Shown here: piece by piece, positions 1 to 64,000 of the stretch | Position numbering within the stretch: the stretch's first letter is position 1 | Layout of the letters: each line of letters starts with the position of its first letter | From: Shimia litoralis | GTDB lineage: Bacteria > Pseudomonadota > Alphaproteobacteria > Rhodobacterales > Rhodobacteraceae | Reading direction: 5' to 3' | DNA: 64,000 nucleotides | Assembly (NCBI RefSeq): GCF_005518135.1 | Contig: NZ_SULI01000014.1 | Coordinates: 1-64,000 of the forward strand | Position numbers and translations under genes: made by a program | The notes under the pieces: model-generated | What the model was told of the DNA's origin: nothing | The model's input: only the letters and a program-made list of their open reading frames with translations | Database searches by the model: none

Positions 1-425
1 ATGAACATAAACCAGATGCATCTTAGCCAAGCCGCAAACCTGTCCTAAAAAGCAGGACCACTTCACTGTTTGTTCACACGCGATGAGCAATTTGTTCCGT
101 TTTTCACCATGGAGGAAGCGTGGACCGAACAGAAACCGGACTTTGGCGGTGATTCTGAAAAATGGTAGAGAGGGTTCAAAGCTGTCGTGCGGCGATGCGG
201 AAAAAGTCGCGGTTTCAATGCAATCTGAATGTCCGATTCCCGTTGAAACTGCCCGTTACATTGCGGCTGGTGCTAACGGCAGCTTTGCGGCTTTTGAAAG
301 CGTCCGGGTTTTCACCAAAGTGTAAACCATGGTGTCATGAAGAGGCTTTTGCGGGAAGCGAAGCATCTCTTTTCGAAATGAGGTATGTAGAGTGTTGGAA
401 GAAGTTCAACACAAAGGAATTGCGT
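1..425. other. intergenic region upstream of the sulfatase gene, no supported gene
   Basis: No coding region here is convincing. The first 48 bases are open in frame 1 and end at TAA (46-48), so they could be the 3' end of a gene cut by the window edge, but the 15 residues are not recognisable. A small hairpin (GTCCT 42-46, AGGAC 54-58) follows, as a terminator might. An 80-codon open frame at 83-325 has no ribosome binding site and no recognisable features. The last bases hold an intact Shine-Dalgarno (AAGGAA, about 6 nt before the ATG at 426) for the broken sulfatase gene. Confidence 0.4.
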
Positions 426-2066
426 ATGAAACGATCAATGGTGATTGCTGCGTCTCTCCTGCTGGGCACATCAGTCTTAGCATAAGGCGACGGGATTGTT
501 CGCGACGGGGAATACCTATACCTTGAAGCGCAGCACGGAGAGGCTTGGGCGGCTCAGGACAATGACATCGACGCCAAGCTGGCCGAAATCCGGGACGCAA
601 ATGACGGCAAACCGCCAAACTTCGTTTATGTTCTGATTGATGATGTCAGCTTTGGCATTCTTGGTAATCGCGCGATGAACTATGTTACGGGCATAAATAC
701 CCCCAACATCAATGACTTTGCGGATCAGGGCATGAGCCTGATGCGGATGTACACAGAGCCATCCTGTACGCCGACCCGTACCGCCATGCTGACCGGCCGT
801 CATCCGGTGCGTGCTGGACAGGAAGAAGTCAAGGTGGCCTTGGTGGGGGAAGGTCTTGCTGCGGAAGAAGTGACGATTGCTGAAATCTTGAAAGAAGTGG
901 GCTATAACACTGCCCACGTCGGCAAATGGCACCAAGGCGATATCGAACAGTCTTTTCCACATAATCAGGGCTTTGACTGGGCAGCTTTCCCAGTGCACCA
1001 GCAGGTGCAGTTGTCACTTATGACGCGCGATGCGATGCAGGCCAACAACATGGTGGGGTTTGATCCTTCGGGCGAAACCAATCCTTTTGCCATCGATCAG
1101 CGCTTCCGCCCTTACGGCCTTGTGACCGGTCTTGAAGCCGAAGTCGGCGAGCAGGCGCGTGAAGTCCATATGGAGGCCGGCGAAGTCTGGACGCAAGCCA
1201 AGTACCACGAAATGAATGTGCGCTACCAACGCCAAGCCATTGAGCAACTGGACCGTCTTGCCGCAGAAGATACGCCATTCTTCATGCAATACTGGCCCCT
1301 TTATCCGTTGAACTTTGTCTACGATCAGGAACAGCAGAAATCCCGTAACGGTGGCTATATGGCCGAAAAAATGGAGCTTCTGGACGAGTGGCTGGGCGAG
1401 TTCTTTGCCGCTGTTGATGCAACTGGTAAAGCCGACAACACAATTGTTGTCCTGATGTCGGACAATGGTATCTTCAATTACTATTCTCCCAACTCGGGTA
1501 TGATGGAGTTGATCTATCGTGGCGGTAAAACACAACACCTTGAGGGTGGTGTGCGCACGGACGCCTTTGTCCGCTGGCCCGGTGTCATCCCTGCTGGCAG
1601 CGCAGCAGGTGATATCATTCACGTCAGCGATCTTTTCACCACATTCGCACGGATTGCCAATGCGACCGATCACATTCCACGTGACCGGGTGATTGATGGC
1701 GTCGATCAAACTGCTTTGTTGATCGAAGGCGAAGGCAATTCGCGTCGGGACTATGTCTATGTCTACGAAGGGCCGCTGCTACGGTCGATCGTAAAGCAAG
1801 ACATCAAGATGCACATGCCTGCTCCGGGATTGCCGGGGGCGGCGGCTCCGGTGTTCAACCTTTTGCGTGACCCACGCGAAATGAACCCAATCATCGGTAT
1901 CGCGCTTTGGTCTGGTGCTTCGTTTCAGGACATGATGAAGCGACACATGAACATGATTGCCGAGTATCCCCATCTGCCGATCGGCAAGGGCATCCCTTAT
2001 GGTGGCATCGAAAACCTGCGCCCCGAGAGCCTCGAAACGCGTGAAGTTTTTGATAGCTGGCACTAA
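426..2066 (+). pseudogene. secreted type I sulfatase, interrupted by an in-frame TAA at codon 20
   Basis: From the ATG at 426 the frame encodes a clean signal peptide (MKRSMVIAASLLLGTSVLA), then TAA at 483-485, then continues open in the same frame to the stop at 2066. Counting the TAA as codon 20, the downstream part has the metal-binding Asp pair (72-73, in LIDDVSFG), the formylglycine signature C114-T-P-T-R and the second sulfatase signature GYNTAHVGKWH (159-169), so the body looks intact. Family members hydrolyse sulfate esters in the periplasm after Cys-to-formylglycine maturation. A CAA (Gln) to TAA change would explain the lesion. The next ATG in frame (675) would drop both the signal peptide and the Asp pair. 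TAA is not a codon used for Sec or Pyl insertion, so a recent pseudogene is most likely; a sequencing error or readthrough remain possible. Confidence 0.7.
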
Positions 2067-2074
2067 AGATTGAT

Positions 2075-2101
2075 TGGCCCGCAACGCTTTGGAGCGGGCC
2101 A
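2075..2101 (+). terminator. hairpin terminator after the sulfatase gene
   Basis: TGGCCCGC (2075-2082) pairs perfectly with GCGGGCCA (2094-2101), nine bases after the sulfatase stop. The T-tract is weak (TTCTGT). Confidence 0.6.
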
Positions 2102-2494
2102 TTCTGTGAAATACACTGTTTAGAACGCCTATTGCAAAGAAAGGCTTTCAAAAACTCGCCATGTCGCTTCATTCTCGCTGATTGAACCGTGGTTCAGCTA
2201 GTGGTTTCGCTTTTTTCAAACTGTGACAAGCGGCGACCAATGTCCAAACGATCAGAAATAGAACTTCTCTGTGCTGCTGCAGGTTAGCAGCGAGCCTGAG
2301 CTCGTATCTTTTAGCTTTGGAAAACTGCCCCTTCGTTTTCCTGCTCCGCAGCAAATGCGCAAAGCCTGATCAGAAAGGTGCTCCCCCCCGCATCTCTTGC
2401 ACGCGCAATACGTGATTTTTCAACGGAATCACCCGCACGCGGCAATGGAATCCGAATATTTTCGTCAACATAGGTTTGCCGCGAGTCGGAGCAT
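2102..2494. other. gene-poor region with a possible coding remnant on the minus strand
   Basis: No intact gene is seen. On the minus strand a frame open from about 2527 to a TAA near 2308 reads in a protein-like way (for example IRIPLPRAGDSVEKSRIARA) but has no ATG or GTG start and no recognised family. It may be a decayed gene end. The rest is AT-richer and featureless. Confidence 0.3.
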
Positions 2495-2525
2495 AAAAAA
2501 TGGGGCAGAGCCTTTGCTCTACCCC
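2495..2525 (-). terminator. intrinsic terminator of the DUF6476-like gene
   Basis: Read on the minus strand, a GGGGTAGAGC/GCTCTGCCCC stem (2502-2511 with 2516-2525, one G-T pair) is followed by A and six T (plus-strand A-run 2495-2500). It lies about 100 bp downstream of the minus-strand gene ending at 2621. Confidence 0.75.
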
Positions 2526-2620
2526 TTACTCATTTACTGGTATTGTTATCGTTAATGGGTAGGGCAAAATTTTGACGGCTTTCGTGCAAAAGTGTGCCCG
2601 TTTCAAGCGTCTCTGTATTA

Positions 2621-2914
2621 CTATTCTATTTCAATGGTTTGCTTAAGCGCCCCGGTCATTTGGTCATAAATCAGGATTTGATTGTCATTGGTCACGATGG
2701 CCCACCAGCCTTGCCCAATCGTCATTGCGGTGGCCTCGATGCCGTCCGGCAAAGTGATCTGATCCGGCAGTGTCGGCCCATCGCCATTCAAGCGGATGAC
2801 AATCAATGCAACTACGACTACAAGCCCCACAATCATGATGCCTGTTAATCCCGTAACAAGCAGGCGTAGAAACCGTAGATTGGCCGGTTCGACCGGTTCA
2901 GGAGCCTCATCCAT
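2621..2914 (-). CDS. small single-pass membrane protein, DUF6476-like
   Basis: The 97-residue protein has a short acidic N-terminus, one strong transmembrane helix (about residues 17-41, rich in Leu, Val and Ile) and a 55-residue C-terminal part with Trp and Asp residues that probably lies in the periplasm. It resembles the DUF6476 proteins that are widespread in Rhodobacterales and have no known function; this assignment is from memory of the family, not from a search. Its ATG (read at 2914-2912) overlaps the ATG of the divergent pseudouridine synthase gene inside the palindrome CCATGG, so each gene's promoter must lie within the other. An intrinsic terminator follows at 2525-2495. Confidence 0.75.
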   Translation of the reverse strand: MDEAPEPVEPANLRFLRLLVTGLTGIMIVGLVVVVALIVIRLNGDGPTLPDQITLPDGIEATAMTIGQGWWAIVTNDNQILIYDQMTGALKQTIEIE

Positions 2915-3953
2915 GGCAACATCCCTTGTGACTTTTCAGATCGACCTTGACCCACCTGCGCGCCTTGATAAAGCGCTTTCGCGGGATGTACCAGTCGATG
3001 CCGCCCTGTCACGGACACGTTTGGCGCGGTTGATTGCAAATGAATGTGTCACCGTGAATGGGGTGACGATTGTCGATCCCAAGGCCAAAGTGAAAGAGGG
3101 CGATGACATCGTCATCACCGTGCCTGTGGCAGACGAAAGCCACATTGGTCCAGAGGATATCCCACTGGACGTGGTGTTTGAGGATGACGATCTGATCGTG
3201 ATCAACAAACCCGTCGGTATGGTTGTGCATCCCGCGCCCGGCACGCCCAATGGGACCTTGGTCAATGCCCTGCTGCATCATTGTGGTGATACGCTGTCTG
3301 GGGTTGGTGGCGTGCAGCGTCCGGGCATTGTGCATCGCATTGACAAGGAAACCAGCGGTCTTTTGGTCGTGGCCAAATCTGACAGGGCGCATCACGGATT
3401 GGCAGCCCAGTTCGAAAAACACACTGTCGAGCGGTACTATCAGGCTGTGGTCTATGGGTTGCCTGATGCGAATGATCCGCGGTTGCGTGGGGTCAAAGGC
3501 GTGAGTTTTGAGAGCGGCAACATCATGCGGATCACAACCCAGTTGGCGCGTCACAAGACCGACCGCCAGAAACAGGCCGTATTGTTTCACGGGGGGCGTC
3601 ACGCCGTCACACGATCCAGAATTGTCGAAACCTTTGGAACACCCGAGGTCGTCTCTCTGATTGAATGCTGGCTAGAGACGGGGCGCACCCATCAAATTCG
3701 GGTGCATATGGCACATGCGGGCCACGGGCTTGTCGGTGATCCCGTATATGGCGGGCGGCGCAAGCTGTCGGAAAAGGCCATTGGACCTGCGGGTGTTGCG
3801 GCGACCAAGACATTCCCGCGTCAGGCTCTGCACGCGGCTGTTTTGGGGTTTGTGCATCCGGTTTCGGGCGACAATATGCGCTTTGAGGCCCCGATTCCTG
3901 CGGATATGGCCGACTTGATTGCCATTTTGCGCAAAGGTCCAGCCCAACAATAA
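2913..3953 (+). CDS. RluA/RluD-family 23S rRNA pseudouridine synthase
   Basis: A 346-residue enzyme of the RluA/RluD family, which isomerises uridines in ribosomal RNA. An N-terminal S4 RNA-binding domain (about 18-75, SRTRLARLIANECVTVNG) precedes the catalytic domain. The signature HRIDKETSG at 141-149 carries the catalytic Asp144, and the later motifs (GRTHQIRVHMA, GDPVYGG) are intact. Length and S4 domain favour RluD (23S helix 69) over RluC, but specificity cannot be proven here. The ATG at 2913 was chosen because the protein then starts just before the S4 domain; an upstream in-frame ATG (2796) would run antisense through the divergent DUF6476-like gene. Confidence 0.9.
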   Translation: MATSLVTFQIDLDPPARLDKALSRDVPVDAALSRTRLARLIANECVTVNGVTIVDPKAKVKEGDDIVITVPVADESHIGPEDIPLDVVFEDDDLIVINKPVGMVVHPAPGTPNGTLVNALLHHCGDTLSGVGGVQRPGIVHRIDKETSGLLVVAKSDRAHHGLAAQFEKHTVERYYQAVVYGLPDANDPRLRGVKGVSFESGNIMRITTQLARHKTDRQKQAVLFHGGRHAVTRSRIVETFGTPEVVSLIECWLETGRTHQIRVHMAHAGHGLVGDPVYGGRRKLSEKAIGPAGVAATKTFPRQALHAAVLGFVHPVSGDNMRFEAPIPADMADLIAILRKGPAQQ

Positions 3954-4136
3954 CAGCTTGTGGGTTACATAGGAAATCTGCGAAATTTGAATGCCCCAGT
4001 TGATTGATCTTTGTCCGCCGTTGGCGCGCTGCCGAGCGTGCTAAAGCGCTGGCAACGGACGATTAAAAACGGTTGGTAAGTGTTTCCATTTCGGACACTC
4101 CGCAGTTTATCGTTTGCGCCTAATTCCCAGCGTTTG

Positions 4137-5183
4137 TCAGTCAACCTTGAGGACGATCTTGCCTGTGTGCGCCTTGTCGCCAAAGGCGATTTGCGCCGCA
4201 TGTAAGTCTTTGAGCGCAAATACCTCCGCGACCAACGGTTTGATCTCGGATTGCTCTATGCGCTCAATTAGGTTGCCAAAGACTTCTGGTTCCAAAATGG
4301 TGCAGCCGAAGAAGCTGAGATCTTTTAGATAAAGCGTGCGCACATCCAGTTCCACCATTGGGCCACCGATGGCACCTGCGACGGCATATCGGCCACCAGG
4401 GCGCAATACATCAAGTAGGGACGGCCAGTTGGATCCTGCGACCAAGTCCACCACCACGTCGATGCTGCCTCGACCTAATTCGGAGACAAGATCAGCATCG
4501 CGTGGCAATGTCCGGTCCGCACCGAGGTCTAGTAACGTGTCCATCTTGGCAGAACTGGTGATCGCGATCACCTTTGCGCCTCGGGCGCGTGCCAACTGGA
4601 CAGCAGCCGAACCTACGCCACCCGACGCGCCTGTCACCAAAACGGTTTCTCGGGGTTTCAAGTTGGCACGCGTCAGCATGTTTTCAGCCGTTGAATAGGA
4701 ACATGGGAATGACGCCAGTTCGATATCTGTTAACTCGCTTTTGACTGTGAATGCATGGCGCGTGTCGACACGTGTAAATTGGGCAAAACCTCCATCGCAC
4801 TCTGAGCCAAAATACCAAGGCGGGTTTTGGGTCATACCATCAGCAACACGGATGCAGGGCTCGATCAAAACCCTCTCGCCGATACGATGGGGGGCGACCT
4901 CAGTTCCAACAGAAACGATCTCGCCGCATACATCTGCCCCTTGAACGCGGGGAAATTCCAACGGTTTGCCAGACCATGAGGCATCCGCATCTTGGGCGTC
5001 GCCCTTGGAATACCAAGCCGTGCGCGTATTGATGTCCGTGTTATTCACCCCAGCGGCAGTCACGCGGATAATGACATCACGCGGGCCAGGTGAGGGAACA
5101 GGCAGGTCATGGCGCATTTCAAGCGTCTCGGGTCCGCCATGGCCGGTCAAAACAATGCCGCTCATCAAGTCGGGAAGGGTCAT
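4137..5183 (-). CDS. zinc-independent MDR-family alcohol dehydrogenase/quinone reductase-like protein
   Basis: The 348-residue protein belongs to the medium-chain dehydrogenase/reductase superfamily: a GroES-like N-terminal half (PGPRDVIIRVTAAGVNNTD) and a Rossmann half with the nucleotide motif GASGGVGSA at 185-193, typical of NADPH-dependent quinone oxidoreductase-like members. The full ligand set for a structural zinc is not apparent. The substrate is unknown. It is transcribed divergently from a TetR gene, and the 65-bp gap holds two copies of an 18-bp inverted repeat, so it is probably repressed by that TetR protein until an electrophile or carbonyl compound is sensed. No ribosome binding site anomaly was seen. 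Confidence 0.85.
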   Translation of the reverse strand: MTLPDLMSGIVLTGHGGPETLEMRHDLPVPSPGPRDVIIRVTAAGVNNTDINTRTAWYSKGDAQDADASWSGKPLEFPRVQGADVCGEIVSVGTEVAPHRIGERVLIEPCIRVADGMTQNPPWYFGSECDGGFAQFTRVDTRHAFTVKSELTDIELASFPCSYSTAENMLTRANLKPRETVLVTGASGGVGSAAVQLARARGAKVIAITSSAKMDTLLDLGADRTLPRDADLVSELGRGSIDVVVDLVAGSNWPSLLDVLRPGGRYAVAGAIGGPMVELDVRTLYLKDLSFFGCTILEPEVFGNLIERIEQSEIKPLVAEVFALKDLHAAQIAFGDKAHTGKIVLKVD

Positions 5184-5194
5184 GTGAGTATCCA

Positions 5195-5238
5195 GTAGAA
5201 TGTTTCCTCTACTTGCATGGGTAGAATAAACCCTCTAC
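5195..5238. promoter_or_regulatory. tandem TetR operator between the MDR and TetR genes
   Basis: Two copies of an inverted repeat GTAGA-N8-TCTAC lie at 5195-5212 and 5221-5238, 26 bp apart. The spacers are ATGTTTCC and ATAAACCC. They fill the gap between two divergent genes, one of which encodes a TetR regulator, and the second copy ends 10 nt before the TetR ATG. This is the classic arrangement for autorepression plus control of the neighbour. Confidence 0.75.
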
Positions 5239-5248
5239 TTCGTCAAGT

Positions 5249-5818
5249 ATGAACAATATGATGATCAAGATCGCAGGTGGTTTGGAGACGGCCTTTGCGG
5301 CGCGGGGCTTTACCGAACCCAGCGTTGAAGAGTTGCGCGACGCTGCAGGTGTTAGCCTGCGTACTCTTTATAAATACGCTCCGTCGCGTGATGACATGGT
5401 GCGACTGGCGCTGGAATATCGGCACCAACGGTATTTGTCGCATGTGTTTGGCGACCCTCTTGATGCCGGGATGCAGGGCGTGAACGACACCCTCGACCGT
5501 GTTGCCGACTGGATGCGGACCGAAGCAAGCCACGGGTGTTTGTTTCATGCAGCCGTGGTCTCGGCCCCGAACGACTCTTGCCTTCGTGGGTTGTTGGAAC
5601 GGCACAAGGCAGAAGTTTCACAGCTGGCCGCAACAAAGGCGGGGACCGATGTGAGTACCAGTGACCTTTTGGTAATCATTGAGGGCCTGACTCAAGCTTG
5701 GCCCTTGTCCAAGGAGGATGCATTAACCAGTGCCAAGCGGCTTGCACATTTGGCCGAGGCCGCATCGGCAGAACCCGAGCCGAGACAAGATCGCCATCAG
5801 ACCAATCGAAGCATCTGA
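5249..5818 (+). CDS. TetR/AcrR-family transcriptional regulator
   Basis: This 189-residue protein begins almost directly with the TetR DNA-binding domain: helix-turn-helix residues around 23-48 (EPSVEELRDAAGVSLRTLYK) with the characteristic TLYKY recognition helix. The C-terminal ligand-binding half is unassigned. It faces the MDR oxidoreductase gene across a duplicated 18-bp inverted repeat that is very likely its operator. The ATG at 5249 lacks a clear Shine-Dalgarno and is only 10 nt from the operator, so the message may be nearly leaderless, or translation may start at the ATG pair at 5258/5261. Confidence 0.85.
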   Translation: MNNMMIKIAGGLETAFAARGFTEPSVEELRDAAGVSLRTLYKYAPSRDDMVRLALEYRHQRYLSHVFGDPLDAGMQGVNDTLDRVADWMRTEASHGCLFHAAVVSAPNDSCLRGLLERHKAEVSQLAATKAGTDVSTSDLLVIIEGLTQAWPLSKEDALTSAKRLAHLAEAASAEPEPRQDRHQTNRSI

Positions 5819-6013
5819 CACATAGGGCTGTTTCCGACCGTGCTCTGCGTGCTGGTCAAAATACCTATTTCATGCACTTGGGCAGTGCTGGCCCTGCAAA
5901 AACGCAATCCATCGGCCAGAAATAGCCAAAGGGCTGGCAATTGGCGGCAAACTATGTGGCTATTCACGGCGGCGCGTGTTCATATTTGTTTAAAGATTTT
6001 GAGGCAGAGGTTC
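5819..6013. other. intergenic region, no gene seen
   Basis: Between the TetR stop and the rpoH promoter no open frame with a ribosome binding site or recognisable product was found on either strand. Confidence 0.4.
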
Positions 6014-6042
6014 TTGAAAACCCGTTAGCGCTCACCTATCTG
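6014..6042 (+). promoter_or_regulatory. predicted promoter of rpoH
   Basis: TTGAAA (6014-6019) and TATCTG (6037-6042) are separated by 17 bp, a standard sigma-70-type spacing, about 35 bp before the rpoH start. The -35 is preceded by C (CTTGAAA), which also matches the sigma-32 -35 consensus, so autoregulation by RpoH is possible but the -10 match to sigma-32 is imperfect. Confidence 0.4.
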
Positions 6043-6076
6043 GATGTTAAGCCCTGTTACATTGGAGGGGGACAAA

Positions 6077-6973
6077 ATGAGCAACTATGCAAATCTACCG
6101 GCACCGACACCCGAAGGCGGCTTAAACCGCTATATGCAAGAAATCCGTAAATTTCCGCTCTTGGAGCCGGAAGAAGAATACATGCTGGCCAAAGCGTGGG
6201 TCGAAAAAGAAGACACCGCCGCGGCGCACCGAATGGTCACATCGCACCTGCGCTTGGCCGCGAAGATTGCCATGGGGTACCGTGGTTATGGCTTGCCCCA
6301 AGCCGAGGTGATCTCGGAAGCGAACGTGGGCTTGATGCAGGCGGTCAAACGCTTTGATCCTGAAAAGGGCTTCCGCTTGGCGACCTATGCCATGTGGTGG
6401 ATCCGCGCGAGCATTCAGGAATATGTCCTGCGATCGTGGTCTATGGTCAAGCTGGGCACGACTTCCGGCCAAAAGAAGCTGTTCTTCAATCTGCGCAAGG
6501 CCAAAGCCAAAATAGGCGCGTTGGAAGAGGGCGATCTGCGTCCGGAAAACGTCAAACGAATTGCCACAGACCTTGGTGTGACCGAGGCCGAGGTGATCTC
6601 TATGAACCGCCGGATGAGTGGTGGAGATGCATCGTTGAATGCTCAGGTCGGGTCCGAGGGCGAAGGCACCATGGAGTGGCAGGATTGGCTCGAGGATACC
6701 GACGCGGACCAAGCTGGTGACTATGAAGCGCGCGACGAGCTTGAGGCACGTCGAGAGCTGTTGGCGACAGCCATGGATGCGTTGAATGACCGAGAAAAAG
6801 ACATTCTGACCCAGCGGCGCCTGTCTGAAAAGGCAGTGACCCTTGAAGAGTTGAGCGGTCAATATGATGTCAGCCGCGAGCGCATCCGCCAGATCGAGGT
6901 GCGCGCGTTTGAAAAGCTGCAGAAACGGATGCGTGAACTGGCATCTGCCAAAGGTATGCTGAGCGCAGACTAA
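6077..6973 (+). CDS. rpoH: RNA polymerase sigma factor RpoH (sigma-32)
   Basis: The 298-residue alternative sigma factor directs transcription of heat-shock genes (and, in Rhodobacterales with several RpoH copies, oxidative-stress genes). Region 1.2/2 is clear (SEANVGLMQAVKRFDPEKGF, AMWWIRASIQEYVLRSWS), followed by the RpoH box QKKLFFNLR at 132-140, which distinguishes it from housekeeping sigma factors, and region 4.2 with the helix-turn-helix VSRERIRQIEVRAFEKL near the C-terminus. The ATG at 6077 has a strong Shine-Dalgarno (GGAGGGGG, 6 nt upstream). A predicted promoter lies at 6014-6042 and an intrinsic terminator at 6992-7022, so it is probably monocistronic. Rhodobacterales often encode RpoHI and RpoHII; which one this is was not determined. 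Confidence 0.93.
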   Translation: MSNYANLPAPTPEGGLNRYMQEIRKFPLLEPEEEYMLAKAWVEKEDTAAAHRMVTSHLRLAAKIAMGYRGYGLPQAEVISEANVGLMQAVKRFDPEKGFRLATYAMWWIRASIQEYVLRSWSMVKLGTTSGQKKLFFNLRKAKAKIGALEEGDLRPENVKRIATDLGVTEAEVISMNRRMSGGDASLNAQVGSEGEGTMEWQDWLEDTDADQAGDYEARDELEARRELLATAMDALNDREKDILTQRRLSEKAVTLEELSGQYDVSRERIRQIEVRAFEKLQKRMRELASAKGMLSAD

Positions 6974-6991
6974 GTTTCGGACCAGAACAGG

Positions 6992-7022
6992 CCCGCCTCT
7001 GATGTTCGGGGCGGGTTTTTTT
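6992..7022 (+). terminator. intrinsic terminator of rpoH
   Basis: CCCGCC (6992-6997) pairs with GGCGGG (7010-7015) and is followed by seven T. Confidence 0.85.
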
Positions 7023-7100
7023 GTGGACTATCCCCAGCGGTGTTCATGCGTTGCGGTTTGGCGCAAGGGTGCTAGGCTTGGTCCAGCAAGGAGACCCCGG

Positions 7101-7370
7101 ATGGCAGGCGGATGGGCTAAAGACGGCGCAGTAAGCGAACAGATCGAAGCCTCGATCAGTGATGAACTGGCAAGGATGAAGGCGCGCAAGGCCCCCATCG
7201 GGGCCAGCCTGCGGTATTGTGCAGAATGCGAAGAAGAAATTCCCGAGGCTCGGCGCGTCGCCTTGCCGGGTGTGAAACTGTGTATCGATTGCGTGCAAGA
7301 ACGCGATGCGGCCTTTAAAGCCCGCGCAGGTATCAACCGGCGTGGATCAAAGGACAGCCAGTTGAAGTGA
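7101..7370 (+). CDS. DksA/TraR-family C4-type zinc finger protein
   Basis: A small (89-residue) zinc finger protein with Cys40, Cys43, Cys61 and Cys64 in the C-x2-C / C-x2-C pattern of the DksA/TraR family, whose members reach into the RNA polymerase secondary channel. The N-terminal half is a short helical segment (VSEQIEASISDELARMKARK); at this length it is closer to TraR-like short members than to full DksA, and lacks the long coiled coil. The ATG at 7101 is preceded by AAGGAG (7088-7093) at 7 nt, which decides the start over the longer open frame from 7002. It follows rpoH but is separated from it by a terminator. Confidence 0.8.
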   Translation: MAGGWAKDGAVSEQIEASISDELARMKARKAPIGASLRYCAECEEEIPEARRVALPGVKLCIDCVQERDAAFKARAGINRRGSKDSQLK

Positions 7371-7554
7371 GCGGCGCAGACCAATCTTGAGGCCGTTGGG
7401 CGACAAGGTTGATGTGCCTGCACAATTTGGCAGTAGACAGATGGCGTGTTTTGCGGCGGCAAAGTTGGCGTTGCTAAGGCCCCTTTAGGTAGGTTAACAG
7501 GATGCCAACATCGGGCGGATCCTGCGCCTGAGACTTAGAAAGCCCGAAAGTCCT

Positions 7555-8028
7555 ATGTCTGATCCAAGTATGAAGGTGGTGTTGGTGACACCTGAAATTC
7601 CGTTTAACACCGGTGCGATCGGGCGGACGTGCGTGGCGCTAAATCTAGAGCTGATCCTGATAAAACCTTATGGTTTCTCGCTGGATGAAAAATCGGTGCG
7701 ACGGGCCGGAACAGATTACTGGAAGCATGTCCATCTGACCGAATATGACAGCTGGCAGAGCTTCCTAGATGCCAGAAAACCATCGCGCGAGAGCCTGTAT
7801 TTCTTTGAGGAACATGGCGCGCAGACTGTGTATGATCCCGAGTATAAACAGGATGCATTTTTGGTTTTCGGGTGTGAATCCAAAGGGCTGCCAGATTCAA
7901 TATTGGATGGCAACGAAGATCGCATATTTGGCCTGCCTATGCTCAATCCCCTTGTCCGGTCATTGAACCTCGCGAATGTCGCCACGGCGGTGATCTATCA
8001 GGCTATGCGGCCTCAGCTTGGCGGTTGA
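7555..8028 (+). CDS. trmL: tRNA (cytidine(34)-2'-O)-methyltransferase TrmL
   Basis: A 157-residue SPOUT-fold methyltransferase that transfers a methyl group from SAM to the 2'-OH of the wobble nucleotide of tRNA-Leu isoacceptors. The three SpoU motifs are present: motif 1 NTGAIGRTC (18-26), motif 2 FGCESKGLP (about 105-113) and motif 3 VRSLNLANVA (about 133-142), which form the SAM-binding trefoil knot. The length matches stand-alone TrmL (about 155 residues, no added RNA-binding domain). A second in-frame ATG (7570) is an alternative start. It converges on pepF across a hairpin. Confidence 0.88.
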   Translation: MSDPSMKVVLVTPEIPFNTGAIGRTCVALNLELILIKPYGFSLDEKSVRRAGTDYWKHVHLTEYDSWQSFLDARKPSRESLYFFEEHGAQTVYDPEYKQDAFLVFGCESKGLPDSILDGNEDRIFGLPMLNPLVRSLNLANVATAVIYQAMRPQLGG

Positions 8029-8071
8029 ACTCCGCGATTATCGTTTTGGGGCTGTGTATAGCGGGTGAATA

Positions 8072-8092
8072 GGCGGGCCCAAAAGGCCCGCC
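8072..8092. terminator. bidirectional hairpin between trmL and pepF
   Basis: GGCGGGCC (8072-8079) pairs perfectly with GGCCCGCC (8085-8092), loop CAAAA, between two convergent genes. There is no T-tract on either side. Confidence 0.6.
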
Positions 8093-8104
8093 CGCTGGCG
8101 TGAT

Positions 8105-9925
8105 TTAGTCTTCCATCGCTTCTAGTTCGTCGATCATGTTGGAAATCATCGACAGACCTTTGTCCCAAAATTTGGGGTCAGAGGCATCCAGACCAAAGGG
8201 CGCCAAAAGCTCTTTGTGGTGTTTGGACCCGCCCGCCTTGAGCATATCAAAGTACTTTTCTTCAAAGCCCTCGTCGCCTTCGGCATAGACCGCATAGAGC
8301 GCGTTCACCAAGCCGTCGCCAAACGCATAGGCATAGACATAGAATGGCGAGTGCACAAAGTGCGGGATATAGGCCCAGAAGGTCTCGTAGCCGTCCATAT
8401 ATTCAAACGCTTCCCCAAGGCTTTCGGCTTGGACCGACATCCACAGGGCGTTGATGTCATCAGGTGTCAATTCGCCTTCGCGCCGCGCCGCATGCAGTTT
8501 GCATTCAAAGTCATAAAACGCGATTTGGCGCACAACCGTGTTGATCATGTCTTCGACTTTGCCTGCCAGCAAGATTTTGCGCTGTTCTTGGGTTTCGGCC
8601 TTTTCCAGCATCTTGCGGAAGGTCAGCATTTCGCCAAACACCGATGCGGTTTCCGCCAACGTCAGGGGGGTCGATGACAGCATCTCGCCTTGCTCTGCGG
8701 CCAGCACTTGATGCACACCGTGACCCAGTTCGTGGGCCAAGGTCATCACGTCGCGCGGTTTGCCCAAATAGTTCAGCATCACATAGGGGTGCACGTCGGT
8801 GACCGTCGGGTGGGCAAACGCACCGGGGGCCTTGCCAGGCTTGACGCCTGCATCAATCCAACCTTTGTCAAAGAAGGGTTGCGCGATCTCGGCCATGCGT
8901 GGATCAAAGGCGGCATAGGCCTCCATCACCGTGTCTTGGGCTTGGTCCCAATCGACGATTTGGGTGTCTTCCATCGGCAGCGGGGCATTGCGATCCCAGA
9001 CCTGCATCACGTCCAGCCCCAGCCACTTGCGCTTGAGCTCGTAATAGCGATGCGACAGTTTGGGATAGGCCGCAACCACGGCATTGCGCAGCGCCTCGAC
9101 CACTTCGGGCTCTACATCGTTGGACAGGTGGCGCCCAGTTTGGGCGGTCGGCATGCCACGCCAGCGGTCGATGACCTCTTTTTCCTTGGCGGATGTATTG
9201 TGCACGCGGGCAAAGGTTTTCACATTTTCGGCAAACACACGGGCCAATTCACGCGCGGCCAACTCGCGTTTGGCGCGGTCTTGATCCGTGAGATAGTTCA
9301 ACGTGGCTTCGATGTTGAGCTCTTGACCTTCCATGTCAAAGGTCAGACCGGCGATGGTTTCATCAAACAGGCGTTCCCATGCGTCGCCAACAACCCCAAG
9401 ATCATGCAGGAACTTTTCCAGCTCGTCAGACAGCTGATAAGGTTTCATCGCACGAATGCGATCAAACACTGGCTTGTACCGCGCCAAATCCGCATTCTGG
9501 TCAAACGCCCCATCCAACGCATCATCTTCCAGCCGGTTCAATTCCAACGTGAAGAACACCAAGGGGGTTGTGAAATCTGTCAGCTTTTCCTGACAGTTGG
9601 ACATGAATTGCGCGCGTTCAGCATCGGTGGTCAGCTGATAATACCGCAATCCTGCATATGACATGATCCGGCCCGAAATTGCGCTGATTTTTTCGTTGCG
9701 CAGCACACAGGTCAACAATCCGTCTGCATCAAGAGTTGCCAGCTTGCCTTCGTAATCGGCTGCAAACGCGGCGCACTCTTTCTCGAGCCACTCCAGGTCG
9801 CGCTCAAGCTCGGGGGCGGTGGGCGATGTATAGAGATCGCTCAGGTCCCATTCTGGCAGGTTGCCAAGGTCGTCAGAGCCATGGCTGGCGTTGGCATCAA
9901 GAACAGGAAAAGGAAAGTCGCGCAT
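8105..9925 (-). CDS. pepF: oligoendopeptidase F (M3 family zinc metallopeptidase)
   Basis: A cytoplasmic zinc peptidase of the M3 family that cuts short peptides, about 606 residues from the chosen start. The zinc-binding HELGHGVHQ motif lies at about residue 395-400, with the third ligand Glu expected in LTLAETASVFGEML downstream, and the N-terminal helical lid region is complete. The open frame begins at 9958, but the ATG at 9925 has the better ribosome binding site (AAAGG, 8 nt upstream) and gives the start MRDFPFPV expected for roseobacter homologues. No partner genes are apparent. Role: peptide turnover. Confidence 0.9.
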   Translation of the reverse strand: MRDFPFPVLDANASHGSDDLGNLPEWDLSDLYTSPTAPELERDLEWLEKECAAFAADYEGKLATLDADGLLTCVLRNEKISAISGRIMSYAGLRYYQLTTDAERAQFMSNCQEKLTDFTTPLVFFTLELNRLEDDALDGAFDQNADLARYKPVFDRIRAMKPYQLSDELEKFLHDLGVVGDAWERLFDETIAGLTFDMEGQELNIEATLNYLTDQDRAKRELAARELARVFAENVKTFARVHNTSAKEKEVIDRWRGMPTAQTGRHLSNDVEPEVVEALRNAVVAAYPKLSHRYYELKRKWLGLDVMQVWDRNAPLPMEDTQIVDWDQAQDTVMEAYAAFDPRMAEIAQPFFDKGWIDAGVKPGKAPGAFAHPTVTDVHPYVMLNYLGKPRDVMTLAHELGHGVHQVLAAEQGEMLSSTPLTLAETASVFGEMLTFRKMLEKAETQEQRKILLAGKVEDMINTVVRQIAFYDFECKLHAARREGELTPDDINALWMSVQAESLGEAFEYMDGYETFWAYIPHFVHSPFYVYAYAFGDGLVNALYAVYAEGDEGFEEKYFDMLKAGGSKHHKELLAPFGLDASDPKFWDKGLSMISNMIDELEAMED

Positions 9926-10051
9926 AAGAGGCACCTTTGTTGAATTCATTTGTTGCATGACAGATAGGCGCAGCTTGCGGGGGTGTTCAAGGGCTGCTTG
10001 TGCTCAAGGGTCAAAGCAGTAGGGTGCAACGGGCAATGAGAGGGAAGTTTT

Positions 10052-10888
10052 ATGCGTTTTTTGAGGTATGGCGAGATAGGATCCGAGAAACCCGGCGTGA
10101 TGGATGCAATGGGTGCAATTCGGGATTTGTCATCCATTATTGATGATTTCACGCCTGATGTGCTTCAGAATTTACCGGATGTGGACCCTGCAGGTTTGCC
10201 TCTGGTTGAGGGGACACCACGCATTGGGGTGCCCGTCGCGCACGTCGGAAAATTTGTCTGTATTGGCCTGAATTACTCTGATCATGCCGAGGAAGCGGGC
10301 ATGGCCATTCCCACTGAACCCATTGTGTTTATGAAAGCCACAAGCGCCATTGTCGGTCCGAATGATCCGGTGGTCTTACCACGGGGATCAGTCAAAGGAG
10401 ATTGGGAGGTCGAGTTGGGCGTCGTGATCGGCAAACCCGCCAAATACGTCAGCGAGGCCGATGCTTTGGATCATGTTGCGGGGTATTGCATTGCCCACGA
10501 TGTGTCCGAGCGCGAATTTCAGATTGAGAGGGGTGGCAATTGGACCAAAGGAAAAAGTTGTGACAGCTTTGGGCCATTGGGGCCTTGGCTTGTGACACCG
10601 GATGAAATCAGCGACCCGCAAAACCTTGACTTGTCTCTGGACCTGAACGGTACGCGGATGCAAACCGGAAACACACGCGCAATGGTGTTTTCTGTGGCGC
10701 AGATCATTTCGTATCTGTCACAGATGATGAGCCTGCAACCGGGGGATGTCATTGCCACCGGAACACCGCCCGGCGTCGGCATGGGGATGACGCCGCCGCG
10801 CTATCTCAGGGCAGGTGACAGGCTTGACTTGTCGGTTCAGGGGTTGGGCCGTCAATCACAGACAGTTTTACAAGACAGCGATGCGTAA
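10052..10888 (+). CDS. fumarylacetoacetate hydrolase (FAH) family protein
   Basis: The 278-residue protein has the FAH-fold C-terminal domain that binds a divalent metal through an acidic triad, here Glu119, Glu121 (WEVELG) and Asp150 (IAHDVSERE), with the family hallmarks GLNYSDHA and TGTPPGVG. Members cleave or hydrate acylpyruvates and similar 2-oxo acids; close relatives are annotated as 2,4-diketo-3-deoxy-L-fuconate hydrolase or ureidoglycolate lyase, and the two are not reliably separated by sequence. It ends 6 bp before the stop of the convergent lipase gene and has no pathway neighbours, so the substrate remains open. Confidence 0.85.
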   Translation: MRFLRYGEIGSEKPGVMDAMGAIRDLSSIIDDFTPDVLQNLPDVDPAGLPLVEGTPRIGVPVAHVGKFVCIGLNYSDHAEEAGMAIPTEPIVFMKATSAIVGPNDPVVLPRGSVKGDWEVELGVVIGKPAKYVSEADALDHVAGYCIAHDVSEREFQIERGGNWTKGKSCDSFGPLGPWLVTPDEISDPQNLDLSLDLNGTRMQTGNTRAMVFSVAQIISYLSQMMSLQPGDVIATGTPPGVGMGMTPPRYLRAGDRLDLSVQGLGRQSQTVLQDSDA

Positions 10889-10894
10889 TCTGGC

Positions 10895-11866
10895 CTAAGC
10901 AGTTTTGCTCTTTTGATCCGCCGTCTCACGATGCGAGTCAAAAAATGCCGCACATTCTGCGAACACTTGGTCTCGGGTCTCGGGGACTTCCATCATGACC
11001 TCGTGTTCGGCATGTTCCAGAAGGCGCAATGAGCCGTTGGGCCAGCTTGCCATCCTGTCGTGAATAGATGTCGGATCAACAATGCGCTCTTGGTCGCCCA
11101 AAAAGGTGACACAAGGCACGTTTGGCGCTGGTTGTCGTGCCAGTTCTTTCATCTCGCCAAGGGCCTCGTGCAGCCAATGCATGCTCGGGCCGCCCAGTGC
11201 CAAATCAGGATAGCTGCGCACTTGATCCTGCATATAGCGAAACATCTCGGGATCTTTGGTCAGTGTGTTACCTTCAAAAGGTTCCGCGAGCACATAGGTT
11301 TTTTGTTTGGTGCCCGGCGCATATTGATGCCCAAGGCCGGCACGTTTGCTGACCCATCCCAACGCCCACGCCGCAGGGCGCAGCACAGACGACATCAGAA
11401 TGCCCCACATCGGTGCGCTAAAGACCGCGGCATTTACAGGCAGCCCCGACATCACAGCACGCAAGCCAATACACCCCCCCATTGAATGACCAATAAGGAA
11501 ATAGGGTTTCGGAAGATCAAGCTCTTGAGCGGCCCGCAAGGCGGCGGCCACATCTTTTTGGTAGTCGTCGAATGTGCCGACATGCCCTGTGCTTGGATCG
11601 GTCAAAAATCGATCGGCAAGCCCCTGACCTCGCCAGTCAATTGCCAGAACGCTATAGCCGTGTTGGCCGAATGACTCGGCCGCACGCCCATATTTTTCGA
11701 CAAATTCGGTGCGCCCTGGAAAAAGCAGGATAGTGCCTTTTTCGGAGGGCGCACGCCAATGCGCAATACGAATGCGCACCCCGTCCAGTGTCTCAAGCCA
11801 ATGGGCCTCTGCCGACTCTGGCCCTTCGGCCACGTCGTGATAGAATGGAGCAGGGTGCATCATCAT
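10895..11866 (-). CDS. alpha/beta hydrolase, lysophospholipase/monoacylglycerol lipase-like
   Basis: A 323-residue serine hydrolase of the PldB type. The nucleophile elbow GHSMGG places the catalytic Ser at 128; Asp in FLGDQERIVD and His in EHAEHEVMME complete a plausible triad. There is no signal peptide, so it is cytoplasmic or membrane-associated. Its ATG follows the TGA of the SCP2-domain gene without a gap (TGAATG), and two more ATG codons follow immediately, so the two genes are translationally coupled. A lipid carrier next to a lipid hydrolase suggests a joint role in acyl-lipid turnover, which is an inference from context. Confidence 0.85.
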   Translation of the reverse strand: MMMHPAPFYHDVAEGPESAEAHWLETLDGVRIRIAHWRAPSEKGTILLFPGRTEFVEKYGRAAESFGQHGYSVLAIDWRGQGLADRFLTDPSTGHVGTFDDYQKDVAAALRAAQELDLPKPYFLIGHSMGGCIGLRAVMSGLPVNAAVFSAPMWGILMSSVLRPAAWALGWVSKRAGLGHQYAPGTKQKTYVLAEPFEGNTLTKDPEMFRYMQDQVRSYPDLALGGPSMHWLHEALGEMKELARQPAPNVPCVTFLGDQERIVDPTSIHDRMASWPNGSLRLLEHAEHEVMMEVPETRDQVFAECAAFFDSHRETADQKSKTA

Positions 11867-12157
11867 TCAGGCAAGCACTGAACCTAGTTTCATAGCCATA
11901 CCCATGTCGCCGTCGACGCTGAGTTTGCCAGTCATAAAGGCCGCTGTGGGGTTTGTGTCGCCTTCAAGGATAGATTGGAAGGTCTCGGCGTCTGCAGTAA
12001 GTGTCACGTCGGTCTCTTCATCAGACGCGCGCACGCCGTCTGCGTCGATGACAATGCCACCTTCGCCTTCGATCATAAATTTGGCAGAGCCGTCGAACGC
12101 AGCACCGGTCAGTTTTTCAGTCAAAGCAGCTACAGCAGCAGTTACGATATCGCTCAT
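11867..12157 (-). CDS. SCP2 sterol-binding domain protein
   Basis: This 96-residue protein is a single SCP2 domain, a fold with a hydrophobic tunnel for fatty acyl or sterol-like ligands; the typical C-terminal pattern is present (TADAETFQSILEG, AFMTGKLSVDGDMGMAMKL). The ATG at 12157 was chosen over the upstream one at 12253 because it has a ribosome binding site (GAAGG) and gives the usual length; the longer frame would overlap the divergent TPR gene. It is translationally coupled to the lipase gene downstream. Confidence 0.85.
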   Translation of the reverse strand: MSDIVTAAVAALTEKLTGAAFDGSAKFMIEGEGGIVIDADGVRASDEETDVTLTADAETFQSILEGDTNPTAAFMTGKLSVDGDMGMAMKLGSVLA

Positions 12158-12227
12158 GATTTTTTGATCCTTCGATTGAAGCGCGCCTCTGGTAAATTGT
12201 GTCGCGCAGACTAATATCAATAGAGTT

Positions 12228-12794
12228 ATGGCTGTCTTAAATTCTTTTCTCAAACATACCGTCGCGGCAGCTTTTGCTGCAACCGTATTTTTGTGTCCAA
12301 TTGCTGTAAGTGCACAAAATTCCGATGTGTCGGTGTTGATGGCCCAGCTCAGAGACGCTGATCCCGTGGATGCACAGCGGATTGCAAAAGAAATTCAACT
12401 TGAATGGGATCAATCTGGGTCTGCGTCGGCTGATTTCTTACTCAAGCGTGGACGAGACGCGTTAAGACGCGGTGATACAGAGGCCGCTTTGGATCACTTG
12501 ACGGCTTTGGTCGATCATGCGCCGATGTTTGCCGAGGGCTGGGTTGCGCGCGCGGCAGCTTATTTCCAGGCTGATATGTATGGCCCTGCCGTGCATGATC
12601 TTGAACAGGCGCTGGCGCTGAACCCCACCCATTTTGAGGCGATCATTGGTCTGGCCCTGATTTTTGAAGTGATCGATCGTCCGCAAGAGGCTTATGAGGC
12701 CTACCAGCAGGTCAAGGCTATACATCCGCACCACGCAGACGTAACAGAGGGTCTGCAACGACTCGAGCCATTGGTCAAAGGCCAAGCGCTCTAA
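12228..12794 (+). CDS. exported tetratricopeptide repeat protein
   Basis: The 188-residue protein has a signal peptide (about residues 1-29, cleavage after SAQ or VSA) and then at least two TPR units (for example RGRDALRRGDTEAALDHL and WVARAAAYFQADMYGPAVHD), a fold for protein-protein contacts, presumably in the periplasm. The partner is unknown. It ends 16 bp before the helicase gene on the same strand, so cotranscription is likely. Homologues of similar size sit at this position in other roseobacters, as far as I recall. Confidence 0.8.
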   Translation: MAVLNSFLKHTVAAAFAATVFLCPIAVSAQNSDVSVLMAQLRDADPVDAQRIAKEIQLEWDQSGSASADFLLKRGRDALRRGDTEAALDHLTALVDHAPMFAEGWVARAAAYFQADMYGPAVHDLEQALALNPTHFEAIIGLALIFEVIDRPQEAYEAYQQVKAIHPHHADVTEGLQRLEPLVKGQAL

Positions 12795-12810
12795 GGAGAT
12801 GGGTGGCAAG

Positions 12811-15591
12811 ATGTCTGGACAGGGGCGGATCACCGCGGTTTTGGGGCCGACAAATACCGGAAAAACCCATTATGCCATCGAGCGTATGCTTGGCTATCGT
12901 ACTGGTATTATTGGATTGCCCCTGCGTTTGCTGGCCCGAGAGGTCTATGACCGAATTGTCGCTATACGCGGACCGTCCGTTGTTGCGCTGGTCACCGGAG
13001 AAGAGCGTATTCTGCCGCCGCGGGCCCAATATTGGGTTTGCACCGTAGAGGCCATGCCCGAAGGCATGGGCTGTGATTTTCTGGCAATTGACGAAATTCA
13101 GCTGTGTGCGGACCCCGAGCGTGGGCACGTGTTTACCGACCGATTGCTGCGGTCGCGCGGGGCACAGGAAACCCTGTTTCTCGGCAGCGATACGATGCGT
13201 GGGACAATTTCTGCGCTCGTGCCGGGCGTTGATTTTGTGCACCGCGACCGCATGTCGACACTGTCATATTCGGGGCCACGCAAGCTGAGCCGGATGCAGC
13301 CGCGTTCTGCGATTGTCGGATTTTCCGTGGACAACGTATATGCGATTGCCGAACTGTTGCGCCGCCAAAAGGGCGGGGCCGCCGTGGTCATGGGCGCGCT
13401 AAGCCCGCGCACGCGCAACGCGCAGGTCGAGCTGTATCAAAATGGCGATGTGGATTTTCTGGTGGCCACCGATGCCATTGGGATGGGGTTGAATTTGGAT
13501 ATTGACCACGTCGCCTTTTCTTCGACGGTCAAATTCGACGGGCGACGTATGCGTCAGCTTGCACCAAACGAGCTGGCACAGATCGCAGGGCGCGCTGGTC
13601 GGGGGATGAGCCACGGGACGTTTGGTGTCACGGGCGAAGCGTCGTCGATGACTGATGATGTTGCCCAAGCGATTATGGATCACCGGTTTACGCCCATCAA
13701 AAAGCTGAACTGGCGCAATGCGGGCCTGCAATTTGGCACGATCGAGTCATTGATCCGATCGCTTGAGGCACCGTCGAACGACGAGATGCTGATTAAGGCC
13801 CGCGAGGCTGATGACCTTATGGCGCTCAAGACGATGTCCCAAGAGGCGGAAATTCGCGCACGCGCAAGCGACCCCAAGTCGGTCCGTCTGCTGTGGGATG
13901 TGTGTCGTATTCCGGATTTTCGCGGGATCAGCCATGCCGAGCACGCGAATCTTATTTCTGGAATTTATGGGTATTTGCATCAATCAGGGCACATTCCCGA
14001 CGATTGGATGGCGCGACAGGTCAAAAGGCTGGATCGTGCAGAAGGTGATATTGACACTTTGTCCAAGCGTCTCGCATACATTCGGACGTGGACATATGTT
14101 TCTCAGCGAAACGGGTGGGTTCATGACGAAAAGCATTGGCGCGGGGAGACGCGCGCTGTAGAAGATCGTCTGTCGGATGTGCTTCATGCAAAGCTGACGG
14201 AAAAATTCGTGGACCGGCGCACCTCGGTATTGCTGCGCCGGCTCAAACAAAAGGAGGCCCTTTTGGCCGAAGTGAATGACAAAGGTGAAGTGACCGTCGA
14301 AGGAGAATTCGTTGGTCGCCTAGAAGGGTTCCGTTTTATCGCGGACAAAGATGCAACTGGACAAGAAGCCAAAACGCTCAAGCAAGCAAGCTTGCAAGCC
14401 TTGGCACCGCATTTTCATCTGCGGGCTGACCGGTTTTACAATGCACCGGATACTGAGATCGATTTTACCGAACAGGGCGGCCTGATGTGGGGCGAGCATG
14501 CTGTTGGTAAATTGGTGGCCGGGGCCGAGCCCATGCGCCCAATGGTCGACGTGTTCGTAGACGAAGAGGCAGGCCCAGAGGTTCTTCAAAAAGTGCAGCG
14601 CCGATTGCAGCACTTTATTGACCGCAAGGTTGCTGCGCTGTTTGAACCACTGCACAATTTGTCAAACGACGAAGAGCTGAGTGGGCTTGCGCGTGGTTTT
14701 GCATTCCGCATGGTCGAATCTTTGGGTATTCTTCCGCGTGGCGATGTGGCCAACGAAGTCAAAGAGCTTGACCAAGACGCGCGCGGCGCATTGCGCAAGC
14801 ACGGTATTCGTTTTGGCCAGTTCACTATCTTTATGCCTTTGTTGCTCAAACCCGCCCCGACGCGCTTGCGTTTGGTGCTGTGGTCACTGGCCAACGGCTT
14901 GCAGGAATTCCCTGAATCGCCGCCCCCCGGTCTGGTGACCGTACCTGCGGGCAAAGGATTGCCGCAAGGCTATCACGCGATGGCCGGATACCGCGCCGCA
15001 GGCGAGCGCGCTGTGCGGATTGATATGTTGGAGCGTCTAGCAGATATGTTGCGGACCGAAGACAGTCGCGGCGGTTTCGAAGCCAAAGCAGACATGTTGT
15101 CGATTACCGGCATGACGCTTGAGCAGTTTGCGGACCTTATGGCTGGGCTTGGCTATAAGGCCGAAAAAGGCGAACGTGTTAAGGTCAAAGCGGCGGCCGA
15201 CGCGCCGGTTGTAGCGGAAGAGACTGCGGCTGACTCGGCCAACACCACCGCAGAGGACGCCGTTGCCGAACCCGCAGAACCGGTTGCCGAAGCCACGCCT
15301 GAGGGTGACGCGCCCGAAGCTGCGGCCCCGGAAATGGAAGTGTTCTATACCTTCACTTGGGGTGGAGGTCGCCAAAACAACCGCGGTCCTCGTCGTGACC
15401 AAGGTGGCCGTCGCGCCCAAGGTGATGCGCCGCGCGGCAAAGGCAAACCTGCTGGCAAGGGCAAGGGCAAAGGTCCACGCCGTGACACCGGGCCCAAACA
15501 GTTCCAATCACGCCCTCCTAAAAAGGAAAAAGCGATTGATCCGGACAACCCGTTTGCCGCAGCCCTTATGGGGCTCAAAGAAAAAGGCTAG
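12811..15591 (+). CDS. Suv3-like superfamily 2 RNA helicase with basic Gly-rich tail
   Basis: A 926-residue DExH-type helicase resembling mitochondrial Suv3, which unwinds RNA for the degradosome. Walker A is GPTNTGKTH (12-20), the Walker B variant is DEIQ (94-97), and the C-terminal RecA lobe has ATDAIGMGLNLDI and QIAGRAGRG. After about residue 790 the protein is low complexity: an Ala/Glu-rich acidic stretch, then a Lys/Arg/Gly-rich basic tail (for example RGKGKPAGKGKGKGPRRD), likely an RNA-binding arm. The ATG at 12811 sits 12 nt after AAGGAG (12793-12798); the ATG at 12799 abuts that sequence and is less likely. The S4-domain gene follows after 3 bp, supporting a joint RNA role. Confidence 0.87.
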   Translation: MSGQGRITAVLGPTNTGKTHYAIERMLGYRTGIIGLPLRLLAREVYDRIVAIRGPSVVALVTGEERILPPRAQYWVCTVEAMPEGMGCDFLAIDEIQLCADPERGHVFTDRLLRSRGAQETLFLGSDTMRGTISALVPGVDFVHRDRMSTLSYSGPRKLSRMQPRSAIVGFSVDNVYAIAELLRRQKGGAAVVMGALSPRTRNAQVELYQNGDVDFLVATDAIGMGLNLDIDHVAFSSTVKFDGRRMRQLAPNELAQIAGRAGRGMSHGTFGVTGEASSMTDDVAQAIMDHRFTPIKKLNWRNAGLQFGTIESLIRSLEAPSNDEMLIKAREADDLMALKTMSQEAEIRARASDPKSVRLLWDVCRIPDFRGISHAEHANLISGIYGYLHQSGHIPDDWMARQVKRLDRAEGDIDTLSKRLAYIRTWTYVSQRNGWVHDEKHWRGETRAVEDRLSDVLHAKLTEKFVDRRTSVLLRRLKQKEALLAEVNDKGEVTVEGEFVGRLEGFRFIADKDATGQEAKTLKQASLQALAPHFHLRADRFYNAPDTEIDFTEQGGLMWGEHAVGKLVAGAEPMRPMVDVFVDEEAGPEVLQKVQRRLQHFIDRKVAALFEPLHNLSNDEELSGLARGFAFRMVESLGILPRGDVANEVKELDQDARGALRKHGIRFGQFTIFMPLLLKPAPTRLRLVLWSLANGLQEFPESPPPGLVTVPAGKGLPQGYHAMAGYRAAGERAVRIDMLERLADMLRTEDSRGGFEAKADMLSITGMTLEQFADLMAGLGYKAEKGERVKVKAAADAPVVAEETAADSANTTAEDAVAEPAEPVAEATPEGDAPEAAAPEMEVFYTFTWGGGRQNNRGPRRDQGGRRAQGDAPRGKGKPAGKGKGKGPRRDTGPKQFQSRPPKKEKAIDPDNPFAAALMGLKEKG

Positions 15592-15594
15592 GGC

Positions 15595-15981
15595 GTGAGC
15601 ACACCCCTACCTAAACTGCGCCTCGACAAATGGTTGTGGCAGGCGCGGTTTTTCAAAACCCGCACATTGGCGGCCAAAGTTGTGACCGGTGGCCATGTGC
15701 GGGTGAATTCTACCAAAGTGTCCAAGGTGTCTTTTGGCGTCAGTGTCGGGGATACATTGACCTTTTTGCAGGGGCGGGATGTGCGCGTGGTCCGTATTCA
15801 GGACCTCGGGGTGCGGCGCGGGCCAGCCCAAGAGGCGCAACAGCTGTACGCGGATTTGAGCGAAGTCAAAGACAACGTTCCACGAGCCCCTAAATACGAG
15901 GGAAATGGGCGGCCAACCAAACGAGATCGGCGCAAACTCGATCTTAAACGCGCCGCTGACTTGAATGATCTGGCGGGCTGA
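15595..15981 (+). CDS. S4-domain RNA-binding protein, HslR-like
   Basis: The 128-residue protein starts with an S4 domain (RLDKWLWQARFFKTRTLAAK near residues 9-28) and ends in a basic tail (GRPTKRDRRKLDLKRA). It resembles HslR (Hsp15), which binds stalled 50S subunits carrying peptidyl-tRNA and helps recycle them after heat stress. It begins with GTG at 15595, 3 bp after the helicase stop, so the two genes are almost certainly cotranscribed and translationally coupled. Confidence 0.85.
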   Translation: MSTPLPKLRLDKWLWQARFFKTRTLAAKVVTGGHVRVNSTKVSKVSFGVSVGDTLTFLQGRDVRVVRIQDLGVRRGPAQEAQQLYADLSEVKDNVPRAPKYEGNGRPTKRDRRKLDLKRAADLNDLAG

Positions 15982-16022
15982 TTTAGCTAGGACGCCATAA
16001 AACGTTTAGATGAGACTCATCA

Positions 16023-16361
16023 ATGACCTATGTCGTGACCGAAAACTGTGTGGCCTGCAAATATACCGACTGTGTAGAAGTGTGCCCTGTAGATTGCTTT
16101 TATGAAGGCGAGAACTTTCTGGTAATTCACCCGGACGAGTGCATTGATTGTGGTGTATGCGAACCAGAATGCCCCGCAGACGCCATTCGTCCCGATACAG
16201 AGCCAGATATGGAAAAATGGGTCGAGTTTAACCGCAAGTATTCCGAGCTCTGGCCAGTGATCATCACCAAGAAAGATCAACTGCCCGAAGCAGAAGAACG
16301 TGATGGTGAGACCGGAAAAATGGAGAAATATTTCTCCGAGGCACCCGGCGAAGGTGGATAA
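16023..16361 (+). CDS. fdxA: 7Fe ferredoxin FdxA ([3Fe-4S][4Fe-4S])
   Basis: A 112-residue soluble electron carrier closely resembling Azotobacter ferredoxin I. By family pattern Cys9, Cys17 and Cys50 bind the [3Fe-4S] cluster and Cys21, Cys40, Cys43 and Cys46 the [4Fe-4S] cluster; the extra Cys12 and Cys25 seen in that family are also present. The C-terminal extension characteristic of FdxA is complete. It stands between the S4-domain gene and carD, a linkage common in Rhodobacterales. Three hairpins follow before carD. Confidence 0.93.
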
Positions 16362-16447
16362 CAGTGATTCGCCCTGATTTATCGGGGTGTGATCTACTGA
16401 AACTGGTCTAAATTCATGAAAAGACATGAGAAACGCGCCGTTTCTCT

Positions 16448-16475
16448 TTGCCCTGCTTTAATAGGGGCAATTTTT
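16448..16475 (+). terminator. intrinsic terminator after fdxA
   Basis: TTGCCCT (16448-16454) pairs with AGGGGCAA (16463-16470, one bulged G) and is followed by five T, about 85 bp after the fdxA stop. Confidence 0.65.
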
Positions 16476-16479
16476 GTGT

Positions 16480-16548
16480 TATATTGTCGTTACAAAGAAA
16501 ATAATCACATGAAGTCACCCGCGTGCCGAACGCATTGGGTGGCTTTTT
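16480..16548 (+). ncRNA. candidate small transcription unit or leader between fdxA and carD
   Basis: After the fdxA terminator a TATATT box (16480-16485) is followed by a two-part hairpin: CACCC (16516-16520) with GGGTG (16537-16541), and inner GCGT (16521-16524) with ACGC (16530-16533), then C-T5 (16543-16548). That is a second intrinsic terminator with no gene between, so a short RNA could be made, or this could be a carD leader. The -35 match is poor and no family is recognised. Confidence 0.25.
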
Positions 16549-16569
16549 GCGCCACTGGACACCCGCCCA

Positions 16570-16588
16570 CGGGAAATACGATTTCCCG
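16570..16588 (+). promoter_or_regulatory. perfect hairpin in the carD leader
   Basis: CGGGAAAT (16570-16577) and ATTTCCCG (16581-16588) form a perfect inverted repeat with a 3-nt centre, 49 bp before the carD ATG. It could be a protein operator or an RNA hairpin. Confidence 0.4.
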
Positions 16589-16637
16589 CGTGTGTGCTTT
16601 TGTCTGACTGGTCTGGATAAACGTTAGGAAAGACTGC

Positions 16638-17156
16638 ATGAGCAAATCGAAGAAGAACGAATTTCGCCCGAACGAGTACGTTGTGTATCCGGCCCATGGC
16701 GTCGGCCAGATTGTGTCGATCGAAGAACAGGAAATTGCGGGCATCGAGCTAGAGCTTTTTGTGATTTCGTTTGAAAAAGACAAGATGACCTTGCGTGTTC
16801 CGACGCATAAGGCGACAGATATCGGCATGCGCAGCCTGAGCTCGCCGGATGTCATCAACCAAGCCATGACAACGCTTAAGGGCAAGGCCAAGGTCAAGCG
16901 CGCCATGTGGTCGCGTCGTGCGCAGGAATATGAACAAAAAATCAACTCAGGTGATTTGATTGCCATTGCCGAGGTCGTCCGCGATTTGCATCGCACGGAT
17001 GACCAGCGCGAGCAAAGCTATTCCGAGCGCCAGTTGTATGAAGCGGCTCTCGAGCGTTTGACACGCGAAGTTGCTGCTGTTGCAGGCGGGGATGAAGTGG
17101 CCGCAGCGAAACAAGTGGATGATGTTTTGGTGTCTCGTGCGCCAGCTGCTGCTTAA
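16638..17156 (+). CDS. carD: CarD-family transcriptional regulator
   Basis: A 172-residue protein with the N-terminal RNA-polymerase-interacting domain (about 8-65, starting NEYVVYPAHGVGQIVSIEEQ) and a helical C-terminal domain that contacts the upstream edge of the promoter bubble. In Rhodobacter sphaeroides CarD is needed for strong rRNA and many other promoters that lack a T at -7; that is family knowledge. The Ala-rich C-terminal end (about 145-172) is typical. It has its own intrinsic terminator (17181-17211), and complex hairpins lie upstream, suggesting separate regulation from fdxA. Confidence 0.92.
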   Translation: MSKSKKNEFRPNEYVVYPAHGVGQIVSIEEQEIAGIELELFVISFEKDKMTLRVPTHKATDIGMRSLSSPDVINQAMTTLKGKAKVKRAMWSRRAQEYEQKINSGDLIAIAEVVRDLHRTDDQREQSYSERQLYEAALERLTREVAAVAGGDEVAAAKQVDDVLVSRAPAAA

Positions 17157-17180
17157 CCGCTAAACTGTTGTAAGACCTTT

Positions 17181-17211
17181 AAAACCGCGCCTTTCAGAGG
17201 TGCGGTTTTTT
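17181..17211. terminator. intrinsic terminator between carD and cobS
   Basis: AAAACCGC (17181-17188) pairs with GCGGTTTT within 17202-17209, with T extending to 17211. The A-run on the left makes it work for both convergent genes. Confidence 0.85.
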
Positions 17212-17260
17212 CGTTCGCCCTGTGTATGTGTTTCGCACCTAGCCGTGTTCAAGCGAGCGC

Positions 17261-18016
17261 TCAGGCGGTCAGGGTCAATGCGATGAGTAGACCGATTTCA
17301 ACCAGTTGCTGGGTTGCACCAAGGATGTCTCCGGTTTGGCCGCCGATCTTGGCCTTGGCAATGCGTGTGACTGTCCAAACAAGTCCAAGCGCAATGATCA
17401 CCAAGGCAAGGCTGGCTGTGCCCAATATCACAACAGCAAGGGCCACCGCCAGAAGCGCGGCCACTGCCGCTGTGGCAAGGCTTGGGCGACCTTGAGACTG
17501 CGAAAGGCCCGTGTTGCGCGCATGGGGCAGGGCGCACATCACGGCGGGCATGGCCGCCCGTGACAGAGTGGCCACAACCATCAGGCTCAACATCCAGTGG
17601 TCGGTGACCAAGATCATGCTAATGGCCATCCAGCGGGCGGCGAATGACAGGCACAGAGCCAATACACCATAGCTTCCGATCTGGCTGTCTTTCATGATTT
17701 CAAGGCGGCGGGAAATATCCCAGCCTCCCCAAAACCCATCAACTGTGTCAGCCAGACCGTCTTCGTGCATGGCACCCGTCAGAATCATCGAACAGGCCAG
17801 CCAAATCAATGCTGCAAAGCTGGGATCCAGACCCGCCGTCAAGGCAAGCGAGGTTGGCACAGCGGCCAGCAATGTCAGCACGACGCCAACCAAGGGATAG
17901 GCCCAAGCGGCCTTGGCGCCACGCTCGAACCGGGCTTTGATCGGCAAACGTGTCAACAACGCAAGGGCGGTCGCCAAATCCCCGGGAGCGATGAATAAAC
18001 TGTCGTGCTTGGACAT
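17261..18016 (-). CDS. cobS: adenosylcobinamide-GDP ribazoletransferase (cobalamin synthase)
   Basis: This 251-residue integral membrane enzyme joins adenosylcobinamide-GDP and alpha-ribazole (or its phosphate), the last step of cobalamin nucleotide loop assembly. The signature HEDGLADTVDGFWGG begins at His84 and is followed by the family motif with a conserved Lys/Asp pair (EIMKDSQIGSYG). Several hydrophobic helices follow. It is divergent from cobT, which makes the alpha-ribazole phosphate it uses. No cobalamin riboswitch fits in the 82-bp gap. Confidence 0.92.
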   Translation of the reverse strand: MSKHDSLFIAPGDLATALALLTRLPIKARFERGAKAAWAYPLVGVVLTLLAAVPTSLALTAGLDPSFAALIWLACSMILTGAMHEDGLADTVDGFWGGWDISRRLEIMKDSQIGSYGVLALCLSFAARWMAISMILVTDHWMLSLMVVATLSRAAMPAVMCALPHARNTGLSQSQGRPSLATAAVAALLAVALAVVILGTASLALVIIALGLVWTVTRIAKAKIGGQTGDILGATQQLVEIGLLIALTLTA

Positions 18017-18098
18017 ATCTGCGTCTTTTTCCTGACTTGTGAGCGACGATCATTCAGGTAAACAAGTCTGAACACAAGACTTCAACAGGACAGCCATC

Positions 18099-19109
18099 AT
18101 GCCAGCCACATTTTCGACCCTTGCCGAGTTCCGTACACTGTTGACCCATGCTCCAAAAATCGACGCGATCGCGTTGGGGGAAGCCCAAGATCGCAATGGG
18201 CAATTGACCAAACCTCCGGGGGCATTGGGACGTCTGGAAGATCTGGCGATCTGGTATGCCGGTTGGCGCGGCACGGCTCGGCCGTCGATTGATGCACCCC
18301 AAGTGATTATCTTTGCGGGAAACCATGGTGTGACGGCACAAGGCGTGTCTGCATTTCCGGCAGAAGTGACCGAACAAATGGTCATGAATTTTCAGCACGG
18401 TGGCGCGGCGATCAATCAGCTAAGCAAAGCCGCGGGCGCAAGCTTGGATGTGCATGCGCTCTCGTTGGATGTGCCTACGCAAGATTTCACTCAGACCTCG
18501 GCGATGGACGAAGCGGGCGTGGTTGATGCGTTGGTGGCTGGGTGGAACGCGGTTGCGCCGCACACCGATCTGTTGGTTGTCGGAGAGATGGGCATCGGCA
18601 ACACAACGTCTGCTGCCGCGATTGCACACGCGTTGTTTGGCGGCCAAGCCGAAGATTGGGTGGGGCGTGGCACAGGCGTGGATGATGCTGGACTGGCGAA
18701 CAAGGCGCGTGTCGTGCGTGAAGCGGTGGCCTTGCATGCAGGGGGCGATGGTTTGGACACGCTCATGCGGCTTGGCGGGCGTGAATTGGCTGCGATGGCA
18801 GGGGCCATTGCCAAGGCGCGCAGCTTGCGCATTCCGGTGATTTTGGATGGTTTTATCTGTACTGCCGCCGCTGCATGTCTGGCGCAAACCCAGCCCGACG
18901 CGTTGGATCATACGGTCGCTGGCCACGCAAGCGCCGAAGCTGCGCATCGTGCGCTGTTGGCACAACTGGATAAACAGCCGCTTCTGGCGCTGAATATGCG
19001 TTTGGGCGAGGGCTCGGGCGGGGCGTTGGCGATCAATATTCTCAAGTCTGCGGTGGCCTGTCACTCTGGGATGGCGACCTTTGCAGAGGCGGGCGTGTCA
19101 GACGCTTGA
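18099..19109 (+). CDS. cobT: nicotinate-nucleotide--dimethylbenzimidazole phosphoribosyltransferase
   Basis: The 336-residue enzyme activates dimethylbenzimidazole with nicotinate mononucleotide to give alpha-ribazole 5'-phosphate. Family motifs are [10 protein letters not shown] (about 38-47), [20 protein letters not shown] and the C-terminal RLGEGSGGA, whose Glu304 matches the catalytic base of the Salmonella enzyme. The gene is divergent from cobS and converges on the antiporter gene across a hairpin. Confidence 0.93.
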
Positions 19110-19121
19110 TACCTTACGGTG

Positions 19122-19147
19122 GCAGCCCCGACATTATGTGGGGCTGC
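19122..19147. terminator. bidirectional hairpin between cobT and the antiporter gene
   Basis: GCAGCCCC (19122-19129) pairs perfectly with GGGGCTGC (19140-19147) between convergent genes; there is no T-tract. Confidence 0.6.
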
Positions 19148-19181
19148 TGACGATGTCAGGCCTGCCTTGCACGGAACGCTC

Positions 19182-21053
19182 TCAGGGCTCGCCGTCTTTG
19201 CTATCCAGCAGGGCCATCAAGGCAACCTCCAGCTCTTTTTCCAGCTCTTTGGCGCGTGCCACATAGGGCGCGTTCTCAGAGGCCGGAATGTCAGGGCTCC
19301 ACAAGGACGCCAATTCGCGCAACCGCAGCCGATCGTGCTGATAAAACGTCTGTTCAGCCTGCGATGCCTCGTATTCTGTCAATCCGATGTTCTCGAGGAC
19401 ATACCGCCCAGCCCGCAAGCTCGAGTCAAACATTTCGCGAACAATGTCATCTGCGCCCGCTTGATACAGCTGGTACACATGGTGACGGTCATGGGCGCGC
19501 GCGACGATGTGAAGGTCGGGCCGTTCCCGCCGCGCATGGCGCACAAGGGCATTGGCCGACGCTGGATCATTGAGCGCAACAACCAGCACACGTGCTTGGC
19601 CCAGTCCAGCGGCATGAAGCAGTTCAGGACGCGTCGGATCACCAAAAAATCCTTTGACACCAAAGCGTCGCATCAGTTCGATCGTGCGGATGTCATGATC
19701 CAACACCACCGTTTTATAGCCAGCGGTGCGCACAAGTCGGTTCACAATTTGCCCAAATCGTCCGATGCCAGCGATAATCACCGGCCCTTGATCGTCAATT
19801 TCATCTGCGGCCTGATCGGATTTGTCGCTGTCTGTAATGCGTTTGGAAATGAGATCATACACCATAAACAATAACGGTGTGATCAGCATCGACAGTGCCA
19901 CAATCAGCAACAGTTTTTCAGCAAGTGCGGGGGGCAACACGTGTTGTTGCAACGAAAACGAAATCAGGACAAAGCCAAATTCCCCGGCTTGCGCAAGGCT
20001 CAGTGTGAACAGAACCTGATTGCGCCCGCGCAGCCCAAACACACGGCCCAAGATGTACAGAACCAAAGCCTTGATGGTCATGATGGTCAAGGTGATGCCA
20101 AGGATCGGAAACGGATCTGCGAAAAAACCGGCAAAGTCGATCTGAGCGCCCACAGTGATGAAGAACATCCCGAGCAACAGCCCTTTGAAGGGCTGAATGT
20201 CGCTCTCAAGTTCATGCCGGAATTCGCTGTTGGCCAACAGAACCCCTGCCAAAAAGGTGCCCAAAGCAGGTGACAGGCCCACAAGCATCATCAAAAAGGC
20301 GATGCCTACAACGATCAACAAGGCTAGGGCTGTGTACATCTCGCGCAGATGTGCTGCGTGAATAAACCGAAAAATTGGCCGCACAAGAAACATGCCACCA
20401 AAGATGATGGCGGCAACGGCGCTGAGCGTGACCAGCGTCACCCCCCATCCGGGCAAACCTTCGACCAGCGACATGCTGCTTGCGTGCCCTGCATCCTGCG
20501 CTGACTTTTGGATGGATCCGTCAGATGTGATTTCCATAAGGGATGGCATGGCCAGCAAGGGCAAAAAGGCCAAAATCGGGATTACTGCAATGTCTTGGGT
20601 CAGTAGCACCGAAAATGCCGAACGCCCGCCTGCGGTCTGGTTCAGCTTTTTCTCGGTCAGAGTTTGCATCACAATCGCGGTTGAACTCAGCGCAAAAATC
20701 ATCCCCATCGCGAGAGCGATGTTAAAGGTATACCCAAGAAACAGGCTTGCAGTTGTCACTGCGCCGCCAGTGAGCAGGATTTGCATGCCGCCCAGGCCGA
20801 TCAACTTGTGACGCATCGCCCACAAGGCCCGCGGGTCCAGTTCCAAGCCAATTACAAACAACATCAGGACAACGCCGAATTCCGCGTAATGCAGCAAATC
20901 TTCGGCTTGGTGAATCAACCCGAGCACCGGACCGATGACCACACCTGCAAGCAGATATCCCAACACCGAGCCCATGCCCAATCGGGCGGCAATCGGTACC
21001 GCGATCACCGCGGCAGTCAAAAATACAGTGGCCTGAAACAGAACACCTTCCAT
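19182..21053 (-). CDS. CPA2-family cation:proton antiporter, KefB/KefC-like, with RCK domain
   Basis: A 623-residue membrane protein. Residues about 1-385 form the 12-13 helix CPA2 exchanger (GLELDP, GTFLAGVLLANSEFRHELE), probably moving K+ or Na+ against H+. The C-terminal soluble part is an RCK/TrkA-N domain whose Rossmann motif GIGRFGQI binds NAD(H) or a similar ligand and gates the channel, and a charged tail follows. No KefF/KefG ancillary protein is encoded nearby. An Lrp/AsnC gene ends 24 bp upstream on the same strand, so the two are probably cotranscribed. Confidence 0.88.
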   Translation of the reverse strand: MEGVLFQATVFLTAAVIAVPIAARLGMGSVLGYLLAGVVIGPVLGLIHQAEDLLHYAEFGVVLMLFVIGLELDPRALWAMRHKLIGLGGMQILLTGGAVTTASLFLGYTFNIALAMGMIFALSSTAIVMQTLTEKKLNQTAGGRSAFSVLLTQDIAVIPILAFLPLLAMPSLMEITSDGSIQKSAQDAGHASSMSLVEGLPGWGVTLVTLSAVAAIIFGGMFLVRPIFRFIHAAHLREMYTALALLIVVGIAFLMMLVGLSPALGTFLAGVLLANSEFRHELESDIQPFKGLLLGMFFITVGAQIDFAGFFADPFPILGITLTIMTIKALVLYILGRVFGLRGRNQVLFTLSLAQAGEFGFVLISFSLQQHVLPPALAEKLLLIVALSMLITPLLFMVYDLISKRITDSDKSDQAADEIDDQGPVIIAGIGRFGQIVNRLVRTAGYKTVVLDHDIRTIELMRRFGVKGFFGDPTRPELLHAAGLGQARVLVVALNDPASANALVRHARRERPDLHIVARAHDRHHVYQLYQAGADDIVREMFDSSLRAGRYVLENIGLTEYEASQAEQTFYQHDRLRLRELASLWSPDIPASENAPYVARAKELEKELEVALMALLDSKDGEP

Positions 21054-21077
21054 TATATATGTCCTTTTTTGAACTGG

Positions 21078-21533
21078 TCAGGTCGGCAGTGGGGCGTCGC
21101 GTTTGAACTGATCCATTACAATTTGGCTCTGCACCCGGCTGACAGCAGGGTGAGGCAAAAGAATTTCGTGAATCAATGTGTTAAGCGCGCTCAAGTCTTT
21201 ACAATATATCCTCAAAAGATAATCCGCATCCCCTGTTAGAGTCCATGCACTGATGATTTCGGGGCGTGTCCCAACCAAGGTCACAAAACCGCGCCCGTGT
21301 TCTGGGCCATGCACCCCAAGGGTGACCTGCACAAAGGCTTGGACGGTCAGGCCAATCTTGGTGGGATCAAGGCGTGCCGAATATCCTTGGATCAAGCCTT
21401 CGGCCTCGAGCCGCTGGCGCCGACGCCCGGCTTGGCTGGGAGAAAGGTTGAGAACCTCGCCGAGCTCCTGCGCTGTCAGATGTGCATCTTTCTGAAGGGC
21501 TTCCAACAAGCGTGCATCAGTGTGATCAATCAT
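21078..21533 (-). CDS. Lrp/AsnC-family transcriptional regulator
   Basis: The 151-residue regulator has an N-terminal winged helix-turn-helix (about 4-60; DARLLEALQKDAHLTAQELG, LSPSQAGRRRQRLEAEGLI) and a C-terminal RAM domain that senses amino acids or related ligands (TGDADYLLRIYCKDL). The start at 21533 gives the family length; the longer open frame upstream (21683) would add 50 unrelated residues. It is followed after 24 bp by the Kef-like antiporter gene, an uncommon pairing for an Lrp protein. Confidence 0.87.
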   Translation of the reverse strand: MIDHTDARLLEALQKDAHLTAQELGEVLNLSPSQAGRRRQRLEAEGLIQGYSARLDPTKIGLTVQAFVQVTLGVHGPEHGRGFVTLVGTRPEIISAWTLTGDADYLLRIYCKDLSALNTLIHEILLPHPAVSRVQSQIVMDQFKRDAPLPT

Positions 21534-21793
21534 GCGAAATTCCCGCAAAGAATGGTTCCATTTTGTCAATATTACGTGAAAAATGTAACGATAGCACGAA
21601 GCTTTGTGCGGCTGTCGCCGGAAGTTGAGGTGAATTTTATTGTTAGCAAGAGATGTGCCGTTCGAATGTTCGAGCGACCCCACCGCTCATGAGCGCAATC
21701 GATGATCTGATGTTTCCTTAATCGCCAGCAGGGCATGCGTGCCAGACGTGTGGCGCAACTTACGACCTATTCATGTGATGGCAGAAGCAGGAA

Positions 21794-24094
21794 TTACCCT
21801 TTGGGCAACTTAAGAACAACGTTTCGACCAGATTTGACATAGCGCAGCTCGCTGTCAGAAATCGCAGCCACTTTGCCGCCGTCGATCCGATCCCCGACTT
21901 GGACCTTTTTATAGCGTCCATTTGACAGGCGGACCAAGGCACGGCGGCTCGAAGATGTGCCATAGACACCAATCAGGTTCACTTTGTTCAAGTTGATGGC
22001 GTTTTGGATTGTCGCTTGGCGTGCGACCGACGCTGTACTCGGGATTTTGGGGGTGACTGTCGCTGCAACAGGCGTGGCCTTGACCGGCTCTGCAGATTTT
22101 GACCGGGCGGCAATTTGCGCGATATTGGAAGGACGTAGGCGCGGTTTCACAGAGCTGTTGATCGCCAGAGCCGTTGGCGTGGTGTCTTTTTCTTCGGCAT
22201 CTTTGGCCAGTGCCGGACGTGCTTTGGGGCGGATATTGCCAAGCTCGGCGATGGATCTGCCGCCATTTGTCGCCCGCTCGTTTGTTTCAACCAGCCCTGA
22301 GGGACGCAGTTGCGGGCGCAAGGTTGCGAGACGCGCGATTTGGTCGGTGGTCTGAGAAGACTGAACAGCAGTGGCTCTGTCAGGGAATTTTGCTGGTAGC
22401 ACACTAGGGCGCCCCAGATAGACCATGACACCATCCGGGTTAAGTGACCCAGACGCGGTCGCAACCACAAGACCGTTTTCATCCAGTTCAAAAGATGTGT
22501 CCGCCGACACCGGGTCCAGCTGTTTGAGCAGAGACGTATCCGTTTGCAGCGCTGGCATCGATGGCAAGGCCACAGCATCTTGGGCAATCACCACGCGGTC
22601 GATGGACGTCATATAGAGATCATCAGTAGATCCCGCAGGGGGCGTTGCAGTCTGGACAGGGGCTTGCTCCCAGATGCCGGTCACAGCATAGCGGGCTTCG
22701 GCTTCTTTGGTGGTCGGGGCTGTCGGGTGGTTGATGTCCGTCAGGGCTTCAACTTCGGCGCTGTCCGTCAGCGACATGGGTTGCTCTGGCGGCAGAACGT
22801 TGGTTTCGACAGGTGCGGTTTCTTGTTCCAACTCGGCGATTTGCGGAATGTCTTCGGTGCCGAACAATCCGGCGATCCCGTCATCTGTGAACAAAGACGC
22901 CCACAGGGCAACCACCGCAAGAAAGGCCAGCAGGACCAGCATGAGGATCAGGCCTAGATGCCGTGGCTTGCCACCAATCTGAGGCGACTCGCGATCGGCG
23001 AAAGCGGCAGCACCCTGGGCTTTCTTGGCGGCTTTAGAGGTTTTGTCGCGTTTGGGTTTCGCAGTCTGTGTGTGCGTTTGGGTACGTTTCTCGGCGATGG
23101 GTGCCGGTGCGTCTGGTACTGGTGCTGATCGCTGACTAGAAAAGCCCGCTTGATCTGCTTGCAGATCGTTTTGCGGTGCGGCGGCGACATCGGGTTTTTC
23201 TTGCGGATCGGGCAAATCCGATTCGACTTTGGCGGCGGGCTTCAGATCGGCAAGGGCGGCTGTCGGGTCAAATCTGACGCGCTGTGCGCGCGTCGCGCTA
23301 GGATCATCGCGTGTGGCCCCCTGCAGTTCACCGGACGGTGTTGCTTCTGGGGCGCTTCGGTGGGCGCGGATACTGGAAAACGAAGCAGCAGGTTCAACAG
23401 GCGGTATCTCTGGCTCGGCGGCATGCTCTTGCGGGGCAGGATCTTGGGGCGCAGTTTCGCTTGGTGCGGGAGGCACGTCTTTTGAAGGCTCTTGCTCAGG
23501 TGTGTCAGCTGCCGCGAGAGGTGTCTCAATCTGCGCCTCTGACAAAGGCCCTCGGCTTACGATTTCGATGGGCAGCGCGTCAGCGGACGATATGTCAATG
23601 TCGGTTTGTCCCGCGGCCAAAACCGTTGGACCAAAAAAGGGCTCGGTCGGAAATTCGGTTTCCGGCGGGATGGCCGCAAAGCTGACGGGGGTGAACCCGT
23701 GTTCGACGGCAAAAGCTTCGGCTTCGGCCAAGGTATCGCGCGCGACGGCGGCGACATGCGTGATACGGCGCGCGGCAGAAATATCAAACGCAAGCTCGTC
23801 CAACGCATAGGGTGTGTTGTCGACAAGCGCTTGGCCAGCCAGCTTGAGACGTTCCTTGCGGCCGGTGCGTCCGGTATCAACCGCCAGATATTTGATCTGA
23901 TCATTGGGCAGAATGATTTTACACGCAAAACCTTGTCCATCCATCGCGGAGGCTTGATCGCGCAAGGCAGACAGATCGCCTGCCAAATCGTCGGCGTCCA
24001 GAGCGACCTCGCCAATCAGATGCCATCCCCCGACGACACGGCGCAATAGGCCGATACCTTCATAAGACAGGGACAATGCATAATTAGGTTTCAT
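21794..24094 (-). CDS. large single-pass protein with GspL/PilM-like N-terminus and PilP/GspC-like C-terminus
   Basis: The 766-residue protein has four parts. Residues 1-160 resemble the actin-like cytoplasmic domain of GspL/PilM (for example KIILPNDQIKYLAVDTG and the ALDELAFDI strand). About 170-375 is a Pro/Ala/Glu-rich disordered linker turning basic before the membrane. One transmembrane helix spans about 378-401. After a second disordered stretch the last 65 residues (NAINLNKVNLIGVYG to the end) read like a PilP or GspC homology-region beta-fold (ALVRLSNGRYKKVQVGDRID). No other pilus or type II secretion gene is near. Homologues in Rhodobacterales are often labelled hypothetical or wrongly translation initiation factor 2. 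Function unknown; structural assignments are by eye. Confidence 0.7.
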   Translation of the reverse strand: MKPNYALSLSYEGIGLLRRVVGGWHLIGEVALDADDLAGDLSALRDQASAMDGQGFACKIILPNDQIKYLAVDTGRTGRKERLKLAGQALVDNTPYALDELAFDISAARRITHVAAVARDTLAEAEAFAVEHGFTPVSFAAIPPETEFPTEPFFGPTVLAAGQTDIDISSADALPIEIVSRGPLSEAQIETPLAAADTPEQEPSKDVPPAPSETAPQDPAPQEHAAEPEIPPVEPAASFSSIRAHRSAPEATPSGELQGATRDDPSATRAQRVRFDPTAALADLKPAAKVESDLPDPQEKPDVAAAPQNDLQADQAGFSSQRSAPVPDAPAPIAEKRTQTHTQTAKPKRDKTSKAAKKAQGAAAFADRESPQIGGKPRHLGLILMLVLLAFLAVVALWASLFTDDGIAGLFGTEDIPQIAELEQETAPVETNVLPPEQPMSLTDSAEVEALTDINHPTAPTTKEAEARYAVTGIWEQAPVQTATPPAGSTDDLYMTSIDRVVIAQDAVALPSMPALQTDTSLLKQLDPVSADTSFELDENGLVVATASGSLNPDGVMVYLGRPSVLPAKFPDRATAVQSSQTTDQIARLATLRPQLRPSGLVETNERATNGGRSIAELGNIRPKARPALAKDAEEKDTTPTALAINSSVKPRLRPSNIAQIAARSKSAEPVKATPVAATVTPKIPSTASVARQATIQNAINLNKVNLIGVYGTSSSRRALVRLSNGRYKKVQVGDRIDGGKVAAISDSELRYVKSGRNVVLKLPKG

Positions 24095-24255
24095 ATTAAC
24101 GCTCTATCACTCGGTAGTTTGTGAAAACACTGCTCTCATAATTTGGTAATTTTATAGCAGGTTATTGCCGAAAGGAAGGAAAACACCGGACACAAGTCAC
24201 ATTCCCTGTTCGTGTTTGGTAGGTTTCCCCACGAGCAGGTGCATTAAGGAGTATA

Positions 24256-24942
24256 ATGATGCGTTTTTTGTTAGTGAGTTTGCTGGTTCTGGGACTAGGG
24301 ACGCCTGTCTTGGCGAATCCTCAGGGTCTTCGGGTGAACGGGCAGGGCGTGGTCGAGAGCGCGCCAGATATGGCCGTGATCACGATCGGGGCCAGCCATC
24401 AGGCAGGCACAGCGCGGGATGCGATGGCCCAAGTGTCCAAGGCGACGACCTCGATCCTAAAGCAACTTGAAAAACTGGGTGTGGCGCCAGCGGACATGCA
24501 GACCAGCGACCTGTCGTTGTCACCTGTGTGGGATCGCAACAACAACGGCGGGTCTTCCCAGCGTGTTGTTGGCTATGTCGCCTCAAATCAGCTTCGGGTA
24601 CAGGTCAAAGATTTACAGGGCTTAGGAGAGATTTTGGATGCGGTGGTGCAAGGTGGCTCCAACCGGATGGGGGGCTTGCAATTTGCTTTGATTGACCCGC
24701 GCCCCGCCAAAGACGAAGCACGCCGCCTTGCGGTGGCCGATGCGCGCGCCAAGGCTGAGTTATATGCGCAGGCCGCCGGCGTGAAACTGGGCGCAATGCT
24801 TAGTTTGACAGAACAGGGGCCTGTGTCTGCCCGTCCAGAAATGATGCGTGCGATGGCGGATGCCGGGTCGTCTGTGCCCATCGCCGAAGGCGAATTGGCC
24901 ACCACGGCAATGGTCGAAATCGTGTTTGAAATCATCAACTAA
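24256..24942 (+). CDS. exported SIMPL (DUF541) domain protein
   Basis: This 228-residue protein has a signal peptide (1-20, ...TPVLA) and the SIMPL/DUF541 domain (LRVNGQGVVESAPDMAVITI at the start, ending in a VEIVFEI strand). Family members such as BP26 and YggE are periplasmic, form ring-like oligomers and have been linked to oxidative stress and immunogenicity; the molecular role is unsettled. The ATG at 24256 follows AAGGAG at a good distance. It is divergent from the GspL/GspC-like gene and converges on metY with a strong terminator between. Confidence 0.87.
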   Translation: MMRFLLVSLLVLGLGTPVLANPQGLRVNGQGVVESAPDMAVITIGASHQAGTARDAMAQVSKATTSILKQLEKLGVAPADMQTSDLSLSPVWDRNNNGGSSQRVVGYVASNQLRVQVKDLQGLGEILDAVVQGGSNRMGGLQFALIDPRPAKDEARRLAVADARAKAELYAQAAGVKLGAMLSLTEQGPVSARPEMMRAMADAGSSVPIAEGELATTAMVEIVFEIIN

Positions 24943-24971
24943 GCCAACGTGTAAGTCCGTATGGCAAGGAC

Positions 24972-25011
24972 AAAAAACGGGCCGCGTCGGCATCGACGCG
25001 GCCCGTTTTTT
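24972..25011. terminator. perfect bidirectional intrinsic terminator between the SIMPL gene and metY
   Basis: An 18-bp perfect inverted repeat (24972-24989 with 24994-25011), loop of 4 nt, starts with six A and ends with six T, so it works on both strands. It separates two convergent genes. Confidence 0.93.
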
Positions 25012-25028
25012 GTGACGATATTAGGAGA

Positions 25029-26321
25029 TTAGGCGCTGGCTTTGGCCAAGGCCTGATCCAGATCCGCAATCAAGTCTTCGGCGTTTTCAATGCCAATTGA
25101 AATCCGTACCACATTTGGTCCGGCACCAGCGGCTTCCTGCTGGGCTTCGTCCAGCTGGCGGTGGGTGGTAGACGCCGAGTGAATGACCAATGACCGCGTG
25201 TCGCCCAAGTTGGCGACGTGGCTAAAGATATCCAGCGAGTCCACAAACTTCACGCAGGCATCATAGCCGCCCTTGAGCGCGACGGTGAACAATCCACCTG
25301 CGCCTTTGGGGCAAATTTTTGCAACGCGGTTGTTGTATGGCGATGAGGCCAAGCCCGCATAGGTCACATGGTCGACGCGATCGTCATTTTCGAGCCATGT
25401 GGCAACGGTCATGGCGTTTTGAACGTGACGCTCCATGCGCAGCGAAAGGGTTTCGGTGCCCATCAACGTGTAGTGCGCGGCTTGCGGGTTCATGGTCATG
25501 CCCAGATCACGCAGTCCAATGGCGATGCCGTGGAAGGTGAACGCTAGCGGTCCAAAGGTTTCGTGGAATTTCAGCCCGTGATATGCAGGCTCTGGCGCGC
25601 TGAGTGAGGGGAACTTGTCGCTTGCTGACCAATCAAATGTGCCCGAATCCACAACGCAGCCACCTGTTACAGTGCCGTTGCCCGTCAGGTATTTCGTGGT
25701 CGAGTGCACAACCAGTGTGGCGCCGTGCTTGATCGGGTTGCAAAGGTATGGTGTGGCCGAAGTGTTGTCGACAATCAGGGGCACTCCGGCGTTGTTGCTG
25801 ATCGCGCTGATGGCGTCCAGATCGGTGATATAGCCACCGGGGTTGGCGATGGATTCGCAAAATACCGCACGGGTGTTGTCGTCGATTGCGGCAGCCAGCG
25901 CGTCTTCGTCATCAAAATCAACAAACTTGGCTTCCCAGCCAAAGCGCTTGATGGTCTGGCTGAACTGGGTGATCGTGCCGCCGTACAGGCGGGTCGAGGC
26001 CACGACGTTCATGCCTGGTTGCATCAGTGGGAACAGCGCCATGATTTGTGCCGCGTGACCGGACGAACAGCATACAGCGCCCGCACCACCTTCGAGGGTC
26101 GCAATGCGTTCTTGCAGAACCGCGACAGTCGGGTTGGTCAGGCGCGAATAAATATATCCAACTTCTTGCAAGTTAAACAGTGCTGCGGCGTGCTCGGCAT
26201 CGCGAAACACATAAGCTGTGGTTTGGTAAATCGGTGTCTGGCGAGCACCTGTCGCCGGATCAGGCCGAGCGCCAGCGTGAATTTGCAAAGTATCAAAGCC
26301 ATAGTTGGGGGCGTCTGACAT
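25029..26321 (-). CDS. metY: O-acetylhomoserine sulfhydrylase (PLP enzyme)
   Basis: A 430-residue PLP-dependent enzyme of the Cys/Met metabolism family. It condenses O-acetylhomoserine with sulfide to homocysteine. The PLP lysine is Lys210 in HSTTKYLTGNG; the substrate-phosphate region (SSGHAAQIMAL) and Arg near the C-terminus are present. The extra length over cystathionine gamma-synthase supports the MetY type. The ATG at 26321 has AGGGAG upstream, but that site lies in the 3' arm of a hairpin (26331-26337/26354-26360), so initiation may be regulated. Confidence 0.88.
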   Translation of the reverse strand: MSDAPNYGFDTLQIHAGARPDPATGARQTPIYQTTAYVFRDAEHAAALFNLQEVGYIYSRLTNPTVAVLQERIATLEGGAGAVCCSSGHAAQIMALFPLMQPGMNVVASTRLYGGTITQFSQTIKRFGWEAKFVDFDDEDALAAAIDDNTRAVFCESIANPGGYITDLDAISAISNNAGVPLIVDNTSATPYLCNPIKHGATLVVHSTTKYLTGNGTVTGGCVVDSGTFDWSASDKFPSLSAPEPAYHGLKFHETFGPLAFTFHGIAIGLRDLGMTMNPQAAHYTLMGTETLSLRMERHVQNAMTVATWLENDDRVDHVTYAGLASSPYNNRVAKICPKGAGGLFTVALKGGYDACVKFVDSLDIFSHVANLGDTRSLVIHSASTTHRQLDEAQQEAAGAGPNVVRISIGIENAEDLIADLDQALAKASA

Positions 26322-26330
26322 GTGTGTTCT

Positions 26331-26408
26331 CCCTAAAATGCGTTGCACAAATGTTTAGGGAGAAGCGGGCACAGGTGCAACTGTCTCAGGCTATTAAGGA
26401 GTTTGCAC
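26331..26408 (-). promoter_or_regulatory. metY leader with SD-sequestering hairpin and repeated GTGCAA/TTGCAC elements
   Basis: In the metY message the Shine-Dalgarno AGGGAG is part of a 7-bp stem (CCCTAAA with TTTAGGG, plus-strand 26354-26360 and 26331-26337). Upstream, GTGCAA (26408-26403), TTGCAC (26380-26375) and again GTGCAA (26348-26343, in the hairpin loop) could pair in two exclusive ways. Read as DNA, TTGCAC plus 17 bp and TAAACA could also be the promoter, with the repeats as regulator half-sites. No known SAM riboswitch core was recognised. Confidence 0.4.
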
Positions 26409-26423
26409 AGGCCGATTGGGTGC

Positions 26424-26444
26424 GACAGGGAAATTTTCCCTGTC
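26424..26444 (-). terminator. hairpin downstream of the glycosyltransferase-like gene
   Basis: GACAGGGAAA (26424-26433) and TTTCCCTGTC (26435-26444) form a perfect 10-bp stem 27 bp after the stop of the minus-strand gene ending at 26471. No T-tract follows on the minus strand. Confidence 0.45.
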
Positions 26445-26470
26445 TTTGGGGTAAAAGTGGAATATTCCGC

Positions 26471-27484
26471 CTAGCGCATCCAGAAGCCGTTTCGCTTAAT
26501 CTTGTTGCGAATGACTTGTTCCTTGCGGGGCAGGTGGTCTTGGTCGAACAAGTCCCGCACCTTTTGGCCTCGGCCTTGGAAAATCATCCGTTTCATTGGA
26601 TCATACTGTTTCAGGACCTTCTTGATCTTGTTGGGTGCACTGACGTCTTCCATGACCTGAATGGCATGATCGCTTTCGCGGGCGTAAAACAGCGGCAACA
26701 ACCTGTAATGACAGGTCACATCGCCATCCAGATATCCAGCGGGCAAAGCATCACGGCCGCCGCCGAAAGAGTGAATGACCAAGGGCAAGGCGACCTGATC
26801 AAGCCAAGGGTCAAGGGTTTGGCAAACCAATTCAGGCGGGGCGTCATCGCGGATGGCGAGGGCATATTCCAGAAAGCGGGTGCCAAATTCATGCGGGCAC
26901 CGGAAATAAAAGAAACCAGCGTTGAAATACAAATACCGCTTCCAGTACTCATCCGGTTGGCTGAGATCTAGCGAGCTTTCATAATCCAGTCCGAATTTGT
27001 CATACAAAGATTTCCACGTCTCACCATACCCCGGACCATAAAGTTCAAGGGTGGGCCAAGTGCCTTCTACCTTTAGCGAGGCGCTGGGTCGGTCAAAATC
27101 AAACGGCACCGATTGAAGTTCACCCGTCACCAATGTGTCGGTGTCAAAAAAGACGAAAGGTTCGCCCTTTGGCAGGGCTGTCAGGGCTTCGATTTTATTC
27201 CCATACGGATAATCCTGCCCAAAATGCGTACTTTGGAACGGGATAATTTCCGCATCCAGCGTCTTGAGCAAATCCAACACGTCTTGGTGGACAATGCGTG
27301 GGTCATCGTCCCAGTTCGGGCCGGGTTGGGGTTCCAGAACAAACAAGCGGCCTTGGAAATCTGGCGAACTTGCGCGCAAAGAGGCTGCGAAAAGTGCTGC
27401 TTCGTATTGAAGGCGCCCTGATTGTCCGACGATTGCGATATTGAATTTTGGGGTCTGCGACCCTTTTCTTGCCATTTTACCCAT
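26471..27484 (-). CDS. hypothetical protein, glycosyltransferase GT-A-like
   Basis: A 337-residue soluble protein without a signal peptide. The segment EPFVFFDTDTLVTGE (about 108-122) holds a DxD motif (114-116) in the setting seen in GT-A glycosyltransferases, where it binds a nucleotide-sugar and metal; the N-terminal strand FNIAIVGQSGRLQYEA is Rossmann-like. The C-terminal 90 residues are rich in Lys and Arg. No donor or acceptor can be assigned and no polysaccharide genes are nearby. An ATG three codons downstream (27475) is an alternative start. Read as a glycosyltransferase-like protein with modest confidence. Confidence 0.6.
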   Translation of the reverse strand: MGKMARKGSQTPKFNIAIVGQSGRLQYEAALFAASLRASSPDFQGRLFVLEPQPGPNWDDDPRIVHQDVLDLLKTLDAEIIPFQSTHFGQDYPYGNKIEALTALPKGEPFVFFDTDTLVTGELQSVPFDFDRPSASLKVEGTWPTLELYGPGYGETWKSLYDKFGLDYESSLDLSQPDEYWKRYLYFNAGFFYFRCPHEFGTRFLEYALAIRDDAPPELVCQTLDPWLDQVALPLVIHSFGGGRDALPAGYLDGDVTCHYRLLPLFYARESDHAIQVMEDVSAPNKIKKVLKQYDPMKRMIFQGRGQKVRDLFDQDHLPRKEQVIRNKIKRNGFWMR

Positions 27485-27602
27485 TGCCCTGCACCATACT
27501 CTTGTCAGCGACTATAGGCGGCTTGGGGCGTGTGCAAAAGTCTGGATTTTGGAGTTTTGCCGTCAAAGCTGGTTTTCAGACACGAGAGCAAGGAGAAGAC
27601 AC

Positions 27603-28052
27603 ATGGCGCGTAGGTTTTTTGGGTTTATCTGTACCGCGATTATGACGGCATCTATGGGGTGGGCCACCAGTCCGCAAAAAGCCGAGGATCAGACCGCAAC
27701 GGGCAAGTTTTTGACCGCGACCGAGGTCAAGCCGATCTTGGCCGCGACGCAAGGCAATTGGGTCGCCGTGCGCGAATACAACGGGCAGGATTTGGTGTAT
27801 TTCACGCATCTATTGGCCTGGAGATGTGGCCTGTATGAGATCAGTTTTTCGATCAATGGCCAACAGCAGCAGAATTTTGAGGTCCCTGCGTGTGATCCGG
27901 ATGCCGCCGCTCCGGGCGCGATCCCGGACACAGCCACGATCTACTTGGAGTATCCGCTGAACTCGGTCCAAACCATCAGCGTCTCATTGTTATATGACGA
28001 CCTCTCCACGCAGACTGTAACCTTTGAGCGTGCGAATATCATGACGCCCTAG
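27603..28052 (+). CDS. exported hypothetical protein
   Basis: The 149-residue protein starts with a signal peptide (MARRFFGFICTAIMTASMGWA) and continues as a likely beta-rich periplasmic domain with two Cys (in AWRCGLYE and VPACDPD) that could form a disulfide. No family was recognised. The ATG at 27603 follows AAGGAG at 6-7 nt. Its last 14 bases overlap the end of the convergent TetR gene. Confidence 0.65.
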   Translation: MARRFFGFICTAIMTASMGWATSPQKAEDQTATGKFLTATEVKPILAATQGNWVAVREYNGQDLVYFTHLLAWRCGLYEISFSINGQQQQNFEVPACDPDAAAPGAIPDTATIYLEYPLNSVQTISVSLLYDDLSTQTVTFERANIMTP

Positions 28053-28710
28053 TGGTGTTGGCGGCCTCAATTCCTGCGGCACAAAAGGTAATCAATTCAT
28101 CCAGATGGCTGGCGGCATCAGGGCGTGGGTCGCCTAAGGCTGCGACACGCCAACGTGACGTGACCAAGGCCAGCATGGCCGAGACCGAATATACCAACCC
28201 TGCGGCGATGGTTTGTCGCGCAGCCTGAGGATACAGCGCCGCAATTTCATCAATAAATATCTTTGCGGTCGGATCAAAACAGATTGCCGCAAGATCGCGC
28301 CAGCGCGGATCAGCCGACACATGTGCCACCAGACGCGCATATGACAGCCATTGCGGCCCACCTGTTTCCGCCTTTTCAAGGTAGGGCGCGAAAAAGCAAT
28401 CAAGAATGGCATGCAAGGTCAACGGACCCAATTCTTTGCGTGCATTCAGTGCATTGATACGCGCTGCGGCCAGTTCCTCGGCGCGGCGGCTTACCACGTA
28501 ACAAAATAACGCTTCTTTGGGGCCTCCGTGGTGGGTCACCAAACCTGCGGGCACATTGGCCTCTTTGGCAATGTCGCGCACGGATGCCCCCTCAAAGCCG
28601 CGCTCTGCAAACAGACGTTCCGCCGAATCAAAAATGCGCCCACGTGTTTCAAGAGATCGCTTGGAAGGCGCCCTTTGCCGTTGTTTTTCTTTCGGAATTT
28701 CGATGCTCAT
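28039..28710 (-). CDS. TetR-family transcriptional regulator of the FMO operon
   Basis: The 223-residue protein has a basic N-terminal arm (KEKQRQRAPSKR) and a TetR helix-turn-helix (RIFDSAERLFAERGFEGASV, then VRDIAKEANVPAGLVTHHGG), followed by a helical ligand-binding domain. It is divergent from the FMO-BASS-SDR-SDR operon, and the 66-bp gap contains a dyad (28730-28745), so it probably represses that operon until its ligand appears. Its end overlaps the convergent upstream gene by 14 bp. Confidence 0.85.
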   Translation of the reverse strand: MSIEIPKEKQRQRAPSKRSLETRGRIFDSAERLFAERGFEGASVRDIAKEANVPAGLVTHHGGPKEALFCYVVSRRAEELAAARINALNARKELGPLTLHAILDCFFAPYLEKAETGGPQWLSYARLVAHVSADPRWRDLAAICFDPTAKIFIDEIAALYPQAARQTIAAGLVYSVSAMLALVTSRWRVAALGDPRPDAASHLDELITFCAAGIEAANTTRAS

Positions 28711-28729
28711 AAAAACACCTTGCCTTATT

Positions 28730-28745
28730 TTGTACGACTGTTCAA
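28730..28745. promoter_or_regulatory. possible TetR operator before the FMO operon
   Basis: TTGTAC-GACT-GTTCAA (28730-28745) is a dyad of the form TTGNAC-N4-GTNCAA, in the gap between the divergent tetR and FMO genes. A GTACA/TTGTAC-like repeat recurs further right (about 28757 and 28771). Confidence 0.4.
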
Positions 28746-28776
28746 TCTAATATCAGTACACAGGGGAGGGTTGTAC

Positions 28777-30093
28777 GTGGCAACACACGAGAAATTCGCA
28801 CTGATTGGTGCGGGGCCAATGGGGCTTGCGACAGCTAAGGTTCTTAAGGAGCAGGGGATTCCGTTTCAGGGTTTCGAGATGCACTCAGATGTCGGGGGGC
28901 TGTGGGATATCGATGCACCGCTGTCGACGATGTACGAGAGCGCGCATTTGATCTCGTCCAAGCGGATGACCGAATTTGCCGACTTCCCGATGGACGACGA
29001 TGTGGCTGAATACCCTTCGCATCGCGAGCTGACCGGATACTTTCGTAAATTCGCCGATCATTTTGGGTTGCGGGAACGTTACAAGTTCAACGCCAAAATC
29101 ACCAAACTGACGCCCGTGGGGGCAAGCGGCGAGGGCTGGCAGGTTGCATGGCAAGACGAGCAAGGCGAACACTCGGAGACCTACGCCGGTGTTCTGATCG
29201 CCAACGGGACGTTGTCAGAGCCAAATATGCCAACCTTCAAAGGCACATTCGATGGCGAATTGATCCACGCGAGCCAGTATCGTCACGCCGCGCAGTTTGA
29301 CGGCAAACGTGTGCTTGTGGTGGGGGCTGGCAACTCTGGGTGCGATATTGCGGTGGATGCCATTCACCATGCACAGAAAACTGATCTGTCCATGCGACGC
29401 GGTTATTATTTTGTACCCAAATATGTGTTTGGCAAACCTGCGGACACCATGGGGGGCGCGATCAAGCTTCCGATGTGGCTTAAGCGCAGTGTCGATAGTG
29501 TGATCCTGAAATGGTTCGTAGGCGATCCGCAAAAATACGGTTTCCCCAAGCCGGATTATAAACTGTATGAAAGCCACCCCGTGGTGAATTCACTGGTGCT
29601 GTATCATGCTGGTCATGGTGATTTGACGATCCAGCCGGATATTGACCACTTTGATGGCAAGACAGTCCACTTTGTCGATGGCACGCAGGCTGATTATGAC
29701 ATGGTGCTGGCGGCCACCGGATATCGGCTGCATTATCCATTCATCGAAAAGTCGGACCTGAATTGGCAAGGCGATGCGCCACACTTATATTTGAATGCAA
29801 TGCATCCGACGCGCGATGATCTGTTTGTGTTGGGCATGATCGAAGCCACGGGTCTGGGCTGGCAAGGGCGCCACGAACAGGCCGAAATGGTCGCGCGCTA
29901 TATTTCAGGTATCCAAGCAGGGACGGCGGCAGCCAAAGACCTTCAGGCTGAAAAATCCGCAGATTTCACACGTGCAACGGGCGGGATGAAGTATCTCAAG
30001 TTGGCGCGCATGGCCTATTATGTCGACAAGGCCACCTATCGCGGTGCTGTCACGAAATGGATTGACCGACTGACCAAAGGGGGCGGATCATGA
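28777..30093 (+). CDS. flavin-containing monooxygenase (class B)
   Basis: The 438-residue flavoprotein has an FAD-binding GAGPMG (11-16), an NADPH-binding GAGNSG (183-188) and between them the FMO fingerprint F158-x-G160-x3-H164-x3-Y168. Such enzymes use NADPH and O2 to oxygenate N or S atoms, or insert oxygen next to a ketone (Baeyer-Villiger type); the Y rather than W at the end of the fingerprint favours the FMO class. The GTG at 28777 has a strong Shine-Dalgarno (GGGAGGG) and was chosen over the ATG at 28528, which would run through the tetR gene. Its TGA overlaps the next ATG, the first of three such couplings. Confidence 0.87.
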   Translation: MATHEKFALIGAGPMGLATAKVLKEQGIPFQGFEMHSDVGGLWDIDAPLSTMYESAHLISSKRMTEFADFPMDDDVAEYPSHRELTGYFRKFADHFGLRERYKFNAKITKLTPVGASGEGWQVAWQDEQGEHSETYAGVLIANGTLSEPNMPTFKGTFDGELIHASQYRHAAQFDGKRVLVVGAGNSGCDIAVDAIHHAQKTDLSMRRGYYFVPKYVFGKPADTMGGAIKLPMWLKRSVDSVILKWFVGDPQKYGFPKPDYKLYESHPVVNSLVLYHAGHGDLTIQPDIDHFDGKTVHFVDGTQADYDMVLAATGYRLHYPFIEKSDLNWQGDAPHLYLNAMHPTRDDLFVLGMIEATGLGWQGRHEQAEMVARYISGIQAGTAAAKDLQAEKSADFTRATGGMKYLKLARMAYYVDKATYRGAVTKWIDRLTKGGGS

Positions 30094-30992
30094 CCGAAAT
30101 TGATGACATCATGCTGAACTTCAGCCCCGCGTCATTACAGTTGCTGAATGGCATTCTCGCTGTGGTGATGTTCTCTATCGCGATTGATCTCAAGATCAGC
30201 GACTTTCGAGCGCTGTCAAAGGCCCCCAAACCCTTGGTCACGGGGTTGTTTTCCCAGTTTATCGTATTGCCTGCGCTGACGTTTGGTCTTGTGATTTTGT
30301 CTCAACCACGCCCGTCGATCGCGCTGGGCCTGATGTTGGTGGCTGCCTGTCCGGGGGGTAACATTTCGAATTTCATCACCCATCGGGCTGGTGGAAACTC
30401 TGCGCTGTCAGTGTCAATGACAGCCTTTGCGACTGTGGGGGCTATTTTGTTGACGCCTCTGAACTTGGCCTTTTGGGGCAATCTGTATGCGCCCACACGC
30501 GACATCTTGCGCGCTACGCATATTGATCCGGTGTCGGTTGCGATTACGGTGGGGCTCATGCTGGTCTTGCCTCTGATCCTTGGCGTGATGCTTAATGCCA
30601 AGCGGCCGGATGTCGCGCGCAGACTGCGCAAGCCGTTACAGTATCTTTCGATGGCAATTTTCCTTGCGTTTATCGTGCTGGCGCTCGCCGCAAACTGGGA
30701 TTTCTTTCTTGGATACGCTGGGGCTGTGGCAGTTTTGGTGGTGGTGCATAATACACTGGCGTTGGGCGGTGGATATTCCGTGGCAACACTTGCGGGCCTC
30801 AGCGCGTTTGATCGACGCGCCGTCACCATCGAGACGGGTATTCAAAACTCTGGACTGGGGCTTGTGTTGATTTTCGGGTTCTTCGGAGGATTGGGTGGCA
30901 TGGCCGTTGTTGCGGCATTCTGGGGCGTTTGGCACGCCATTTCCGGTCTTGCTTTGGCGGCGGTTATGAACAGAACCGAGGCTGCACGATGA
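30090..30992 (+). CDS. bile acid:sodium symporter (BASS) family transporter
   Basis: A 300-residue membrane protein of the BASS family with about nine to ten hydrophobic helices. The two crossing helices have recognisable sequences, AACPGGNISNFITH (about 87-100) and IETGIQNSGLGL (near 248-259), which in structures form the Na+ and substrate site. Substrates in the family include bile acids, pantoate, pyruvate and other organic anions. The start ATG overlaps the FMO stop (ATGA). Its place in this operon suggests it imports the compound acted on by the three oxidoreductases. Confidence 0.87.
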   Translation: MTEIDDIMLNFSPASLQLLNGILAVVMFSIAIDLKISDFRALSKAPKPLVTGLFSQFIVLPALTFGLVILSQPRPSIALGLMLVAACPGGNISNFITHRAGGNSALSVSMTAFATVGAILLTPLNLAFWGNLYAPTRDILRATHIDPVSVAITVGLMLVLPLILGVMLNAKRPDVARRLRKPLQYLSMAIFLAFIVLALAANWDFFLGYAGAVAVLVVVHNTLALGGGYSVATLAGLSAFDRRAVTIETGIQNSGLGLVLIFGFFGGLGGMAVVAAFWGVWHAISGLALAAVMNRTEAAR

Positions 30993-31927
30993 CACGGATA
31001 TTGATCACGGGTGCTGCGGGCATGATTGGTCAGGCGCTGTTGCAGCGCTTGGCCGGCACCGATCACGAGATCGTGGCGACGGACCTGCGCCCGCCAAAGG
31101 TGCTTCCGCCGAATGCGCAGTTTGAAAAACTGGATGTGACCACGGATGATCCTTTGACGGTGATTGCGCGTGTTCAACCCGAGGTCATCGTACATCTGGC
31201 ATCAATTGTGACGCCTCCGAAGGGATCGACACGTCAACTGGAATATGCGGTGGATGTGGCGGGTACCGAAAAGGTTTTGGAAGCGGCATTGGCTGTGGGG
31301 ACCCGACGTATTGTTGTGACGTCTTCCGGGGCGGCGTATGGCTATCATCCTGATAACCCTGTGCCCCTGCGCGAAACGGATGCGCTTCGAGGTAACCCAG
31401 AGTTTCCGTATAGCGATCACAAACGTCAGGTAGAAGAAGTGCTGGCGAGCGCCCGTGCCCATGCGCCGCAACTCGAGCAAGTTGTTTTGCGGGTGGGGAC
31501 GGTGTTGGGCGCCGGAACCCAGAACCAGATTACGGCCCTGTTTGAAAAACCACGCATATTGGCGGTACGCGGCAGCGAAAGCCCTTTTGTCTTTATCTGG
31601 ACAGAGGATTTGGCGGCGATTCTGCACCGGGCTGCCACGGATGGCCCGGCTGGGGTGTTCAACGTCGCCGGAGACGGCGCGCTTGGCGCGCGCGACATCG
31701 CCAAAGTTATGAATAAGCCCGTGCTGCGAATACCTGCATGGCTTCTCAAGGGGGCGCTGGCGGTTGCCAAACCTTTGGGGCTCAGCCGGTACGGCCCCGA
31801 GCAAGTGCGGTTTTTACAATATCGTCCGGTGCTGGCCAATGATGCGCTTAAAACCGCGTTTGGTTATGTGCCACAGAAATCCAGCGCCGAGGTACTGGCG
31901 TATTGGAAAGCGGAGACACACACATGA
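30989..31927 (+). CDS. NAD(P)-dependent epimerase/dehydratase (extended SDR)
   Basis: The 312-residue protein is an extended short-chain dehydrogenase: the nucleotide motif TGAAGMIG (7-14) and the catalytic Tyr141-x3-Lys145 (YSDHK), with Ser112-113 in VVTSSGAAYG. The C-terminal substrate domain is complete. Sequence alone does not decide between sugar-nucleotide epimerase-like and 3-beta-hydroxysteroid dehydrogenase-like activity; the neighbouring FMO and BASS transporter make a small hydrophobic ring compound plausible. The ATG at 30989 overlaps the transporter's stop (ATGA). Confidence 0.83.
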   Translation: MTRILITGAAGMIGQALLQRLAGTDHEIVATDLRPPKVLPPNAQFEKLDVTTDDPLTVIARVQPEVIVHLASIVTPPKGSTRQLEYAVDVAGTEKVLEAALAVGTRRIVVTSSGAAYGYHPDNPVPLRETDALRGNPEFPYSDHKRQVEEVLASARAHAPQLEQVVLRVGTVLGAGTQNQITALFEKPRILAVRGSESPFVFIWTEDLAAILHRAATDGPAGVFNVAGDGALGARDIAKVMNKPVLRIPAWLLKGALAVAKPLGLSRYGPEQVRFLQYRPVLANDALKTAFGYVPQKSSAEVLAYWKAETHT

Positions 31928-32682
31928 AAACCGCAGTTATTTCCGGCGGAAACGGTGGATTGGGGCAAGCCCTTGCGCGCAGGTTGCAAGGGCAGGGATG
32001 GCGCACGGTGCTGCTGGATTTGAATATTGATGGTCTCAGCACGACAGAGACACAAATTCCGTTGGCATGCGACTTGACCGACGCGCGGCAATTAGCGGAT
32101 GCGACGGCTCAAATTATTGCGATGTGCCCAACCATAGATCTGGTGATCTATAATGCAGGAATTACCCAAATCGGAGCATTTTCCGATACCTCGGTGGACA
32201 CCATCCGCAAGGTGTTCGAGATCAATGTCTTTGCAGCGATCAACATGGCCAAGGCCTTTTTGACACCGCTCCGAGACTCGCAGGGGACCCATCTTGCAAT
32301 TTCGTCGGTGGCTGGATTTTCTCCACTGTACCACCGGACGGCTTATGCGGCCTCAAAACACGCGCTAGAGGGGTTCTTTGGCTCGCTGCGTTCTGAAGAG
32401 GCAGCATATGGTGTGAAATCGCTGATTGCCGCGCCATCGTTTGTGGCGACAAATATTGGCAACGATCAACGTCAATCCGACGGCGTTGCCCGCCCCGGAT
32501 CAGCCACGGACGGTCTTGACTATATGACACCCGACCAAGCGGCCGACATCATTCTGCGTGGTGTGTCCAAACACGCCGCCTTTACCCCTGTGGGCCGCAT
32601 TGCGCGGCTCAGTTATGTGATCAATCGAGTGAGCCCGCGGCTGTTTCAGCATTTGATGGAGAAAAACATCAAGGGTACGTAA
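31924..32682 (+). CDS. short-chain dehydrogenase/reductase (classical SDR)
   Basis: A 252-residue classical SDR with the cofactor motif SGGNGGLG (7-14), the NAG motif (77-79) and the catalytic Ser127/128-Tyr141-Lys145 set (YAASK). The Asp at 32-34 (LLDLN) after the second strand favours NAD over NADP. It catalyses oxidation or reduction of a hydroxyl or keto group on an unknown substrate. The start overlaps the stop of the preceding gene (ATGA), making it the fourth translationally coupled gene of the operon. Confidence 0.85.
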   Translation: MKTAVISGGNGGLGQALARRLQGQGWRTVLLDLNIDGLSTTETQIPLACDLTDARQLADATAQIIAMCPTIDLVIYNAGITQIGAFSDTSVDTIRKVFEINVFAAINMAKAFLTPLRDSQGTHLAISSVAGFSPLYHRTAYAASKHALEGFFGSLRSEEAAYGVKSLIAAPSFVATNIGNDQRQSDGVARPGSATDGLDYMTPDQAADIILRGVSKHAAFTPVGRIARLSYVINRVSPRLFQHLMEKNIKGT

Positions 32683-32750
32683 TGCGCTTTGATGAAGCCG
32701 TGATCGCACAGAAGCGCGAAAATGTGGCCGAGGCGATGGCCGCATCATAG
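32682..32750 (+). CDS. possible 22-codon open frame at the end of the FMO operon
   Basis: The ATG at 32682 overlaps the SDR stop (TAATG) and a frame of 22 codons follows (MRFDEAVIAQKRENVAEAMA...). It could be the start of a gene deleted downstream, a small peptide, or chance. No family was recognised. Confidence 0.2.
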   Translation: MRFDEAVIAQKRENVAEAMAAS

Positions 32751-32851
32751 GCTGGCCGCGACCTAAAAATGACCAAGACATGTGTGCAGGCAAAACGCCT
32801 CACACAACAAAATTGTTGTTGCCAAACAATGCTTATCAATCAGAGGGAAAG

Positions 32852-32935
32852 TGGTGGGCGACCCTGGAATCGAACCAGGCGTGCGTCTCCGCGAGGGAGT
32901 TACAGTCCCCTGCCACACCTTGCGGCCTGTCGCCC
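32852..32935 (-). tRNA. tRNA-Tyr (GTA)
   Basis: On the minus strand, 84 nt fold as a class II tRNA: acceptor GGGCGAC with GTCGCCC, D arm GCC/GGC, anticodon arm with CTGTAAC loop giving anticodon GTA, a long variable arm, T arm CCTGG-TTCGATT-CCAGG, discriminator A and an encoded CCA end. The long variable arm and the GTA anticodon identify tRNA-Tyr. Confidence 0.95.
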
Positions 32936-33070
32936 ACTTTCCTTGACCTTGCGGTCTCGGTGTGAGGCTGATTACTGTGCCGTGGCGGGGGCGTCAACAA
33001 GAAAATCTCTTGCAGTGGCGGCCTTTGCATCGCATTGGTAATCTGGAATGAAAAACAGGACACCAGACCG

Positions 33071-33850
33071 ATGAAAAAGCCCAAGTGGGTCGTTGAAAAA
33101 GAGCAACACAAACGTAAAGCGGCGGCAGAAACTGTCTGGTTGTTTGGTCTTCATGCGGTGCGTGATGCTTTGATGAACCCGAACCGCGAAAAATTGCGGT
33201 TGGTTGTCACAAAAAATGCATATGACAAGCTTGAGGCCGCGATCACCGAATCAGGTATGACGCCCGAAGTCGTAGAACCACGCCAGTTCAAAGTGCCGAT
33301 TGATGCGCAATCTGTGCACCAAGGGGCAGCGCTTGAGGTCAAACCACTGAATTGGGGTGGGATTCGGGACCTTGCGTTGGGCAGCGGGGATCACGCACCA
33401 CGTATTCTTTTGCTCGACCGTGTCACTGACCCGCATAACGTTGGCGCCATCTTGCGCAGTGCCGAGGTGTTTGGTGCGCAGGCGGTGATTGGCACACGCC
33501 ACCATTCCGCACCTGAAACTGGTGCGCTGGCCAAAACCGCCAGCGGTGCGCTTGAACGCCAGCCCTATTTGCGGTTGCGCAACTTGTCTGATGCCATCGT
33601 TGAACTGCAGAATATGGGCTATATCGTGCTGGGCTTGGATGGCGAGGCTGAAGGTTCGATCGAGGTCGCCCTTGAAGGGAAACGCGATCGCGCTGTGGCC
33701 TTGGTGCTGGGCGCAGAGGGGCCAGGACTGCGCCAAAAAACCAAAGAAACCTGTGATGCTTTGGTGAAAATTGACTTTGCCGGCGGGTTTGGGTCGCTGA
33801 ATGTGTCCAATGCTGCCGCCGTGGCATTGTATGCGTCGCTAGAGCGATAA
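33071..33850 (+). CDS. rlmB: 23S rRNA 2'-O-methyltransferase, RlmB/TrmH family
   Basis: The 259-residue enzyme has an N-terminal RNA-substrate domain (LFGLHAVRDALMN..., residues about 24-95) and a SPOUT catalytic domain with the three SpoU motifs: DPHNVGAILRSAEVFG, LVLGAEGPGL and GSLNVSNAAAVALY. RlmB methylates the 2'-OH of G2251 in 23S rRNA. The ATG at 33071 was chosen over the in-frame 33035 because the basic start MKKPKWVVEKEQ is typical for roseobacter homologues. A structured region and a strong terminator follow. Confidence 0.88.
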   Translation: MKKPKWVVEKEQHKRKAAAETVWLFGLHAVRDALMNPNREKLRLVVTKNAYDKLEAAITESGMTPEVVEPRQFKVPIDAQSVHQGAALEVKPLNWGGIRDLALGSGDHAPRILLLDRVTDPHNVGAILRSAEVFGAQAVIGTRHHSAPETGALAKTASGALERQPYLRLRNLSDAIVELQNMGYIVLGLDGEAEGSIEVALEGKRDRAVALVLGAEGPGLRQKTKETCDALVKIDFAGGFGSLNVSNAAAVALYASLER

Positions 33851-33879
33851 CGTCCTCGCATAGGTGTCGAGCGTGGTCT

Positions 33880-34031
33880 TACACTTCGATCACATAAGGG
33901 TTACCAGCCCTTTAAAGGCGCAAAACCGGACTTATGTTGAGGGTCATAAGGGATCAATCCGGAACTTTGATCTCTATTCACTGTCCCTCGTTCCGCACCT
34001 AGCGCTCAAGATAACACTTGAGCGCTTTTTT
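33880..34031 (+). ncRNA. candidate structured RNA with two exclusive foldings, ending in an intrinsic terminator
   Basis: Between rlmB and the CoA-binding gene: hairpin 1 AAGGG (33896-33900) with CCCTT (33908-33912); hairpin 2 CCGGA-CTTATG (33926-33936) with CATAAG (33945-33950) and, after a bulge, TCCGG (33958-33962). The 8-mer CATAAGGG occurs at 33893-33900 and 33945-33952, and CTTATG can pair with either, so two foldings compete. A strong terminator (34001-34031) follows 30 bp before the next ATG. It could be an sRNA or a transcription-attenuating leader. No family recognised. Confidence 0.4.
34001..34031 (+). terminator. strong intrinsic terminator upstream of the CoA-binding protein gene
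   Basis: AGCGCTCAAG (34001-34010) pairs perfectly with CTTGAGCGCT (34017-34026), and T continues to 34031, then C-T5. The next gene starts at 34060. Confidence 0.92.
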
Positions 34032-34059
34032 CTTTTTCTAGGGCAGGCTAGGCTGTGGC

Positions 34060-34527
34060 ATGATCTATTCTGATGACTTTCTAAAATCGGTGCTTACGCG
34101 CACCAAATCGGTGGCCGTCGTAGGGGTATCCTTGAACCCTGTGCGCCCAAGCTATTACGTGGCGCGCTATCTTGGGCTTAAGGGGTACAAGGTCATTCCG
34201 ATAAACCCCATGCATGCGGGTAAGCAGCTGTTTGGCCAGACCGTGTTGGCGAGTCTGTCCGATATTGAGGGACCTGTGGATATGGTCGATATTTTTCGAC
34301 GATCAGAGGCCGTGCCGGACATTGTGGATGAAACCTTGGCGCATGTGACAGGGGTGCAAACGATTTGGATGCAAATCGGTGTGGAACATGCAGAGGCAGC
34401 CGCCAAGGCCGAGACGCAGGGAATTGACGTGATCCAAAACCGGTGCCCCAAAATCGAATATCAACGGCTGTTTGGCGAATTGCGCATGGGCGGATTTGCG
34501 ACAGGCGTCATCTCATCCAAACTCTAG
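34060..34527 (+). CDS. CoA-binding domain protein (YccU-like)
   Basis: The 155-residue protein is a stand-alone CoA-binding Rossmann domain: KSVAVVGVSLNPVRPSYYV near the N-terminus, VIPINP and the later DMVDIFRRSEAVPDIVDE and IWMQIGVE segments follow the succinyl-CoA synthetase alpha-chain pattern. Proteins of this size bind CoA or acyl-CoA, but their role is unknown. It follows a terminator by 29 bp, so it is either expressed from a promoter inside the structured region or controlled by readthrough. Confidence 0.87.
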   Translation: MIYSDDFLKSVLTRTKSVAVVGVSLNPVRPSYYVARYLGLKGYKVIPINPMHAGKQLFGQTVLASLSDIEGPVDMVDIFRRSEAVPDIVDETLAHVTGVQTIWMQIGVEHAEAAAKAETQGIDVIQNRCPKIEYQRLFGELRMGGFATGVISSKL

Positions 34528-34538
34528 GTTTGGTGCGT

Positions 34539-34557
34539 GTGGCCCGTTTGGGGCCAC
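34539..34557. terminator. bidirectional hairpin between the CoA-binding gene and hisE
   Basis: GTGGCCC (34539-34545) pairs perfectly with GGGCCAC (34551-34557) between convergent genes; no T-tract. Confidence 0.5.
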
Positions 34558-34569
34558 CTTATGCATACC

Positions 34570-34887
34570 TTAGGATTTTGGGCGCGCGGCTTTTTCTGCG
34601 ATACCGCTGGTGCCTTGGCGACGGTCCAGCTCTGCGAGGACGTCTTGAAACGGAATGTTGCGCGATTGCAGCATGACCAGCAGGTGGAACAAAACGTCGG
34701 CGCTCTCCGACACCAAGCCCTGACGATCATTCTTGACCGCTTCGATGATGGCCTCAACGGCTTCTTCACCAAATTTTTCAGCACATTTTTCTGGGCCCTT
34801 GGCCAAGAGTTTCGCTGTCCAACTGCTGTCAGGATCGGCCGAGGCGCGCTCGGAAATTGTGGATGCCAAGTTTTCAAGCGTTGTCAT
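34570..34887 (-). CDS. hisE: phosphoribosyl-ATP pyrophosphatase
   Basis: A 105-residue helical pyrophosphohydrolase of the MazG-like superfamily that converts PR-ATP to PR-AMP, the second step of histidine synthesis. The acidic metal-binding residues are seen in [17 protein letters not shown] and [14 protein letters not shown]. Here it is a separate protein, not fused to HisI. The ATG overlaps the hisF stop (ATGA), so the two are translationally coupled; it is the last gene of the minus-strand his group. Confidence 0.93.
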
Positions 34888-35645
34888 GTCAACCTCACTG
34901 GGATGCCAGCCGCAGACATATGTTCTTTGGCTTCTTGAATGGTGTATTCCCCAAAATGGAAGATGGAGGCCGCCAAGACAGCACTTGCGCCGCCTTTGGT
35001 CACACCTTCTACCAGATGATCCAATGTGCCGACGCCGCCCGATGCAATCACGGGGACGTTTACCGCATCTGAAATCGCTTTGGTCAACGGCAGGTTAAAG
35101 CCGGCTTTGGTGCCATCGCGATCCATTGAGGTCAGCAAAATTTCACCGGCCCCTTTGGCAACGACGAGCTTGGCAAATTCGACCGCATCAATGCCAGTGG
35201 GTTTACGCCCTCCGTGGGTGAAAATCTCCCATTTTCCGGGGCTTACTGTTTTTGCGTCAATCGCCACAACGATGCACTGGCTGCCAAATTGTGCGGCGGC
35301 CTCGGCCACGACATCCGGGTTTGCAACCGCTGCGGAATTAAACGACACCTTATCGGCACCTGCCAACAGCAGGTCGCGGACATCTTGTACGGTGCGCACG
35401 CCGCCGCCCACAGTGAGCGGAATATAACATTGTTCTGCTGTCCGGCGCACAACGTCAAACATCGTTCCGCGATTTTCGTGTGTGGCATGGATGTCAAGAA
35501 AGCAAAGCTCGTCTGCGCCAGCGGCATCATACGCACGCGCGCTTTCGACCGGATCGCCTGCATCACGCAGGCCAACAAAGTTCACCCCTTTGACGACACG
35601 GCCGTCCGCGACGTCCAGACAAGGAATAATACGGGTTTTCAACAT
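34884..35645 (-). CDS. hisF: imidazole glycerol phosphate synthase, cyclase subunit
   Basis: The 253-residue TIM barrel uses ammonia from HisH to convert PRFAR into imidazole glycerol phosphate and AICAR. Catalytic Asp11 (CLDVADG) and the second Asp in AIDAKT (about 130) are present, as are the phosphate-binding loops (VGGGVRT, IASGGVG). It starts 3 bp after the small membrane protein gene and overlaps hisE. Confidence 0.95.
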
Positions 35646-35648
35646 GTC

Positions 35649-35921
35649 TCAGGCCTTTGGTGGAGTTTGATTCCGTGGGATTGTCACGAGCAATATCACA
35701 AGCCCAACCAGCCCAACAGGGATGGTAACCACCAAGAGCCAAAGCGCCGCAATCAAATTGGCCGACAGCACCCCAAGATTGGTTTGAAACAGCGTGCAAA
35801 AATCGCCTTGGCCCATACATCCTGCGGCCCATGCGATCACCACACCAATACAAAACAAAATGATGGGCACGCCGGAACTCAGGAACATCAAAATTCCGGC
35901 GACATGAAACTTCTGGCGCAT
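35649..35921 (-). CDS. small hypothetical membrane protein within the his operon
   Basis: A 90-residue protein with two strong hydrophobic helices (about 8-33 and 52-82) and a pair of Cys in the loop between them (GCMGQGDFCT). It lies between hisA (24 bp) and hisF (3 bp), on the same strand, so it is cotranscribed with histidine genes. No family or role was recognised. Confidence 0.75.
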   Translation of the reverse strand: MRQKFHVAGILMFLSSGVPIILFCIGVVIAWAAGCMGQGDFCTLFQTNLGVLSANLIAALWLLVVTIPVGLVGLVILLVTIPRNQTPPKA

Positions 35922-35945
35922 AATGGGCGGCTTTCAGGTTGCGAG

Positions 35946-36668
35946 CTAGTCTTTCATGACCTGCAAGGCTTGGACCAGATCAATGGCCCCATCATAGAGT
36001 GCACGGCCGGAAATAGCACCATTCAAGGGCGCCCCGCAGGTTTTCAGGGCGCGCAAGTCGTCCAAAGAGCTGACCCCGCCAGACGCGATCACGGGGATCG
36101 ACACGGCATTGCCCAAGTCGGCGGTGGCCTGAACGTTCGGGCCTTTCATTGCGCCGTCGCGCATGATGTCAGTATAGATGATGGCTGCGACGCCGGCGTC
36201 CTCAAAGGATTTGGCCAGATCAGTGACCATCACATCGGTTTCTGTTGCCCAGCCTTTTGTTGCAACACGCCCGTTGCGCGCATCAATACCAACGGCCACT
36301 TTGCCAGGGAATTCTTTGGCAGCTTCGCGCACCAGATCGGGGTTTTCAACTGCAACAGTGCCCAAAATGACCCGTGCCAGACCTTTGTCGATCCAGCGTT
36401 CAATTGTCGCCATATCACGAATGCCGCCGCCCAATTGTGCGGGGACATTGCATTGTTCGAGAATGGCCTCGACAGGGGCCGCATTGACGGGCTCTCCCTC
36501 AAAAGCACCGTTCAAATCCACCAAGTGCAACCATTCACATCCGGCGTTCACAAACTCGAGCGCCTGTGCGGCCGGGTTTTCATTGAAAACCGTTTCTTGT
36601 GTCATGTCCCCGTGCACCAAGCGCACGGCATTTCCGTCTTTGAGGTCGATGGCGGGGTAAAGGATCAT
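35946..36668 (-). CDS. hisA: phosphoribosylformimino-AICAR phosphate isomerase (ProFAR isomerase)
   Basis: A 240-residue TIM barrel that opens the ribose of ProFAR to give PRFAR. Asp8 (PAIDLKDG) and the second catalytic Asp in VGIDARNG (about 130) are in place, with the phosphate loops LGGGIRD and IASGGVS. The start at 36668 is the ATG just before ILYPAIDL; the longer frame (36917) adds unrelated residues antisense to the DUF2147 gene. It is separated from hisH by the divergent DUF2147 gene, so it has its own promoter. Confidence 0.95.
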
Positions 36669-36826
36669 GAGAGCACCGTAGTTGTGGACCGCATCTGGCG
36701 TGCGGTCAGGGAATATTTGGGCGCGGTTTGGCATGGCTTTGCCTGAAATGCAACGTGACCCAAAGTCAGGGTTGATCGGAATCGCTCTGTCGCTCAGTGT
36801 TTTTGACAACTGAGGGAGAGATGAGA

Positions 36827-37225
36827 ATGAAAAAGACATTATTGGCGGCGGCGCTGGCGGTATTCGGGGCAGGCGCAGCGATGGCGGATCCTGTCGAAGG
36901 ACTTTGGAAAACCGCACCGGGGGATACGGGCGGCTATTTGCATGTTCAAATTTCCAAGTGTGGTGCGGCCCTGTGCGGGACCATCAAAGATGCCTTTGAT
37001 GCCAAAGGGGCAAACACAGGCACCTATGAACACCTTGGTAAAAAAATGATCTGGGACATGCAGGTCGACGGCAAGGGGTACTATAGCGGTGGCAAAATTT
37101 GGGCACCGGACGCAGATAAAACCTATAAATCCAAAATGAGCCTGAGCGGGTCCAAGTTGACTGTCAAAGGCTGTGTCGCGGGCGGCATGATTTGTCGGGG
37201 ACAAGATTGGAAACGCGTCAACTAA
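36827..37225 (+). CDS. exported DUF2147 domain protein
   Basis: The 132-residue protein has a signal peptide (...GAGAAMA, cleavage before DPVEG) and a DUF2147 lipocalin-like domain ([20 protein letters not shown], ending [10 protein letters not shown]) with paired Cys ([14 protein letters not shown]) suited to periplasmic disulfides. Function is unknown. ATG at 36827 is 8 nt after GGGAG; ATG at 36821 is also possible. It reads against the surrounding his genes and splits them into hisB-hisH and hisA-hisF-hisE groups. Confidence 0.85.
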
Positions 37226-37325
37226 AGACGATCCGCGTGGAAATGAAAGGACGCGGTCGGGTGTGTGGGTGACATCACGCCATCCGCCGCGTCGATTTCG
37301 GTGTTCGTTCCAGTAATAGAGTGGG

Positions 37326-37964
37326 TTAGGGGGCCCACTTAAGAAAATTCGCAATCATCCGCAGACCCACGGCCTGACTTTTCTCGGGGTGAAATTGCAT
37401 GCCCAGCATGGTGTCACGCCCGATGATCGCGGTGACGTCACCGCCATAGTCCACATGTGCCAGCCGTTGATCCAAGTTTGCGACATGGAATTGATACGAA
37501 TGCACAAAATAGGTGTGATCGCCCGATGTAATGCCATCCAGCACCGGATGAGGGTGGTCAATGACCAGATCGTTCCACCCCATATGCGGTACCTTAAGCG
37601 CCGCATCGTCCGGCGAAATTTTTTCAACATCTCCGCTGACCCAGTCCAGGCCGGGTGTGTCGCTGTATTCATGGCCGGTTGTCGCCATAAGTTGCATGCC
37701 GACACAAATCCCCAAGAAAGGGCGCCCTTTGTTTTCTACTGCGTCGATCATGGCGTCATAGATGCCTTTGTGGCCGCGCAATTCGGCAGCACACGCCGGA
37801 AATGCCCCATCACCGGGCAACACCAGACGATCTGCTTTGGCCACGACGTCCGCGTCGGATGTGACGATGACGTCGCCCGCATCCACTTCGGATGCCATGC
37901 GTTGAAACGCCTTTTCCGCCGAATGCAGATTGCCGCTTTCATAGTCGATGATTGCCGTCAGCAC
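37326..37964 (-). CDS. hisH: imidazole glycerol phosphate synthase, glutaminase subunit
   Basis: The 212-residue class I glutamine amidotransferase supplies ammonia to HisF. The catalytic triad is Cys87 (GICVGMQ), His192 and Glu194 (FHPEKS); the oxyanion-strand PGDGAF is present. The start is a GTG at 37964, immediately after the hisB TGA on the minus strand, giving VLTAIIDYESGN; AAGGGG lies upstream. Coupled to hisB. Confidence 0.94.
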   Translation of the reverse strand: MLTAIIDYESGNLHSAEKAFQRMASEVDAGDVIVTSDADVVAKADRLVLPGDGAFPACAAELRGHKGIYDAMIDAVENKGRPFLGICVGMQLMATTGHEYSDTPGLDWVSGDVEKISPDDAALKVPHMGWNDLVIDHPHPVLDGITSGDHTYFVHSYQFHVANLDQRLAHVDYGGDVTAIIGRDTMLGMQFHPEKSQAVGLRMIANFLKWAP

Positions 37965-37965
37965 G

Positions 37966-38553
37966 TCACAGCGCCCCTTTGGTCGATGGCACGGCATCCG
38001 CCTTGCGCGGGTCGGTTTCTACGGCATCACGCAGGGCACGTGCCACAGCCTTGAAGGCAGCCTCGACAATGTGGTGGCTGTTGAAGCCGTGGATTTGATC
38101 CACGTGCAACGTGATGCCGCCATGGGTGCTAAAGGCTTGAAAAAATTCGCGTACCAATTCTGTATCAAAGGTGCCGATCTTGTCAGTCTTTAGGTCGACA
38201 TTCCAAATCAAATAGGGACGTGCCGACAAATCCAAGGCCGCGCGTACCTGCGCATCATCCATGGGCAAATGGCACGCCGCATAGCGACGAATGCCACGTT
38301 TGTCGCCCAACGCTTGGGTCAGGGCCTGTCCAAGTGCAATTCCCACATCTTCGACGGTGTGGTGGTCATCAATATGGTAATCGCCTGTGGCCCGCACCGT
38401 CATGTCGATCAACGAGTGACGCGACAGTTGATCCAGCATGTGGTCAAAAAAGCCAACGCCAGTCTGATTGTCGTAGTGACCTGTGCCATCCAGATTGATC
38501 TGAACGGTGATGTCTGTTTCCGCCGTTTTGCGGCTGACCTCTGCGCTGCGCAT
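37966..38553 (-). CDS. hisB: imidazoleglycerol-phosphate dehydratase
   Basis: A 195-residue monofunctional IGPD (no phosphatase domain). It dehydrates imidazole glycerol phosphate to imidazole acetol phosphate using two Mn ions held by His-rich motifs, visible as [25 protein letters not shown] and the C-terminal [13 protein letters not shown]. The ATG at 38553 follows the family start ([15 protein letters not shown]); the longer frame is not supported. First gene of the hisB-hisH pair. Confidence 0.95.
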
Positions 38554-38703
38554 GTGCCGTGTCCTTTTTCGGGTCTTTGTCGTCCTTATAGGCATGCGCG
38601 CTGCTGCCGCCAAGACGGGTCTTGCGTGGAATTTCGGGGACGTGCCAATTGTGCCCACCCTGTTTACCAGCCTGAGGCCGCGCGCACCTTGGCGCGACAT
38701 GAA

Positions 38704-39999
38704 TCAGGTGTGGGGTGTGTTTCTGCCATTGATCCACACATCATGAATGGCGCGGTCATCGCCCATCATGATGGTCGCAAACAAAGACTCCCAAATATCG
38801 TTTGCACGCGCAGACCGTTGACTGATGTCTGGTGTTGACGCCAAATCAAGCACCACAAGATCGGCCTCCAGACCCACCTGAAGGTTGCCGATTTTGTCGC
38901 CCATATGCATCGCGGCGGCCGACCCTGCGGTGGCCAACCACAAAAGTTGGGCCGCATGCAGGGACGTGTGACGCAGGTGGGCGATTTCATAGGCAGCGGC
39001 CATCGTGCGCAGCATCGAAAAACTTGACCCGCCGCCCGTGTCTGTGGCCAAGCCGATGGTATGGCCGGCCTGCATCAACCCGTTGAGATCAAACAATCCT
39101 GATCCGATAAAGGTGTTGGATGTGGGGCAATGTACCAATCCGGCCCCGACTTCTTTCAGACGGTCCCTTTCGCGCGGCTCAAGGTGGATCGCGTGCCCAT
39201 ACATGCCCTTTTCCCCCAGCAAACCATAGGCTTCGTAGGTATCAAGATAATCACGCGCGTTTGGAAACAGGCTGTGCACCCATTCGATTTCATCGGTCTG
39301 TTCGCTCAGATGGGTTTGCATCAAGCAATCAGGATGCTCGGCCCATAGCGCACCCAGCGCTGCGAGCTGTTCAGCTGTCGATGTGGGGGAAAAGCGCGGG
39401 GTAATCGCATATGAAATACGATCCACGCCTTGCCATTGTTCGATCAATGCTTTGCTTTCGTCATAGGCGCGTTGTGCTGTGTCGCGCAATCCGTCTGGCG
39501 CATTGCGGTCCATACAGGTTTTTCCTGCGACGACACGCTGTCCGCGCTTTTGGGCCGCTTCAAAAAACGCTGTGACCGAAGTGGGGTGGATCGTACCATA
39601 GCTGGCCATGGTGGTCACACCGTGCGATCGTGTTAGGTCCAGATACCGATTTGATATTTCTGCGGCATAGTCGGCATCAGCAAAGCGCATTTCCTCGGGA
39701 AACGTATAGGTGTTGAGCCAGTCAATAAGCCGTTTTCCCCAGCTGGCGATGATCCCAGTCTGAGGGTAATGCACATGGGCATCTACAAAGCCCGCGACGA
39801 TCAGATGGTCGCCATAGTCTTTGATGACCGCATCAGGATGGCGGGCGCGAAGGCTTGCGGCGGTGCCCACATCGGTGATCATCCCGTTTTCAAGTAGGAT
39901 GCCACCTTGGCTGTTATGGGATGCGGCTGCATCTACAGGGACATCAAAGGGGCTTTGGTCAAAGTGAATTGTTTGCCCAAGCAAGAGTGATTTGGTCAT
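38704..39999 (-). CDS. guaD: guanine deaminase
   Basis: This 431-residue amidohydrolase deaminates guanine to xanthine. The zinc-binding HVH in VDAHVHYPQTG (about 73-83), a later His in MQTHLSEQTDE and Asp in LATDTGGG complete the usual metal and catalytic set. It lies 24 kb away from the purine island, whose right edge starts a second guanine deaminase, so one copy may have a different preferred substrate. It is divergent from mgtE, with 125 bp between them. Confidence 0.9.
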   Translation of the reverse strand: MTKSLLLGQTIHFDQSPFDVPVDAAASHNSQGGILLENGMITDVGTAASLRARHPDAVIKDYGDHLIVAGFVDAHVHYPQTGIIASWGKRLIDWLNTYTFPEEMRFADADYAAEISNRYLDLTRSHGVTTMASYGTIHPTSVTAFFEAAQKRGQRVVAGKTCMDRNAPDGLRDTAQRAYDESKALIEQWQGVDRISYAITPRFSPTSTAEQLAALGALWAEHPDCLMQTHLSEQTDEIEWVHSLFPNARDYLDTYEAYGLLGEKGMYGHAIHLEPRERDRLKEVGAGLVHCPTSNTFIGSGLFDLNGLMQAGHTIGLATDTGGGSSFSMLRTMAAAYEIAHLRHTSLHAAQLLWLATAGSAAAMHMGDKIGNLQVGLEADLVVLDLASTPDISQRSARANDIWESLFATIMMGDDRAIHDVWINGRNTPHT

Positions 40000-40124
40000 C
40001 GTTGGCTTTCTCCGAGGAACGCCCAGCCTAGCTTGCGAATAATGCCCTGTAAATTGCCGAGAAGCATTGAGTTTGTGTCCGAGTTTCCCTTATGGTCCGC
40101 GCAAGTATGCCAGGAGGGTGAGCT

Positions 40125-41522
40125 ATGAGCCAAGACACCAACAAAATCACCCCCGATCCCGATTTTGACACCGATGACAATGCCTACAAGCTTGCGCCAA
40201 AGGTCATTTCCGCGATTTTGTATGCTGTCGAAAATCAGGATCAGGCACTGCTTGCCGAACTGATGGAACCGCTCCACGCGGCGGATATCGCGGACATTCT
40301 GGAGCAGATCAACACCTTTGATCGACGCCGATTGGTTCAGCTGTATGACCGGGAATTCGACGGCGAAATTCTGTCAGAGCTCGATGAAAGCTTGCGCGAA
40401 GAAGTCATGCTGGCGCTCAAGCCGCATGTCTTGGCAGAAGCGGTCCGCGAGCTTGAGTCTGACGACGTGGTTGACCTTGTCGAAGATCTTGATGAACCAC
40501 AGCAAGAGGCGATCCTTGAGCATCTGGAAGATGCAGATCGCGTCGCCGTTGAACAGGCTTTGGCCTATCCGGAGGAGTCTGCCGGCCGTCTGATGCAGCG
40601 CGCCGTCGCTATGGCGCCGGATCATTGGAATGTCGGTCAATGTATTGATTATTTAAGAAAAAGTGACGATCTGCCCGAACAGTTTTATCACGTGATCATG
40701 GTCGATCCGCGCATGCGACCCGTGGGCAATGTGACTTTGGGTCGGATCATGGGGTCACGGCGTGATGTGTTGCTTAAGGATATTCTTGAAGATGTCTTTC
40801 AGACCATCCCGGTGACGCAAGACGAAGAAGACGTGGCCTATGCCTTTAACCAATACCATCTGATTTCTGCTCCGGTGGTGGACGAAGATGATCGTCTGGT
40901 CGGGGTCATTACCATCGATGATGCGATGGCGGTTCTGGATGAAGAACACGAAGAAGATATCTTGCGCCTTGCGGGGGTGAGTGAAGGCTCCTTGACGGAT
41001 ACCGTCTCAGAGACGGCACGCCAGCGTTTTCCTTGGCTTGCGGTCAATCTGCTGACGGCGATCGTCGCCTCTTTGGTCATCGCGCAGTTCGAGGTTACCA
41101 TCGAGAAATTTGTCGCACTTGCGGTTCTGATGCCCATCGTGGCGTCAATGGGCGGGAATGCTGGGACGCAATCGCTGACCGTGGCGGTGCGCGCTTTGGC
41201 CACCAAAGATTTGACCGGATCAAATGTGTGGCGCGTGATCCGACGTGAGGCGCTTGTAGGGCTGCTAAACGGCTTGGCCTTTGCCATCCTGATGGGGGGG
41301 ATCGGCGTGCTTTGGTTCGGGTCATTCCAACTTGGGTACGTCATTGCCGTCGCAATGGTTGTGAATTTGGTCGTGGCCGGACTCGCGGGGACGATGGTGC
41401 CTGTGGTATTGGATAAGCTCGGTGTCGACCCCGCTTTGGCGTCCGGCACATTTGTCACCACGGTGACGGATGTTCTGGGGTTCTTTGCATTTTTGGGGCT
41501 GGCGACAATTGTATTGCTCTAG
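40125..41522 (+). CDS. mgtE: MgtE-type magnesium transporter
   Basis: A 465-residue MgtE channel: cytoplasmic N domain (about 20-130), a CBS pair (about 135-265; MGSRRDVLLKDI, HLISAPVVDEDDRLVGVI) that senses internal Mg2+, and five membrane helices (about 285-465) with the pore segment PIVASMGGNAGTQS. When Mg2+ is low, the channel opens. GGAGGGTGA precedes the ATG. The downstream 5-FCL gene starts 12 bp later and is likely cotranscribed. Confidence 0.93.
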   Translation: MSQDTNKITPDPDFDTDDNAYKLAPKVISAILYAVENQDQALLAELMEPLHAADIADILEQINTFDRRRLVQLYDREFDGEILSELDESLREEVMLALKPHVLAEAVRELESDDVVDLVEDLDEPQQEAILEHLEDADRVAVEQALAYPEESAGRLMQRAVAMAPDHWNVGQCIDYLRKSDDLPEQFYHVIMVDPRMRPVGNVTLGRIMGSRRDVLLKDILEDVFQTIPVTQDEEDVAYAFNQYHLISAPVVDEDDRLVGVITIDDAMAVLDEEHEEDILRLAGVSEGSLTDTVSETARQRFPWLAVNLLTAIVASLVIAQFEVTIEKFVALAVLMPIVASMGGNAGTQSLTVAVRALATKDLTGSNVWRVIRREALVGLLNGLAFAILMGGIGVLWFGSFQLGYVIAVAMVVNLVVAGLAGTMVPVVLDKLGVDPALASGTFVTTVTDVLGFFAFLGLATIVLL

Positions 41523-41534
41523 AAGGGGCACAGC

Positions 41535-42089
41535 ATGGATCTAACCGCCATTAAGGCCGCGGCCCGCAAGCAGGGCTTTCAACGTCGCAAGGCGGCCTTT
41601 GACACGGCGCGCGCGGGGCAGGCCGGGTTTTTATCCGAAGTGCTGGCCGGATATCGCGGTGTGCCTGTGGCGGGATATATGCCCATCCGTACCGAGATCA
41701 GCCCGTTGGCGCCAATGGCGGAATGTGCCGCGCATGGCTCGGTTGGTGTGCCGGTGATCCAAGGTGCTGGATTGCCGTTAGAGTTTTCAAGATGGGAGCC
41801 GGACGCCGCTCTGCGTGATGGTCCGTTTGGGGCAAAGGTGCCCTTGGTGGATGATTATTTCGATCCCGAAATCCTGATTGTACCTTTGGTTGCCTTTGAT
41901 ATGCAGGGCGGGCGTTTGGGCTATGGCGGTGGATTTTACGACCGGACTTTGGAACGATTGCGCGCACGACGCGCCACGCTGGCCATCGGGTTTGCATTTG
42001 CAGCCCAAGAGGCCGATGAACTGCCGCTGGAACCGACGGATCAGCCGCTGGATATGATTGTGACGGAAAGCGGTATTCACACGTTCTAG
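41535..42089 (+). CDS. 5-formyltetrahydrofolate cyclo-ligase
   Basis: The 184-residue enzyme converts 5-formyl-THF to 5,10-methenyl-THF using ATP. The ATP/Mg motif GRLGYGGGFYDRTLE is intact (Gly-Tyr-Gly-Gly-Gly-Phe-Tyr-Asp around 131-138) and the N-terminal region carries the expected Lys/Arg residues. Length is normal for the family. It lies 12 bp after mgtE. Confidence 0.9.
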   Translation: MDLTAIKAAARKQGFQRRKAAFDTARAGQAGFLSEVLAGYRGVPVAGYMPIRTEISPLAPMAECAAHGSVGVPVIQGAGLPLEFSRWEPDAALRDGPFGAKVPLVDDYFDPEILIVPLVAFDMQGGRLGYGGGFYDRTLERLRARRATLAIGFAFAAQEADELPLEPTDQPLDMIVTESGIHTF

Positions 42090-42190
42090 AGATGTCAGGC
42101 GCGTATGGCTGTCAGACATTGCAATAAATTGACGCAACCTACGCTTTCTGGGCTTGCCGGACCCTGCAAAGGCGATTACGCCAATTGCCT

Positions 42191-43009
42191 ATGAAAATTC
42201 TGTTTCTCGGAGATGTCATGGGGCGCGCGGGGCGTGCTGCTGTGAAAGAAAACCTGCCGCGTTTGCGTGATGAATGGCGTCTGGATTTTGTCGTGGTCAA
42301 CGGTGAAAATGCCAGCAATGGCATGGGCCTTAGCGGCGATCACGCCAAGGGCCTTTTGGACGCTGGCGCTGATTGTGTGACTCTGGGCGATCACGCGTTC
42401 GACCAAAAAGACATGATGCAGTTCATTCAAAATGAACCCAGAGTGATCCGTCCCATAAATTTCGCCCATGGTGACGTTCCCGGCAAAGGGTTTCGCGTGT
42501 TCGAAGCCAGAGGTGGTCGCAAGGTCTTGGTGGCTCAGGCCTTGGGCCAAGTGTTTATGAAACGTGCCTTTGATGATCCTTTCTCGGCGGTTGACCAAGT
42601 TTTGCGCACCCACCCAAGAGGTGGCATGGTGCAAGCCAGCATTATCGATATCCACTGTGAAGCGACGTCCGAGAAGATGGGGATGGGGCATTTCTGTGAT
42701 GGGCGCGCAAGCCTTGTTGTCGGCACGCACACCCATGTGCCCACAGCAGACACCCAAATTTTGCCGGGTGGAACCGCGTTTCAGTCTGATGCAGGCATGT
42801 GCGGGGATTATAACTCTGTGATCGGGATGGAAAAAGCCGAACCCATGCGGCGCTTCGTGACCGGTATGCCCAAGGCACGCTTTACGCCTGCGTTAGGCGA
42901 GGCAACGTTGTCTGGGGTCTATGTGGAAACGGATGACCGCACTGGCCAAGCCACACGTATTGAAATGGTTCGCCAAGGTGGGCGTTTGTCCCAGTCAGGC
43001 CCTATCTGA
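42191..43009 (+). CDS. YmdB-type (TIGR00282) metallophosphoesterase
   Basis: A 272-residue calcineurin-like phosphoesterase of the YmdB group, with the metal motifs LGDVMGRAGR, VVNGENASNG, TLGDHAFDQ and GTHTHVPTAD. Bacillus YmdB hydrolyses 2',3' and 3',5' cyclic nucleotides and affects colony behaviour; the function in alphaproteobacteria is not settled. ATG at 42191 is preferred over an upstream TTG. It continues the mgtE-5FCL direction with a 101-bp gap. Confidence 0.88.
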   Translation: MKILFLGDVMGRAGRAAVKENLPRLRDEWRLDFVVVNGENASNGMGLSGDHAKGLLDAGADCVTLGDHAFDQKDMMQFIQNEPRVIRPINFAHGDVPGKGFRVFEARGGRKVLVAQALGQVFMKRAFDDPFSAVDQVLRTHPRGGMVQASIIDIHCEATSEKMGMGHFCDGRASLVVGTHTHVPTADTQILPGGTAFQSDAGMCGDYNSVIGMEKAEPMRRFVTGMPKARFTPALGEATLSGVYVETDDRTGQATRIEMVRQGGRLSQSGPI

Positions 43010-43218
43010 TCAGACCCCAATGTGGCCCTAGAAACGCTGACAATCTCGCGTGATCATCGGGCCGCTCGGGGATTCAGGGGCTTCACGCGGTGCTGATGTC
43101 TTTGGTGCGCGTGGCTTTTCTGCTCTAGATGCGATTCTACCTCAACTAAACCAAACAGACGCTTGCCCCCTTGGGTCACATAGGCGATGCTGAACCCGAC
43201 GCAAGTGACGGGAATTCA

Positions 43219-44997
43219 ATGGATCTTTTCCAGTTTTCACAATCGACCCAAGCCGTGCTGACGCTGACCACCGTGGTTGTCATGTTCATTCTTTTTCTGC
43301 GCGAGAGCTTTCCGACGGAAGTGGTCGCAATCGCAGGGGTCGCGGTTCTATTGGCACTGGGGGTGTTGCCATATGATGCGGCACTGAATGTGTTGTCCAA
43401 CCCAGCGCCTTGGACCATTGCGACCATGTTCATCGTAATGGGGGCATTGGTGCGCACAGGGGCCCTGAGCGCGTTCACACATATGGCCGACCGGCAGGCC
43501 AAAACCAACCCAAAGCTGGCGATTGCGATGTTGATGGGTTTTGTGGTCTTTGCGTCTGCGGTGATGTCCAACACCCCTGTGGTGGTGGTCATGATTCCAG
43601 TGTTTACGCAGTTGGCGCGGACATTGAATGTGTCGGTCAGCAAGCTCTTGATTCCCTTAAGTTATGCGGCGATTCTTGGCGGAACCCTGACCTTGATTGG
43701 GACCTCGACGAACCTGTTGGTGGATGGGGTTGCCCGTGCGCAGGGCCTCGAGGCGTTTTCGATTTTCGAAGTGACACCACTGGGCATCATCCTTGTGATC
43801 TGGGGGATGATCTACTTGCGGTTTATAGGCCCGCGGCTCTTGCCGGATCGTGATAGCATGGCGGATTTGCTGTCCAACAAATCTAAAATGAAATTCTTTA
43901 CCGAGGCCGTTATTCCGCCAGAAAGCAACTTGATTGGACGCGAGGTGGCCGGTGTCCAGCTGTTCAAGCGCGAGGGTGTGCGCCTGATCGACGTTATTCG
44001 CGGCGATAGTTCGTTGCGGCGCAATTTGCAGGCTGTGGTTCTGGAAGTCGGGGACCGTGTCGTCCTGCGGACACGTATGACCGAGCTGTTGTCGTTGCAG
44101 CGCAACAAATCCCTGAAACGGGTTGATCAGGTGTCTGCGGTGGAAACGACCACAGTTGAAGTCCTGATTACCCCCGGATGTCGGATGGTCGGACGTCAAA
44201 TGGGGGCTATGCGGTTGCGACGTCGATATGGTGTGTATCCGTTGGCGGTCCATCGCCGAAACCAAAATATCGGCGGTCAGCTTGACGAGTTGGTCGTGCG
44301 TGTCGGGGATACGTTGCTGTTGGAGGGGGCACCGGCAGATATTCAACGACTGGCCAGTGAAATGGACATGGTCGACGTGTCTCAGCCTTCTGAGCGCGAA
44401 TATCGGCGCGGACAGGCGCCAATTGCGCTTGCGGCTTTGGCAGGGCTTGTGGCTTTGGCAGGTTTTGGGGTCGCGCCGATTTTCTTGCTGTCGATTGTGG
44501 CGGTGGCTGTGGTGCTGGTCACACGGTGCATTGATGCAGACGAAGCCTTTTCTTTTGTGGATGGGCGGCTTTTGGCGCTGATTTTTGCGATGCTTGCAAT
44601 TGGGGCCGCGCTGGAAAACTCTGGCGCGGTGAGTTTGATCGTCGAATTTGTGGCGCCCTATCTGGGCAAACTGCCGCCGTTTCTTGTGATTTGGGCCATC
44701 TACCTTTTGACTTCGGTCCTGACGGAAATGGTGTCCAACAACGCGGTGGCTGTGGTGGTGACGCCGATTGCGGTGGGCTTGGCAGCGGCGATGGGCGTGG
44801 ACCCAAGGCCGCTTGTGGTGGCTGTGATGGTGGCGGCATCGGCCAGCTTTGCGACCCCCATCGGATATCAAACCAACATGCTGGTGTATGGCCCCGGTGG
44901 CTATAAATTCACCGACTTTATGCGTGTTGGCATTCCTTTGAACCTCAGCATTGGCGTACTGGCCTCCGCTGTAATCCCATTTATCTGGCCGTTGTGA
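43219..44997 (+). CDS. SLC13/DASS-type anion transporter with two RCK_C (TrkA-C) domains
   Basis: The 592-residue membrane protein has two blocks of hydrophobic helices (about 10-190 and 400-592) flanking a soluble central part (about 215-390) with two TrkA-C/RCK_C units (NLIGREVAGVQLFKREGVRL; GCRMVGRQMGAMRLRRRYG). The second block contains LTEMVSNNAVAVVVTPIA and ATPIGYQTNMLVYG, the SNT-like signatures of divalent anion transporters. Substrate (sulfate, dicarboxylates or others) cannot be told. The ATG at 43219 has a weak Shine-Dalgarno; an in-frame ATG at 43171 gives an extra 16 unlikely residues. Confidence 0.87.
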   Translation: MDLFQFSQSTQAVLTLTTVVVMFILFLRESFPTEVVAIAGVAVLLALGVLPYDAALNVLSNPAPWTIATMFIVMGALVRTGALSAFTHMADRQAKTNPKLAIAMLMGFVVFASAVMSNTPVVVVMIPVFTQLARTLNVSVSKLLIPLSYAAILGGTLTLIGTSTNLLVDGVARAQGLEAFSIFEVTPLGIILVIWGMIYLRFIGPRLLPDRDSMADLLSNKSKMKFFTEAVIPPESNLIGREVAGVQLFKREGVRLIDVIRGDSSLRRNLQAVVLEVGDRVVLRTRMTELLSLQRNKSLKRVDQVSAVETTTVEVLITPGCRMVGRQMGAMRLRRRYGVYPLAVHRRNQNIGGQLDELVVRVGDTLLLEGAPADIQRLASEMDMVDVSQPSEREYRRGQAPIALAALAGLVALAGFGVAPIFLLSIVAVAVVLVTRCIDADEAFSFVDGRLLALIFAMLAIGAALENSGAVSLIVEFVAPYLGKLPPFLVIWAIYLLTSVLTEMVSNNAVAVVVTPIAVGLAAAMGVDPRPLVVAVMVAASASFATPIGYQTNMLVYGPGGYKFTDFMRVGIPLNLSIGVLASAVIPFIWPL

Positions 44998-45047
44998 ATG
45001 CGCTGACGAAAGACCGTGAATGCGGTGCCAGCGCCCCGTGAAATAGC

Positions 45048-45081
45048 AAACAGCCCAAGACCAATGGTCTCGGGCTGTTTT
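45048..45081. terminator. intrinsic terminator between the SLC13 gene and lpdA
   Basis: AAACAGCCC (45048-45056) and GGGCTGTTT (45072-45080), with an inner AGACC/GGTCT stem, form a long hairpin with A/T runs on both sides; it separates two convergent genes. Confidence 0.85.
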
Positions 45082-45125
45082 GGTTCACGCGGGGTGAACA
45101 AGCTCCCCATGTGGGAGATCGGGAG

Positions 45126-46859
45126 CTATCTCTTTTTGCTTGGGATCAGGTCGGTGATCGTGCCTTCGAACATTTCTGCGGCAAAGTTCACGGTCTCGGA
45201 CAGGGTTGGATGGGGGTGGATGGTATGCCCCAAATCCACAGCATCTGCGCCCATTTCGATGGCCAAGGCGACTTCGGCAATGAGGTCTCCTGCATTTGGG
45301 CCGACAATCCCAGCGCCAATCACACGGTCAGTGTCTTTGTCAAAGATCAGTTTGGTGATGCCTTCCGAACGTCCCAGAGACAGCGAACGTCCCGAGGCCG
45401 CCCAAGGGAACACGCCTTTGCCAAGCTTGACACCGTCTGCCTTGGCTTGGGCTTCGGTGAGGCCCACCCATGCGACTTCGGGGTCGGTATAGGCCACACT
45501 TGGGATCACACGCGCATCAAAGAAGCGTTTGTGCCCTGCACAAACTTCGGCGGCGACTTTGCCTTCATGCACAGCTTTGTGGGCCAGCATTGGTTGCCCG
45601 ACAACATCGCCAATGGCAAAGATATGCGGCACGCCGGTGCGCTGCTGGTTGTCGACGGCGATAAACCCGCGTTCGTCCACGGCAACACCCGCTGCGGCGG
45701 CGTTGACTTTGGCGCCATTGGGGCGACGGCCCACAGCCACAAGCAGCTTGTCGAACGTGTCGGTGGAGGTTTGGCCTTTGTCGTCTTCAAACGTGACCTT
45801 GAGACCGTCGTCCAATGCTTCGACCGCAGTGACCTTGGTCTTGAGAAGGATGTTCTCATAGCGGCCCTTGATGCGATTGTGCAGCGGCTTGACGATGTCT
45901 TTGTCTGCTCCCGGAATGATCTGGTCCATCAATTCCACGATGGTCACATCTGTGCCCAAGGCGTCATATACCGTGGCCATTTCAAGACCGATAATGCCAC
46001 CACCAAGAACCAGCATGCGCGCAGGCACATCGGCAAGCTCAAGTGCACCAGTGCTGTCAATCACGCGGGGGTCATCATGTGGAATAAAGGGCAGGGTGAC
46101 AGGTTCTGATCCGGCGGCAATGATACACTGATCAAAGCTGACGGTCTTTGCGGCATCCTCGCCCTGAACCTCGATCATGTTTGGACCAGTAAAGGAGCCA
46201 TACTCATTGACCACGGTGACTTTACGGCCCTTGGCAAGTCCTGCAAGACCACCAGTCAGCTTGGTCACAACGCTTGATTTCCAGTCACGCAAAGTGTCGA
46301 TGTTGATCTCGGGCTTGGCAAAGGTGATGCCATGCGCACCCATCTCTTCGGCTTCGGTGATGACCTTGGCCGCATGCAGCATCGCTTTGGAAGGGATACA
46401 GCCGACATTCAGGCACACCCCTCCCAAAGAGGCATCCTTTTCGATCAACACAACGGATTTGCCAAGGTCTGCTGCGCGGAAGGCAGCCGTATACCCACCA
46501 GGGCCAGAGCCCAAGACGACGACCTCGGCGTGGATGTCCCCCGCCGCTGTGGCCGTGCCGGTTGCGGCAATCGCTTGCGGTGCGGCAGGGGCCGCAGACG
46601 TGGCGGCCTCGACGGCCGGCTCGGCGGCATCTGCGCCTTCAAGGATCATGATCAACGTGCCTTCTGACACATTGTCACCTTCTGCGACCTTGATCTCTTT
46701 GACGACGCCTGCGGCTGGCGACGGTACTTCCATCGTGGCCTTGTCGCTTTCCAACTCGATCAACGGATCTTCGGCGGCAACCGTATCCCCCACGCTTACC
46801 AGAATGCTGACCACGGGAACTTCGGCGAAATCGCCAATATCAGGTACTTTGATATCCAT
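45126..46859 (-). CDS. lpdA: dihydrolipoyl dehydrogenase (E3) with N-terminal lipoyl domain
   Basis: The 577-residue E3 of the pyruvate dehydrogenase complex reoxidises dihydrolipoyl groups and reduces NAD. Residues 1-78 are a lipoyl domain (Lys40 in ELESDKATMEV), then an Ala/Pro linker (about 80-108), then the flavoprotein: FAD motif GSGPGGYTA (117-125), redox Cys149 and Cys154 (GGVCLNVGCIPSK), NAD motif GGGIIGLEMA and the C-terminal active-site base (HTIHPHPTLSE). A lipoyl domain on E3 is known in several proteobacteria. Last gene of aceE-aceF-lpdA, 11 bp after aceF. Confidence 0.94.
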   Translation of the reverse strand: MDIKVPDIGDFAEVPVVSILVSVGDTVAAEDPLIELESDKATMEVPSPAAGVVKEIKVAEGDNVSEGTLIMILEGADAAEPAVEAATSAAPAAPQAIAATGTATAAGDIHAEVVVLGSGPGGYTAAFRAADLGKSVVLIEKDASLGGVCLNVGCIPSKAMLHAAKVITEAEEMGAHGITFAKPEINIDTLRDWKSSVVTKLTGGLAGLAKGRKVTVVNEYGSFTGPNMIEVQGEDAAKTVSFDQCIIAAGSEPVTLPFIPHDDPRVIDSTGALELADVPARMLVLGGGIIGLEMATVYDALGTDVTIVELMDQIIPGADKDIVKPLHNRIKGRYENILLKTKVTAVEALDDGLKVTFEDDKGQTSTDTFDKLLVAVGRRPNGAKVNAAAAGVAVDERGFIAVDNQQRTGVPHIFAIGDVVGQPMLAHKAVHEGKVAAEVCAGHKRFFDARVIPSVAYTDPEVAWVGLTEAQAKADGVKLGKGVFPWAASGRSLSLGRSEGITKLIFDKDTDRVIGAGIVGPNAGDLIAEVALAIEMGADAVDLGHTIHPHPTLSETVNFAAEMFEGTITDLIPSKKR

Positions 46860-46870
46860 GAGTGTGCTCC

Positions 46871-48142
46871 TTACAGCATCAGCCGGCGCACATCGCCGAG
46901 CAGGTGTTTCAGGGTGGCGCAGAACCGTGCGGCCAACGCACCGTCAATTGCGCGGTGATCATAGCTCAGAGAGAGCGGCTGCATATTGCGCGCCACAAAC
47001 TCTTCTCCGTTCCAGACAGGCGCCATTTTGCTGCGCGTCAGGCCCAAGATCGCCACTTCGGGTGCATTCACGATGGGCGTGAAAGACGTGCCGCCAATAC
47101 CGCCCAGAGACGAGATGGTGAACGTGGCACCGGACATATCCGGCCCCTTAAGCTTGCCATCGCGCGCCTTGGCTGACAAATCGCCCAGCTCCTTGGAAAT
47201 CTCGATGATCCCTTTGCGATCCGCATCTTGGATCACCGGCACCACAAGGCCGTTGGGCGTGTCGGCGGCGAACCCGATATTATAGAAGTTTTTCTTGATC
47301 AGCTTGTCGCCATCCGGATGGATGGACGAATTCACCTCCCAATGGGTTTTGAGCGCGCTGACGCTGGCTTTGATGACAAAGCTCAACAAAGTGACGCGGT
47401 ATCCTTCGGTTTTGGCAATGCCATCCAGCTCGCGGCGGTAGCCGTCCAGATCGGTGATGTCTGCCTCTTCGTTGTGGGTCACATGCGGAATGTTCAGCCA
47501 ACTGCGATGCAGGGCAGGGCCCGACAGCTTTTTGATGCGTGGCATCTCGACGTCTTCCACAGGACCAAACTTGCTAAAGTCCACAGCTGGGATTGGGGGA
47601 ATGCCCATGCCACCAGACACAGCACCGCCCGCCGCAGGTGCGGCCACGGTCGAGGATTTGAGGAACGCCGTGACGTCTTCGCGCAGAATACGGCCCTTGC
47701 GTCCAGTCCCGTTAATCTTGGCCAAGTCAATCTCGAGTTGGCGCGCAAACGCGCGCACTGACGGCGACGCATGCGCCTTGCCAAATCCAGCGTCTGTCAC
47801 AGGGGCAGGTGCAGTTGTTGGGGCGGGAGTTGCGGCAGGCGCCGCGGAAGCAATGGCTGCCGGAGCTTGCGTCTGGGCCGCTGTGTCTTGAGGGGCATCG
47901 TTTGTGTCGGCGCCTTCAAGGATCAGCAACAGAGATCCCTCACCGACGGAATCGCCCTCAGCAACCTTAATCTCTTTGACTGTGCCAGCCGCAGAGGAAG
48001 GGACCTCCATCGTGGCTTTGTCGCTTTCCAGTTCAACAATTGGGTCTTCGACAGCGATCACATCGCCTACACTCACAAGAATGCTGACAACCGGGACGTC
48101 TGAAAAATCACCGATATCGGGAACGTGTACTTGAATAGTCAT
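46871..48142 (-). CDS. aceF: dihydrolipoamide acetyltransferase (E2) of pyruvate dehydrogenase
   Basis: A 423-residue E2 with one lipoyl domain (lipoyl Lys42 in ELESDKATMEV), an Ala/Pro linker, a peripheral subunit-binding domain (SPSVRAFARQLEIDLAKING) and the catalytic core with His396 and Asp400 in YDHRAIDGA. It forms the cubic core of the complex and transfers acetyl groups to CoA. The lipoyl domain is almost identical to that of the E3 next to it. ATG at 48142 starts MTIQVHVPDIGD. Confidence 0.94.
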   Translation of the reverse strand: MTIQVHVPDIGDFSDVPVVSILVSVGDVIAVEDPIVELESDKATMEVPSSAAGTVKEIKVAEGDSVGEGSLLLILEGADTNDAPQDTAAQTQAPAAIASAAPAATPAPTTAPAPVTDAGFGKAHASPSVRAFARQLEIDLAKINGTGRKGRILREDVTAFLKSSTVAAPAAGGAVSGGMGIPPIPAVDFSKFGPVEDVEMPRIKKLSGPALHRSWLNIPHVTHNEEADITDLDGYRRELDGIAKTEGYRVTLLSFVIKASVSALKTHWEVNSSIHPDGDKLIKKNFYNIGFAADTPNGLVVPVIQDADRKGIIEISKELGDLSAKARDGKLKGPDMSGATFTISSLGGIGGTSFTPIVNAPEVAILGLTRSKMAPVWNGEEFVARNMQPLSLSYDHRAIDGALAARFCATLKHLLGDVRRLML

Positions 48143-48165
48143 GGTCTTGTCTCCTCTCTTCCCGA

Positions 48166-50823
48166 TCACACCAGGCGCGGGTTCGGCTTGGTGCCGTCGA
48201 TGTCATATTTGGCGAGCGCTTCTTCCAGCACTTTCTTGGAGATGCTGCCCTCGCGAAACAAATCCACCATCGCGGCGGCGGCAATGTGATTGGCATCCAC
48301 TTCGAAGAAGCGGCGCAGGTTCACGCGGCTGTCAGAGCGGCCAAAGCCGTCTGTGCCCAGCACCGTATAGCGTCCCGGCACACAGGACCGGATTTGCTCT
48401 GCAAAGTTCTTCATGTAATCCGTTGCGGCAATCACCGGACCTTTGGCCTTGGCCAACTGCTCGGCCACAAATGGCACACGCTCGTCTGCCAATGGGTTCA
48501 GCCGGTTCCAGCGCGCTGCGTCCTGACAATCACGTGCCAGTTCGTTGAACGATGTCGCCGACCAGATTTCCGCAGTGACGCCAAAATCGGCCTCGAGCAT
48601 TTCAGCCGCCTTGATGGCTTGCACCAAGATTGTGCCAGACCCCATCAGGGTGACGTGTTTCTTGGTGGGTTTCTTGATCTCTTTGAACCGGTACAGGCCT
48701 TTGATGATCTCTTCCTCAACACCCATCGGCATATCGGGATGGGCATAGTTTTCATTCATCAGCGTCAGGTAAAAGAACACGTCTTCTTGGTCGACATACA
48801 TGCGCTGCAACCCGTGCTGCACAATTGTGGCAACCTCGTATTGGAAGGTTGGATCATAGGTCACACAGTTGGGAATCGTGCCCGCAAGAATGTGGCTGTG
48901 GCCATCTTCGTGCTGCAAACCTTCGCCATTGAGCGTCGTGCGCCCTGCGGTGCCACCCAGCATGAAACCCCGCGCACGGCTGTCGCCTGCGGCCCATGCC
49001 AGATCGCCAATACGTTGGAACCCAAACATCGAATAATAGATGAAGAACGGGATCATTGGCACGCCGTGGTTCGAATACGACGTGGCCGCCGCAATCCAGT
49101 CCGCCATTGCACCTGCTTCGTTGATGCCTTCTTGCAGGACCTGACCGTCGGTGGTCTCTTTGTAATACGACATCTGATCGCGGTCTTCGGGCGTGTATTT
49201 CTGGCCCTCGGGATTATAAATCCCGACCGAGCGGAACAGACCTTCCATGCCAAACGTCCGGCTTTCGTCCGGCACAATTGGCACCACGTTTTTGCCAACG
49301 TTTTTATCGCGCAACAGCGTGGTCAGAATGCGCACAAACGCCATTGTGGTCGAGATTTCACGCGCGCCTGTGCCCTTAAGCTGACCTTCGAATTTGGACA
49401 GCGGCGGGATTTCGAGCTTGGGTGTGTCGCGCCATTCACGTTTTGGGAAGGCCCCGCCAAGCGCCTTGCGCCGATCCGTCAGATAGGTGTGCTGGGCTTT
49501 GTTCAGTTTGACAAACGGCGCGTTGGGCAGATCTTCGTCCGATACCGGAATTTTGAACCGATCGCGGAACGCCCGCAGCTGGTCTTCGGCCATTTTCTTT
49601 TGCTGGTGGGTGATGTTCATGCCTTCACCCGCCGTGCCCATGCCATAGCCCTTGACGGTTTTGACGAGCAAACAGGTTGGCTGGCCTTTGGTGTCCGAGG
49701 CACGCTTAAAGGCGGTATAGACCTTTTGCGGGTCATGCCCACCGCGACGCAACGCCCAAATCTGTTCGTCAGTCCAGTCTTTGACCAGCGCGGCCGTCTC
49801 TGGGTATTTGCCAAAGAAGTGTTCGCGAATATAGGCGCCGTCTTTGGATTTGAACGTCTGGTAATCCCCATCGACGGTTTCATCCATCAACTGGCGCAAC
49901 CGACCCGAGGCGTCATTTTCAAGCAGGTCATCCCAGCCCTTGCCCCACAATAGTTTGATTACATTCCAACCAGCACCGCGGAAGTCGCCCTCGAGCTCTT
50001 GGACAATCTTCGAGTTGCCGCGCACAGGGCCATCAAGACGCTGCAAGTTGCAGTTCACCACAAAGATCAGGTTGTCCAATCCTTCGCGGGCGGCCAGATC
50101 AATCGCGCCGCGTGATTCCGGCTCGTCCATCTCGCCGTCGCCCAAGAACACCCAAACCTTGCGGTCTGCCATGTCGATGTGGCCACGGTTGTGCATGTAT
50201 TTCATAAAGCGCGCCTGATAGATCGCCATCAACGGCCCCAAACCCATCGACACGGTCGGGAACTGCCAATAGTCGGGCATCAGCCACGGATGTGGATAAG
50301 ATGACAGCCCGCCGCCCGCGACTTCTGAGCGGAAGTTTTCAAGCTGTTCTTCGCTGATGCGGCCTTCCATGAAGGACCGCGCATAAATGCCGGGAATGAC
50401 GTGGCCTTGGAAAAACACGAGGTCGCCGCCGTGAATGGCCGACTTTGAACGCCAGAAATGGTTCAATCCGATGTCATACATCACAGCAGAAGACGCAAAG
50501 GATGCAATGTGTCCGCCGTATTCGCTTGAGACTTTGTTCCGGCGCACAACGGTCGCCATTGCATTCCAGCGGTTGATCGTCCGGATGCGCCATTCCATGT
50601 CCAGATCACCGGGGAAAGCTTCCTGATCATCCGCAGGGATCGTGTTCTGATAAGGCGTGGTAGAGGAGAACGGTAACACGGCCCCGGATGCGCGCGCTTG
50701 CTGAACGGCTTTGTCCAACAAATAGTGGGCGCGATCCGCACCATCACGCAGGATCACATCCTCAATGGCTTCTTGCCATTCAAGGGATTCAATCGGGTCC
50801 AAATCTGTGAAATGTGTCGCCAT
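48166..50823 (-). CDS. aceE: pyruvate dehydrogenase E1 (homodimeric type)
   Basis: An 885-residue homodimeric E1 that decarboxylates pyruvate with thiamine diphosphate and passes the acetyl group to E2. The TPP motif begins GDGEMDEPES and ends VVNCNLQ. The C-terminal transketolase-like domain is complete. GGAGGAGG precedes the ATG. An 18-bp perfect palindrome lies 43 bp upstream of the start. First gene of the operon. Confidence 0.95.
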   Translation of the reverse strand: MATHFTDLDPIESLEWQEAIEDVILRDGADRAHYLLDKAVQQARASGAVLPFSSTTPYQNTIPADDQEAFPGDLDMEWRIRTINRWNAMATVVRRNKVSSEYGGHIASFASSAVMYDIGLNHFWRSKSAIHGGDLVFFQGHVIPGIYARSFMEGRISEEQLENFRSEVAGGGLSSYPHPWLMPDYWQFPTVSMGLGPLMAIYQARFMKYMHNRGHIDMADRKVWVFLGDGEMDEPESRGAIDLAAREGLDNLIFVVNCNLQRLDGPVRGNSKIVQELEGDFRGAGWNVIKLLWGKGWDDLLENDASGRLRQLMDETVDGDYQTFKSKDGAYIREHFFGKYPETAALVKDWTDEQIWALRRGGHDPQKVYTAFKRASDTKGQPTCLLVKTVKGYGMGTAGEGMNITHQQKKMAEDQLRAFRDRFKIPVSDEDLPNAPFVKLNKAQHTYLTDRRKALGGAFPKREWRDTPKLEIPPLSKFEGQLKGTGAREISTTMAFVRILTTLLRDKNVGKNVVPIVPDESRTFGMEGLFRSVGIYNPEGQKYTPEDRDQMSYYKETTDGQVLQEGINEAGAMADWIAAATSYSNHGVPMIPFFIYYSMFGFQRIGDLAWAAGDSRARGFMLGGTAGRTTLNGEGLQHEDGHSHILAGTIPNCVTYDPTFQYEVATIVQHGLQRMYVDQEDVFFYLTLMNENYAHPDMPMGVEEEIIKGLYRFKEIKKPTKKHVTLMGSGTILVQAIKAAEMLEADFGVTAEIWSATSFNELARDCQDAARWNRLNPLADERVPFVAEQLAKAKGPVIAATDYMKNFAEQIRSCVPGRYTVLGTDGFGRSDSRVNLRRFFEVDANHIAAAAMVDLFREGSISKKVLEEALAKYDIDGTKPNPRLV

Positions 50824-50866
50824 CTAGCGCGTCCTCCTCCAGGTTTACGTTAGGTTTCGTGTCTTA

Positions 50867-50884
50867 TAGTTTAATATTAAACTA
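50867..50884. promoter_or_regulatory. 18-bp perfect palindrome upstream of aceE
   Basis: TAGTTTAAT-ATTAAACTA (50867-50884) is a perfect 18-bp palindrome 43 bp before the aceE ATG, in an AT-rich promoter-like stretch. It is the right place for an operator controlling the pyruvate dehydrogenase operon. The protein that binds it is not identified. Confidence 0.6.
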
Positions 50885-51094
50885 ATTGGGTAGCCATCTT
50901 GACGCAGGGCAGCCATGCATTGGGTGGGATGCTGATTTTTGGTGAATACCTTATATTTTTATGAGAGGTTTGACCATATCGTCTGCTGCTGCTCGAAGAG
51001 CGCACAGCGATGTCTCGAGAATTTTGAAGGTGTGGTCGCTTAGTTTTCCGATTCTTGATGTATGGTGGATCATCAACGCGAGCACCGCAAAATG
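50885..51094. other. intergenic region upstream of aceE, no gene seen
   Basis: About 210 bp between the aceE palindrome and the terminator of the permease gene. No open frame with a ribosome binding site was found; it presumably contains the aceE promoter. Confidence 0.4.
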
Positions 51095-51125
51095 AAAAAG
51101 CGCCAAGGTGTGTCCTCGGCGCTTT
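51095..51125 (-). terminator. intrinsic terminator of the NCS2 permease gene
   Basis: On the minus strand AAAGCGCC (51125-51118) pairs with GGCGCTTT (51104-51097) with an inner AGG/CCT, and T-rich sequence follows (TTTTTCATTTT). It lies 49 bp after the stop of the gene ending at 51174. Confidence 0.85.
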
Positions 51126-51173
51126 AGAGTTGAACTATCGCATCGCCCTTCGGTGGTGCCATGTGTCGTTGGG

Positions 51174-52580
51174 CTATTTGTTCTGGCCCGCGTGTCCGCC
51201 AGAGACTTCCTCGGCCGCAAGTTCTTCAGGCAGGATCAAATTCAAAACGATGGCGATTGTGGCCGCCGGAAGCAACCCGCTGGTCATCAAGATGCGAAGC
51301 GTGTCCGGCAGGTACTGCACTGCATTCGGCTCTAGCTGAAGCCCAAGCCCGATGGACAGAGAGATCGCAAAGATCACCATATTGCGTCGGCTCCAGTCCA
51401 CATCAGCGAGCATGGATACCCCCGCCGCGACGACCATGCCGAACATCACAATGACGCCGCCGCCCAAAACCTCGATTGGCACGGTGCGAATGATCGCTCC
51501 GATCTTTGGGATCAATCCGCAGACGATCAGAAAGATCGCGCCGATCGTAACGACATGGCGGCTCATGACGCCGGTCATGGCGATCAGGCCGACGTTTTGG
51601 CTAAAGGACGTGTTGGGCAGCCCGCCAAAGATACCGGCAATCGCAGAGCCAAAGCCGTCAGCATAGGTCGCGCCGGATATCTCGGCATCGGTGGCTTCGC
51701 GGCCAGCGCCACCTTTGGTGATTCCAGACACATCGCCAACGGTTTCAATCGCCGAGACAAAGCCCATCAAACAAAACCCGATCAGGGCGGCTGCGCTGAA
51801 CTCAAACCCGTATTTGAACGGGGTGGGCAACGCGAATGCTTGGGCGAACTGCCAGTTTCTGGCAATGCCCTCGACGGTAATCATTCCAACCGTCAGCGCA
51901 TAGATGTATCCCACGATGAGTCCCAAAAGAACCGCCGAGATCGACAGCATTCCACGGGTAAAGAACTTGAGCCCTAAAGTGGTGAAGATCACGACAAGCG
52001 CCGCAGACCAGTTCAGCAGAGATCCATACTCGGGTTTACCCATCGCCGGAACACCCCCCGCCGCGTATTGAATGCCGACCTTGACCAAGGCCAATCCGAT
52101 CATGGTGACGACCAGCCCTGTGACCAAGGGCGGTAGGGCAAATCGTATCTTACCAATAAACAAGCCTAGAAAGGCATGGAACAGCCCACCCAGCAATACG
52201 CCCGTAAACAGAATGCTCAGCGCATCTGGACCTTTGCCTGCAACCAGCGGGATCATGATGGGCAAGAACGCAAAGCTGGTTCCCTGAACGATCGGTAAAC
52301 CAGCCCCAACCGGCCCAAGGGTGATGGTTTGAAGTAGCGTAGCAATGCCCGCAAACAGCATCGACATCTGAATCATGTAGGTCATATCCGGAAAGCCCAT
52401 GGCCCCCGCATCTGATCCAAACCCAAAGCCCGCCGCGCCCGCGACGATAATTGCGGGGGTGACGTTTGAAACAAACATGGCCAGAACATGTTGAATCCCA
52501 AGAGGGATCGCCTTGGCTAACGGGGGCGTATAATTGGGATCGCGCAGCTGTTCGGCGGTCCCTAAAGATGAATGTGACAT
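51174..52580 (-). CDS. NCS2-family xanthine/uracil/urate permease
   Basis: The 468-residue membrane protein has about 14 helices and the NCS2 nucleobase:cation symporter features: IVQGTSFAFLPI, the ExxGD-like SAIETVGDVSGI near helix 8 and FGGLPNTSFSQNVG near helix 10. The exact purine is not decided by these motifs, but its position after the PuuE-UraD fusion and allA suggests urate or xanthine uptake. The gap to allA is 53 bp with no convincing terminator, so it is probably cotranscribed. Confidence 0.88.
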   Translation of the reverse strand: MSHSSLGTAEQLRDPNYTPPLAKAIPLGIQHVLAMFVSNVTPAIIVAGAAGFGFGSDAGAMGFPDMTYMIQMSMLFAGIATLLQTITLGPVGAGLPIVQGTSFAFLPIMIPLVAGKGPDALSILFTGVLLGGLFHAFLGLFIGKIRFALPPLVTGLVVTMIGLALVKVGIQYAAGGVPAMGKPEYGSLLNWSAALVVIFTTLGLKFFTRGMLSISAVLLGLIVGYIYALTVGMITVEGIARNWQFAQAFALPTPFKYGFEFSAAALIGFCLMGFVSAIETVGDVSGITKGGAGREATDAEISGATYADGFGSAIAGIFGGLPNTSFSQNVGLIAMTGVMSRHVVTIGAIFLIVCGLIPKIGAIIRTVPIEVLGGGVIVMFGMVVAAGVSMLADVDWSRRNMVIFAISLSIGLGLQLEPNAVQYLPDTLRILMTSGLLPAATIAIVLNLILPEELAAEEVSGGHAGQNK

Positions 52581-52633
52581 TGTTTTCCTTCCTGTCGCTT
52601 TCGTTGGGTCGCCGCTCTTTTTTTGGCGGCTTT

Positions 52634-53119
52634 TTAATCTGGATCGATGACGTATGGGGCCTCGAACCAGTATTCTTCTAAGTTATCTCCAGACCCGATC
52701 CGATCGATCACAGCAAAAAGGCCCGGGGCCATAAGCGGGGTAAGAACGCCGTGCCAGACATTGCGGTGAAAATTGATGCCTTGGCCCGCTTGGGTCAAAA
52801 AGGCTGTTGGGACATCGGGCGCGCCATTTCGATCTTTGGCAACAATCACCAGAAATGCAGATTGGCTGAGCGGCAGAAACGCTTGGCTGCCGTCCGGGTG
52901 GCGCTCCATCATGTCCAGCGTATAGGGAAAGCTGCGCGGTTGGGCATCAAACAGGCTGATGCCGGCCTGACCATCTGAGAAATCAAGGGTTGCGAGGTTG
53001 TGATGGCGCGCGCACATCCCTTGATTGATGATCTTGTCGGGGGTGTCCTTAAGCGTCAGGACATCGCCAAAAGGTGCAAAGCTGTCCGCGGTCAACGGTC
53101 TGGGGCGGATGGGCATCAT
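52634..53119 (-). CDS. allA: ureidoglycolate lyase
   Basis: A 161-residue cupin-like enzyme that cleaves ureidoglycolate to glyoxylate and urea, the end of the allantoin branch. Family motifs include RPLTADSFAPFGDV at the N-terminus, MERHPDGSQAF in the active site and GINFHRNVWHGVL near the C-terminus. Its ATG overlaps the TGA of the PuuE-UraD gene, so the two are coupled. Confidence 0.93.
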   Translation of the reverse strand: MMPIRPRPLTADSFAPFGDVLTLKDTPDKIINQGMCARHHNLATLDFSDGQAGISLFDAQPRSFPYTLDMMERHPDGSQAFLPLSQSAFLVIVAKDRNGAPDVPTAFLTQAGQGINFHRNVWHGVLTPLMAPGLFAVIDRIGSGDNLEEYWFEAPYVIDPD

Positions 53120-54531
53120 GGCAGGATATCCATCAACCGAAGCTGGGCAATACGCTCGACCTGTTTACAGGCCGTCGCCAGCTCTGTGGTGGTGTCGTTC
53201 TGGATACGCTGTGCAAAGGCGGCAAGGATCGACGGTTTGGTATTGTCGCGCACGGCAATGATGAACGGAAAGCCGTGCTTTTCCACATATTGCGTATTGA
53301 GCGCGGTAAATGTGTCGCGTTCCTCATCGGTCAGCATATCCAGACCTGCGCCAGCTTGTTCAGATGTGCTTTCGGCGGTTAGACGTCCGGCCGAGGCCAG
53401 CTTTCCTGCCAGATCGGGGTGGGCAAGCAGCACGCCGACCCGCTGGGTGTCAGATGCCGACCGGAATATCCGCGCAAGGGCATTGTGCAAGCCGATTGCG
53501 CTGTCATGTGCCGGACCAAGCTCGAGATCAAAGGCCCCCTCGGCAATCCATGGCGAGTGTTCAAAGATGGACCCATAGGCTTGCACAAATGCGCCGCGTG
53601 ACATCTCGGAGGGGCGATCAAAGTCAACTGGTGGGTGGGTCTGTGCCCAATGTGTGGCGATATCCAATCGCCGTGCAAACCAGACATCCTCGTGGCCCGC
53701 CGCATATTCCATAAACCGCTTAAGGGCCATCACGCGCCCCGGTCGACCAATCAACCGACAGTGCAGGCCGATGGACATCATTTTGGCCTGACCTTCGCCG
53801 CCTTCGGCATAGAGTGCATCAAAAGTGTCCTTAAGATAGGCAAAGAACTGATCCCCAGAGTTGAAACCTTGGGGCGTGGCAAAACGCATATCGTTGCAGT
53901 CCAGCGTATAGGGCACCATCAACTGATCGCGCCCGTCGTGGCGGCGCCAATACGGCAGATCGTCGGAATATATGTCCGAGACATAGTCAAACACACCCGT
54001 TTCGGTGGCCAGATCAACCGTGTTGTCAGAACACCGCCCCGTGTACCAGCCGCGCGGGGCCGCGCCGGTGACTTCGGTGTGCAGGCGAATGGCCTCAAGC
54101 ATGTCGGCGCGCTCGTCCTCTTTGGACGCATCTTTGTATTCGACCCACTTAAGCCCATGCGAGGCAATTTCCCAATTGGCCTGTTGCATGGCGTGCAGGT
54201 GTTCTGGGGATCGCGCCAAGGCCGATGCCACACCGTATACGGTGGCGGGGATGTCCATGGATGTGAAAAGACGATGCAGACGCCAGAAACCGGCGCGCGC
54301 GCCATATTCATAAATCGACTCCATGTTCCAATGACGCTGGTTTGGCCATTGCGCGGCACCTACGATTTCCGACAGGAACGCCTCAGAGGCGGCATCTCCG
54401 TGCAGAACACAGTTTTCACCGCCTTCTTCATAGTTGATTACGAACTGAACTGCGATTTTGGCCCCGTTTGGCCATTTCGGGTCTGGGCATTGGGCCCCGT
54501 AACCGCGCATGTCACGTGCGTATCTGTTCAC
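53116..54531 (-). CDS. fusion of allantoinase PuuE and OHCU decarboxylase UraD
   Basis: The 471-residue protein joins two steps of urate breakdown. Residues about 1-305 are the polysaccharide-deacetylase-like allantoinase PuuE, which hydrolyses allantoin without a binuclear zinc centre (INYEEGGE, ASHGLKWVEY, GLHCRLIGRPGR). Residues about 315-471 are OHCU decarboxylase, which makes S-allantoin; the catalytic His371 lies in AHPDLAGK and the conserved HGFPFIIAVR follows. The start is a GTG at 54531, 8 nt after AAGGAG. The stop overlaps allA. It is divergent from uraH, with a candidate LysR site between. Confidence 0.93.
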   Translation of the reverse strand: MNRYARDMRGYGAQCPDPKWPNGAKIAVQFVINYEEGGENCVLHGDAASEAFLSEIVGAAQWPNQRHWNMESIYEYGARAGFWRLHRLFTSMDIPATVYGVASALARSPEHLHAMQQANWEIASHGLKWVEYKDASKEDERADMLEAIRLHTEVTGAAPRGWYTGRCSDNTVDLATETGVFDYVSDIYSDDLPYWRRHDGRDQLMVPYTLDCNDMRFATPQGFNSGDQFFAYLKDTFDALYAEGGEGQAKMMSIGLHCRLIGRPGRVMALKRFMEYAAGHEDVWFARRLDIATHWAQTHPPVDFDRPSEMSRGAFVQAYGSIFEHSPWIAEGAFDLELGPAHDSAIGLHNALARIFRSASDTQRVGVLLAHPDLAGKLASAGRLTAESTSEQAGAGLDMLTDEERDTFTALNTQYVEKHGFPFIIAVRDNTKPSILAAFAQRIQNDTTTELATACKQVERIAQLRLMDILP

Positions 54532-54585
54532 CCGATGGTCTCCTTGGTTGGTTCGTTTTTGTGTATCGCATAACAATCTAGAAGA

Positions 54586-54606
54586 CTTTCAATGATTTTT
54601 TGAAAG
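54586..54606. promoter_or_regulatory. candidate LysR operator between puuE-uraD and uraH
   Basis: CTTTCAA-N7-TTGAAAG (54586-54606) is a 21-bp dyad between divergent purine genes. The same 21-bp pattern, TTTCA-N7-TTTGAAA, occurs at 55972-55992 between lysR and puuD. Confidence 0.6.
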
Positions 54607-54684
54607 AGCTGATTGTGTCTTGCTGCTGTATCACGCACATTTTCTGCGTGATAAGGTTTTCAGAGACTAAAAAAGGGGCACGCA

Positions 54685-55038
54685 ATGGCGGGTTATCTGA
54701 CGACACATGTATTGGACACAGCACGCGGTTGCCCAGCCGAGGGGCTCAAGATTGATCTGTACCGGATTGATGCACATGACCGGGTTTTTCTGCGATCGCT
54801 TGTCACGAATGCGGATGGTCGCACGGATTCACAAATTTTGCCTGAGCAAGAGTTTGAAACAGGTGTGTACGAACTGGTGTTTCATGCCGGTGGATATCTG
54901 GATGCCAGCGGTGTTCCTGCGGAAACGCCAAGGTTTCTTGATGAAATCCCGTTGCGGTTCGGCATGAGCGAAGCCACGCATTACCACGTGCCACTTTTGC
55001 TGTCGCCCTTTGGCTATTCGACCTATCGCGGAAGTTGA
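54685..55038 (+). CDS. uraH: 5-hydroxyisourate hydrolase (transthyretin-like)
   Basis: The 117-residue protein is a transthyretin-like HIU hydrolase that opens 5-hydroxyisourate to OHCU, feeding UraD. The start [18 protein letters not shown], the middle [17 protein letters not shown]-type segment (here [17 protein letters not shown]) and the terminal signature YRGS (114-117) are intact. No signal peptide, so it is cytoplasmic. Confidence 0.94.
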
Positions 55039-55044
55039 CACTTG

Positions 55045-55065
55045 GTCTCGCCTCATTGGCGAGAC
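55045..55065. terminator. hairpin between uraH and lysR, overlapping the lysR stop
   Basis: GTCTCGCC (55045-55052) pairs perfectly with GGCGAGAC (55058-55065); the lysR stop codon lies in the loop. A T5 run follows on the plus strand near 55072, so it mainly serves uraH. Confidence 0.65.
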
Positions 55066-55964
55066 TGAAGATCTTTTTGCATGCGGGCCACCATAAAATC
55101 GATGAACAATCGCGTCTTTGGGTCTTGGTGTTTGCGATGCGTATAAAGACAGGCCATCTGGATCGGGATGGGCGGGGTGCTTTTTAGAATGGGCACCAAA
55201 GTACCTTTGGCAAGATCATCGGCGATTTCAAAGACGGGCTTGAGGACAATGCCATGTCCATCTCTGGCCCAACTGGTCAAAACATCGCCATCATCCGATT
55301 CAAACGGGCCTTTGACGGCGAACTTGGTGACCCCATCCGGGGTTTGCAGCGGCCATTGAAATTCCGGTGCACCGGGATAGCGTAGGTTCAGGCAGTCGTG
55401 TTCGCCACTCACCAATGACATTGGCGTCTCAGGAATGCCTTTGCGTTCAAGGTACGCGGGGGCTGCACATAACACGCGTGGGCAGTCTGCGATCTTGCGA
55501 ATACGCAGAGTGCTGTCTTCTGGCACCCCCAGAAAAAATGCGACATCCAGACCTTCGGCTGTCAAGTCAACTTTGCGGTCAGACAGGCGCAATCGCACAT
55601 CAATCAGGGGGTAGTCGGCCTTAAAGAGCGGGACTTGGGGGGCGATCAGACGTCGTCCGACCCCCAAGGGGGCGGCAACATGCATGAGCCCGCGCGGCGA
55701 TTGGGTGACCGAGCTGACGGCGGCTTCGGCTTCGTCAATGGTTTCAAGGATATTGCATGCCCCGACATAAAAAATCTCGCCCTGTTCTGTGGCATTCAAC
55801 TGGCGCGTGGTGCGCATAAACAGGCGCACATTCAAATAGTCCTCGAGTTGCGAAATGCGCGAGGATGCGACCGCCGCAGAAATGCGTTGATCCCGCGCGG
55901 CAGCAGACATAGAGCCAAGCTCGTACACGCGGACAAAGGTGCGAATATTGTCGATGTATGACAT
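55053..55964 (-). CDS. LysR-family regulator, likely of purine catabolism
   Basis: A 303-residue LysR protein: N-terminal winged helix (about 4-60; FVRVYELGSMSAAARDQRIS, ISQLEDYLNVRLFMRTTR) and a periplasmic-binding-protein-like effector domain. It sits inside the purine island, divergent from puuD, and a 21-bp dyad found in this gap and in the uraH/puuE gap fits a LysR recognition site. It probably activates the island in response to urate or a related purine, which is inference from position and motif. Confidence 0.87.
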   Translation of the reverse strand: MSYIDNIRTFVRVYELGSMSAAARDQRISAAVASSRISQLEDYLNVRLFMRTTRQLNATEQGEIFYVGACNILETIDEAEAAVSSVTQSPRGLMHVAAPLGVGRRLIAPQVPLFKADYPLIDVRLRLSDRKVDLTAEGLDVAFFLGVPEDSTLRIRKIADCPRVLCAAPAYLERKGIPETPMSLVSGEHDCLNLRYPGAPEFQWPLQTPDGVTKFAVKGPFESDDGDVLTSWARDGHGIVLKPVFEIADDLAKGTLVPILKSTPPIPIQMACLYTHRKHQDPKTRLFIDFMVARMQKDLQSRQ

Positions 55965-55971
55965 AAGATTA

Positions 55972-55992
55972 TTTTCAGGTTTTCTTTGAAAC
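55972..55992. promoter_or_regulatory. candidate LysR operator between lysR and puuD
   Basis: TTTTCA-GGTTTTC-TTTGAAAC (55972-55992) matches the 21-bp dyad at 54586-54606 in both arms (TTTCA and TTTGAAA, same spacing). It abuts the lysR start and lies 26 bp before a perfect TATAAT box. Confidence 0.6.
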
Positions 55993-56017
55993 TGTTCGGG
56001 TTTTTTCTAGGATACAG

Positions 56018-56023
56018 TATAAT
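56018..56023 (+). promoter_or_regulatory. -10 box of the puuD promoter
   Basis: A consensus TATAAT lies 50 bp before the puuD ATG. No good -35 is spaced at 16-18 bp, as expected for a promoter that needs an activator, and the candidate LysR site ends 25 bp upstream. Confidence 0.45.
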
Positions 56024-56072
56024 AAGCACCTGCGCTAGCGTCGTATTAACGAAATACAAGAGGAACTTGGGG

Positions 56073-57305
56073 ATGGAATTCGCGTTTCTGTGGGATTGGC
56101 TGGAGTTTGCAGTGCGGTGGTTGCACGTCATCACAGCCATTGCTTGGATTGGCTCGTCGTTTTATTTTATTGCTCTGGATTTGGGGCTGCGCAAAGCGGC
56201 TGATTTGCCAGCGGGGGCGCACGGCGAAGAGTGGCAGGTTCACGGGGGCGGTTTCTATCATGTCCGCAAGTATCTGGTGGCGCCTGCTGAAATGCCAGAT
56301 CATCTGACGTGGTTCAAATGGGAGAGCTATATGACATGGCTGTCCGGGGCCGCATTGTTGATGATTGTTTATTGGGTCGGCGGGGAACTGTATCTGATTG
56401 ATGCCACCAAATCCGATCTTGTGCTGTGGCAAGGCGTGTTGTTGTCGGCCGTATCCCTGAGTGTCGGGTGGCTGGTGTATGACCGTATGTGCAAATCAGG
56501 ACTGGCCGAAAACCCGACGCTGTTGATGGTGCTGTTGTTTGGCCTGCTGGTGGTGATGGGCTGGGGCTATACTCAGGTGTTTACCGGACGGGCGATGATG
56601 CTGCATTTGGGGGCGTTTACCGCCACCATCATGACGGCCAACGTGTTCTTTATCATTATGCCCAATCAACGCATTGTGGTGGCTGATCTTCAGGCGGGCC
56701 GCACGCCCGATGCCAAGTATGGCAAGATCGCCAAGCTGCGGTCGACCCATAACAACTATCTGACGCTGCCCGTTATTTTTCTGATGCTGAGCAATCACTA
56801 TCCGCTGGCCTTTGCGACGCAATACAACTGGCTGATCGCGGCGCTTGTGTTCCTGATGGGGGTCACGATCCGGCACTTCTTTAATACCATGCATGCCCGT
56901 GGTGGCATGAAATGGTGGACATGGGCTGTGACGGCGGCGCTATTTGCGGGGATCATGGCGCTGTCGATGGCGGGGCCTGAATATACCCCGCTCGAAGAGG
57001 AAGAGGCCCGCGCGCTGACGCCCACCGAACAACGCTTTGCGCAGGCCGATGGGTTCGAGGATGTGACGGATATTGTGATGGGGCGCTGCGCGATGTGCCA
57101 TGCCCGCGAACCCGGTTATGACGGGATTGGCCACGCGCCCAAGAATGTCCTGCTCGAAGCGCCGTCCGAGATCGCCGCAGAAGCCAAGCGCATTTATCTG
57201 CAGGCTGGCCTGAGCACAGCCATGCCGCCTGCCAATGTGAGCTGGATGGAACCCGAAGAACGCGCCGCCATTGTTGCATGGTACGAGGCTGCAATGGGCG
57301 GCTAG
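56073..57305 (+). CDS. puuD: membrane urate hydroxylase/oxidase PuuD with cytochrome c domain
   Basis: The 410-residue protein oxidises urate to 5-hydroxyisourate without O2-dependent soluble uricase. An eight-helix membrane domain (about 10-310) has conserved His residues (WLHVITAIAWIG, the HAR and HNNYLTLP loop); a C-terminal cytochrome c domain has CAMCH at 339-343 and a possible axial Met384 (TAMPP). In this family electrons go to the respiratory chain. The ATG at 56073 follows GGGG/AGAGGA; the open frame starting at 55986 would place residues across the promoter. Activated probably by the divergent LysR. Confidence 0.93.
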   Translation: MEFAFLWDWLEFAVRWLHVITAIAWIGSSFYFIALDLGLRKAADLPAGAHGEEWQVHGGGFYHVRKYLVAPAEMPDHLTWFKWESYMTWLSGAALLMIVYWVGGELYLIDATKSDLVLWQGVLLSAVSLSVGWLVYDRMCKSGLAENPTLLMVLLFGLLVVMGWGYTQVFTGRAMMLHLGAFTATIMTANVFFIIMPNQRIVVADLQAGRTPDAKYGKIAKLRSTHNNYLTLPVIFLMLSNHYPLAFATQYNWLIAALVFLMGVTIRHFFNTMHARGGMKWWTWAVTAALFAGIMALSMAGPEYTPLEEEEARALTPTEQRFAQADGFEDVTDIVMGRCAMCHAREPGYDGIGHAPKNVLLEAPSEIAAEAKRIYLQAGLSTAMPPANVSWMEPEERAAIVAWYEAAMGG

Positions 57306-57349
57306 CCTGTCCGTGTAAGGACAACGCGGTTCACAGTCTGAATTACCAA

Positions 57350-57387
57350 ACCAAGAGCCAAAGGTCGTGTGATCTTTGGCTCTTGGT
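57350..57387. terminator. long perfect hairpin after puuD
   Basis: ACCAAGAGCCAAAG (57350-57363) pairs perfectly with CTTTGGCTCTTGGT (57374-57387), loop 10 nt, 45 bp after the puuD stop. There is no T-tract, but the 14-bp stem is strong. Confidence 0.6.
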
Positions 57388-57562
57388 GTATTGTGCCTTT
57401 TGAACCTAGGGCCATCCGGCCAGATGTTTGAATGGCGCACAGCTGATTGTCAGGAAAAACAAGAAAGAGACTTTTTACTATTTGCATTTTTAGGGAAACG
57501 CGCGCCTGCTAGGATCGAGATCGGCTTGTACATCAAGCCACAGTGTTCTGAGGAGGACCAAG

Positions 57563-59023
57563 ATGGCCGTGCGCAGTGAGATCCGCTTTTTGTTGAATGA
57601 CCAAGAGGTGTCCCTAAGCTCTTTGGGCGCGTCTGACACGCTTTTGGATTTTCTGCGTCTGGATCAGAGGTTGACCGGAACCAAAGAAGGGTGCGCCGAA
57701 GGGGATTGCGGCGCCTGCACAGTGCTTGTGGGCCGCCTTCATGAAGGCGCTTTGCGCTATGAGGCGGTGAACGCATGTATCCGGTTTGTCTCGTCGCTGG
57801 ACGGATGCCATGTCGTCACGATTGAGCACTTGCGTGGATCAAACGGCGACTTGCATCCTGTCCAAAAAGCCATGGTTGAAGAACACGGCAGCCAATGCGG
57901 GTTCTGCACACCGGGATTTGTCATGTCGCTGTATGCGTTGTGGATGGAAGTGCCAGACCCGACCGTGCAACAGATTGAAACGGCATTGCAGGGGAACTTG
58001 TGTCGGTGCACTGGGTATGCCCCGATCATTCGCGCGGCACATGCCATAAGCCGTCACGGCACACCCGCATCTGATTTTTTGCTGACTGAGCGTGCGAGCG
58101 TGCACGATCGGCTATTGGCATGGCAGGACGGTCTGCGCCTTGAGGTCGGGCCGTCTGACAACCGTGCCATTGTGCCTGCGACCGTCAGTGATTTGGCACA
58201 GGTTTTGCTGGCGCATCCCGACGCGACAATTGTCGCCGGGGCCACCGATGTGGGCCTGTGGGTGACCAAATTTTTGCGCCCCATTGGTCCTGCTGTGTTT
58301 GTGGGCCAGATCGACGGGCTCAAGCGCATTGCCATGGATGGTGCAAGCGTCAACCTTGGCGCGGGCGTGACCTATAGCGAGGCCCAAGATGTGTTGATAC
58401 AGGCGTTTCCGCATCTGGCGGATTTCTGGGCGCGCATCGCAGGCTGGCAAGTGCGCAATATGGGCACCATTGGCGGCAACATTGCCAATGGATCGCCGAT
58501 CGGGGACACGCCGCCCGTCTTGATTGCGCTGGGCGCGGAAATCACCTTGCGCCATGGCGACGTACGTCGGGAAATCCCGTTGGAAACGTTCTTTGTCGAT
58601 TATGGAAAACAAGATCGGGCTGCAGGCGAATTTGTCGAAGACATCCGTATCCCGCGTTCTGGCAGCGATTGGGTGCATGCTGCCTATAAGATTTCAAAAC
58701 GCCGCGACGAGGATATCTCAACGGTGGCCGCAGGGTTTGCAGTCTGCGTGGAGGATGACATCATTGTTGCAGCGCGGCTGGCCTTTGGTGGCATGGCGGC
58801 CACCCCCAAGCGTGCCAAAGCCGCCGAGGCGGCGTTGATTGGCCAGCCATGGGGGCAGGCGGCGTTTCAAGCCGCTGCCGATGCGTTGCCAGAAGATTTC
58901 GCACCTTTGACGGATTGGCGGGCATCGTCCGAATATCGTCTTAAGGTGGCACAAAACCTGTTCCAGAGGTTTTATCTGGAACAAGACAATGCACCTCGCA
59001 ACGCAGTGCGACTGAGCGCATGA
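57563..59023 (+). CDS. xdhA: xanthine dehydrogenase small subunit (2Fe-2S and FAD)
   Basis: The 486-residue subunit has two [2Fe-2S] domains, plant-type Cys44, Cys49, Cys52, Cys72 and the second set Cys112, Cys115, Cys147, Cys149, followed by an FAD domain (about 190-390; IVAGATDVGLW, GTIGGNIANGSPIGD) and the CO dehydrogenase-flavoprotein C-terminal domain. It carries electrons from the molybdenum site to NAD+. GAGGAGG precedes the ATG. Its end overlaps an upstream ATG of xdhB, so the subunits are made together. Confidence 0.95.
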   Translation: MAVRSEIRFLLNDQEVSLSSLGASDTLLDFLRLDQRLTGTKEGCAEGDCGACTVLVGRLHEGALRYEAVNACIRFVSSLDGCHVVTIEHLRGSNGDLHPVQKAMVEEHGSQCGFCTPGFVMSLYALWMEVPDPTVQQIETALQGNLCRCTGYAPIIRAAHAISRHGTPASDFLLTERASVHDRLLAWQDGLRLEVGPSDNRAIVPATVSDLAQVLLAHPDATIVAGATDVGLWVTKFLRPIGPAVFVGQIDGLKRIAMDGASVNLGAGVTYSEAQDVLIQAFPHLADFWARIAGWQVRNMGTIGGNIANGSPIGDTPPVLIALGAEITLRHGDVRREIPLETFFVDYGKQDRAAGEFVEDIRIPRSGSDWVHAAYKISKRRDEDISTVAAGFAVCVEDDIIVAARLAFGGMAATPKRAKAAEAALIGQPWGQAAFQAAADALPEDFAPLTDWRASSEYRLKVAQNLFQRFYLEQDNAPRNAVRLSA

Positions 59024-59037
59024 ACGGAGATCAGACC

Positions 59038-61359
59038 ATGAATACTACATCCAAAATTAAGGGTGCCGTAAGTCAAGATCTACGTCATGACAGCGCCATC
59101 AAGCATGTGACAGGGCGTGCGGATTATACCGATGACATTGCCGAACCTGCGGGCACGGTACATGCCTATTTGGGGGTGTCGAAGGTGGCGCATGCCACGC
59201 TGAAAGGTCTTGATCTGGAGGCTGTCAAAGCCGCGCCTGGTGTGCTGGGCGTGTTGACAGCGGCGGATGTGCCCGGTGTGAACGACGTCAGCCCGACCGG
59301 CAAACACGATGAACCGTTGTTCCCGACCGAAAAGATCGAATTTCACGGTCAGCCGTTGTTTGCGGTTGTGGCGCACACACGTGATGCCGCGCGACGTGCC
59401 GCCGAGTTGGCGGTGGTGGACTGCGAAGTCCTGCCACATGCATTGGATCCGGTCGCCGCGCAGGCGGATGACTATCCGTATGTGACCGACAATCTGACAT
59501 TGGCGCGCGGCGATGCTGACGCGGCTCTAGAAGCAGCCCCGCGTCGGCTTGGTGGGCAGATCACGATTGGCGGTCAGGATCATATGTATCTCGAAGGCCA
59601 CATCGCCTTTGCCATCCCCGGAGAAGACGACGATGTCGTGGTGCATTGTTCCACACAGCACCCGTCAGAGGCCCAGCATATGGTGGCGCATGTCTTGGGG
59701 GTCCCATCCAACGCGGTGGTGGTGAACGTTCGACGCATGGGTGGCGGATTTGGTGGCAAAGAAAGCCAGATGAACCTGTTCTGTGCTGTTGCAGCAATGG
59801 CGGCCAAGAAATGGAACCGCCCCGCGAAAATTCGCCCTGATCGGGATCAGGATATGATGTCGACCGGCAAACGGCACGATTTTGTGGTCGATTACGATGT
59901 GGGCTATGATGATGCAGGTCGTATTCAAGCGGTCAAAGGTGATTTCGCGGCACGATCTGGCTGGACATCCGATTTGTCCGGACCGGTGACAGATCGTGCG
60001 TTGTTTCACGCGGACAATGCCTATTTCTATCCCCACGTAAAGCTTGTCAGCCATCCAATGAAAACCAACACGGTGTCCAACACAGCCTTTCGCGGGTTTG
60101 GGGGACCACAAGGGGTGGTCGCTGCGGAACGGATGATTGAAGAGATTGCGTATGATTTGGGCAAAGACCCGTTAGAAATTCGCAAGGCAAACTTTTATGG
60201 CGACGCGGGGCGTGATGTGACACCGTATCACCAGACCGTCGAGGATTGCATTATCGATCGTCTGGTCGGTGAACTTGAAGATACTGCCGATTATCAAGAG
60301 CGTCGCAAAGCGATCCAAGCGTATAACGCCCAAGGCGGTATTCTGCGCAAAGGCATCGCGTTGACCCCTGTGAAATTTGGCATCTCGTTTACGGCGACTT
60401 GGTATAATCAGGCGGGTGCGCTTGTGCATATCTATAATGATGGGTCTATTCATCTAAACCACGGTGGCACCGAAATGGGCCAAGGGTTGAATACCAAGAT
60501 TGCCCAAATCGTAGCCGATGCGCTGCAAGTAGATTTCGACACCATCAAGATTACCAAAACCACCACGGAGAAGGTCCCGAATACGTCTGCTACGGCGGCG
60601 TCTTCGGGATCGGATTTGAACGGTATGGCGGCACTGGATGCCTGCAACCAACTCAAGGCGCGCTTGGTGGCGTTTGCGGTGTCGCAATGGGGTGTCACCG
60701 AAGAGGATGTCGTCTTTTTGCCCAACGCGGTTCAGGTCGGACCCGAGACGTTTGCGTTTGGGGACTTCATCAAACAAGCCTATATGGCGCGCGTGCACCT
60801 GTCGGCGGCTGGGTTTTACAAAACGCCGGATATCCATTGGGATCGGGCTGCGGGCAAGGGGCGTCCGTTTTATTATTATGCCTATGGGGCATCTTGTTCA
60901 GAGGTGACCATTGATACCCTGACGGGCGAATACAAAGTGGATCGTACGGATATCCTGCATGATGTGGGGCGGTCGCTGAATCCTGTGTTGGATAAGGGCC
61001 AGATCGAAGGTGCGTTTATTCAGGGCATGGGCTGGATGACAACAGAAGAACTGTGGTGGGATGATAAGGGATGTCTGCGTACACACGCGCCGTCTACGTA
61101 TAAAATCCCGTTGGCATCTGATCGTCCCGGCATCTTTAATGTGAAACTGGCGGATTGGTCCGAGAACCGCGAACTTACGATCAAGCGCTCTAAGGCTGTG
61201 GGCGAGCCGCCTTTCATGCTTGGGATTTCGGTGCTTGAAGCGCTGTCGATGGCGGTGGCCTCGGTCGGTGATTATCGGGAATGCCCACGGTTGGATACAC
61301 CGGTCACACCAGAGCGTGTTCTGATGGCTGTGGAACGCCTCAAGGCCAAAGGGACCTAA
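59038..61359 (+). CDS. xdhB: xanthine dehydrogenase large subunit (molybdopterin)
   Basis: A 773-residue molybdenum subunit that hydroxylates hypoxanthine and xanthine to urate. Molybdopterin and substrate motifs include GGGFGGKE, FRGFGGPQG (with the conserved Arg), GGTEMGQGLNTK and the catalytic Glu in AVGEPPFMLG near the C-terminus. ATG at 59038 has GGAG 8 nt upstream; the ATG at 59020, overlapping the xdhA stop, is an alternative. No signal peptide, so the enzyme is cytoplasmic. Confidence 0.95.
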   Translation: MNTTSKIKGAVSQDLRHDSAIKHVTGRADYTDDIAEPAGTVHAYLGVSKVAHATLKGLDLEAVKAAPGVLGVLTAADVPGVNDVSPTGKHDEPLFPTEKIEFHGQPLFAVVAHTRDAARRAAELAVVDCEVLPHALDPVAAQADDYPYVTDNLTLARGDADAALEAAPRRLGGQITIGGQDHMYLEGHIAFAIPGEDDDVVVHCSTQHPSEAQHMVAHVLGVPSNAVVVNVRRMGGGFGGKESQMNLFCAVAAMAAKKWNRPAKIRPDRDQDMMSTGKRHDFVVDYDVGYDDAGRIQAVKGDFAARSGWTSDLSGPVTDRALFHADNAYFYPHVKLVSHPMKTNTVSNTAFRGFGGPQGVVAAERMIEEIAYDLGKDPLEIRKANFYGDAGRDVTPYHQTVEDCIIDRLVGELEDTADYQERRKAIQAYNAQGGILRKGIALTPVKFGISFTATWYNQAGALVHIYNDGSIHLNHGGTEMGQGLNTKIAQIVADALQVDFDTIKITKTTTEKVPNTSATAASSGSDLNGMAALDACNQLKARLVAFAVSQWGVTEEDVVFLPNAVQVGPETFAFGDFIKQAYMARVHLSAAGFYKTPDIHWDRAAGKGRPFYYYAYGASCSEVTIDTLTGEYKVDRTDILHDVGRSLNPVLDKGQIEGAFIQGMGWMTTEELWWDDKGCLRTHAPSTYKIPLASDRPGIFNVKLADWSENRELTIKRSKAVGEPPFMLGISVLEALSMAVASVGDYRECPRLDTPVTPERVLMAVERLKAKGT

Positions 61360-61363
61360 GCGC

Positions 61364-62251
61364 ATGACACGCGTTGATTTTGCCAACTTTTTGACCGCCC
61401 ACAAGGCCGTGATCGAGGTGCGCCTGACGTCTGTGCGCGGCTCGTCGCCGCGAGATGTCGGCGCATCCATGTATGTGGCGCCAAGTGCTCTGTTTGGGAC
61501 CATCGGCGGCGGTCAGCTTGAATTTATGGCGATTGCGCGTGCGCGTGCGATGCTCAACGATGGCGATCTCAGCGCGGATATGGATGTGCCTTTGGGGCCG
61601 GAAATTGGCCAATGCTGTGGCGGGCGTGTCGAGGTGGCTTTGATGCGCATGCGTCAAGCCGACAAGGATCAAGCGATTGTACAGCACACCGAAGACATGA
61701 CACGCTTGCCACATGTCTATGTGATGGGCGCTGGGCATGTAGGGCGCGCCTTGGCTGACCTGCTGGAGCACATGCCAGTTCGGTGTATCATGGTTGATCC
61801 GCGTGCTGATGAACTGGCGCTGTGTCAATCTGCTGTGGAAACCCGCCTATCCGCCATTCCAGAGATGGACATCGCTGATGCCCCTGCAGGCAGCGCCTTT
61901 GTGGTGCTCACACATGACCATGCGCTAGACTTTTTGCTGACTTCCGCTGCACTCGAGCGCGGCGATGCGGCCTATGTCGGGCTGATTGGGTCTGCCACCA
62001 AACGCGCCAAGTTTAAATCTTGGTGCCATGATTATTGCGATGGTTTGACCATCGACACGTTGATCTGCCCCATTGGGGCAGGCGGTAGCCGCGACAAGCG
62101 GCCGTCCGTAATTGCCGCGCTTGTCGTGGCTGAAATAATTACGGCGTTGACCTCTGAAACTACCGCAGTTGCCCCCGTTGGGGGTGTTGTTTCGCCCGAA
62201 CTTGGCGAGGCTATTCAGAGGTCACAGACTGCTCTCAAAGAGAAAATCTGA
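61364..62251 (+). CDS. xdhC: xanthine dehydrogenase accessory protein XdhC
   Basis: The 295-residue protein binds molybdenum cofactor, protects the sulfurated form and inserts it into XdhB. It has the N-terminal XdhC/CoxI domain (about 15-75; VRGSSPRDVGASMYV, GTIGGGQLE) and a C-terminal Rossmann domain with VMGAGHVGRAL (about 114-124). It starts 4 bp after xdhB. Confidence 0.94.
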   Translation: MTRVDFANFLTAHKAVIEVRLTSVRGSSPRDVGASMYVAPSALFGTIGGGQLEFMAIARARAMLNDGDLSADMDVPLGPEIGQCCGGRVEVALMRMRQADKDQAIVQHTEDMTRLPHVYVMGAGHVGRALADLLEHMPVRCIMVDPRADELALCQSAVETRLSAIPEMDIADAPAGSAFVVLTHDHALDFLLTSAALERGDAAYVGLIGSATKRAKFKSWCHDYCDGLTIDTLICPIGAGGSRDKRPSVIAALVVAEIITALTSETTAVAPVGGVVSPELGEAIQRSQTALKEKI

Positions 62252-62281
62252 CCCTCTGTCCAAAACTGGAGGAGGTCCGAC

Positions 62282-63856
62282 ATGTCGGAAACAAGCTATG
62301 CGTACAAGCTTTTTGTGCGGAATGATTTTAGTGCCTTTTGGGCGCTGTTTACGGATAACCTGATCAATCTGATGGTGCTGGCTGGCGTATGCCAGTTCGT
62401 GTTTCAGATGCCTGCTGACATCGTGTTTGGCCGCATCATTCCCGGTGCGGCGGTGGCGATTTTGGCCGGGATCGCGGTGTATGTGTGGTTGGCGCGCAGG
62501 GTTGCCCAGCGACAGGGAAAAGACGTGACCGCCTTGCCTTACGGGATCTCGACGCCTGTGATGTTTGTGTATTTGTTTGGTGTGATCGGGCCGATCTATT
62601 GGTCGACCAATGATCCGGTTCTCGCGTGGCAAGTGGGCATTGGCGCCGGGTTTATGGGCGGCATCGTGGCGGCTCTTGGTGCGTTTATCGGGCCATTTCT
62701 CAAGCGTGTCACGCCGCGCGCGGGCATGTTGGGAACGCTGTGCGGGATTGCCTTGGTTTTTATTGGTACGGTGCCGTTGGCGACCATTTTTGAAGACCCG
62801 TTCATCGGGTTCGCCTCTATGATCATTATTCTTTGGGGACTTGTGGGGCGGTTTCGTCTGCCGTTCAATATTCCCGCCGGGCTGTTGGCCTTGATTGTCG
62901 GAACCGTGGTTGCCCTCGCGATGGGCAAAGCATCGATCAGTTTCGAGGGCGTCGGCATCTATCCGCCCTTGCCGTACTTTGGAGATTTGATCGCGGGCAT
63001 TCAGCATCTGTTTGCCAATCCCGAGTTGTTTTTGGTGCTGGTGCCTGTGCAAATCTATAACTTCATCGAAACCATGAACAACGTAGAGAGCGCAGAAGCC
63101 GCCGGAGATTCCTATCCGGTTGCAACGTGTCAGGTCACCGATGGCGTGGGCACCATGATCGGCGCTGTGTTTGGCTCGCCGTTCCCAACAACCGCCTATA
63201 TTGGGCATCCGGCGTATAAGCGCATGGGCGCACATGCCGGGTATATCATTGCAGTGGGCGCAGTGATCCCTCTGGCTGCGGTCTTTGGGCTCTTGGCATT
63301 CCTGAATACCTTGATCCCAACTGCGGCTGCTGCGCCCGTTTTGGTATTTGTGGCCCTGAGCCTGATCACCAACACTGCGCATTCTGTCAAAACCGAACAT
63401 ATGGCGGCTGTGACCATCGCGATGATGCCCCATGTTTCAGCATTTTTGATGGTCAAGTGGGGCTCTATGATGAATGCGCTTGGCACTATTGGTGTCGAAG
63501 GACTGCCGCGATTGGGCGATGAGGCCCTGACAGCTGCGCTTTTGCAGCAAGGCGCACATTTCGAGGGGCACTTGGCGCTTTCGCAGGGGGCGATCCTGAC
63601 TGGATTGATCTGGGGCGCGATTGTGGCCAGCGTGATCGACGGGCGCTTTCGGAATGCCTGTGGGTTTGCGCTCGCGGCTGCGGGCATGTCGCTGGTGGGG
63701 ATCATCCATTCGGCCAGCTTGCATTGGCCCGAGTTGAGCGGCGTCAGCGCCGGATATCTGATCTCGGCAGCGTTTCTGTTCTTTTACCCCATGGTTCACA
63801 AAGAAGACGATCTGGTGAATCCAAATGTGGTCGTGGACGACGCGACGGCTCCTTAG
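62282..63856 (+). CDS. NCS2-type purine permease (AzgA/xanthine-uracil superfamily)
   Basis: A 524-residue membrane protein with about 12-14 helices. The N-terminal FVRNDFSAFWALFTDNLINL and the ALPYGISTP and NFIETMNNVESAEAAGD segments resemble the AzgA-like (adenine/guanine/hypoxanthine) branch of the nucleobase-ascorbate family. It lies 30 bp after xdhC and before a second guanine deaminase gene, so guanine or hypoxanthine uptake is a fair guess. GGAGGT precedes the ATG. A strong terminator follows. Confidence 0.85.
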   Translation: MSETSYAYKLFVRNDFSAFWALFTDNLINLMVLAGVCQFVFQMPADIVFGRIIPGAAVAILAGIAVYVWLARRVAQRQGKDVTALPYGISTPVMFVYLFGVIGPIYWSTNDPVLAWQVGIGAGFMGGIVAALGAFIGPFLKRVTPRAGMLGTLCGIALVFIGTVPLATIFEDPFIGFASMIIILWGLVGRFRLPFNIPAGLLALIVGTVVALAMGKASISFEGVGIYPPLPYFGDLIAGIQHLFANPELFLVLVPVQIYNFIETMNNVESAEAAGDSYPVATCQVTDGVGTMIGAVFGSPFPTTAYIGHPAYKRMGAHAGYIIAVGAVIPLAAVFGLLAFLNTLIPTAAAAPVLVFVALSLITNTAHSVKTEHMAAVTIAMMPHVSAFLMVKWGSMMNALGTIGVEGLPRLGDEALTAALLQQGAHFEGHLALSQGAILTGLIWGAIVASVIDGRFRNACGFALAAAGMSLVGIIHSASLHWPELSGVSAGYLISAAFLFFYPMVHKEDDLVNPNVVVDDATAP

Positions 63857-63875
63857 GCCTGTCAACAGAACTATG

Positions 63876-63911
63876 CGCGGGGCAGGTGATCCCTGCCTCG
63901 CGTGGTTTTTA
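63876..63911 (+). terminator. intrinsic terminator after the purine permease gene
   Basis: CGCGGGGCAGG (63876-63886) pairs with CCTGCCTCGCG (63892-63902, one G-T pair), followed by TGG and five T. It separates the xdh-permease unit from the next guaD. Confidence 0.85.
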
Positions 63912-63930
63912 ACTTAATCGGAAAACTGCA

Positions 63931-64000
63931 ATGGCACATATGCCTCATAAGAAAATACTGCGTGGTCGCATTCTAAATTTTAGCGCCGAACCGCAAGACG
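63931..64000 (+). CDS. guaD: guanine deaminase, second copy (truncated by the window edge)
   Basis: The ATG at 63931 opens a frame reading MAHMPHKKILRGRILNFSAE to the end of the window, matching the typical N-terminal strand of guanine deaminases (ILRGRIL-F). Only 23 codons are visible, so the call rests on this segment plus position at the end of a purine cluster. The ATG at 63940 is an alternative start. Confidence 0.55.
   Translation, partial: MAHMPHKKILRGRILNFSAEPQD

Follow-up and report, generated by a model that had tools for sequence, protein, structure and literature searches.

Four genes on the forward strand of the window (the whole 64,000-nucleotide stretch of Shimia litoralis DNA that was analysed) were found to be coupled by three ATGA overlaps, and a gene for a TetR regulator lies divergently alongside them (positions 28039–32682). 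The TetR gene (28039..28710, reverse strand) encodes a protein of 223 amino acids (aa) that matches Pfam TetR_N (3.5e-12) and TetR_C_30 (8.2e-29). The first coupled gene (28777..30093) has a GTG start and encodes a 438 aa flavin monooxygenase (FMO; Pfam FMO-like, PF00743) with an HLISSK motif, in which Leu58-Ile59 replaces x-Asn. It is followed by genes for a 300 aa transporter of the bile acid:sodium symporter (BASS) family that retains the Na+-site residues (30090..30992; Pfam SBF), a 312 aa extended SDR of the NAD-dependent epimerase/dehydratase fold with Y141xxxK145 and Asp32 (30989..31927; Pfam Epimerase), and a 252 aa classical SDR (31924..32682; adh_short), for which the nearest NCBIfam model, PRK06181, gave a score below the cut-off.

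The gap between the TetR gene and the GTG start at 28777 is 66 bp long and contains a TTGCCT sequence resembling the -35 box of the operon promoter (28720..28725, forward strand), a 16 bp dyad (28730..28745; TTGTACGACTGTTCAA, consensus TTGAACGnTCGTTCAA) and a GGGAGG ribosome site ahead of the GTG; translation could alternatively begin at a TTG at 28771. The ATGA-joined FMO, BASS and SDR genes, the divergent TetR gene and the dyad in the gap were all present where the original prediction placed them. The span that it gave, 28039–32750, stood as far as 32682, and the remainder is a non-conserved 22-codon reading frame (32682–32750) that overlaps the last stop codon (TAATG). This frame has no Pfam match and no counterpart among the relatives, and is outside the operon unit. 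A tRNA-Tyr gene and an rRNA methyltransferase gene are located downstream of the operon.

Relatives of the FMO were sought in one genome per species, and the best 80 of the 166 loci found were examined together with flanking DNA of up to 10 kb. The order and orientation of the five genes were intact in all 78 loci uncut by a contig end, and a TetR ortholog was divergent from the FMO gene in 80 of 80. With the window counted, the 4-base overlap was present in all 79 cassettes at the BASS/extended SDR junction, and in 71 of 79 at both the FMO/BASS junction and that of the second SDR. Most of the hosts belong to the Rhodobacterales (Shimia, Ruegeria, Thioclava, Pseudooceanicola, Celeribacter and others), and further examples come from Hoeflea, Pseudohoeflea, Zhengella and Ahrensia, and from Sneathiella. 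In the family to which the window belongs, 20 of 149 sampled genera carry the FMO at 73–79%, with a BASS gene (67–80%) directly behind it at nearly all places. The divergent TetR gene and the FMO-BASS-SDR-SDR genes are a real unit, and the expectation that the four coupled genes would be conserved together was borne out by this neighbourhood survey.

No gene, biosynthetic or other, was conserved around the five genes in the flanks of the 80 close loci. A fifth cassette gene was not added, as conservation of flanking genes does not extend beyond the level of clades, and a P-type ATPase gene behind the cassette at 13 loci and the reverse-strand reading frames over it were set aside as local or as shadows. 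Two additional genera among the 149 carried BASS alone. BASS orthologs (73–75%) without FMO were located in two family genomes (L115:7901-8899 and L116:8261-9178), each divergent from a gene for an acyltransferase-like protein (Acyltransf_2, 291–294 aa). As these genomes keep BASS without FMO, the transporter may also have a role independent of the FMO.

The dyad was present in all 81 compared TetR/FMO gaps, the best site agreeing at 10 or 11 of 11 fixed positions in 80 gaps and at 9 in one. Shuffled gaps mostly scored 6–7 of 11 and rarely >8, and conservation of the dyad is more than chance. A TTGC motif lies 9–10 bp ahead of the putative operator in 76 of the 81 gaps. Located between the -35-like box and the FMO ribosome site, the dyad is the probable TetR operator, and its position would fit repression by steric block. 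When the genome was scanned with the operator pattern, only two further matches were found. One is a near-identical copy of the dyad (contig C22:22133-22148; L174) that lies within a nirD-like reading frame and is probably due to chance. As there were only two other matches, the near-identical one in a coding frame, TetR looks like a local regulator, and a wider regulon in this genome was dismissed. The C-terminal domain of the regulator is of the TetR_C_30 type and weakly resembles the fatty-acid-responsive repressor PsrA.

More distant loci were mapped from BASS searches over the class and phylum and from FMO searches around three distant hits. The core of FMO, BASS and extended SDR recurs in gammaproteobacteria and in another alphaproteobacterial family. 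In the gammaproteobacteria it has other gene orders, AraC or IclR regulators and often a gene for a TauE-type transporter. The arrangements found were FMO-BASS-SDRe-SDRc-(TauE) with AraC, SDRc-FMO-BASS-SDRe with IclR, BASS-SDRe-FMO, and FMO-BASS-SDRc-TauE-amidohydrolase, where SDRe and SDRc are the extended and classical SDRs. The classical SDR slot also varies by lineage, with PRK07024 members that exceed the cut-off where the order is SDRc-FMO-BASS-SDRe and PRK06181-like proteins elsewhere, and BASS or the extended SDR is absent from a few relatives. As the core stays together under changing regulators and SDR subfamilies, the regulator and the second SDR are exchangeable. The compact TetR-controlled unit of transport plus oxidation originally proposed is supported both by the synteny of the 78 uncut loci and by this gammaproteobacterial core.

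The four genes diverged in parallel, the pairwise distance matrices of their proteins correlating with r 0.93–0.96 across 93 loci, a value to which shared ancestry contributes. In the FMO tree the FMOs linked to BASS group in a single clade (support 0.996), which lies within a wider Ile-motif clade (support 0.965), and each regulator type matches its own subclade. TauE/SafE proteins are encoded in the cassettes of L130-L132, L135, L158, L159 and L161-L165 and in none of the alphaproteobacterial cassettes examined; they matched no NCBIfam model, and give a weak hint that sulfur is involved or that another anion is exported. An operon of BASS, TauE and amidohydrolase genes with AraC and without FMO was seen in L133 (8343-11916), L134 and L136, and the related L130 and L132 carry the same TauE and amidohydrolase genes behind the FMO-BASS-SDR genes. 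At L125:6219-12294 and L137:3363-9034, BASS and both SDRs are accompanied by genes for a Vgb-lyase/SGL-like propeller protein and an MFS carrier in place of the FMO, a possible FMO-free version of the pathway.

The FMO matches PF00743 over residues 6–382 (5.5e-53; 180.6 bits, cut-off 22). It shares with class B FMOs (mammalian FMO1-5 and bacterial mFMO/Tmm) the FAD and NADP motifs, here GAGPMG and GAGNSG, and FxGxxxHxxxY, here FDGELIHASQY. In the alignments F158, G160 and H164 are invariant and Y168 is invariant or nearly so, and Asn186-Ser187-Asp190 resemble positions 195/196/199 of clade I. However, the Asn that stabilises the C4a-hydroperoxyflavin in class B enzymes (FMO3 N61, mFMO N78, AncFMO5 N62) is Ile59 here and Ile in 50 of 50 aligned clade members, and the Leu58-Ile59 dyad is invariant. 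Tyr53 aligns with the conserved Tyr56 of AncFMO5, which places Leu58-Ile59 at dyad sites 61-62. FMO sequences with Asn, Asp or His at the dyad site fall outside the Ile clade. The FMO is not a type I Baeyer-Villiger monooxygenase by motif (FxGxxxHxxxW and catalytic Asp/Arg), having Tyr168 at the Trp position and Ile59 at the Asp position.

The predicted structure of the FMO (pLDDT 92.4) and its sequence are nearest to DiatB and mammalian FMOs, well ahead of Tmm. The closest solved structure is DiatB (PDB 8z12; 8z16, N57A; 8z17, R360A; Z 45, rmsd 2.0 over 413 residues, 32% identity), which shares the Leu at dyad site 61 but has Asn57 where the FMO has Ile59. In a 2023 FMO phylogeny (PMC10682829), clades I-III carry Asn at site 62 (sparsely Thr, His or Val), clade IV carries Gln and Baeyer-Villiger enzymes carry Asp; Leu or Ile occupies site 61 in all Baeyer-Villiger-capable FMOs. 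The N61S change in FMO3 abolishes trimethylamine (TMA) oxidation and destabilises the intermediate (PMC5676948). With a Leu-Ile dyad instead of x-Asn, ordinary amine or sulfide oxygenation is an unlikely activity for this FMO, and Baeyer-Villiger-type or other carbon oxygenation is likelier than the classical chemistry. Alternatively, the dyad may reflect an enzyme that oxygenates poorly (an oxidase) or that catalyses an unrelated reaction.

The transporter matches Pfam SBF well above the cut-off (7.3e-37; 127.3 bits against 24.3). It belongs to the same family as ASBT_NM, PanS and ASBT/NTCP, with Na+-site side chains in common, but is only distantly similar to them, falling below the curated cut-off of TIGR00841 and scoring 118.7 bits against the cut-off of 400 for the PanS model, NF047939. 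When it was aligned to ASBT_NM, the Gln, Ser-Asn, Ser, Thr, Glu and Gln at the Na+-ligand positions (Q77, S114-N115, S128, T132, E260 and Q264) were all kept, and it is therefore likely to be a Na+ symporter. Bacterial BASS proteins also bind small acids, ASBT_NM binding pantoate (PMC10645422), and the family name therefore gives no pointer to steroids.

The extended SDR has a Rossmann fold with GxxGxxG and Ser-Tyr-Lys (S113, Y141 and K145 invariant), and matches Pfam Epimerase at 3.6e-30 and 3Beta_HSD much more weakly, at 9.5e-14. Its model (pLDDT 94.7) resembles GalE-type epimerases with Z of about 30; only sugar-nucleotide enzymes were at the top of the fold search, and no steroid dehydrogenase was among the matches listed. 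The classical SDR matches adh_short (3.4e-40) and contains YAASK in agreement with YxxxK. In each of the two SDRs, Tyr-xxx-Lys is present and the second strand ends with an Asp, a residue usually associated with NAD+, hence the oxidation direction that we propose for them.

Genes beside the cassettes and their relatives bear on the class of substrate. The statement that no beta-oxidation genes are attached holds for the cassette itself, but a sister FMO clade without BASS sits beside acyl-chain genes. There the FMO gene adjoins fatty acid desaturase, aldehyde dehydrogenase and acyl-CoA dehydrogenase genes in L152, AMP-ligase and enoyl-CoA hydratase genes in L113, and a DUF962 protein gene in L111. 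In L112, from an Agrobacterium plasmid, an amino acid permease and an Ile-type FMO are fused in one 966-aa frame (7531-10431), followed by genes for an SDR, a Phenol_MetA_deg family protein and a thioesterase. A TonB receptor gene (Pfam) follows the cassette in L159, with a gene of similar size at the same place in L162, and chemoreceptor genes are near L124 and L126, as expected for uptake. The acyl-chain neighbours and the TonB receptor slightly favour a hydrophobic or amphipathic acid as the substrate. No sterol ring-degradation, sterol or terpene genes accompany the cassette, nor does it contain methylamine genes.

We favour, at about even confidence, a substrate-inducible operon for the catabolism or biotransformation of an imported amphipathic organic anion. 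TetR bound to the dyad would block transcription until it binds the substrate or product. BASS would import the anion, probably a carboxylate, together with Na+, and the FMO would insert one oxygen using NADPH and O2, probably not by classical N or S oxidation but by a Baeyer-Villiger-type or other carbon oxygenation. The two SDRs would then oxidise the resulting hydroxyl group or groups in NAD-dependent reactions, and in the gammaproteobacterial relatives the TauE-type transporter would probably move a product or by-product. Counting against a catabolic route is that the cassette contains no ligase, esterase or ring-cleavage gene to complete it, and the varying classical-SDR subfamilies, the occasional absence of BASS or the extended SDR, and the BASS genes without FMO count against the model as a whole.

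A small or sulfur-containing acid (2-oxo acid, pantoate-like compound, thioether or sulfonate) is a somewhat unlikely substrate. The FMO would then be an S-oxygenase or a YUCCA-like oxidative decarboxylase, with TauE exporting sulfite or sulfonate in the gammaproteobacterial versions that have it. The binding of pantoate by ASBT_NM, the 118.7 bits with PanS and the TauE/SafE genes are consistent with this, as is the His that replaces Asn at the C4a site in rice YUCCA1 (PMC10682829). However, the PanS cut-off was missed, the alphaproteobacterial cassettes examined lack TauE, TauE proteins move other anions too, and acyl-chain genes lie beside the sister FMO clade. The steroid- or terpenoid-like substrate originally suggested is improbable. 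It would have BASS importing a bile-acid- or diterpenoid-type acid, the FMO acting as a Baeyer-Villiger enzyme and the SDRs as hydroxysteroid-type dehydrogenases, for which BASS family membership, the 3Beta_HSD match and the Leu that dyad site 61 shares with Baeyer-Villiger FMOs could be cited. The claim did not find support, as small acids such as pantoate are also bound by bacterial BASS proteins, the extended SDR is epimerase-like in both its Pfam match and its closest solved structures, sterol and terpene genes are absent nearby and the flanks beyond the five genes are unconserved.

It is similarly improbable that the cassette is biosynthetic or serves detoxification, with BASS or TauE exporting a product instead of importing a substrate. 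The cassette is without central-metabolism genes and has no esterase or CoA ligase through which a product could enter central metabolism, and TauE-type and MFS carriers adjoin relatives; however, the intact Na+-site residues are typical of importers, the TonB receptor gene in L159 argues for uptake, and the 80 close loci share no biosynthetic or other gene around the cassette. Known methylated-amine or dimethylsulfide (DMS) oxidation by a trimethylamine monooxygenase was rejected as very improbable indeed. The FMO belongs to the right family and weakly matches the trimethylamine monooxygenase model, but reaches 111.7 bits against a curated cut-off of 675 (NF058570), aligns well with solved Tmm only in the N-terminal half and, like its whole clade, has Ile for the catalytic Asn, in a cassette without methylamine genes. 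The pathway idea survived this check.

The gammaproteobacterial cassettes resemble mycobacterial MymA-type operons, in which an FMO/BVMO and an SDR are under the AraC-type regulator VirS. To our knowledge, MymA-type operons contain no BASS, extended SDR or TetR, and have lipase and ligase genes instead. No description of the cassette (gene set, DiatB, BASS) was found in the open-access literature searched. Every part belongs to a known family, and the operon is conserved and apparently undescribed, with an unusual FMO active site. A bolder reading, which we hold only tentatively, is that of an undescribed pathway for one amphipathic organic acid, widespread in marine Proteobacteria, in which an HLISSK FMO without the catalytic Asn catalyses an oxygenation, oxidase or decarboxylase reaction known from no FMO.

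About one in eight sampled genera of the family, and several orders with different regulators, carry the operon, and this wide occurrence suggests that the substrate is probably common in the sea. Identification of the substrate would assign the BASS transporter, the FMO subfamily and the two SDRs together, and the Ile-for-Asn change offers a direct test of whether oxygenation in the FMO family depends on that residue.
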